Shown here: positions 1 through 32,792 of the stretch, in pieces
Position numbering within the stretch: the stretch's first letter is position 1
Layout of the letters: each line of letters opens with the position of its first letter
Origin: Gemmatimonadota bacterium
Lineage (GTDB): Bacteria; Gemmatimonadota; Gemmatimonadetes; Longimicrobiales; Gaopeijiaceae
Length of the DNA: 32,792 bases
Assembly (NCBI GenBank): GCA_009840215.1
Contig: VXOC01000060.1
Span: 1,376-34,167 of the forward strand
Direction: 5' to 3'
Made by a program: the position numbers and the translations under genes
The notes under the pieces: generated by a model
What the model was told of the DNA's origin: nothing
Databases searched by the model: none
What the model saw: only the letters and a program-made list of their open reading frames with translations

Positions 1-120
1 GGGGGTCGGTGTGGGCTTGGTCGGGCCCCCGCTCCTGGCCCGCCTGCCCCTCACCCCGGGGGGCGGCCCCGGCCCACCCGCGCCACCCCCCCAAACCCCC
101 CCCCCCGGCGGGGGCCGCGC
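1..120. other. Probable low-quality sequence at the window edge
   Basis: This stretch is dominated by long C and G homopolymers. The minus-strand reading frame that encodes a clean homocysteine methyltransferase down to about base 121 stays open here, but it abruptly gives Gly/Pro/Arg-rich residues with no family resemblance. The family normally continues with a conserved barrel strand and a Cys zinc ligand. I infer assembly or basecalling error at a contig end rather than biology. Translation from this part should not be trusted. Confidence 0.6.
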
Positions 121-692
121 GCGCGGCCTGCTCGACGGAAGCCCCCGATGCGGTCTTCCCGTCTTCGCCGTCCACCGTCACCTGGACGACTACGGGAAGA
201 TCACAACGGCTCTTCACCGCGCGAAACGCCTGCTCCAGCTCGCCGAGGTCGGAAAAGGTCTCCAGGATGAACCCGTCCACGCCGCCGGCGAGCAGGCCGT
301 CCACCTGGCGGCCGAAGTACTCCCGCGCCTCCTTCAGTGACGTGGGACCCAACGGCTCGACGCGAATCCCCAGCGGGCCGATCGCTCCAGCCACCGCGGC
401 CCGCCCACCCCCCGCCCGAACCGCAATCTCGGCGGCGAGACGGTTCAGCTCTTCGGTGCGTTCTTCAAGCCGGTGCGATGAGAGCTTCACCGGGTTCGCG
501 CCGAAGGTGTTGGTCTCCAATATCTCCGCCCCGGCTCGGACGTACTGCGCGTGAACCTCCCCCACCAGCTCGGGGTGCGTCGCATTGAGTTCGTCGTAGC
601 AGACGTTCACGAACACGCCCCGTTCATACAGCATCGTACCCATGGCCCCGTCCGCCACGAGAACCCGCCCGGCGCCGAGCATCGCTCTCAGG

Positions 693-700
<8 letters not shown>
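1..700 (-). CDS. Homocysteine S-methyltransferase domain protein (partial; possibly fused to methylenetetrahydrofolate reductase)
   Basis: The N-terminal homocysteine-binding barrel is clear. DGAMGTM lies at residues 17-23 from the GTG at 700, followed by the ETNTFGAN motif, AIGPLG and the FILETFSDL strand. The GTG overlaps the metH stop by 8 bases, with a purine-rich GAGAGG upstream inside metH; an ATG at 682 is the alternative start. The gene is therefore downstream of metH in the same operon and probably shares its SAM-responsive leader. Proteins with this start are often bifunctional enzymes with a C-terminal methylenetetrahydrofolate reductase, as in YitJ, which would supply methyl-folate to MetH. 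The window ends before that part and before the zinc ligands, so the fusion is inference. About 190 residues are reliable; the outermost 120 bases look corrupted. Confidence 0.85.
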
Positions 701-4670
<3,970 letters not shown>

Positions 4671-4671
4671 G

Positions 4672-4695
4672 CCTCCTCCGCCGGAGCCCCGGCGG
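4672..4695 (-). promoter_or_regulatory. metH ribosome binding site abutting a 7-bp hairpin
   Basis: On the minus strand CCGCCGG (4695-4689) pairs perfectly with CCGGCGG (4684-4678) across a four-base loop. The last two stem bases are also the first two of the GGAGGAGG ribosome binding site (4679-4672) for GTG 4670. The hairpin could limit ribosome access and act as the expression platform of the upstream SAM-sensing element. The pairing is seen in the sequence; the regulatory role is inferred. Confidence 0.5.
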
Positions 4696-4781
4696 TGCGG
4701 GATCCGGCCCTGCCGGTTCCCACCGGGCGAGAGGTGACGCGTCGCGTCGCGAGAAGGCCGTGCACCGGCGGCCGCGAACGA

Positions 4782-4797
4782 CCCGCATCGCTGCGGG
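4782..4797 (-). promoter_or_regulatory. GNRA-tetraloop hairpin beside the SAM-II-like aptamer
   Basis: On the minus strand CCCGCA (4797-4792) and TGCGGG (4787-4782) form a perfect 6-bp stem capped by GCGA. The stem shares its first base with the 3' end of the riboswitch pseudoknot, so the two could stack or compete. No T-tract follows, so it is not a classical terminator. Confidence 0.5.
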
Positions 4798-4847
4798 TGG
4801 CTTTTTAGCTGTTCCCGGCCGCAATACGCCACAAATCGCCGTGTGAT
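4795..4847 (-). promoter_or_regulatory. SAM-II-like (SAM_alpha) riboswitch in the metH leader
   Basis: On the minus strand the motifs GATTT (4837-4833), GTATTGC (4827-4821) and AGCTAAAAAG (4810-4801) occur in the order and approximate spacing of SAM-II aptamers such as the marine metagenome env12 structure. A short P1 stem is CGGC (4841-4838) with GCCG (4819-4816). The pseudoknot is GTGGC (4832-4828) with GCCAC (4801-4797), five perfect pairs replacing the different bases at this place in env12, which looks like covariation. The class binds S-adenosylmethionine and represses methionine genes, which fits metH just downstream. P1 is shorter than usual and the linker before AGCTAAAAAG is only about five bases and poor in A, so ligand binding is unproven. 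The SAM-V class, which shares a similar core, is the alternative. Confidence 0.75.
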
Positions 4848-4885
4848 CCCTTCGGTCCCGCCATTTGGCAGAGACCTGTGTCCCA

Positions 4886-4914
4886 TTCATAGCAAGGAAC
4901 CCGGCGGGCATCAA
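4886..4914 (-). promoter_or_regulatory. Sigma70-like promoter for metH
   Basis: On the minus strand TTGATG (4914-4909) and TATGAA (4891-4886) are separated by exactly 17 bases. The predicted transcript start near 4878 would place the SAM-II-like aptamer about 30 bases into the RNA and give a leader of about 210 bases before GTG 4670. Confidence 0.6.
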
Positions 4915-4919
4915 GGGGG

Positions 4920-5185
4920 TACGAGGGATTGTGTGTCGGCGTCGCACACTGACGGGAGCGGGGACGCGAGACCTCAGGTCGCCTCGCGTGTCGCCCCGGG
5001 ACTGGCGACAGGACGTTCCGAAGCCTAGTTTTTTTGGAAGCGTCCCGGGGTGAATTGCCCGACGATTGCACCGCCGACAACCCGGCGGGGCAATCCCCAA
5101 TGCTCCGCGGAAATGCTCGCAAGAGGCGAGACGGCTTTCAGGGGAATCGAGGACGCAGATTCAGCCTAGTTGGGAGGAGAACCAA
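4920..5185 (+). other. Hairpin-rich intergenic leader upstream of the first plug-protein gene
   Basis: Together with the metH leader this makes up the ~515-base gene-free gap between 4670 and 5186. Four plus-strand stem-loops are visible. ACGCGA/TCGCGT (4964-4969 with 4984-4989) encloses GACC/GGTC. GGACGTTCC pairs with GGAAGCGTCC (5011-5019 with 5036-5045, one bulge) around a loop containing seven T. ATTGCC/GGCAAT (5054-5059 with 5089-5094) encloses CCGCCG/CGGCGG (5071-5076 with 5083-5088). CTCGC/GCGAG is at 5116-5120 with 5126-5130. An imperfect palindrome GTGTG...CACAC is at 4931-4949. I saw no convincing plus-strand promoter or known riboswitch. Confidence 0.45.
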
Positions 5186-6367
5186 GTGAACGGCGTGAGC
5201 ACGAAGGTACGGTTCGCTCCGACCCGCGCAGCCCGGCCCGGCAGGATGTCGGGGCGGTCAATCGTCACGGCCGCGGTCCTGGCACTGTCGGCATTGTGCC
5301 TGACCTCGCCGCAGGAAGCGATGTCCCAGGAAACGGCGGCCGAGCGCGTCACGATCACGGGCCGCGTGGTGGACGCGCTCACCGGGGATCCCATCGCCGG
5401 CGTCGAGGTCGTGGTGCGTGGTGGAACCGATCCCGGCGGCACTCTCCAGGTCGTAACGGACGACGCCGGGGAATTCGAGATGTTTGACATCGCCGTGGGA
5501 GAGTACCGGCTCCACCTGAGCCACCTCGACTACAACCCGGCGGTAGGCGAGTTCACGGTCATGCGCTCCGGTGGCTTCGTCACCTCGATGCAGCCGCTGT
5601 CGGCGGGGTCCAACGAACTCATGACGGGGATCATCGGGGTGGTCACCGATCGTTCGAGCGGTGCTCTCCTCTCCGGCGTTTACGTGACGATGGGCGGTGG
5701 GCAGAGGGGGGTGATGTCGGATCTGCGCGGGGAGTTCGTGCTCGACCAGCTCGGCGGGGGCCAGCATGTCGTCGAGTTCTCCATGATCGGATACGCGCCG
5801 CGGGCGGACACCATCCGCGTCGTTCCCGGCCGCGTCACCACCGCGCAGGTTTCGCTGTCCGTCAACCCCGTCGAACTCGACCCCATCGAAGTCTCCGTCG
5901 AGAGGCGCGAAGTCGTCCTGCAGAGAAGGGGATTCTATCACCGCCAGAGGACAGGCTTCGGAAAGTTCCTGGACCGCGAGGAGATCGAGCTGCGGGCACC
6001 GACCGAGATGACGGATCTCTTCACCGGGATGGCGGGAGTCGACCTGTACACCGATCCGCTCAACCAGCTTGAGAAGTGGGTGGTGCTCCGTAGCGGCCGC
6101 ACCATGACCATGCAACCAAGGACGCTCGCGGAGGGGGACGAAGGGCCCGAGCCCGCCAGTGATGTCTATCAGCGCTGCTTTCCCCGCGTCTACCTCGACG
6201 GCTTTATCGTGCACCGCGGGGGAGACGAGCCCGCGCGGCTGGACACTTTCGTGGACCCGATGGTGGTCTCGGGGGTCGAAGTATACGCGACCACGGCCGG
6301 ACTTCCGCCCGAATACCAGGGGCACGGCGCCTTCTGCGGGACCATCCTGATCTGGACGAGACGCTGA
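5186..6367 (+). CDS. Secreted protein with two carboxypeptidase-regulatory domains and a TonB plug domain but no barrel
   Basis: The start is GTG 5186, which has GGGAGGAG six bases upstream; ATG 5246 is a weaker alternative. The 393-residue product has an N-terminal hydrophobic export signal (about 21-45). Two carboxypeptidase-D-regulatory-like beta domains follow (about 57-138 and 147-226), each opening with a G-V-V-D/T pattern. A TonB receptor plug-like domain covers 248-393. It ends in an IWTRR tail, the point where a TonB receptor would enter its beta barrel, so no barrel is present. Cys331 (CFPRVYLDG) and Cys384 (FCGTILIW) are shared with the paralog at 6592 and may form a disulfide. The likely location is the periplasm or outer membrane. 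Function is unknown; a substrate-binding or receptor-partner role is inference. Confidence 0.85.
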   Translation: MNGVSTKVRFAPTRAARPGRMSGRSIVTAAVLALSALCLTSPQEAMSQETAAERVTITGRVVDALTGDPIAGVEVVVRGGTDPGGTLQVVTDDAGEFEMFDIAVGEYRLHLSHLDYNPAVGEFTVMRSGGFVTSMQPLSAGSNELMTGIIGVVTDRSSGALLSGVYVTMGGGQRGVMSDLRGEFVLDQLGGGQHVVEFSMIGYAPRADTIRVVPGRVTTAQVSLSVNPVELDPIEVSVERREVVLQRRGFYHRQRTGFGKFLDREEIELRAPTEMTDLFTGMAGVDLYTDPLNQLEKWVVLRSGRTMTMQPRTLAEGDEGPEPASDVYQRCFPRVYLDGFIVHRGGDEPARLDTFVDPMVVSGVEVYATTAGLPPEYQGHGAFCGTILIWTRR

Positions 6368-6421
6368 GCAGGAATCCGCAGTGGTGAAAATGTCGAGGGC
6401 CGCGATAGCGCCGCTGGTGGC

Positions 6422-6586
6422 GTGGACAACCTGCACAACACGATCGACATCGAATATGTCATGAAGAATGGCCGTATGTATGAAGCGGCGACACTCACTG
6501 AAGTTTGGCCCCGCCGGAGGCCGCTCCCCACCCAGTGGTGGTGGAGGGTGGAGCCCCCCGACGTGCGGGAACGACAGAGGAGGTAA
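6422..6586 (+). pseudogene. C-terminal remnant of a TolB-type amidohydrolase
   Basis: The frame from 6422 to the TAA at 6584-6586 reads DNLHNTIDIEYVMKNGRMYE, then ATLTEVWPRRRPLP and a WWW-EPP tail. This matches the C-terminal ends of the two complete amidohydrolases nearby, which read DLRNTVDIRYVMKDGRLYDG (7805-11491) and DDIRNTNTVHQVMMNGRLYDG (11488-14880). Only about the last 55 codons remain; the preceding ~45 bases have no resemblance. There is no start codon with a ribosome binding site. The stop codon lies within the ribosome binding region of the next gene, as expected if an intact amidohydrolase once sat directly upstream of it. This is deletion debris from a third family member, now between two paralogous plug-protein genes. 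Confidence 0.8.
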
Positions 6587-6591
6587 CAGTC

Positions 6592-7635
6592 ATGCGAATC
6601 TTGCGAAGCCTCGGTTGGACGGCGTGCCTCGCCACGGCTCTCCATGCGGGGGCCGGCACGGCGGCGGCACAGGCACCCGCACGGGAATTCGTCTCCATCA
6701 CCGGCCGCGTGGTCGATGCCGTGACCAGAGAGCCGATCGCGGGGGTGACGGTGGTCCTGGAGGGGCTCGGCCTGCGCTTCGAAACGAACGTCAGCGGCGA
6801 GTTTGTCGTCGAGCGGATCGCGGTCGGCTCGTATCGGCTGCAACTCACCCACCCGGAATACAACCCGGCGGTCGGTGACTTCAATGTGTTGCGCGCCGGC
6901 GGCTTCGAAACGGCGATGGCACCCGTCGTCCAGGTGGGCAACGAACTCATTACCGGGATCATGGGCGTGCTGACGGACCGAAGTACCGGTGATCCCCTCG
7001 GCGGTGCGCGGGTGCAGCTCGACGGAGGTCTGGGCGGCACGCTGACGGATGGGCGTGGCCGGTTCATGATGGAGGAGCTGGCACCGGGCTGGCACACCAT
7101 CGGTTTCTCGCAATTCGGCTACGCGACCCGGACCGACTCGATCGAGGTGGTCGCCGGCCGCGTGACCAACGTGCAGGCTTCGCTCTCGGTGGATCCCGTA
7201 CAGCTTTCGCCTCTGGAGGTGGTTGTCGAGAGACGCGAAGTCGCCCTGCAGAAGACGGGGTTCTATGAGCGCCAGTCGGAGGGGTTCGGCGAATTCATCG
7301 ATCGTGAGGACATCGAGCTGCGCGGGCCGGCGGAGATGACGGACATGTTCCAGGGCCTTCCCGGAGTGCTGGTGCACTCGGAGGGCATTGACAAGAGCAT
7401 CGTTCTGCGCAGCGGCCGCATCGGGGACCTGGAGGGCAACTTCTGCTATCCGCGGGTCTATCTCGACGACATCCTGATTCATCGGGGCGGGGAGGAAGCG
7501 GCCGGAATCGACCACCTGCTCACACCGGGCGTGGTTGCCGGCGTCGAGATCTACCCGTCCACCGCGGGCATGCCGGCACAGTACAGTTCGACGGGGGCGA
7601 GCTGTGGGGTGATCGTGATCTGGACACGTCGTTGA
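6592..7635 (+). CDS. Secreted carboxypeptidase-regulatory/TonB-plug protein without barrel (paralog of 5186-6367)
   Basis: ATG 6592 has GAGGAGGT seven bases upstream. The 347-residue protein has a signal peptide ending near the AAAQ at 24-27. Two carboxypeptidase-regulatory-like domains are at about 35-112 and 120-200. A plug-like domain (about 220-347) ends at IVIWTRR with no beta barrel. It aligns along its whole length with the gene at 5186, including the stretches YNPAVG, VERREV and LRSGR and the cysteine pair (Cys285, Cys338). It lacks the ~30-residue insertion that the first copy has before its first plug cysteine. The tandem arrangement suggests duplication. The gene is followed by a strong terminator. 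The molecular role is not known. Confidence 0.86.
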   Translation: MRILRSLGWTACLATALHAGAGTAAAQAPAREFVSITGRVVDAVTREPIAGVTVVLEGLGLRFETNVSGEFVVERIAVGSYRLQLTHPEYNPAVGDFNVLRAGGFETAMAPVVQVGNELITGIMGVLTDRSTGDPLGGARVQLDGGLGGTLTDGRGRFMMEELAPGWHTIGFSQFGYATRTDSIEVVAGRVTNVQASLSVDPVQLSPLEVVVERREVALQKTGFYERQSEGFGEFIDREDIELRGPAEMTDMFQGLPGVLVHSEGIDKSIVLRSGRIGDLEGNFCYPRVYLDDILIHRGGEEAAGIDHLLTPGVVAGVEIYPSTAGMPAQYSSTGASCGVIVIWTRR

Positions 7636-7681
7636 GGCGGTAGCTCTCACTGCGCCGCGACGCGGATCGCGGCCCGAATGC

Positions 7682-7728
7682 GAGCGGCCCGCGCGGGACA
7701 GGTTTCCCGAGCGGGCCGCTCTCTTTCC
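7682..7728. terminator. Rho-independent terminator at a convergent gene junction
   Basis: GAGCGGCCCGC (7682-7692) pairs perfectly with GCGGGCCGCTC (7711-7721), an 11-bp stem followed on the plus strand by the T-rich TCTTTCC. It lies 47 bases after the plug-protein stop and best serves plus-strand transcription. The stem would form equally well in RNA from the converging amidohydrolase genes. Confidence 0.8.
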
Positions 7729-7755
7729 TGCCGGGCGGCCACTTGTGGACACCCA

Positions 7756-7793
7756 ACCCGAAATCTGACCAGAAAATCTGACCAGATTCGGGT
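7756..7793. repeat. Combined direct and inverted repeat between convergent genes
   Basis: AAATCTGACCAG occurs twice in tandem (7761-7772 and 7774-7785). The unit sits within a larger palindrome in which ACCCGAAATCTG (7756-7767) pairs with CAGATTCGGGT (7783-7793), with one unpaired A. It lies just downstream of the amidohydrolase stop at 7805. No T-tract follows on either strand, so a processing, RNA-stability or protein-binding site is more likely than a second terminator. Confidence 0.6.
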
Positions 7794-7804
7794 CGGTCTC
7801 TCCT

Positions 7805-10800
7805 TTACCGCCTCCTTATCCCGGCCGCCGCAGCGTTCGCGTCCGGTTCCGCCTGGCGCTTGCGCTCCATCGCGCGCTCCACGGGATACACCTCGTCGAG
7901 CGTCATGCCGTCGTACAGCCGCCCGTCCTTCATCACGTAGCGGATGTCGACGGTGTTGCGCAGATCGTCGAGCGGGTTGGAGTTCAGCACCACGATGTCG
8001 GCGAACTTGTCCTTCTCGATGCTGCCGAGCTGGGCTCCGAAGCCGATCGCCTCGGCACCCAGGATCGTCGCCGCCCTCAGGATGTCGTAAGGTGACGCCC
8101 CGCCGGCCCCCATGGCCCACATCTCCCAGTGATACCCGACGCCCTGCAGCTGGCCGTGGCTTCCGACGCCCACGCGGCCATCGGCCTCGAGCATCTTCTT
8201 CACGAATTCGGCGTGGCGGGGGAAGACGTGCTCCTCTTCCAGGAACCACCCGGCCGGGCCGGGGCTGCCCCCGGCGCCGGAGCCGCGCCGCCGCGTCCGC
8301 GCATCCAGGTAATCCGCGGGCGCGAACACGTTGAGCTTCTCGTCGTCGTGGGGGTTTTCGGTCACGTAGTAGTAGTTCTCGCCGAACGGACCCCCGTACG
8401 ACACCAGGAGGGTCGGCGAGTTCGTGGTCTCCGATTCCTCGAAGAGCTCCACCACATCCGAGTAGATCGGCGTGATCGGGAGGTTGTGCTCGATACCGGG
8501 ATAGCCGTCGATCGCGTGGGTCATGTCGATCTTGTAGTCGAGTCCGCCCTCGGTGGTCGGCATCAGCCTCAGTTCGCGCGCAGCCTGGATGATCCACTGC
8601 CGCTGCTGGCGGTTGCCGCTCATGTACATTTTGAGCGTTTTCGTGTCGAAGTATTGGGAATACCGCCGAAGAACGGTCCTGGCGTGGTCGGCGTCGCGGA
8701 TGTTCTCGCTGCTGAAGACGCCCGGGCCGGTCGAGTAGATCCGCGGCCCCGTCATGCCGCCCGTGAGCACCCGGTCGGTATAGCTCAGGATGTCGGTGAC
8801 CGCGGTCTGCGGATCGCGCGTGGTCGTGACGCCGTAGGAGAGCGTCGACAGGTACTGCCACACCTCCTCGGGGTGGACCTCGGGGACGAGCCACATGGCG
8901 TGATAGTGCGTGTCGATGAACCCGGGAACGAGCGTCTTGCCGGCCACATCGATCACCACCGCGCTGTCCGGGATCTCGACCGAGTCGGCCATCCCGACCT
9001 CCACGATCCGGTTGTCGGTGACGACCACCACCCCGTTCTCGATCACATCGGGCTCCCCGGTGGTGTCACCCGGCTGGTCCGCCATCGTGATGATGCGCCC
9101 TCCCGTGAGCGCCACCGTGCCGCGCGGGACATCCCGCGGCAGTTTGGCCTCGATCTTCCGCTCCTTCGCTTCGTAGGTTTCGGTCGAGTCTTCCAGGAAC
9201 TCCTTGTCGCCCTCGCGAATCCTGCCCGCCTTCTCGGCGAACTCCTCCGCGGCCCCGCGGATCGAGTCGGCACGCGCCATCAGCGAATCGGCCACCACCT
9301 GCACCGAGTCGGCGGTCAGCCGGTCGATCTCCGCCTCGAGCGAGTCGGGCACCTCCCCGTCCTCGTTCTTCACGCTGTCCGCCTCCGCACGCTTCTCCTT
9401 CAGCGTATCGGATATGGCGTCGGCCCGGGCGCGAATCAGTGCCCTGGCGTGCCGGATTTCCTCTTCCTCGGCCTCCTCCGCCTCGACGAAATCCAGGTCG
9501 TAGGAGAACAGCACGTTCCCCAGCGACCAGTGCACGGAGGAGCCGTCCGGCTCCCACGACGCGAACTCCCCGCCGACGTCGGTGAGCTTGCGCGACGTCC
9601 CCGGCGTGGTCACGACGGTGGCCGGTTGCGAACCCGCGTCCGGGATGTCCACCACGTAGATGTCCCGTCCGATCTGGGCGAAAGCCCGGTCCCCCTGGGG
9701 CGACAGGATCACCAGTCCCGCGGGCTGCGGGAACCCGGGCTCTGCGGGTGGATCGCGCTCGGGGTCGGGGTCGGTAGGGTCGGGGGTTTTCCGCCACGGG
9801 AACACACGCCTGGGCAGGTATTCCCACTGGTCCGGGTGCGGGTCGATGATTCCGGGCGCACCCACCATTCCCCGCACCAGGAGGTGGCTCTTGACGTCCG
9901 TCCCGTCCCACCGGAACGACACCAGGCCCTCGATCGGGCTGTAGGCGTAGATCCGGTCGGGCTCGTCGGCCGCGAAGTGCATCACGTCCCGCAGGCCGGT
10001 CGGCGAGATCACCTCGGGCTCGGCGGGCTCGATCCCCTCCGAGGGCACCCAGACGAATGCGCCGCCGAGCGGTCCGGCGAAAAGGCCGGATCCCGCCAGC
10101 AGGTCGCCGGCTGCACTCCGTGTCGCGACGACGCGGTCGCCTCCGGGCGCCCAGGCCACGTTCGAGTAGGCCGCCGGCGTAGCCGACAGCTGGACGGGCA
10201 CTCCGCCGCTGGCCGCCACCTTCATGATGTGGCCGCCCTCGGCGTCGTCCCAGCTCACGTAGGCGATCCACTGTCCGGCGGGCGACCACTGCGGGTGAAA
10301 CTCGCCCTCGTCCCGCCCGGTGAGGCGCATCGGTTCCCCATCGGGCATCTCCTGCACCCAGAGACGGTCGAAGGCGACAAAGGCCATCCGGTCCCCCGTG
10401 GGCGACGCCACCGGCGTGCGGACCTGGCTGGCCGTCACCATCGCGGTCGTGTCGATCTGGTAGGCGAACTCCACCTTTGGGCCGATCCCCAGCTTGACCT
10501 GGACCTCGAAGGGGATCTCGGCCGGGTCGCTCCCGTCCATCGGCACCTTCCAGATCTTGCCGCCGTACGAAACCACGATCGCCGCGCCGTCGGGGGTGAA
10601 GGAATACCCCGGCATCACGTCCAGCGGGGCCCGCGACTCCTTCTCGTCACGCTGGACCGGATACGCCAGCCATTCCTCGTTGCCCGTCGCGAGTTCGCGC
10701 TTGCGCAGTCCGGTCTCGGCGCCCCAGCGCGTGGCGTAGACCAGCCACTGTCCGTCGGGCGAGATCGCAGGCCGCATGCCCGAACCGTACCGGCTGGTCA

Positions 10801-11491
10801 TGACCGAACTCGTCGCCCTCTCCCGGTCGTAGCGGTACACCTGGTAGATCGGGAAGGTGGCGTTGTAGGTCCAGTCCGAGGACGATCGGGCGTACCAGAG
10901 GTAGCGACCGTCGGGGCTGAATGCGGCGCCGATGGACTTGCCGCCGGCCAGACCGCCAAGCGACGCCGGGGCTCCCCGGTCGGCGTTGAGCATGACGAGC
11001 TGGGCTGCGCCTCCCAGCCCCCCCGAGCGGCTCGCGACGATGTAGTCACCGCTCGGCTCCCACTCGGGCGACAGGTAGAGGTTGTTGTTGCCGCGCGTCA
11101 CCTGGGTGGTGTCGGTGCGGTCCAGCCGCATCGTCCAGATGTTGTCCCCTCCGCTGCGGTCGGAGACGAAGACCACCGACTCGCCGTCCGGGCTGAAGCG
11201 CGGCTGCACCTCGTAGGCCATCCCGGTGAGGAGGGGTGACGCTTCGCCGCCCGTGATGGGCATGGTGTAGAGGTCGCCCAGGAGGTCGAAGACGATCATC
11301 TGCCCGTCGGGGCTGACGTCGAGCGAGATCCAGGTCCCTTCCGTGGCCGTGAACTCCGCCGTCCGCGCGCTGCGCAGTGGCAGCGGGTTCTGCCGCCCTC
11401 CCGGCCGCTGGGCCTCCACCGGCGCGTAGAGGACCGCGAGCGCGAGCGCCGCCAGCGCAGCCGGTCCGAAAAACTTCATGCGGGGGCTCAT
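7805..11491 (-). CDS. Secreted TolB-propeller/amidohydrolase fusion with a coiled-coil insertion
   Basis: The 1228-residue protein has a signal peptide (about 5-27) and many TolB/PD40-type repeats (about 45-660) with recurring SPDG turns. An amidohydrolase domain covers about 790-1205. Its metal motif is DTHYH (His862, His864), with a candidate bridging lysine at 954 (LKMYM) and further histidines at 992 and 1002. Where many amidohydrolases have a catalytic Asp, this protein has GVGSHGQ (His1112), as does its paralog. A charged Ala/Glu/Asp/Ser segment of about 115 residues (668-784), strongly coiled-coil in character, separates the two halves; the paralog has only about 20 residues there. ATG 11491 overlaps the upstream stop as ATGA with GGGAGGTGA before it, so translation is coupled. 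The substrate is unknown; an amide, imide or peptide is plausible. Confidence 0.92.
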   Translation of the reverse strand: MSPRMKFFGPAALAALALAVLYAPVEAQRPGGRQNPLPLRSARTAEFTATEGTWISLDVSPDGQMIVFDLLGDLYTMPITGGEASPLLTGMAYEVQPRFSPDGESVVFVSDRSGGDNIWTMRLDRTDTTQVTRGNNNLYLSPEWEPSGDYIVASRSGGLGGAAQLVMLNADRGAPASLGGLAGGKSIGAAFSPDGRYLWYARSSSDWTYNATFPIYQVYRYDRERATSSVMTSRYGSGMRPAISPDGQWLVYATRWGAETGLRKRELATGNEEWLAYPVQRDEKESRAPLDVMPGYSFTPDGAAIVVSYGGKIWKVPMDGSDPAEIPFEVQVKLGIGPKVEFAYQIDTTAMVTASQVRTPVASPTGDRMAFVAFDRLWVQEMPDGEPMRLTGRDEGEFHPQWSPAGQWIAYVSWDDAEGGHIMKVAASGGVPVQLSATPAAYSNVAWAPGGDRVVATRSAAGDLLAGSGLFAGPLGGAFVWVPSEGIEPAEPEVISPTGLRDVMHFAADEPDRIYAYSPIEGLVSFRWDGTDVKSHLLVRGMVGAPGIIDPHPDQWEYLPRRVFPWRKTPDPTDPDPERDPPAEPGFPQPAGLVILSPQGDRAFAQIGRDIYVVDIPDAGSQPATVVTTPGTSRKLTDVGGEFASWEPDGSSVHWSLGNVLFSYDLDFVEAEEAEEEEIRHARALIRARADAISDTLKEKRAEADSVKNEDGEVPDSLEAEIDRLTADSVQVVADSLMARADSIRGAAEEFAEKAGRIREGDKEFLEDSTETYEAKERKIEAKLPRDVPRGTVALTGGRIITMADQPGDTTGEPDVIENGVVVVTDNRIVEVGMADSVEIPDSAVVIDVAGKTLVPGFIDTHYHAMWLVPEVHPEEVWQYLSTLSYGVTTTRDPQTAVTDILSYTDRVLTGGMTGPRIYSTGPGVFSSENIRDADHARTVLRRYSQYFDTKTLKMYMSGNRQQRQWIIQAARELRLMPTTEGGLDYKIDMTHAIDGYPGIEHNLPITPIYSDVVELFEESETTNSPTLLVSYGGPFGENYYYVTENPHDDEKLNVFAPADYLDARTRRRGSGAGGSPGPAGWFLEEEHVFPRHAEFVKKMLEADGRVGVGSHGQLQGVGYHWEMWAMGAGGASPYDILRAATILGAEAIGFGAQLGSIEKDKFADIVVLNSNPLDDLRNTVDIRYVMKDGRLYDGMTLDEVYPVERAMERKRQAEPDANAAAAGIRRR

Positions 11492-14400
11492 CGTTCACCT
11501 CCCTTCATCCCGGCGCGAACGTTCGGGGCGATGTGCCTCCATGCTTCGTGCGGCGCGGATCGTTGCCGCGGCCACAGCTCGTCGAGGGTGTCGCCGTCGT
11601 AGAGCCGTCCGTTCATCATCACCTGGTGCACCGTGTTCGTGTTGCGGATGTCGTCGAGCGGGTTCGCGTCGAGGATCACCAGGTCGGCCAGCTTCCCGGG
11701 CTCGATCGAACCCAGGTCGCCGCCCAGCCCGATCGCCTCGGCGCCCATCAGCGTCGCGGCGCGGAGCGCGTCGTGTTCGCTCATCCCGCCGCTCTGCATG
11801 GCCCACAGCTCCCAGTGGAAGCCCAGACCCTGCAGCTGTCCGTGGCTGCCCACGCCCGTGCGGCCGCCGCCCTCGACGAGCTCGGCCAGCCAGCCGGCGT
11901 GCTTCGGGTGCGCATACTCGTCCTCCATGAACCAGGCGCCCGCTCCGGGCCCTTCGGTCTGGAGGCGCCGCGCCTTGTTGTCCAGTTCGCGGCGGGGTGT
12001 GAAGTGAGTCAGCTTTTCGTCGCCGAAGATGTCCCAGCGCGTGTAGAAGTAGTTCTCCACCCAGGGGCCGCCGTAGGTGACCAGCAGCGTGGGCGAGTTG
12101 ACCGTCCCCGATTCCGCGAAGAGTTCCACCACATCGTTGTAGGCCGGCACGATCGGGAGCGAGTGCTCGATGCCGGGGTAGCCGTCGATCGCGTGGGTCA
12201 GGTTGAGGCGGTACTCGAGCCCGCCCTCGGTGGTGGGCATGAGCCCAAGCTCGCGCGAGGCCATGATCAGCCACTGGCGCTGCCGGCGGTTGCCGGTCAT
12301 GTACATCTTGAAGGTCTTGGTGTCGTAGTAGCGGCTGTACTTGGTCAGCACGTCCAGCGCGTGGTCGTAGCTGCTGATGAAGTCCTGGGAGAAGACTCCC
12401 GGCCCGGTGGAGTAGACGCGCGGCCCGACCATCCGCCCCGCACGCACCAGGTCCTCGTAGGAGAGGACGTCGGTGGTGGCGGTCTGGGGGTCGCGGGTCG
12501 TGGTCACCCCGTAGGCCAGGTTGGCCTCGTAGATCCAGGACCGCGCCCAGTGGAGGGTCCACAGGTTCCACATGTGCGCGTGCGTGTCCACGAAGCCGGG
12601 GACGATCGTCTTCCCCGCGACATCGATGACGGTCGCACCTTCCGGCACCTCCCCGGGACCCGCCGCAACCGACACGATCCGGTTGTCCGTGACCACGACA
12701 TCGGCGTTCTCGACGATCTCGTCACCGTTCATGGTGATCGCGCGGGCTCCCCTCAGCACGACCGTCCCCTGCGGGATGTCACGGTCGGCGGCGACCTCGA
12801 TCTGCTGCTCGGAGGGCGCGTAATCGGGGTCCGCCGCGGCCGCGTCCAGGTCGTAGGTGAAGAGCGCGTTGCCGAGCCACCAGTGAACGGTGCGCCCATC
12901 CGCGCCCCAGCTGGGGAATTCCACGCCGAGGTCGTTGAGCTTGTAGGCGGGGACCGCGGCCGAGTCCGGCTTCCCGACCTCGATGGTTGGCACCGACGGT
13001 CCCACGTCGGGAACCAGCACCGCGTACAGGTCATCGCCCACCGCCGCGAGCGCCCAGTCTCCCTGTGGAGCCATCTGGACCAGCCCCGCGCCCAGGCGGA
13101 AGTCGATCTCGCTGGGTTCCCTTTCGTCGAAATCCTCCTGTGGCAAAACGAGATCGGAGGTCTCGGAGCGCCTGGACCCGTTGCGGAAGCTGCCGGCGGA
13201 GATGTTGGCGCGGGCCGTCACGCTCAGGTGTCCGCGCTTGTCGGTGTCGTCCCAGCGCGCCGAAGAGAGCCCGGTGCCGAAGCCTCCGGGAGAGGGTGGC
13301 GACCCCGGGATCGGGTCCGCGCGCAGACTGCCGTAGTAGTAGATGCGGTCCGGGTCCCGGGTGAAGTGCGGCGCGCGCCGGCCGAGGGTGGGGCCGATCA
13401 GGGTCTCGTCGCCGCCCGTCGCGGGAATCCAGATGAACTCCGCCGCCTGGGCCGAGGCGTTGGTGCCGAGCGACTCCCGCACCGTCCGAGCCGTCGAGCG
13501 GACCGCGACGATTCGCTCGCCGTCCGGCGACCATGCCGGCTGCTGATAGTACGCCGGGACGGTCGTCAGGTTCGTGGGGGAGCCGCCGCCGGCGGAGACG
13601 CGCCGGATGTGCCCCTCGCCGGCGTCCTGGTCCCAGGTCACGTAGGCGACGTACTGCCCGTCGGGCGACCAGACCGGCTGGAATTCGCCGACCTCTTCGC
13701 TTGTGAGGCGGCGCGGTTCACCATCGGGATGGTCCGCGACGTACAAGCGGTCCAGTGCGGTGAAGACGATCGTGCTTCCGTCGGGGGAGGCGCGCGCGTC
13801 GCGGATCTGCTTGACCGTGAAGGTGGGCGTGTCCTCGATCGGGTACTCGAACTCCACCTCGGGGCCGATCGCGATCTCGGCGTTCGCGGTGAAGGGAATC
13901 TCGACGGGATCACTTCCGTCCACCGGCACCCGCCAGATGCCCCCGCCGTAGGAGATCACCAGCGCCTCCGAATCGGGGGTGAACGAATAGCCGGGCAGCA
14001 CGTCCATCGACGCCGTCGATTCCATGTCGTCGCGCTGGATCGGGTAGGCGAGCCACCGCTCCTTCCCCGAGTCGAGTTCGCGGAGCCGCAGTCCGGTGTC
14101 GGCGTCGTCGCGGCTGCCGTAGGCCAGGAGCTGCCCGTCCGGCGAGAGCACCGGCCGGAACGCCGATCCGTACCGGTTCGTCATCGGCGTCCGGGTGCCG
14201 GTCTTCCGGTCGTACATCCAGATCTGGTACTGCGGGAAGATGGCGTTGTACTGCCAGGTGCCAATGCGCTGCGCGTACCAGATGTAGCGTCCCTCGGCGT
14301 CGACCGCCGCGCCGAGCATGCGCTGGCCGGCGCTCCCGCCCACCATCTCCAGTCCGGTACCGCCGTCGATGTGATAGAGCCAGAGCTTCTCGAGGCCCCC

Positions 14401-14880
14401 GAACGGACCCAGGCCGACGGCCCTCGACACGATCACGTACTTGCCGTCCGGCATCCAGTCGGGCGACAGGAAGTAGCTTCCCACCCCCTTGCTCAGCTGC
14501 CGGGGCTCGCCCCCGGCGGACGGCATCAGCCAGACGTTGTTGTCGCCGCTCCGGTCCGAGACGAAGACGATCTGCTCCCCGTCCGGGCTGAAGCGGGGCT
14601 GCATGTCGTAGCCCATGCCGCTGGTCAGCCGGGTGGCCTCGCCTCCGGTGATCGGCATCGAATAGAGGTCGCCCACCAGGTCGAAGACGATCGTCTGCCC
14701 GTCGGGGCTCACGTCCAGCGAGATCCAGGTGCCCTCGCTGGTCGTGAAGCGCGCCCAGCGGGCGGGTTCGAGGGGAAGGCCCCGGTCGGGGTCCAGCCTC
14801 TCCTCCTCCTGCGCCTGGAGCGCCAGGGGTGCGAGGAGGAGCAGCACGGCCGTCCAGGAGCCGCTCTTGAAGTTGCGCAT
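11488..14880 (-). CDS. Secreted TolB-propeller/amidohydrolase fusion (paralog)
   Basis: ATG 14880 has GGAG eight bases upstream and opens a signal peptide ending in LALQAQ. The frame extends upstream but that part lacks protein-like features. The 1130-residue product has TolB/PD40 repeats over about the first 680 residues and an amidohydrolase domain with DTHAH (His767, His769). It has the same HAIDGYPGIEH and VGVGSHGQLQG motifs as its neighbour. It lacks the coiled-coil insertion of the downstream copy and instead has a longer loop around a GSPPSPGGFG segment. It is the first gene of a two-gene unit; the second starts inside its stop codon. A sigma70-like promoter at 14976-15004 fits this gene. 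Proteins of this architecture are usually periplasmic. The substrate cannot be read from sequence. Confidence 0.92.
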   Translation of the reverse strand: MRNFKSGSWTAVLLLLAPLALQAQEEERLDPDRGLPLEPARWARFTTSEGTWISLDVSPDGQTIVFDLVGDLYSMPITGGEATRLTSGMGYDMQPRFSPDGEQIVFVSDRSGDNNVWLMPSAGGEPRQLSKGVGSYFLSPDWMPDGKYVIVSRAVGLGPFGGLEKLWLYHIDGGTGLEMVGGSAGQRMLGAAVDAEGRYIWYAQRIGTWQYNAIFPQYQIWMYDRKTGTRTPMTNRYGSAFRPVLSPDGQLLAYGSRDDADTGLRLRELDSGKERWLAYPIQRDDMESTASMDVLPGYSFTPDSEALVISYGGGIWRVPVDGSDPVEIPFTANAEIAIGPEVEFEYPIEDTPTFTVKQIRDARASPDGSTIVFTALDRLYVADHPDGEPRRLTSEEVGEFQPVWSPDGQYVAYVTWDQDAGEGHIRRVSAGGGSPTNLTTVPAYYQQPAWSPDGERIVAVRSTARTVRESLGTNASAQAAEFIWIPATGGDETLIGPTLGRRAPHFTRDPDRIYYYGSLRADPIPGSPPSPGGFGTGLSSARWDDTDKRGHLSVTARANISAGSFRNGSRRSETSDLVLPQEDFDEREPSEIDFRLGAGLVQMAPQGDWALAAVGDDLYAVLVPDVGPSVPTIEVGKPDSAAVPAYKLNDLGVEFPSWGADGRTVHWWLGNALFTYDLDAAAADPDYAPSEQQIEVAADRDIPQGTVVLRGARAITMNGDEIVENADVVVTDNRIVSVAAGPGEVPEGATVIDVAGKTIVPGFVDTHAHMWNLWTLHWARSWIYEANLAYGVTTTRDPQTATTDVLSYEDLVRAGRMVGPRVYSTGPGVFSQDFISSYDHALDVLTKYSRYYDTKTFKMYMTGNRRQRQWLIMASRELGLMPTTEGGLEYRLNLTHAIDGYPGIEHSLPIVPAYNDVVELFAESGTVNSPTLLVTYGGPWVENYFYTRWDIFGDEKLTHFTPRRELDNKARRLQTEGPGAGAWFMEDEYAHPKHAGWLAELVEGGGRTGVGSHGQLQGLGFHWELWAMQSGGMSEHDALRAATLMGAEAIGLGGDLGSIEPGKLADLVILDANPLDDIRNTNTVHQVMMNGRLYDGDTLDELWPRQRSAPHEAWRHIAPNVRAGMKGGER

Positions 14881-14921
14881 GCGTCGACTCCGTATCTTGA
14901 AAGGGACTATCTTCCGCGGTG

Positions 14922-14944
14922 CTGCCGGAACGCCCCTCCGGCAG
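14922..14944. repeat. 8-bp perfect inverted repeat between divergent genes
   Basis: CTGCCGGA (14922-14929) and TCCGGCAG (14937-14944) flank a 7-base spacer, midway between the amidohydrolase start (14880) and the arginase start (14985). With the promoter at 14976-15004 it would lie in the amidohydrolase leader RNA. As DNA it could be an operator for the divergent pair. No T-tract follows in either direction. Confidence 0.5.
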
Positions 14945-14975
14945 TATTCCGCAACCAGCCTCAAGACGAACGACG

Positions 14976-15004
14976 AGTATAGTAGTGCGAACAGTTGCCA
15001 GCAA
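14976..15004 (-). promoter_or_regulatory. Sigma70-like promoter for the amidohydrolase pair, overlapping the arginase start
   Basis: On the minus strand TTGCTG (15004-14999) and TATACT (14981-14976) are exactly 17 bases apart. The predicted start near 14969 gives a leader of about 90 bases. The -35 box lies within codons 5-7 of the arginase gene, so the divergent promoters may interfere. The match is by eye. Confidence 0.5.
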
Positions 15005-15914
15005 AGAAGCCACCGCCCGCGACATCGCCCTGGTTTCCGTCTCCATCGACCTGGGAGCGGGCCGCCGCGGGGTCGACATGGGGCCCTCGGCACTGCGGAT
15101 CGCCGGGATCACCCGGGAGCTGGAGTCCATCGGACACCGCGTGAAGGAATTCGGCACCATTACCGCCGGCGGGTTGGAGACGACGGAGGCCGGCGAGAGC
15201 CCCCTGCGCTTCCTCGACGAGATCGACAAGGTGGTGGGGCACACGCGCGAAGCGGTCAGGGCGGGCCTCGATGGCGGGTGCTTTCCTCTCGTGCTGGGCG
15301 GCGACCACTCGCTCTCCATCGGCTCCGTGGCCGCGGTGGCGGAACACTACCGGCAACAGGACCGCTCCATCGGCGTGATCTGGGTGGATGCGCACGCGGA
15401 CATGAACCGTCCCGAGACCACTCCGAGCGGCAACATCCACGGCATGTCGCTGGCGGTGCTGCTTGGGCGCGGCCACCCCCGTCTGACCCACCGGGTCCCC
15501 AGCGTCAGGCCGGAGAACGCGAGCGTGCTGGGCGCGCGCGAGCTGGACGCGGGCGAGAAGCGGCTCATCTCCGAGCTCGGCGTACGGGTGTTCACGATGT
15601 CGGAGATCGACGAAAGGGGAGTCGCCACCTGCATGGACGAGGCGCTGCGGCGCGCCAGCGCCGGAACCGCCGGCTTCCACCTGTCCCTGGATCTCGACGC
15701 GCTCGACCCGCGCGTGGCGCCCGGTGTGGGGACGCCGGTCCAGGGCGGTTTGACGTATCGCGAGGGTCACCTCGTATGCGAGAAGGCTGCGCGTTCGGGA
15801 CGGCTGCTCAGTCTCGAGGTCGTGGAGCTCAACCCCGTCCTCGACGACCGCAACCACACCGCCGCGCTGGCGGTGGGCCTGGTGGCCTCCGCACTTGGAA
15901 AGACCATCCTCTGA
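14985..15914 (+). CDS. rocF: Arginase
   Basis: Arginase hydrolyses L-arginine to ornithine and urea with a two-manganese centre. Counting from GTG 14985 the product has 309 residues, the usual family size. Metal ligands are visible: His108 in GGDHS, Asp135, His137 and Asp139 in DAHAD, and Asp236 and Asp238 in DLDALDP. The arginase pattern NRPETTPSGNIHGM, near the substrate-binding loop, distinguishes it from agmatinase. No in-frame ATG fits, and GTG 14985 has only a weak purine stretch upstream. Two ABC-transporter genes follow 20 bases after the stop, probably in the same operon; their link to arginine is not shown. Formimidoylglutamase is a less likely alternative. Confidence 0.93.
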   Translation: MRTVASKEATARDIALVSVSIDLGAGRRGVDMGPSALRIAGITRELESIGHRVKEFGTITAGGLETTEAGESPLRFLDEIDKVVGHTREAVRAGLDGGCFPLVLGGDHSLSIGSVAAVAEHYRQQDRSIGVIWVDAHADMNRPETTPSGNIHGMSLAVLLGRGHPRLTHRVPSVRPENASVLGARELDAGEKRLISELGVRVFTMSEIDERGVATCMDEALRRASAGTAGFHLSLDLDALDPRVAPGVGTPVQGGLTYREGHLVCEKAARSGRLLSLEVVELNPVLDDRNHTAALAVGLVASALGKTIL

Positions 15915-15934
15915 CCCCATACCGAAAGGAATCC

Positions 15935-16660
15935 ATGACAGCCACAACGCTGAATGGCGGACCTGCTGAACTCAAACTGATCGACCTGGACGTCGGCTAT
16001 CGGAAGGGCCGGCCGGTGCTGGCCGGTCTCTCACTCGATGTCGTGCCCGGCGAGGTTCTCGCGGTGGTCGGCCCCAACGGCTCCGGCAAGACCACCCTCT
16101 TCCGCACGCTCCTGGGCGTGCTCGCGGCGGTCGGGGGCGAGGCGTCGGTTTCCGGCGTCGCTCCAGGGGACTACAGGCGGCGGCACGGCGTGGGCTACCT
16201 GGCGGAGGACACGGCATTGCCCTCCGGGTGGAGCTGCGACGGCCTGCTCACGATGGCCGCTTCCGCGTCCGGCCCCGAAGCCGACGTCGACCGGGCCTGC
16301 CGCCTGGCGGGGGTGGACTACGACACGGATGTCCTGGTCGACAAGCTCTCCAAGGGGATGCGGCGCCGGCTGGCGCTCGCGATGGCGCTCATGCGCCCGA
16401 CCGGACTCCTCTTCCTGGACGAGCCCGAATCGGGGCTGGATCCGGGGCAGCGCATCCGTCTGCGCCGCCAGGTCGAGGAGATCCGCGGCGACATGACGAT
16501 TCTGGTGGCCAGCCACGACCTGGGCGAACTTGCCATGATGAGCGACCGGGTCCTGCTGATCGATGATGGGCGCGGGCGCATCGTGGAGCAGCCGGAAGAC
16601 GGATTCACGCGCGAGTTTCTCGAAGGGGAGTTCCTCGGTCTGGAGGGGGCGGTCTCATGA
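15935..16660 (+). CDS. ABC transporter ATP-binding protein
   Basis: This 241-residue cytoplasmic ATPase has Walker A GPNGSGKTT at 46-54. The Q-loop region (YLAED) has Glu90 in place of the usual Gln. The signature is LSKGM at 137-141, Walker B with LFLDEP is at 158-163, and the switch His193 lies in ASHD. The signature and the drug/export-type D-loop resemble CcmA-like exporter ATPases. ATG 15935 follows an AAAGGAA ribosome binding site. The stop overlaps the start of the membrane protein at 16657 (ATGA), so the two are translationally coupled and should form one transporter. The substrate is unknown. Confidence 0.93.
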   Translation: MTATTLNGGPAELKLIDLDVGYRKGRPVLAGLSLDVVPGEVLAVVGPNGSGKTTLFRTLLGVLAAVGGEASVSGVAPGDYRRRHGVGYLAEDTALPSGWSCDGLLTMAASASGPEADVDRACRLAGVDYDTDVLVDKLSKGMRRRLALAMALMRPTGLLFLDEPESGLDPGQRIRLRRQVEEIRGDMTILVASHDLGELAMMSDRVLLIDDGRGRIVEQPEDGFTREFLEGEFLGLEGAVS

Positions 16661-17496
16661 ACATCGTCAAGGCGAGTCTGCGAAACGCGGTGCGGCGGAA
16701 GTGGAAGTTCGCGCTGGTGGTGTTCCTGTGCGGCGTGGGGTTGGTGGTGCTGACGAATGTCTACCAGGTCGGGGACGCGTTGGAGCGTGTGGGAGAGCTC
16801 AGCGAAACGATCGAAAGCGGAGCGGAGCCGCCGTCCGACGAGGAAGTGCGGGAAGTGGCCCGCAACGCCGGACTCCTGTTTCTCTTCAGCGCGCTGGCAT
16901 TCCTGTTCACCTTCGGAACGACACTTCTCGCCTTCGTCATGCCGGGCGGAGTGGTCGCGAACGAGCGCAGGAGCACCGCGATCATGCTTTGGGCGCAGCA
17001 TCCGATGCCGCTGACCTCCTTCTATCTGCAGCGATACGCGGGCATACAGGTGGCCACCGTGGCCGCGCTGCTGATCATCGGCCTCACGGCCTCCCTGGCC
17101 TCGTTCCCTGCCGATTTCGGCGCCTCCGGTGCGCGCGGTGTTCCGAGCACCTTCCTGGAGGGGGTCCTCGCCTGCGCGGTGAGCTTCGGCATATCCGCGC
17201 TCGCAATCCGCCGCGCCGCGTTTTTCGGATTCGTGTACTACCTGGGCTCGAGCTTTGTGGGGGAATTGATGGGGGATGTCCCGCCGCCGACGACGGCCGT
17301 GGGTGAGTTCGTGGCCGCCGCGGTGCCGTTCCTCATCTTCCCGACACACGAAATCGGCAACCTGGTGGACGGGTTCGGGTCCGGCGTTGCGTGGGACTGG
17401 GGCGCGACTGGGATGATCGTCTACCACTTCGTGCTGTGGACGGCGGTGGCCTGGCTGGGACTGCGGAGGCTCGACAGGCGGCCGGTGAAGCTGTAG
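16657..17496 (+). CDS. Putative ABC transporter membrane subunit
   Basis: The 279-residue protein has about six or seven hydrophobic segments: 18-35, 71-95, 129-150, 165-183, 188-203, 216-229 and 252-269. An acidic extracytoplasmic loop (about 40-66) lies between the first two. There is no signal peptidase site. Its start overlaps the ATPase stop by four bases, which is the main reason to call it the permease of that transporter. The sequence does not show a motif I can tie to a specific ABC-2 subfamily. About 90 bases separate its stop from the tRNA-Leu gene. Confidence 0.8.
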   Translation: MNIVKASLRNAVRRKWKFALVVFLCGVGLVVLTNVYQVGDALERVGELSETIESGAEPPSDEEVREVARNAGLLFLFSALAFLFTFGTTLLAFVMPGGVVANERRSTAIMLWAQHPMPLTSFYLQRYAGIQVATVAALLIIGLTASLASFPADFGASGARGVPSTFLEGVLACAVSFGISALAIRRAAFFGFVYYLGSSFVGELMGDVPPPTTAVGEFVAAAVPFLIFPTHEIGNLVDGFGSGVAWDWGATGMIVYHFVLWTAVAWLGLRRLDRRPVKL

Positions 17497-17569
17497 CGGA
17501 ACGGCGGAACGGGCTGGCCGCCGAGCATCTCGCCCGCCCATCGCCCTCACCCGCCGGCACCTTCCCTGC

Positions 17570-17577
17570 TAGCTTTC
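17570..17577 (+). promoter_or_regulatory. Possible -7-type promoter box before tRNA-Leu
   Basis: TAGCTTTC lies seven bases before the mature 5' end of the tRNA. It is one base from the TAnnTTTG box known from Bacteroidota promoters, and similar octamers occur upstream of two protein genes here. I could not find a matching upstream box, and the start would fall very close to the tRNA end, so support is weak. Confidence 0.3.
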
Positions 17578-17584
17578 ATCCCCC

Positions 17585-17669
17585 GCCGGGGTGGTGAAAT
17601 CGGTATACACAGGGGACTTAAAATCCCCCGGGAGCTTTTCCCATGCGGGTTCGAGTCCCGCCCCCGGCA
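17585..17669 (+). tRNA. tRNA-Leu (anticodon UAA)
   Basis: An 85-base class II tRNA. The acceptor stem is GCCGGGG (17585-17591) with CCCCGGC (17662-17668) and discriminator A at 17669. The anticodon arm is GGGGA-CTTAAAA-TCCCC with anticodon TAA at 17619-17621. A long variable arm and the T arm GCGGG-TTCGAGT-CCCGC follow. The 3' CCA is not encoded. It reads UUA and UUG, rare codons in a genome this rich in GC. Confidence 0.96.
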
Positions 17670-17702
17670 CTTGCGGGCCCCGCCGGACCCTCTCCGGTCC
17701 CC

Positions 17703-18896
17703 TCACCGTCCCCGGTACGATCTCACCGGCGGCAGCCGCGCACCCGTCCCCCCCGGCGGCTCCTCCTCGCCCACCACCGGAATCGTGAGCGTCCCGATCC
17801 CCTCGATGGTCGCCTCGATCAGGTCGCCCGGCTGCAGGAAGCGCTGCTCCCCGCGCACCGCCGTCCCCATCCCAACTCCCCCCGATGTCCCGTTGTTGAT
17901 CACGTCGCCCGGAAAGAGCGTGATGATCGACGAGCCGTACTCGATGAGCTCGTAGAGGGTGTGGATCATGTCGCCGGCGCGCGCCTCCTGCATCTGTTCG
18001 CCCCCCACGCTCAGGGTCTGGTGCAGATTCTCCATCGGGTCGCCGTAGAACTCCTTCGGCACGATCCACGGACCCATGGGGGCGAAGGTGTCGTGGCCCT
18101 TGCCGACGAACCAGTCCGACCGCAGCGGGTTGCCCCCCGGCGGCCGTCCCCCGCGATCCGAGATGTCGATGGTGACCGTGTACCCGAAGATGTAGTCCCC
18201 GGCGTCCTCGGCGGAGACGTACTTGGCGGCCCGGCCGATGACCGTGCCGAGTTCGACCTCCCAGTCGGTGCGGACGCGGCCCCAGGGGATCACCACCCGG
18301 TCGTCGTCGCCGATGACCGCGCCGCGGCTGGGTTTCAGGAAGAGATAGGGGACGCCGCGGTTCTCCCGCCGCTGCCGCCGCGCCTCGGCGCGCTGCTCGG
18401 GGGTGCCGGTCTCCTCGACGTGGCTGTAGAAGTTGACCGCCGCGTTCAGGATCTTGCCCGGGTACATGATCGGGGGAAGGGTCCTGACGTCGGCCAGGTC
18501 GTGGACGTAGCCGGGCCGCGTGCCGCCGTCGATCATGTCGTGCGCGGCCAGGTGGTTGACGATCTCGTAGAGGCGCGGCTTGACCCCGTACTCGTAGCGG
18601 CCGATCAGGTCGAGCATGTCGGCGGGCATGGGGATGCGGGGGTAGGCGGGGTCGCGCTCGAGGGCCCGGTTGGCCGCGCCGATGTCGACGACGAGGGCGT
18701 CGCGTAGTACGAGAGCCACGCGGGCTTCGCCCTCGATTTCGAAGGTGCCGACCTTGAAGGGCTCGGCGATGTCGGGGGTTGGCTGGGCGGTAAGGGGGGC
18801 GGTGAGGATGGTGGTGGCGGCGATGGCCGTGAGGGTGGCCGGGGTTGCCAGCGCGAGGAGGGTGCGGGGAAGGCGCGAACGAAGGGGCATGTTCAT
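17703..18896 (-). CDS. Secreted fumarylacetoacetate hydrolase (FAH) family protein
   Basis: The product is 397 residues from ATG 18896; ATG 18890 and ATG 18932 are possible alternatives. The first ~38 residues form a clear export signal ending near LTAQ. The FAH C-terminal fold follows: an NFYSHVEE motif (155-162), FLKP (Lys188), the metal-binding DWEVELGTVIG (Glu213 and Glu215) and TIDISDR (Asp244/Asp247). FAH enzymes cleave C-C bonds or decarboxylate keto acids with a divalent metal and are normally cytoplasmic, so the signal peptide is the odd part. It shares a strand with the Omp85 gene upstream, with a gap of 109 bases. The substrate is not predictable. Confidence 0.9.
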   Translation of the reverse strand: MNMPLRSRLPRTLLALATPATLTAIAATTILTAPLTAQPTPDIAEPFKVGTFEIEGEARVALVLRDALVVDIGAANRALERDPAYPRIPMPADMLDLIGRYEYGVKPRLYEIVNHLAAHDMIDGGTRPGYVHDLADVRTLPPIMYPGKILNAAVNFYSHVEETGTPEQRAEARRQRRENRGVPYLFLKPSRGAVIGDDDRVVIPWGRVRTDWEVELGTVIGRAAKYVSAEDAGDYIFGYTVTIDISDRGGRPPGGNPLRSDWFVGKGHDTFAPMGPWIVPKEFYGDPMENLHQTLSVGGEQMQEARAGDMIHTLYELIEYGSSIITLFPGDVINNGTSGGVGMGTAVRGEQRFLQPGDLIEATIEGIGTLTIPVVGEEEPPGGTGARLPPVRSYRGR

Positions 18897-19005
18897 GATG
18901 CGGTCCCGTGTGAGGTGGGGGGTCTTCGACATCACTGTCAGCGAGGGACGCCGGATGCGCAAGCTGAACGGGGCGGACGGTCCCCCGACTGCCGACCCGT
19001 CCGCG

Positions 19006-21369
19006 CTACAGGATCGCGTCCAGATACAGGTCGACGCGAAAACGCTTGCGCGGACCCTTGAGTCCGTGCGAAAAGTCCAGGCGGATGAGCCCGTCCAGAA
19101 CGCTGCCTCCCAGCCCCGCCCCGTAGAGGATGTCGTCGGAGTCGATGTCGTTTCGATCCCCGGTCCAGCCGGCGTCCCCGAAGAAGATCACGGATACGGC
19201 CTCGTAGAGCCGCGACACCTCGACCCTGGCCCGCCCGAACGACAGGCCCGAGAGCGTCGAGGCGGAGTATCCGCGCAACGATCCCGCCCCGCCGAGGAAC
19301 CACGAGCGTTGTACGGGTGCGTCGCCCCAGGTGGTTCCGGCTGCTGCTTCCAGGGCGATGTTCCACCGTCGCCACCCGTCGCCGGTGACCGGTACGATCG
19401 TCCGCAGAGTGGCGCTGGCCTGCTGGTAGTCGGTTCGCGGCCCCTCGCCCGGCACCCGCCACGTCGCCCAGCGGCCCTGCAGCTCCAGGCCGAGCTGCAC
19501 CCCCCCGGGATCGTTGCCCAGCCAGGGCGCGAGACGAAGTTCCGCGCCCGCCTCGTCGACCCGATCCGCCTGGATGTTGGGACGGAATGTCCCGGCACCG
19601 TCGAAGGCACGGAAGAGTGCGAAGTCGATTCCGTTCTCGACGGCACTCTGCCGCTCCGCGTAGGCGCGCAACGTGAACGACTCGCGGGAGTCTTCCGGCG
19701 GGCGCCAGGTGAGGTCGGCCCCCGTGGCCTTGTAGTATTCCCCGCTGTCACGGCCGAAGAGAAAGGCGTTCAGCGAGTTGCCGAAGTCGAGGTATCTCCC
19801 TCCGGGATCGGTGGGCCGAAGCTCGTGGAAGGCGCCCAGCGCCAGTCTGCGTTGCATGGTCGAGCGCTCGAGATCGACACGAACCTTGGGCCGGAAATCG
19901 GCAAATCCGAAGAACCCCGACGTGCCCAGGGAGAACCTCCGTCCCAGCGCCCATTCCAGGCGTCCCCCGAAAGCGGGCCCCTCCACCCGGTTGTAGCGGA
20001 TGAGGTCGTGACGCGCCCAACCCCAATGAAAGCCCAACGCGGCCTGCGCGATGGAGGGGGCCGGGAGGTCGGCCAGCTTCTCGATGAACCTCTCCAGCTC
20101 CGCATCCGTCGGGAACCCGATTGCGTCCTCCCAGATCGGGGGAGGCAGGTGGGGGCTTTCGGCGACGAGGTGGAGCTCCTTCGGGACGATGAGGTGCGAG
20201 TTCCGCCCCGCCTCCATCTGGCCCGCCGAATCGAGGGACTCGTACTCGACCGCTTCGTCCTCCGAGAGGAGCTGGGCAACGAACGCCATCGCTTCGGCGC
20301 GGGTCTTGAAGTGCACCTCCTTCAGGGGGGGGAGGGCGGGCTGAACCGCTTCCCCGGCGAGTTCGGCGTTCGCGTCCTCGATGAGCGCGACCGACTCGAC
20401 CTCGTAGGAGACGTCGGCGGTGACCGGGATCTTCACAACGCCCGCGGCCGCTTCGCCCTCGATGCGCATGCTGTGGGGAAGCCAGGCCTTGAAATCCCAC
20501 AGCGAGTAGTTCACGGCCACCACGGTGATGTCGAAGGTCCAGGGCTTGAAGAGTCCGGGTACGAACCGGAACGTCCCCCGCTCCTCCTCGCGTTCGAGGT
20601 CGGGAATATCGCGCACGGCGTCGAACTCCCGGCTCAGGCGGTAGACCGCCCGCACGAGCGCGCCCGACCCGGGCTCGATCCAGAGCACGCCGCTGATCCG
20701 GTGGGCGTCAGCCTCGCGGGGCAGGACATCGAGTTGAATGGCCTGCAGCCGGCTCCCGTCCTGGAGGGACAGCGTCAGGGTGTCGCCGCTCCTGAAGCGG
20801 TAGAGCGAGTCGGCTCCGCCGGCCAGGGGGTGCGCCAGCCAGTATTCGTCGTCCTCGGGTTCCAGGGAGAGGTTGCTCTCGTCGGGGATCCCGAAGAGAA
20901 GGCGGTCGCTGCCGGGGTCGAAGGGCCGGTCGAAGGAGAGGTCCTCGAGCCAGTCCAGGTCGCCGTCCTCGATTGCGATCTGGCGCCCGGGATACTCGGA
21001 CCGGGTGCCGAGGACCTGAACGACCGGCTCGTGGTCCCGCTCCCAGAAGGCGCGCACCACCGTCTCGTTGTGGTAGAGGACGCGGTCGCGGAAGAGCGCC
21101 CGGATCGATGTCGCCGCCCTCTGCCGGATCAGCGCGGTGTAGCGCTGGATCGATTCGTCGAGCGACTTCCAGTTGGCATGGGCCGCCGTGTAGAGCAGTT
21201 CCGCCACCGGGTCCTCGAAGGTGTCGGGGGCGAAGTTCGACTGGGTGTGGGCGGGTGGGGGAGCGGTGGCCGTGATTGAAGCGGCCAGCAGTCCGCAGAC
21301 CAATCCGCGCGGGAAACGGAAGCGGCGAGCCGCAGCGCTGTCAGGCCGCGGTGCGAGGCGTGACCTCAC
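19006..21369 (-). CDS. Omp85-superfamily-like outer-membrane barrel protein
   Basis: A 787-residue exported protein with a signal (about 15-43, ending PPPAHTQ) and a long periplasmic, beta-rich N-terminal half. The predicted C-terminal barrel carries the Omp85/BamA-type GGAGSLRGY motif at 693-701, then FFGDAGW and a terminal beta strand ending in DLYLDAIL. GTG 21369 overlaps the stop of the upstream module protein (GTGA), so synthesis is coupled. The N-terminal half shows no clear POTRA repeats by eye. It contains a segment with YRLSREFDAVRD and GLFKPWTFDITVVAVNYSLW, like domains found in other barrel proteins. It could assemble, translocate or anchor its coupled partner; this is inference. 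A surface-antigen (D15) family hydrolase-type barrel is another possibility. Confidence 0.8.
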   Translation of the reverse strand: MRSRLAPRPDSAAARRFRFPRGLVCGLLAASITATAPPPAHTQSNFAPDTFEDPVAELLYTAAHANWKSLDESIQRYTALIRQRAATSIRALFRDRVLYHNETVVRAFWERDHEPVVQVLGTRSEYPGRQIAIEDGDLDWLEDLSFDRPFDPGSDRLLFGIPDESNLSLEPEDDEYWLAHPLAGGADSLYRFRSGDTLTLSLQDGSRLQAIQLDVLPREADAHRISGVLWIEPGSGALVRAVYRLSREFDAVRDIPDLEREEERGTFRFVPGLFKPWTFDITVVAVNYSLWDFKAWLPHSMRIEGEAAAGVVKIPVTADVSYEVESVALIEDANAELAGEAVQPALPPLKEVHFKTRAEAMAFVAQLLSEDEAVEYESLDSAGQMEAGRNSHLIVPKELHLVAESPHLPPPIWEDAIGFPTDAELERFIEKLADLPAPSIAQAALGFHWGWARHDLIRYNRVEGPAFGGRLEWALGRRFSLGTSGFFGFADFRPKVRVDLERSTMQRRLALGAFHELRPTDPGGRYLDFGNSLNAFLFGRDSGEYYKATGADLTWRPPEDSRESFTLRAYAERQSAVENGIDFALFRAFDGAGTFRPNIQADRVDEAGAELRLAPWLGNDPGGVQLGLELQGRWATWRVPGEGPRTDYQQASATLRTIVPVTGDGWRRWNIALEAAAGTTWGDAPVQRSWFLGGAGSLRGYSASTLSGLSFGRARVEVSRLYEAVSVIFFGDAGWTGDRNDIDSDDILYGAGLGGSVLDGLIRLDFSHGLKGPRKRFRVDLYLDAIL

Positions 21370-22835
21370 GGCCCGGGTTCCTCCGCTCCCACCGCGTGGA
21401 ACCGCGCTTCACGAAAGTCCTTCCATGCGACGTAACGCCACTCCGGAGCGGGCTTGCCGGCCGCCCCTCCTTCCGCGAGTTCCACCGCCGCTCCGTCCGC
21501 CGGGTCCACCGCCGCTTGTTCCGCCGCTCCTTCCGCCGCCGCGGGAAAGATGAAGATGCCCCGGTTGTCCCGGTCCACGTCGTTTCCGCCCGTCAGGTGG
21601 AAGGACCGCCCGTCCCGCAGGGTCACAAGCGCCCCCCCGGACTCCTCGCGGGCGATGTGCGTGATCTTGCCGAACTCGATCGAGAACTCGACATCCTCCG
21701 AGCTTCCCTGCAGCGTTTCCCACGACCAGTCCTCGTCGGCGTCCCAGCGGATCCGGCCCTCGATCTCCTCGCCCTCCCGGGTGACGACGGTCCCGGTCAG
21801 GGGGCCGCCTCCGTCGAAGGCGTCGTAGCCCGGCTGGTCGGGCGGAGGCTCAAAGCGAATGATCCGCAGCGCGTCCCATTCGACTTCCACCAGACCCAGC
21901 GCCGGGTCGGAGATCCGGATCGGCCTCGGATCCCTGTCGAAAGGCGCACTGCAGAGCGGCACGACCTCCCCGGACTTCAGGGTTACGGTCGGCCCGCACA
22001 GGCTCCGCTCCAGGGTGCGGATCGCCGAGAAGCGGATCGCCCGGCGGTACTTGTCCGATTCCGGCGCATCCTCCCAGAAGCCGTCCAGGATGTGCGACCC
22101 CAGGATCTCGTACCAGCCCCACCCGATGAAGCCCGTGAACGACCGTCCGGTCCGGTCCTCGACCGTTCCGTACAACCGCGCAGACGGAGGGGCCGGCCCG
22201 GGGGGAGGCGCCGCGAACTCGATTCGCGCCACGTCACCTCCCTGGACGCGGACCGAGCGACCTTCGTTCTCGATGCGCCACGACGTGTTGTTCAGCCTGT
22301 GGACCGTCATCAGGCCGTCATCGCTCTCCACCGGAACACCTGCGTCATCCGGGGCCCCGTGAACGTCGCGACCAACGACCACGCTATCGCCCTCCAGTCC
22401 CGCTATCGCCGTGTACTGCGATCGGGTCACGATGCGGATCCTCCCCCCTTTACCGATCGTCAGCTCCGCAATGTGCCCGAACCGGATCCCCGAGCGGTGG
22501 CTCCTCTCGAAGGACGGGTGCTTCTGCTCCCACGTGATCCTGTAGCCCTTCAGCTCGATCGTGCCGACATGGGGCTTGCCGCCGCGCGTCGCGTCGAGCC
22601 AGTCCTGGTAGTGCTCCTCCGAAATCTCCCTGGAGGTTGCAAGCAGATCGGTCCAGGCCGCGCCGCCCCGAGGACGCGTCAGACGGATGAACCCCTCGTG
22701 AACCTCCCCGTCCTCCATGAACACGCGTCCCCAGATCCGGTGGTCGTGCTGGGCCTGGAGGGGGACGGGAGACAGCAGCAACAACGCGGCGAGGAGGCCG
22801 CGCCGAGAGGGCAGAGGCATGCGGTTGGGTGGCAT
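21366..22835 (-). CDS. Secreted protein with three related beta modules, coupled to the Omp85-like gene
   Basis: From ATG 22835 (ATG 22820 is possible; neither has a good ribosome binding site) the product is 489 residues, with a signal peptide ending in PLQAQ at about residue 29. I do not recognise a named family. Three segments resemble one another: about 31-160, 220-298 and 345-430. Each opens with a G-x-V-x(6-8)-G-x(3)-G-x-I pattern, continues to an F-x-x-I core, and ends in a strand with a DG or SG turn. The third closes with NDVDRDNRGIFIF, a turn also seen in weaker form in the first. An Ala/Glu/Gly-rich stretch (431-463) precedes a short conserved-looking tail. Overlap of its stop with the Omp85 start suggests joint function at the outer membrane. 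Confidence 0.75.
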   Translation of the reverse strand: MPPNRMPLPSRRGLLAALLLLSPVPLQAQHDHRIWGRVFMEDGEVHEGFIRLTRPRGGAAWTDLLATSREISEEHYQDWLDATRGGKPHVGTIELKGYRITWEQKHPSFERSHRSGIRFGHIAELTIGKGGRIRIVTRSQYTAIAGLEGDSVVVGRDVHGAPDDAGVPVESDDGLMTVHRLNNTSWRIENEGRSVRVQGGDVARIEFAAPPPGPAPPSARLYGTVEDRTGRSFTGFIGWGWYEILGSHILDGFWEDAPESDKYRRAIRFSAIRTLERSLCGPTVTLKSGEVVPLCSAPFDRDPRPIRISDPALGLVEVEWDALRIIRFEPPPDQPGYDAFDGGGPLTGTVVTREGEEIEGRIRWDADEDWSWETLQGSSEDVEFSIEFGKITHIAREESGGALVTLRDGRSFHLTGGNDVDRDNRGIFIFPAAAEGAAEQAAVDPADGAAVELAEGGAAGKPAPEWRYVAWKDFREARFHAVGAEEPGP

Positions 22836-22890
22836 GGGGGATTGGGTCGACCTGTTGGGCAGTACGCGTCCGCGCCCGGGCGGGTTTCGA

Positions 22891-22898
22891 CAAAGATA
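22891..22898 (-). promoter_or_regulatory. Possible TAnnTTTG promoter box for the three-module gene
   Basis: On the minus strand TATCTTTG fits the -7 box described for Bacteroidota promoters exactly. It would start transcription about 50 bases before ATG 22835. No matching TTTG box is visible at the expected upstream distance, so the call is tentative. Confidence 0.35.
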
Positions 22899-22953
22899 CA
22901 ACGGGGCCGTACCTTTGCGGTCCCGTGAACCCTCTGCTCAGGAGCGCACAACG

Positions 22954-23484
22954 ATGAACATCCGGAAGCTGCTGTCGATCTCGCTGGTCCTGGTAACCGC
23001 CGCCGGGGTCCTTGCTTGCGGGTCGGGTGACGGAGAGGGTGCCGCCGATGCGGCGACCGATGCCGAAGCCGCGGAGGCCGCCGCCGAGACCCCCGACAAC
23101 CCCCGTTTCGGTGTCTGGCAGCTCGAGAGCGACCGGCCGCCCCCGTACAGGAACATCATGACGTACGAGCCCTGGGGTGGCGGCGGCATGAAGATCACGG
23201 TCGCGACGACCAACGACGAGGGCGCAACCTCGTCATGGGGCTACGAGACGATGTTCGACGGCGAGTTTCGCCCGGTGGAGGGTGGGGGAGAGGGTGCCAC
23301 CACAGCGGTCGAAGTCGTGGACGAGTACACCAACCGGATCCTCAACGCCCGTGACGGCGAGGTCTACCAGGTCATTATCAACGTGCTCTCCGAGGACGGC
23401 AGCACGATCAACAACGAGTACCGGCGCACGCTGGAAGACGGGACCGAGAGGGTGAGCCACGCGGTGTACCGGCGCATCGAGTAG
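22954..23484 (+). CDS. Small lipoprotein of unknown function
   Basis: ATG 22954 has AGGAG nine bases upstream. The 176-residue product has a lipoprotein signal with the lipobox GVLAC (Cys22). An Ala/Glu/Asp-rich linker (about 23-47) is typical of a tether. A compact domain (48-176) holds the phrases WQLESDRPPPYRNIMTYEP and WGYETMFDGEFRPVEG. It ends in RRTLEDGTERVSHAVYRRIE, which reads like a small beta barrel. It should be anchored in a membrane facing the periplasm. It is divergent from the module-protein gene with a 118-base shared upstream region. I recognise no specific family. Confidence 0.82.
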   Translation: MNIRKLLSISLVLVTAAGVLACGSGDGEGAADAATDAEAAEAAAETPDNPRFGVWQLESDRPPPYRNIMTYEPWGGGGMKITVATTNDEGATSSWGYETMFDGEFRPVEGGGEGATTAVEVVDEYTNRILNARDGEVYQVIINVLSEDGSTINNEYRRTLEDGTERVSHAVYRRIE

Positions 23485-23567
23485 GGGCGGCCGTCGGCTT
23501 GCCGGCTGCGGGAAACCGGAGATCGAGGCGGCCCGCAAGCAGCCCAGGGGGGGGTCCACACGGACGC

Positions 23568-23993
23568 TCAGGCGTGGTAGGTCATCCCGTCGTCGGACGG
23601 TGCCTGCAGGAGAAACCGGGGGATCTCGGCGCGGAAGACCGACCCGTCGGCACGCCGGAAATGGTAGTACCCCTCCATGAACCCCTTCGGGCCCTCGAGC
23701 ACGCAGAAGCTGTTGTACTCGTGCACGTCGCCGGGGGCCAGGGTGGGACTCTGACCCACCACGCCCTCGCCGCTGACCTCCTGATCGCCGACGGCCGCGT
23801 CGTGGATCTTCCAGTGGCGCCAGAAGAGTTGCGCCGTCTCGTCGCCGACGTTCTCGATGCGGATGAAGTACACGAAGACGTAGCGGTGCGGCGGCAGCGA
23901 ATGGCTCGATGAATAGGCGGGCTGGACGCTGATCCGCATCCGGTCCGGGAGGATCGGGGGTTGGGGTGTGGGGTCGCGGGCGAGTCGGATCAT
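23568..23993 (-). CDS. apaG: ApaG domain protein
   Basis: A 141-residue protein matching ApaG over nearly its full length. It has VQPAYSSSHSLPPHRYVFVYFIRIEN near the start, then a WRHWKIHD strand, the GEGVVGQSP loop, PGDVHEYNSFCVLEGPKGFMEGYYHF and a C-terminal beta strand. ApaG is a small Ig-like-fold protein linked genetically to Co2+/Mg2+ sensitivity in enterobacteria; its biochemical role is not settled. ATG 23993 is used here. ATG 23939 gives 123 residues, closer to the usual family length, and neither has a strong ribosome binding site. A possible promoter box at 24019-24026 would put the transcript start about 20 bases before ATG 23993. Confidence 0.92.
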   Translation of the reverse strand: MIRLARDPTPQPPILPDRMRISVQPAYSSSHSLPPHRYVFVYFIRIENVGDETAQLFWRHWKIHDAAVGDQEVSGEGVVGQSPTLAPGDVHEYNSFCVLEGPKGFMEGYYHFRRADGSVFRAEIPRFLLQAPSDDGMTYHA

Positions 23994-24018
23994 TGGGTTT
24001 GCCGTGGACTTGTGGTCG

Positions 24019-24026
24019 CAAAGCTA
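24019..24026 (-). promoter_or_regulatory. Possible TAnnTTTG promoter box for apaG
   Basis: On the minus strand TAGCTTTG fits the Bacteroidota -7 box. A TTTC lies 21 bases upstream, near the position expected for the second box. On the plus strand the adjacent TATAGAAT could be a -10 box for the serine hydrolase gene, so this may be a shared divergent promoter. Confidence 0.35.
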
Positions 24027-24043
24027 TAGAATACAAGCGGTCT

Positions 24044-24060
24044 GCGGGAAAGGTTCCCGC
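24044..24060 (+). promoter_or_regulatory. 7-bp hairpin early in the serine hydrolase leader
   Basis: GCGGGAA (24044-24050) and TTCCCGC (24054-24060) form a perfect stem with a three-base loop. It lies just downstream of the putative plus-strand -10 box near 24026. No T-tract follows, so a 5'-end stabilising hairpin is more plausible than a terminator. Confidence 0.45.
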
Positions 24061-24107
24061 GATCGGCGGGATACGTTCTCCCGTCCCCCGGCCTCCGGCG
24101 CAGTCCA

Positions 24108-24208
24108 GCGCCAGGTCCGCCGATTCCGGCCAGGGCAGCCGTGGTGCGAAGGTGGCCCACGTCCGCGTTCCGCCGCAAGGTTGCGAATCGGCGGACGAAT
24201 GGCCGGCG
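24108..24208 (+). repeat. Long inverted repeat in the serine hydrolase leader
   Basis: GTCCGCCGATTC (24115-24126) and GAATCGGCGGAC (24185-24196) are a perfect 12-bp inverted repeat around 58 bases. Weaker flanking complementarity (CGCCAG against TGGCCGGCG) could extend the stem. With the hairpin at 24044 it is the main content of the 332-base gene-free gap 23994-24325. The reading frame of the downstream gene is open through here but the translation does not look like protein. Function is unknown. Confidence 0.55.
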
Positions 24209-24325
24209 GTGCCCTCCGGGTCGGCGGCGGGCCGGGACGGATTCGGAAGAAGACGGAGTTGTCGAATGCCCCGATGTTGCAGATTGGCCGGAGTTGTCCC
24301 CCGTCATGGGCGGGAGACCATCCCG

Positions 24326-25474
24326 ATGTTCCGGATTGCGACGGTGTTCGCGGCCCTCTCGGCTCTTCCGGTGGCCGCACAGCCACAGGAAGTCGCCGGC
24401 GTGGCCGCGCGTCTCGAACCCGAGATCCGGCGGGCCATGCTGGATGGCAACATCCCCTCGCTGACCGTCGCGCTCACCGACCGGCAGGGCGAGCTGTGGA
24501 GCGGTGCGTACGGCCATTCGAACCTGTGGGCGCGCACCCCCGCCTCGACCCGCACGGTCTACCTGATCGGGTCGACCTTCAAGGCCCAGTCCACCGTGGC
24601 GCTGCTGCAGCAGATGGAGCAGGGGAAGTTCGCCCTGGACGACCCCGTGAGCGGCTACCTCGACGATTTCATCATCCGCGGCGAGGACCCGGCGCATCCC
24701 GTCACCTTCCGGCACCTTCTCACCCACACCTCCGGCATGCCGGTCGCCTTCGGACCGCATACGGTGTGGGGAGACACCTCGCCCCTGCCGCTCGAGGAAT
24801 ACCTGCGCGACTCGCTGCGGGTGGACACGCCGCCGCTGGCCGGGGTGGTCTACTCGAACATGGCCTATTCGCTGGTCGGGCACCTGGTGGAGGAGTTCTC
24901 GGGTGTTCCGTACAGGGAGTACATCCGGGGCGAGGTGTGGAGCCCGCTGGGCATGACCTCGACGGAGTTCAACCCTTCGCCTGCGACCGCGGAACGCCTG
25001 GCGGTTCCCTACGTCCCGCACGAGGAGACCGGGCGCAACACCCCCACGCAGCGGCTCAAGGCCAACGTGTGGCCCGCGGGGATCGTCTACGGGACGGTCC
25101 ACGACCAGGCCTCGTGGGTGAGGTTCAACCTGGGTGACGGTAGCCGGGGCGGTGCGCGGCTGCTCGAGCGGGAGACGCTCGACGAGATGCACACGCTGCA
25201 GTATGAGCAGTTCGCGGGGGAGCCGCTGGGGGGTGGCTGGGGGTACGAGAACCCCGGGTACGGGCTGACGTGGTGGGTGTCGACGCGTGACGGCGAGAGC
25301 TTCTTCGCCCACTCGGGCAGCGTTCCCGGCTACACCGCCTTCGCCTCCGGGAACCGGACGCGCGGGTTCGGCGTGGCCTTCCTGACGAACGGGCACCGGG
25401 CCCACCCCCACCTGGTGCGACTCACGCGGCTGGCGCTCGACCTGCTGGCCGAGGAACTGGGCGAATCGAGGTGA
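24326..25474 (+). CDS. Secreted serine hydrolase of the beta-lactamase (class C / penicillin-binding) family
   Basis: ATG 24326 follows GGGAG and opens a signal peptide ending near PVAAQ; the longer open frame upstream has no export signal. The 382-residue product carries the three class C/DD-peptidase-fold motifs: STFK (nucleophile Ser83, Lys86), YSN (176-178) and HSG (329-331) in place of KTG. Supporting motifs include LLTHTSGMP and a GYGLTWWV strand. Members include esterases, D-peptidases and beta-lactamases; HSG at the third motif is common in esterase-like members, but activity cannot be assigned. It is probably periplasmic. Its last codons carry the ribosome binding site of the mechanosensitive channel gene. 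Confidence 0.93.
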   Translation: MFRIATVFAALSALPVAAQPQEVAGVAARLEPEIRRAMLDGNIPSLTVALTDRQGELWSGAYGHSNLWARTPASTRTVYLIGSTFKAQSTVALLQQMEQGKFALDDPVSGYLDDFIIRGEDPAHPVTFRHLLTHTSGMPVAFGPHTVWGDTSPLPLEEYLRDSLRVDTPPLAGVVYSNMAYSLVGHLVEEFSGVPYREYIRGEVWSPLGMTSTEFNPSPATAERLAVPYVPHEETGRNTPTQRLKANVWPAGIVYGTVHDQASWVRFNLGDGSRGGARLLERETLDEMHTLQYEQFAGEPLGGGWGYENPGYGLTWWVSTRDGESFFAHSGSVPGYTAFASGNRTRGFGVAFLTNGHRAHPHLVRLTRLALDLLAEELGESR

Positions 25475-25475
25475 T
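25468..25475 (+). promoter_or_regulatory. Ribosome binding site for the ybdG-like gene inside the upstream stop region
   Basis: GAGGTGAT is an extended match to the 16S rRNA anti-ribosome-binding sequence and lies seven bases before ATG 25483. It spans the serine hydrolase stop (TGA 25472-25474). It argues for ATG 25483 over GTG 25471 and ATG 25474, which have no usable spacing. Confidence 0.7.
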
Positions 25476-25482
25476 GCAAGGC

Positions 25483-26745
25483 ATGATTCCGCAACTTCCC
25501 GTAGATTGGCCGTCGCTGGGGGCCGCCGTGGCGATCCTGGCGGTGGTGGCGTGGGCCGCCGGCTGGGTGTCGACGCGCATCCTGCACCGGGTGATCAGCG
25601 GCGTGACCTCGCGCACGCGTTCGACGTGGGACGACCGGCTGATCGAGCGCGGGGTCTTCAGGCGGCTCGCGGGCGTGGTGCCGGCGGTGGTGGTCTACCT
25701 GGGGATCGGGCGTGCGCTGGGCGTCAGCGAGCCCGGCGGCGAAGTGCTCGCATCGGAAACGCTGATGCTGCTGTGGACGGGCGTGCGGCGCCTGGCGGCC
25801 GCCTATATCGCCTTCACCGTGGTGCGCGCCTTCCAGGCCTTCCTGGACGCCGTCAACGACATCTACAACGAGGGCTATGCCGAGGCCAAATCCCGGCCGA
25901 TCAAGGGGTATCTGCAGGTGGCGACGCTTGTGGCGTACCTGGCGGCCGGCGTGGTGATCGTGGCGGTACTGGCCGGACGGTCGCCGGTGGTCTTCCTGTC
26001 GGGGCTGGGCGCGCTGGCGGCGGTGCTCATGCTGGTCTTCCGCGACACGATCCTGTCGCTCGTGGCCAGCATCCAGATCGCGTCGAACGACATGATCCGG
26101 ATCGGGGACTGGGTGAGCGTGCCGCAGGCGGGCTCCGACGGCGAGGTCATCGACATCGCGCTGCACACGGTCAAGGTGCAGAACTGGGACAAGACGATCT
26201 CCACGATCCCGACCAACAAGTTCATCACGGAGTCGTTCAAGAACTGGCGGGGGATGTCGGAGTCGGGGGGGCGGCGCATCAAGCGGTCGCTGAGGCTCGA
26301 CATGAACTCGGTGCGGTTCCTGACCGAGGACGAGATCGGGGAGCTTTCGCGCCGCGAGCTGCTGCAGGACTACATGCGCGAGAGCGTCGCCGCGATCACC
26401 CGCTACAACGAGCAGAAGGCCGCCGGCAACCCGGGGGTGATCCCGGAAATCCGGCGGCTCACCAACCTGGGGACCTTCCGGGTCTACGTGCAGAAGTACC
26501 TCGAGGCGCACCCGAAGACCCACAAGGATATGACGCTGCTGACGCGGCAGCTGGCGCCCGGGCCGGAGGGGGTGCCGATCGAGGTCTACTGCTTCTCCAA
26601 CGACACCGCGTGGGCCAACTACGAGGGGTTCCAGGGGGACATCTTCGACCACCTGATCGCGACGCTGCCCGAGTTCGGATTGAGGGCGTTCCAGGCGCCG
26701 GGGGGGAGTGACTTCAGGAAGGCGCTGAAGGGGCGGGAAGCGTGA
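25483..26745 (+). CDS. ybdG: Mechanosensitive ion channel of the MscS superfamily, YbdG/MscM type
   Basis: The product is 420 residues from ATG 25483. About five transmembrane segments (12-29, 60-79, 89-117, 144-164 and the pore helix 168-196) precede the MscS beta domain. The pore helix runs through SGLGALAAVLMLVFRD, then SIQIASNDMIRIGDWV. The diagnostic YbdG stretch FKNWRGMSESGGRRIKRS follows at about 252-269, and the C-terminal part has TNLGTFRVY, HP and a YE-Q-IFDHL motif. Such channels sit in the inner membrane and open under hypoosmotic stress at low conductance. The gene directly follows the serine hydrolase with overlapping signals, so they form one transcript. Function of that pairing is unclear. 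Confidence 0.95.
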   Translation: MIPQLPVDWPSLGAAVAILAVVAWAAGWVSTRILHRVISGVTSRTRSTWDDRLIERGVFRRLAGVVPAVVVYLGIGRALGVSEPGGEVLASETLMLLWTGVRRLAAAYIAFTVVRAFQAFLDAVNDIYNEGYAEAKSRPIKGYLQVATLVAYLAAGVVIVAVLAGRSPVVFLSGLGALAAVLMLVFRDTILSLVASIQIASNDMIRIGDWVSVPQAGSDGEVIDIALHTVKVQNWDKTISTIPTNKFITESFKNWRGMSESGGRRIKRSLRLDMNSVRFLTEDEIGELSRRELLQDYMRESVAAITRYNEQKAAGNPGVIPEIRRLTNLGTFRVYVQKYLEAHPKTHKDMTLLTRQLAPGPEGVPIEVYCFSNDTAWANYEGFQGDIFDHLIATLPEFGLRAFQAPGGSDFRKALKGREA

Positions 26746-26767
26746 GGGGCGAAGGCATGGAGGGATG

Positions 26768-26815
26768 GATGTATACTAAAGTTTCCACTATGTAAAGCAG
26801 ACATTACAATTTGGG
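26768..26815. other. AT-rich island with an inverted repeat between convergent genes
   Basis: About 48 bases are markedly AT-rich against a ~70% GC background. They contain GTATAC (26771-26776) and TGTAA/TTACA arms (26791-26795 and 26804-26808) around eight bases. On the minus strand TTTACA and TATACA boxes resemble a promoter with a short spacer. No gene starts in a suitable place for it. It could be an orphan operator/promoter left by a lost gene. Confidence 0.4.
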
Positions 26816-26852
26816 ATCCGCGCGGCATTCGGGCAGCGCCACTCACGGACGG

Positions 26853-27317
26853 CTACCGGGCCGAGCAGGTCGGGCACGGCTCCCAGACCGCCTCACCCAT
26901 GGGCCACAGGGGTGGTGGGTCTCTATTGGCCAGCGGGCTGGAGAGCTTCGTGATCAGGACGCCGTCCTCGAAGGTATACTTACCGCTGACCATGTTCTCG
27001 GCGGCCATTCCCCCGAAGCTGTCGTTGACGTAGGTACCGTCGAGACCTCCGCTGCTGTATCCGTTGGGGCGGTTGACCCTCAGACCGATCCGCCACTCTC
27101 CCGTCGCAAACCGGTCGGTCGCTCGATGCTGCGTGATCCCCAACACACCCTCCACCCGGGGCGGCGTCGCTTCCACCCCATCCGTCCAGTCCGCCGATGT
27201 CCATGACACCAAACGGTAGAGCCCGGACAGATCGGGTGGTTCATCGTACACCCCGGTGGGGTCGTCGCAGGCCAGTAGGAGAATCGGGAGGGCGAGGATG
27301 GCTCGGTGCCTGTTCAT
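26853..27317 (-). CDS. Small lipoprotein, lipocalin-like in size, function unknown
   Basis: ATG 27317 has GGAGGAGGAG about nine bases upstream. The 154-residue product has a lipoprotein signal with LLLAC (Cys17). A beta-rich domain follows, starting LSGLYRLVSW with FATGEWRIGLRVN and GKYTFEDGVLITKL further on. The opening G-x-Y/W-x-L-V-S pattern resembles small lipocalin-like or META-like proteins but is not conclusive. A CEP-type WEPCPTC ending adds two C-terminal cysteines (CxxC). It converges with the ybdG-like gene and sits downstream of the copper gene on the same strand. Confidence 0.8.
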   Translation of the reverse strand: MNRHRAILALPILLLACDDPTGVYDEPPDLSGLYRLVSWTSADWTDGVEATPPRVEGVLGITQHRATDRFATGEWRIGLRVNRPNGYSSGGLDGTYVNDSFGGMAAENMVSGKYTFEDGVLITKLSSPLANRDPPPLWPMGEAVWEPCPTCSAR

Positions 27318-27399
27318 GGATTGCTGCTCCTCCTCCGCAAGGTGGTCCGCCTTGAAGATCGTACCCTGCACCCAAACGAAGGTTTAACCGGTGGCCGCC

Positions 27400-28866
27400 T
27401 CAACCGAGGGGTTGGGCGACGACGTATGCCGTGACGGCCACCGCGGCCACACCGAGCAGCAATTCCACCAGCGCCGGTCCCCCCAACCCCCCCGATCGCG
27501 TACCGTTCGCCAGCGCCGGGCGCACGAAGCGCCAGTTGTAGAATCCGAGCGCCATCACCCCGGCCACGACCCCGGCCTTGACCAGGAGCGACCTTCCCCA
27601 AGGCGTCGTCCACAGCTGCGAAGCCGCGTCGATGTGGGTCCAGATCTTCAGGCCGCCCGTGACCAGCAGCACGGCCACCGCGACCTGGGCAAACCGCGAG
27701 AAGGCGGCCACCACTTCGGCGAGTCCGGGCGCATCAGGTGAAGCATCGGCCCCGTTTGCGGGGTCTTTTCCAATGCGGGCGTTAACCCAGAGGAGGCAGC
27801 CGAGCGCTCCCATCCACCCCCCGGCCGCCACCACGTGCAGGTAGGTCGCGACAGCGGAGACCGCGCGCGGGCTGTCCGACCATCCATGCCCGGAAAGCAC
27901 CGGCACGAAGGGAAGCAGCAGAGCCCCCAGGCCGATCACCTTCCACGCGGCGGGCCGGACCCCGTCCCTGTTGATGAGGAACAGGCCCCCGGTGACCAGG
28001 ACGACGCCCGCCACGTGGAGCCACCATCCCGCGGCCCACGGTGTTCCCGTGACAACCGTGAACAGGTTGCCGGTCACGTCGTCCGGGAAGAACGTTGCCG
28101 CCCGGTCCCAGAGGCGGACGAACACGGCGCCGAGAAGGAACCCGGTCGGGATGAAGAAGAACGTCCAGGTCGCGATGGAAGCCGGGTCGAGCCACTCCCG
28201 GGGCGCGCCGTCCCGGGCGCAGCGGCCGAGCACGAACCGCCGGAAGGCGACGCCCCCCAGAACCCCCACGATGCCCAGGTAGAAGAGGAACCCCATTCCC
28301 GTGCCGATGGCGCCGGCGCCGGCGCCGCTCCGGTCAGTCGCGGACGAGCGGGTTGCGCCGTCACCCGCGGGGGTCGCCGGGTCCGCCCCTGCCGTCCCCG
28401 CGCCGGGAGGCTCTCCCGGCTCGTCCGAAGCGCGGACCTCCACCCGGAAGCCGAAATCCCCCGAGAGCTTGTGGCCGTCCGGACCCGCGGTGGTCCAGGC
28501 CACCGTGTAGCCGCCCCGCCCCAACGGCTCACTCAGCGGCAGCACCAGCACATCGTGCCTGTCGTCGGCGAGGTAGGCCAGGTCACCAGCCGGCGCCGTG
28601 GCTCCGTCGACGCCCGCGGCCCGGACGGTGACGGTGCTCAGAGCCAGCTGCACGTCGGTCGTGTAGGTGAGGGTGACCGCGTCGGGGGATGCCTCCAACA
28701 CGGTGTCCGCGGCCGGATCCGACTCCTTCAGTTCGGTGTGGAGCGGACTCGTCCGAGCGGTTGCCAGGGCTGCTCCCAGAACCGCCGGCACCGCGACACC
28801 GGCGGCCAGGGCCCGAAGCCCGCGCCGCGGGAACCGCCGGTGGGCTTCAGGACGTGCCCCCGCCAC
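27400..28866 (-). CDS. CopC-CopD fusion protein (copper handling; YcnJ-like)
   Basis: The 488-residue protein starts at GTG 28866 with GGAGG ten bases upstream, inside the preceding gene's end. After an export signal (about 11-37) comes a CopC beta domain (about 42-146) with SDPAADTVL and the copper-site motif GPDGHKLSG (Asp130, His132). An Ala/Gly/Asp/Thr-rich linker (147-185) follows. A CopD-type membrane part (190-488) has about eight hydrophobic segments and conserved-looking histidines in SGHGW and YLHVVAAGGWMGAL. In classical CopC the mature N-terminal His binds copper; here the nearest His43 is preceded by residues SPL, so that ligand depends on where the signal is cut. It lies six bases after the aminotransferase stop and probably shares its transcript. 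Confidence 0.9.
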   Translation of the reverse strand: MAGARPEAHRRFPRRGLRALAAGVAVPAVLGAALATARTSPLHTELKESDPAADTVLEASPDAVTLTYTTDVQLALSTVTVRAAGVDGATAPAGDLAYLADDRHDVLVLPLSEPLGRGGYTVAWTTAGPDGHKLSGDFGFRVEVRASDEPGEPPGAGTAGADPATPAGDGATRSSATDRSGAGAGAIGTGMGFLFYLGIVGVLGGVAFRRFVLGRCARDGAPREWLDPASIATWTFFFIPTGFLLGAVFVRLWDRAATFFPDDVTGNLFTVVTGTPWAAGWWLHVAGVVLVTGGLFLINRDGVRPAAWKVIGLGALLLPFVPVLSGHGWSDSPRAVSAVATYLHVVAAGGWMGALGCLLWVNARIGKDPANGADASPDAPGLAEVVAAFSRFAQVAVAVLLVTGGLKIWTHIDAASQLWTTPWGRSLLVKAGVVAGVMALGFYNWRFVRPALANGTRSGGLGGPALVELLLGVAAVAVTAYVVAQPLG

Positions 28867-28872
28867 CGCCTC

Positions 28873-30207
28873 TTACGCCTCCGGCAACCCGCGCGTGATC
28901 GCCCACTCCATCGCTTCGCTGAAGCGGTCGATTTCCTCCAGCGTCGTGTACACGCTCGGCGAAATCCGCAGTCCGGTGCACTCCTCATGACCGATCGGGA
29001 CGTTGATGATCCGGTGCTTGTCCCAGAGCCAGTTGCTCAGCGCCGCCGTGTCGAGTCCGTCGACGTGCACGTTTCCGATCCCGCAGGCGAAGCCCGGCTT
29101 CTGACTGGTGTTCAGGCTGACGCGGTCGTTTTCCAGCAGACGGTTCGCCCAGTAGTCGCGCAGGTAGATCAGCCGCTCGGCCTTGCGCTCGGCGCCGATC
29201 CCCTGGTGGAAGGTCAGCGCCTCGCCGATGGCCAGGTAGTTGGCTGCGGGGTGCGTGCCGATTTCCTCGTACTTGCGGATGTCCTCGTCCATGCGGTCGG
29301 GTGCCGCCATGAGCGGCCAGATTTCGGGAATCTTCTCGCGGCGGACGTAGAGCAGTCCCGTCCCGTGGGGCGCGAAGAGCCACTTGTGCAGGCTGGTGGA
29401 GTAGTTGTCGCAGTCGAGGTCGCTCAGCTTGAAGGGGAAGTGCGCCATCGCGTGGGCGCCGTCCACGATGACGGGGATGTCGTGCCGGCGCGCCATCGCC
29501 ACCACCTCGCGGACCGGCAGGATCTGGCCCGTCAGGTTGATCATGTGGCACATGAGGATCAGCTTCGTGCGCGGCGTGATCGCCTCCTCGAAGCGGCGCA
29601 CCACCTCGGCGGGATCCTCGGCCGGCACGGGCACCCTGATCTGCACCATCTTGATCCCCTCGCGGCGTTCCCGCTGCCGGAAGGTGGTGAGCATGCGCCC
29701 GTAGTCCTGCGTGGTCGTGAGGACCTCGTCGCCCGCCTCGAGGTCGTAACCGAACTGGCAGGTCTGCAGCCCCTCGGACGCGTTTCGCGTGAAGGCCACT
29801 TCCTCGGTGTCCACGCCCCACTCGCGCGCCATCCGGGCCCGGACCCCCTCGCGCTGCGGCCCGAGGATCTTCCACATCGTGTAGGTGGGCGCCTCGTTGG
29901 AGTAGTCCAGGTGGCGCTTCATGGCGTCCTGCACGAACGAGGGCGAGGGGCTGACGCCGCCGTTGTTGAGGTTGACCAGGGTGCGGTCGACGGTGAAGGC
30001 GCGGGCCACCTCGGCCCAGAAGTTCTCGTCGTCGGCGGTGTCGGCGGGAGATCCCGGGTGGCTGGCCAGGTCGCGCGCGATGTCGACCGCGCGGGAGTTG
30101 AACGCCGGCAGCCGGGACGCGCCGAGGACGGCTGCGGCGGAGCCGAGAAAGTGGCGGCGGTTGGGGGTGCGCGGATCTGTGCCGGGTCTGGACTTGCGGA
30201 TTCGCAT
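28873..30207 (-). CDS. Tat-exported class V aminotransferase-like PLP enzyme
   Basis: ATG 30207 has GGAG six to seven bases upstream; the frame extends to 30243. The 444-residue protein begins with a twin-arginine signal (NRRHFLGSAAA, arginines 17-18). A class V aminotransferase / isopenicillin-N-epimerase-like fold follows: NNGGVSPSP, FTRNASEG, the cofactor-ring Asp249 in VDGAHA, and SLHKW with the probable PLP-binding Lys275. Export of an assembled, cofactor-loaded enzyme fits the Tat route. Relatives include epimerases, cysteine desulfurases and selenocysteine lyases; no sequence feature selects among them. It is the first gene of a unit continuing into the CopC-CopD fusion. Confidence 0.92.
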   Translation of the reverse strand: MRIRKSRPGTDPRTPNRRHFLGSAAAVLGASRLPAFNSRAVDIARDLASHPGSPADTADDENFWAEVARAFTVDRTLVNLNNGGVSPSPSFVQDAMKRHLDYSNEAPTYTMWKILGPQREGVRARMAREWGVDTEEVAFTRNASEGLQTCQFGYDLEAGDEVLTTTQDYGRMLTTFRQRERREGIKMVQIRVPVPAEDPAEVVRRFEEAITPRTKLILMCHMINLTGQILPVREVVAMARRHDIPVIVDGAHAMAHFPFKLSDLDCDNYSTSLHKWLFAPHGTGLLYVRREKIPEIWPLMAAPDRMDEDIRKYEEIGTHPAANYLAIGEALTFHQGIGAERKAERLIYLRDYWANRLLENDRVSLNTSQKPGFACGIGNVHVDGLDTAALSNWLWDKHRIINVPIGHEECTGLRISPSVYTTLEEIDRFSEAMEWAITRGLPEA

Positions 30208-30473
30208 CGTGTGCTCCGGTGTGGGGCTTGGCGGCATTCGCACGGACGGTGCGATCCCGCACGCGTTCGGTTGCGGGGAGGGGCGCCGACCACGTCGACT
30301 TCCCGGGTTTCATCGTAGCGGGCGCGCGCCGGGAGGGGCAAGCGGGGCGGTGGGGACTCCCCGATGGCGGCCGCGTGCTACAGTTTAGGAGTCCATGAAT
30401 CCGGCCGTCCACACCGCCCGCGATTCAACCACGGACACCCGTGCGTCCCCCATCTCCCTCCGGCCCCGCACCG
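30208..30473. other. Divergent intergenic region between the PLP enzyme and rnz
   Basis: The gap holds starts in both directions. On the plus strand TACAGT (30379-30384) could be a -10 box, preceded by the small palindrome GGGGACTCCCC. AGGAG at 30387-30391 stands three bases before an ATG (30395) that opens a 63-codon frame overlapping rnz out of frame. That frame has no protein-like character and I do not call it. No other structure stands out. Confidence 0.35.
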
Positions 30474-31385
30474 ATGATCAGAATCCGATTCCTGGGCACC
30501 GCCGCGGCCCGTCCGACCGTGAGCCGGAACGTTTCCGCGATCGCCGTCCAGCGGGAGGGCGAGTCCTTCCTGTGGGACTGCGGTGAGGGGACCCAGCGGC
30601 AGATCATGCGTTTCGGGACCGGGTTCTCCTTCGCCCACATCTTCATCACGCACGCACACGCCGACCACTTCCTCGGACTGCCGGGCCTGCTCAGAACGAT
30701 GAGCCTGCAGGGCAGGGAAGAGGGGATGAGCATTTACGGCCCCGCCGGGACGGAGCCGGTCCTGCGTGCGGCGGTGCGGCTTGGAGTGGAGCGCCTCGGC
30801 TTCCCGGTCGAGGTGAAGGGCCTCGCGCCGGGTGAAAGGGTCGACTTCGGGGACTGGGCGGTCCACGCCTTCCGTGCGGACCACGGCGTCGCGTCGCTCG
30901 GATACGCGCTGGTCGAGGAGGCCCGGCCCGGCCGGTTCGACGTGGAGACCGCGAGGAAGCTCGGCATCCCCGAGGGGCCGCTCTTCGGCCGTTTGCATCG
31001 GGGGGAGGCGATCGAAGTGGACGGCAGGGTCGTCGCGCCGGACGAAGTGGTGGGACCGCCCCGGCGGGGACGCAAGGTGGTCTACACCGGCGACACCCGG
31101 CCCACCGCCGAAGCCATCGTGATGTCCATGCGCGCCGACCTTCTCATCCACGAGGCCACCTTCGGGTCCGGCGAGGAGAAGCGCGCCCGCGAGACGCGTC
31201 ATGCCACCGCTGCCGAGGCCGCCTCGGTCGCGGCGCGGGCGAAGGTGCGCGACCTCGTGCTGACCCATCTGTCCGCGCGCTACGCCGAGGCCCCCGCCCG
31301 GCTCGAGAAGGAGGCTTGCGCGGTCTTCCCGGGGGCGCGGGTCGCCCGGGACGGGCTCGAAGTGGAGATCGGCTACCGTGAGTGA
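30474..31385 (+). CDS. rnz: Ribonuclease Z (tRNA 3' endonuclease)
   Basis: The 303-residue metallo-beta-lactamase-fold protein has the zinc motif THAHADH (His60, His62, Asp64, His65), followed by FLGLPGLL as in tRNase Z. YTGDTRP (zinc-bridging Asp) and LTHLSARY (His) follow near the C-terminus. The N-terminal IRFLGTAAARPTVSRN is typical of the family. The enzyme removes tRNA 3' trailers, and the tRNA-Leu in this window lacks an encoded CCA and would need that step. ATG 30474 was chosen by homology; GTG 30441 is the only upstream alternative, and neither has a good ribosome binding site. The stop overlaps tyrA by eight bases. Confidence 0.93.
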   Translation: MIRIRFLGTAAARPTVSRNVSAIAVQREGESFLWDCGEGTQRQIMRFGTGFSFAHIFITHAHADHFLGLPGLLRTMSLQGREEGMSIYGPAGTEPVLRAAVRLGVERLGFPVEVKGLAPGERVDFGDWAVHAFRADHGVASLGYALVEEARPGRFDVETARKLGIPEGPLFGRLHRGEAIEVDGRVVAPDEVVGPPRRGRKVVYTGDTRPTAEAIVMSMRADLLIHEATFGSGEEKRARETRHATAAEAASVAARAKVRDLVLTHLSARYAEAPARLEKEACAVFPGARVARDGLEVEIGYRE

Positions 31386-32277
31386 GCGCGGGGGGACCGC
31401 CAACCGGGCCCAGTGGATCCGCTCGGTGACTGTCGTGGGCCTCGGCGTCATGGGTGGGTCGGTGGCGAAGGCCATGGCGAGGCGCGCGCCAGCCGTGCCG
31501 CTCTTCGGCGTGGAGCCGGACGCCGGGCGTGCGCGGGCCGCGGCGGGGGCCGGGGTTCGCATCGAGCCGGATCTCCCCGAGTGCCGCCTCGAAGGAGGGG
31601 TGGTGGTCTTCGCGGCTCCCCTCGACGCAACGGTCGCATTGGTGGGTGATACGGCAGCCGTCTGGAGCGGGGCCGCGCTGGCCACCGATGTGGCGAGCCT
31701 GAAGGCGCCGGTGATGGCGGCTGCGGGGCGGGGCGGAGGGCACAATGTCTTCGTGGGGGCGCACCCGATGTGCGGATCGGAGCGGTCTGGGTACGCGGCG
31801 GCGCGGCCGGATCTGTTCGAGGGTGCCGATGTGTGGCTTTGCCCGGGGGATGGGGCGGGAGGGGCGGGGCGTGGGGGGATGGCCGGCCGTCGGTCCGCGC
31901 TGCATCGGGCATCGGCGTTCTGGAGGCTGCTCGGCGCCAGGCCCCGAACGATCGCCGCCGACCGCCACGATCGCATGATGGCGTGGGCGAGTCATCTGCC
32001 GCAGCTGCTGGCGAATGCGCTGGCCGCGGCGCTGGACGAGGCGGGTGTCGGGCACGAGATGCTCGGCCCGGGAGGTCGTGACGTGACGCGCCTGGCGGGG
32101 TCCAGTCCGGAGATGTGGTTGCCGCTCCTCGACGCGGCGGCGGCCGAGGACGCACGGGCGCTCCGGTCCGTGGAGACTCACCTGAGCGCGATCCGCCGGG
32201 CGCTGGAGGCGCGGGACACCACAGCCATCGAGGGCATCATGACGCGGGGAAACCGATGGGTTGCGACGAAGGCCTGA
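31378..32277 (+). CDS. tyrA: Prephenate dehydrogenase family protein
   Basis: The 299-residue enzyme starts at GTG 31378 within the end of rnz. It converts prephenate to 4-hydroxyphenylpyruvate (or arogenate to tyrosine) with NAD(P). The nucleotide-binding motif GLGVMGGS is at 21-28, and the substrate motif GAHPMCGSERSG at 127-138 holds His129. The helical C-terminal half has the family pattern ASHLPQLLANAL. A Gly-rich loop of about 20 residues (near 160-180) is inserted in the dehydrogenase core. No ACT domain follows, so feedback control by tyrosine through such a domain is absent. It overlaps aroA by 22 bases, consistent with an aromatic amino-acid operon. Confidence 0.93.
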   Translation: MSERGGTANRAQWIRSVTVVGLGVMGGSVAKAMARRAPAVPLFGVEPDAGRARAAAGAGVRIEPDLPECRLEGGVVVFAAPLDATVALVGDTAAVWSGAALATDVASLKAPVMAAAGRGGGHNVFVGAHPMCGSERSGYAAARPDLFEGADVWLCPGDGAGGAGRGGMAGRRSALHRASAFWRLLGARPRTIAADRHDRMMAWASHLPQLLANALAAALDEAGVGHEMLGPGGRDVTRLAGSSPEMWLPLLDAAAAEDARALRSVETHLSAIRRALEARDTTAIEGIMTRGNRWVATKA

Positions 32278-32792
32278 CGATCCGCGTCCCGGGGGACAAG
32301 TCGATCACGCAGCGGGCGCTGATCCTGGGCGGCCTGGCCGACGGCGAGAGCCGGATCCGGGGCGTGCTCCGCGGCGCAGATCCGCTGGCGACGGGCCGGG
32401 CCCTGGCGGCGCTCGGGGTCGACATCGCGGGTCTGGAGGCGTGCGCGGACGGCGAACTGCGAATTCGCGGACGCGGTCTGCGCGCGTGGCGGCAGCCGGG
32501 CAGCAGGGCACTGGACCTGTGCAACAGCGGCACGGGCGCCCGTCTCCTGGCCGGCGCCCTGGCCGCCCAGCCTCTTGCGGCCGTGCTCCAGGGGGACGCG
32601 TCCCTATCCGGGCGGCCCATGCGAAGGATCACCGAGCCGCTCACGCGGATGGGCGCGACAGTCGACTTCCTGGAACGGGACGGTCACCTCCCGATGCGCG
32701 TGACGGGCGGTGCGCTGACTCCGCTGCGCCACGAGAGTGCGGTGGCGAGCGCACAGGTCAAGAGCGCGGTGTTGCTGGCGGGGGTGGGGGCG
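32256..32792 (+). CDS. aroA: 5-enolpyruvylshikimate-3-phosphate synthase (partial, runs off the window)
   Basis: The first 179 codons are present. Family motifs are in order: PGDKSITQRALILGGLADGE near the N-terminus (residues 12-31, with the phosphate-binding Lys), then the CNSGTGARLLAG loop, GDASLSGRPM and SAQVKSAVLLAG. The enzyme joins shikimate-3-phosphate and phosphoenolpyruvate in the sixth shikimate step. ATG 32256 lies inside the end of tyrA with a GGGGA about seven bases upstream. The NSGTG loop instead of a longer NAGTA-type loop shows normal variation; herbicide class cannot be judged from this fragment. Confidence 0.95.
   Translation, partial: MGCDEGLTIRVPGDKSITQRALILGGLADGESRIRGVLRGADPLATGRALAALGVDIAGLEACADGELRIRGRGLRAWRQPGSRALDLCNSGTGARLLAGALAAQPLAAVLQGDASLSGRPMRRITEPLTRMGATVDFLERDGHLPMRVTGGALTPLRHESAVASAQVKSAVLLAGVGA

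Follow-up and report, generated by a model that had tools for sequence, protein, structure and literature searches.

The SAM-II riboswitch class has been described from α-proteobacteria, Bacteroides and a small number of other proteobacteria (PMC1273637; PMC2258182), and in the original report a promoter lies just upstream of the element (PMC1273637). The sections of Leyn et al. that deal with this class place it in Rhizobiales and Rhodobacterales only and do not name metH as a target (PMC4239095). The SAM-V class combines a 4-bp P1 with a P3 stem-loop that follows it immediately and with stacked adenines facing P1; P3 is reported to be absent from SAM-II (PMC6061858). Metagenomic sequences include SAM-V elements upstream of metH (PMC2704228). 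Our literature search found no paper linking SAM-II with Gemmatimon*.

The element described here is located in the leader of metH, on the minus strand of a 32,792-nucleotide stretch of DNA from an uncultured Gemmatimonadota bacterium (hereafter the window). We regard it as a SAM-sensing riboswitch aptamer of the SAM-II fold, with a probability of roughly 0.92, where the identity of the ligand and the OFF logic are inferred. The aptamer spans 4841–4797 and carries the letters of the SAM-II binding core, GATTT, TATTGC and GCTAAA. It begins with the P1 5' arm CGGC (4838–4841), followed by GATTT (4833–4837), which by analogy with SAM-II would provide the third strand of the binding-site triplex. 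The 5' arm of the pseudoknot (P2a), GTGGC (4828–4832), the conserved GTATTGC (4821–4827) and the P1 3' arm GCCG (4816–4819) come next. A 6-nt linker L3 (GGAACA, 4810–4815), at the position occupied by hairpin P3 in sister genera, leads to GCTAAA (4804–4809), the putative ligand-binding strand by the same analogy, and to the 3' arm of the pseudoknot, GCCAC (4797–4801). P1 has 4 bp, and its two arms (4838–4841 and 4819–4816) covary. The 5-bp pseudoknot pairs perfectly between 4828–4832 and 4801–4797, with compensatory changes in relatives. All 61 distinct cores share GATTT, TTGC and GCTAAA without variation, although the patterns or model used to collect them favour those letters. The window has a single occurrence of the three-block core pattern, and 100 dinucleotide shuffles gave none; a SAM-II-like core is thus present far above chance. 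The preliminary description had placed the three motifs and the perfectly pairing arms correctly, and its notion of a compact variant with a short P1 and a short linker agrees with these dimensions.

In a set of 148 related genomes, 91 contain a looser version of the core pattern, compared to about a dozen for the reversed pattern used as a control. Among 30 distinct cores, 89.3% of the P1 and pseudoknot cells pair, versus 82.6±1.0 in shuffles (0/500 as high), and six of the nine P1 and pseudoknot pairs vary on both sides; slid controls gave 19–44%. Over a seven-pair structure consisting of four P1 and three inner pseudoknot pairs, pairing reaches 98.4% in the 61 cores, while the outer pseudoknot pairs are frequently broken in sister genera. 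The arms occur as GTGGC/GCCAC (window), ACGGC/GCCGT, GAAGC with GCT, and GAGGT with ACC. The alignment of metH leaders proposed earlier therefore bears out the suspected covariation, as P1 and the pseudoknot are conserved with compensatory changes across both the genus and the family. The earlier reading was to be given up only in the joint absence of a covariance-model hit and of such conservation in relatives, and it therefore stands. Near-identical leaders are present in named genomes, Gemmatimonadetes or Longimicrobiales MAGs, in agreement with the host that had been guessed from the letters.

Every copy found in the window's own genus is directly 5' of metH, as are almost all of the other type-B copies that were checked. 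Two own-genus genomes (G004 and G011) have a metH without the aptamer. At one of these loci (L210), the conserved start region is retained and the upstream portion is replaced; the leader of the other (L211) contains an inverted repeat, AGCAGCCCGTGGACAA/TTATCCACGGACTGCTAGC. In genome G145, from another family, metH occurs at two loci (L085 and L086); the leader of one is that genome's own type A and the leader of the other matches the window's genus, reflecting either transfer or binning contamination. A MAG titled Gammaproteobacteria (Ww582; L108) carries a Gemmatimonadota-type metH leader identical in sequence to L042, and is probably mislabelled.

Conservation of this kind could also arise if the stretch were simply the N-terminal coding part of metH. 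The metH frame of the window is open from 4886, so the aptamer does lie inside an open frame. However, a stop in the metH frame follows the aptamer in 9 of 22 leaders, and two leaders contain a 1-nt insertion (ATATTTGC) within the conserved core. The conserved block is therefore RNA and not protein; the frame data and indels rule out a coding origin, to which we assign practically no chance.

The variant lies outside existing models. A cmscan of the whole window at gathering thresholds returned tRNA only, and in a permissive local search SAM_alpha (RF00521) was the only family matched, at 15.3 bits (E 0.63) against a cut-off of 36. No own-genus genome reaches this cut-off. Thus, we refer to a SAM-II-type variant rather than to a member of RF00521 as modelled, the gathering cut-off being an operational criterion and not a biochemical one. 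Rfam alone would not support a riboswitch call in the window. Of the two models suggested for scoring in the preliminary description, SAM_alpha did match, but under its cut-off, while SAM_V (RF01826) gave no match in the window or in 59 relatives, nor in the control genomes. SAM-II long loops (RF01726) matched neither the window nor, even at E 10, the P3 forms of sister genera, which likewise had no match to any Rfam SAM family at that level. A covariance model of the variant, built from relatives, gives the window 70.7 bits (E 2.8e-14; next match 7.4 bits), a score that is not independent since the window sequence is among the training rows. This model matches 20 of 23 genus genomes and 91 of 121 family genomes; some low-scoring matches in the family correspond to ordinary type-A elements rather than to the metH variant. 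Because current covariance models miss the variant architecture, the distribution of SAM-II is underestimated.

A promoter-like sequence (4886–4914) lies just upstream of the element, with a −35 element TTGATG (4914–4909), a 17-nt spacer and a −10 element TATGAA (4891–4886). Most of the window's subclade retains TTGAT...TATGAAT, and the other half of the genus has a related TGGAATC...CTATCGTT. Hairpin P0 (GGTCTCTGCC-AAAT-GGCGGGACC, 4854–4876), 5' of the aptamer, is stable genus-wide. Beyond the aptamer, a hairpin (ACCCGCA-GCGA-TGCGGGT, then TCGTTC; 4781–4798) is a candidate U-poor attenuator. It shares 2 nt with the pseudoknot arm, and six genomes of the window's subclade retain it, with a pair changed from A-U to G-C. 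A Shine-Dalgarno-like GGAGGAGG (4672–4679) precedes two possible GTG starts, at 4670 and 4661, the latter of which aligns with the conserved start in relatives. As previously proposed, the downstream gene is metH (693–4661); the encoded B12-dependent methionine synthase has all the expected domains (Pfam S-methyl_trans, Pterin_bind, B12-binding_2, B12-binding and Met_synt_B12). Behind it, the start of a second homocysteine S-methyltransferase-like gene (1–679), whose open frame runs off the window end, is 38% identical over about 200 aa to the N-terminal part of MetH and is likely cotranscribed with metH. A 1388-aa open frame antisense to metH (642–4808, plus strand) is most likely explained by high G+C.

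Comparison of the aptamers in relatives reveals a graded series of architectures. Ordinary Gemmatimonadota SAM-II elements (type A) have a P1 of 6 bp and a linker of 10–11 nt, and those of type C a P1 of 5 bp and a linker of 9–10 nt. The window's genus has a P1 of 3–4 bp, mostly 3 bp, and a linker of 6–9 nt (5 nt in one close relative). Where sister genera have a 4-bp P1, the loop after it is mostly longer and folds into hairpin P3 (mean MFE z −2.4, n=48 loops), with highly variable stems that are very short (2–3 bp) in one group; between P3 and GCTAAA lies a short tail, for instance GAACNN or AAACNN. P3 is absent in the window's genus. P0 is found ∼10 nt 5' of P1 in that genus, where its MFE z averages −2.6 (n=22 leaders). 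It abuts P1 in all 17 type C leaders (5.7 expected from shuffles), in 23 of the 26 sister type-B leaders tested (8.0 expected) and in 22 of 50 type A leaders (14.1 expected). In a tree of MetH proteins, the compact form constitutes one clade (support 100/99); the tree orders neither the deeper branches nor the gain or loss of P3.

Our proposed mechanism starts with transcription initiating just 5' of the aptamer. The small hairpin P0 would fold first, followed by the very short P1 and the H-type pseudoknot, whose triplex core (GAUUU, UAUUGC and GCUAAA) is predicted to bind S-adenosylmethionine. When SAM is plentiful, the pseudoknot would be stabilised and metH expression lowered, probably together with that of the second homocysteine methyltransferase gene. 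Elsewhere in relatives, SAM-II-like copies are found ahead of metK, a metY-like Cys/Met PLP enzyme, metX-like abhydrolases and an amino-acid kinase; repression by SAM fits this association with genes for methionine and SAM synthesis. The same gene context argues against the aptamer having drifted towards a different ligand, for example S-adenosylhomocysteine or methylthioadenosine, as does the coincidence of the letters invariant in the 61 cores with those of the SAM-II core. Such drift would be compatible with the divergent P1, P2a and L3, but we consider it quite improbable.

In many sister leaders, a U-tailed terminator starts ∼8 nt after GCTAAA; as it abuts the pseudoknot, the output in these genera is very probably transcription termination. 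Own-genus leaders have no intrinsic terminator, with the exception of one weak case, and in the window's subclade the hairpin ACCCGC...GCGGGT occupies the terminator position with a tail that is merely pyrimidine-rich. This lack of U-tailed terminators could instead indicate a SAM-II-type riboswitch that acts on metH translation, and a SAM-II element of S. meliloti controls translation 74 nt downstream (PMC9373788). However, predicted access to the Shine-Dalgarno site is the same whether the aptamer is free or blocked, so that sequestration of the ribosome site by simple folding was rejected. Translational control is a sizeable possibility that we do not favour; attenuation at hairpin 4798–4781, possibly with Rho, is somewhat more likely in the window than ribosome-binding control. 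Two pairing schemes were also discarded. Complementarity of the P1 5' arm to the terminator in sister genera, as in an antiterminator, was seen in 42 of 56 cases versus 26 in shuffles, but swapped partners do at least as well (43.7), leaving such an antiterminator unproven. Pairing of the P0 3' arm with sequence after the pseudoknot, recognized by eye, is possible in only part of the genus and is not kept in the window's subclade. Since folding does not hide the ribosome site and covariation does not prove an antiterminator, we infer the final switching step in the window rather than observe it.

The preliminary description had placed the element outside the classic hosts of SAM-II. This is correct with respect to the literature cited above, as far as the SAM-II sections of Leyn et al. 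extend, but ordinary SAM_alpha elements score above the Rfam cut-off in 173 of 297 Gemmatimonadota genomes; the phylum alone is therefore no surprise. What is new is the metH-specific variant, with its P1 of 3–4 bp, its P0, and P3 present or absent. It adds metH as a target and a phylum-level home for SAM-II-type control.

Further SAM-II-like elements were encountered during these searches. The divergent type C (GATTTGTAGCGATTGC..CCGGGTTACCAACATGCTAAACCGCT; L034, L039, L043, L044, L069-L073, L076-L078, L092 and L093) has a P0 hairpin and a strong terminator-like hairpin, and precedes metK in L072 (by Pfam) and in L077 and L093 (by signature), a metY-like PLP enzyme in L070 and an abhydrolase in L071. 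None of the type C copies run through Rfam (L034, L039, L043, L069 and L071) reached the cut-off, the best having 35.5 of 36 bits. SAM-II-like elements are also found in Anaeromyxobacter (Myxococcota; L107, L110, L126 and L172), and a PALP-type PLP enzyme lies downstream in L172 as well as in the Gemmatimonadota locus L090. Others are from Comamonadaceae/Limnohabitans and Paucibacter (L097, L098, L104, L115 and L147), in most of which GCTAAAAAGGAG leads directly into a ribosome site; L115 and L147 seemingly have two copies each. Elements with a CGCGG P1 occur in Krumholzibacteriia, a Fibrobacter-labelled MAG and other bacteria (L134, with two copies, L140, L141 and L164).

Among described classes, the element most resembles SAM-II (RF00521). 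It shares with SAM-II the core GAUUU/UUGC/GCUAAA, an H-type pseudoknot with a P2a of about 5 bp, the covarying arrangement of P1 and P2 pseudoknot, a promoter directly before P1, terminators in many relatives and a methionine gene downstream. It departs from SAM-II in its sub-threshold score, the P0 hairpin, the metH target, a P1 of 3–4 bp instead of about 6, and a linker of 6–9 nt instead of 10–11. SAM-II long loops (RF01726) have a SAM-II-like core with a different loop region, but are known from Bacteroidetes and marine samples (PMC2864571). Membership of SAM-V (RF01826) was considered as a rival. The 4-bp P1 of the window and sister genera, together with, in many of the latter, a P3 immediately 3' of P1 and a tail containing A that precedes the next strand, follows the SAM-V plan (PMC6061858), and metH is a reported metagenomic target of SAM-V (PMC2704228). 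On the other hand, P3 is missing in the window's genus, P2a has up to 5 bp (5 bp in the window) rather than 2 bp, and the Shine-Dalgarno site lies outside the pseudoknot, >110 nt downstream. With no Rfam match to either model, both SAM-V and SAM-II long loops were rejected as the identity of the element, and assignment to SAM-V in place of SAM-II is unlikely. We prefer a SAM-II-type aptamer, whose compact form offers a naturally minimal aptamer for biophysics. The graded P1 and linker lengths, in forms that have P3 and forms that lack it, allow the structural relation between SAM-II and SAM-V to be tested. Tentatively, the metH aptamers of this family may bridge SAM-II (core and P2a) and SAM-V (short P1 and P3), the window's genus representing a form that lacks P3 and whose P1 and linker are close to the shortest in the SAM-II-type aptamers compared here; if so, SAM-II and SAM-V would form one continuum.
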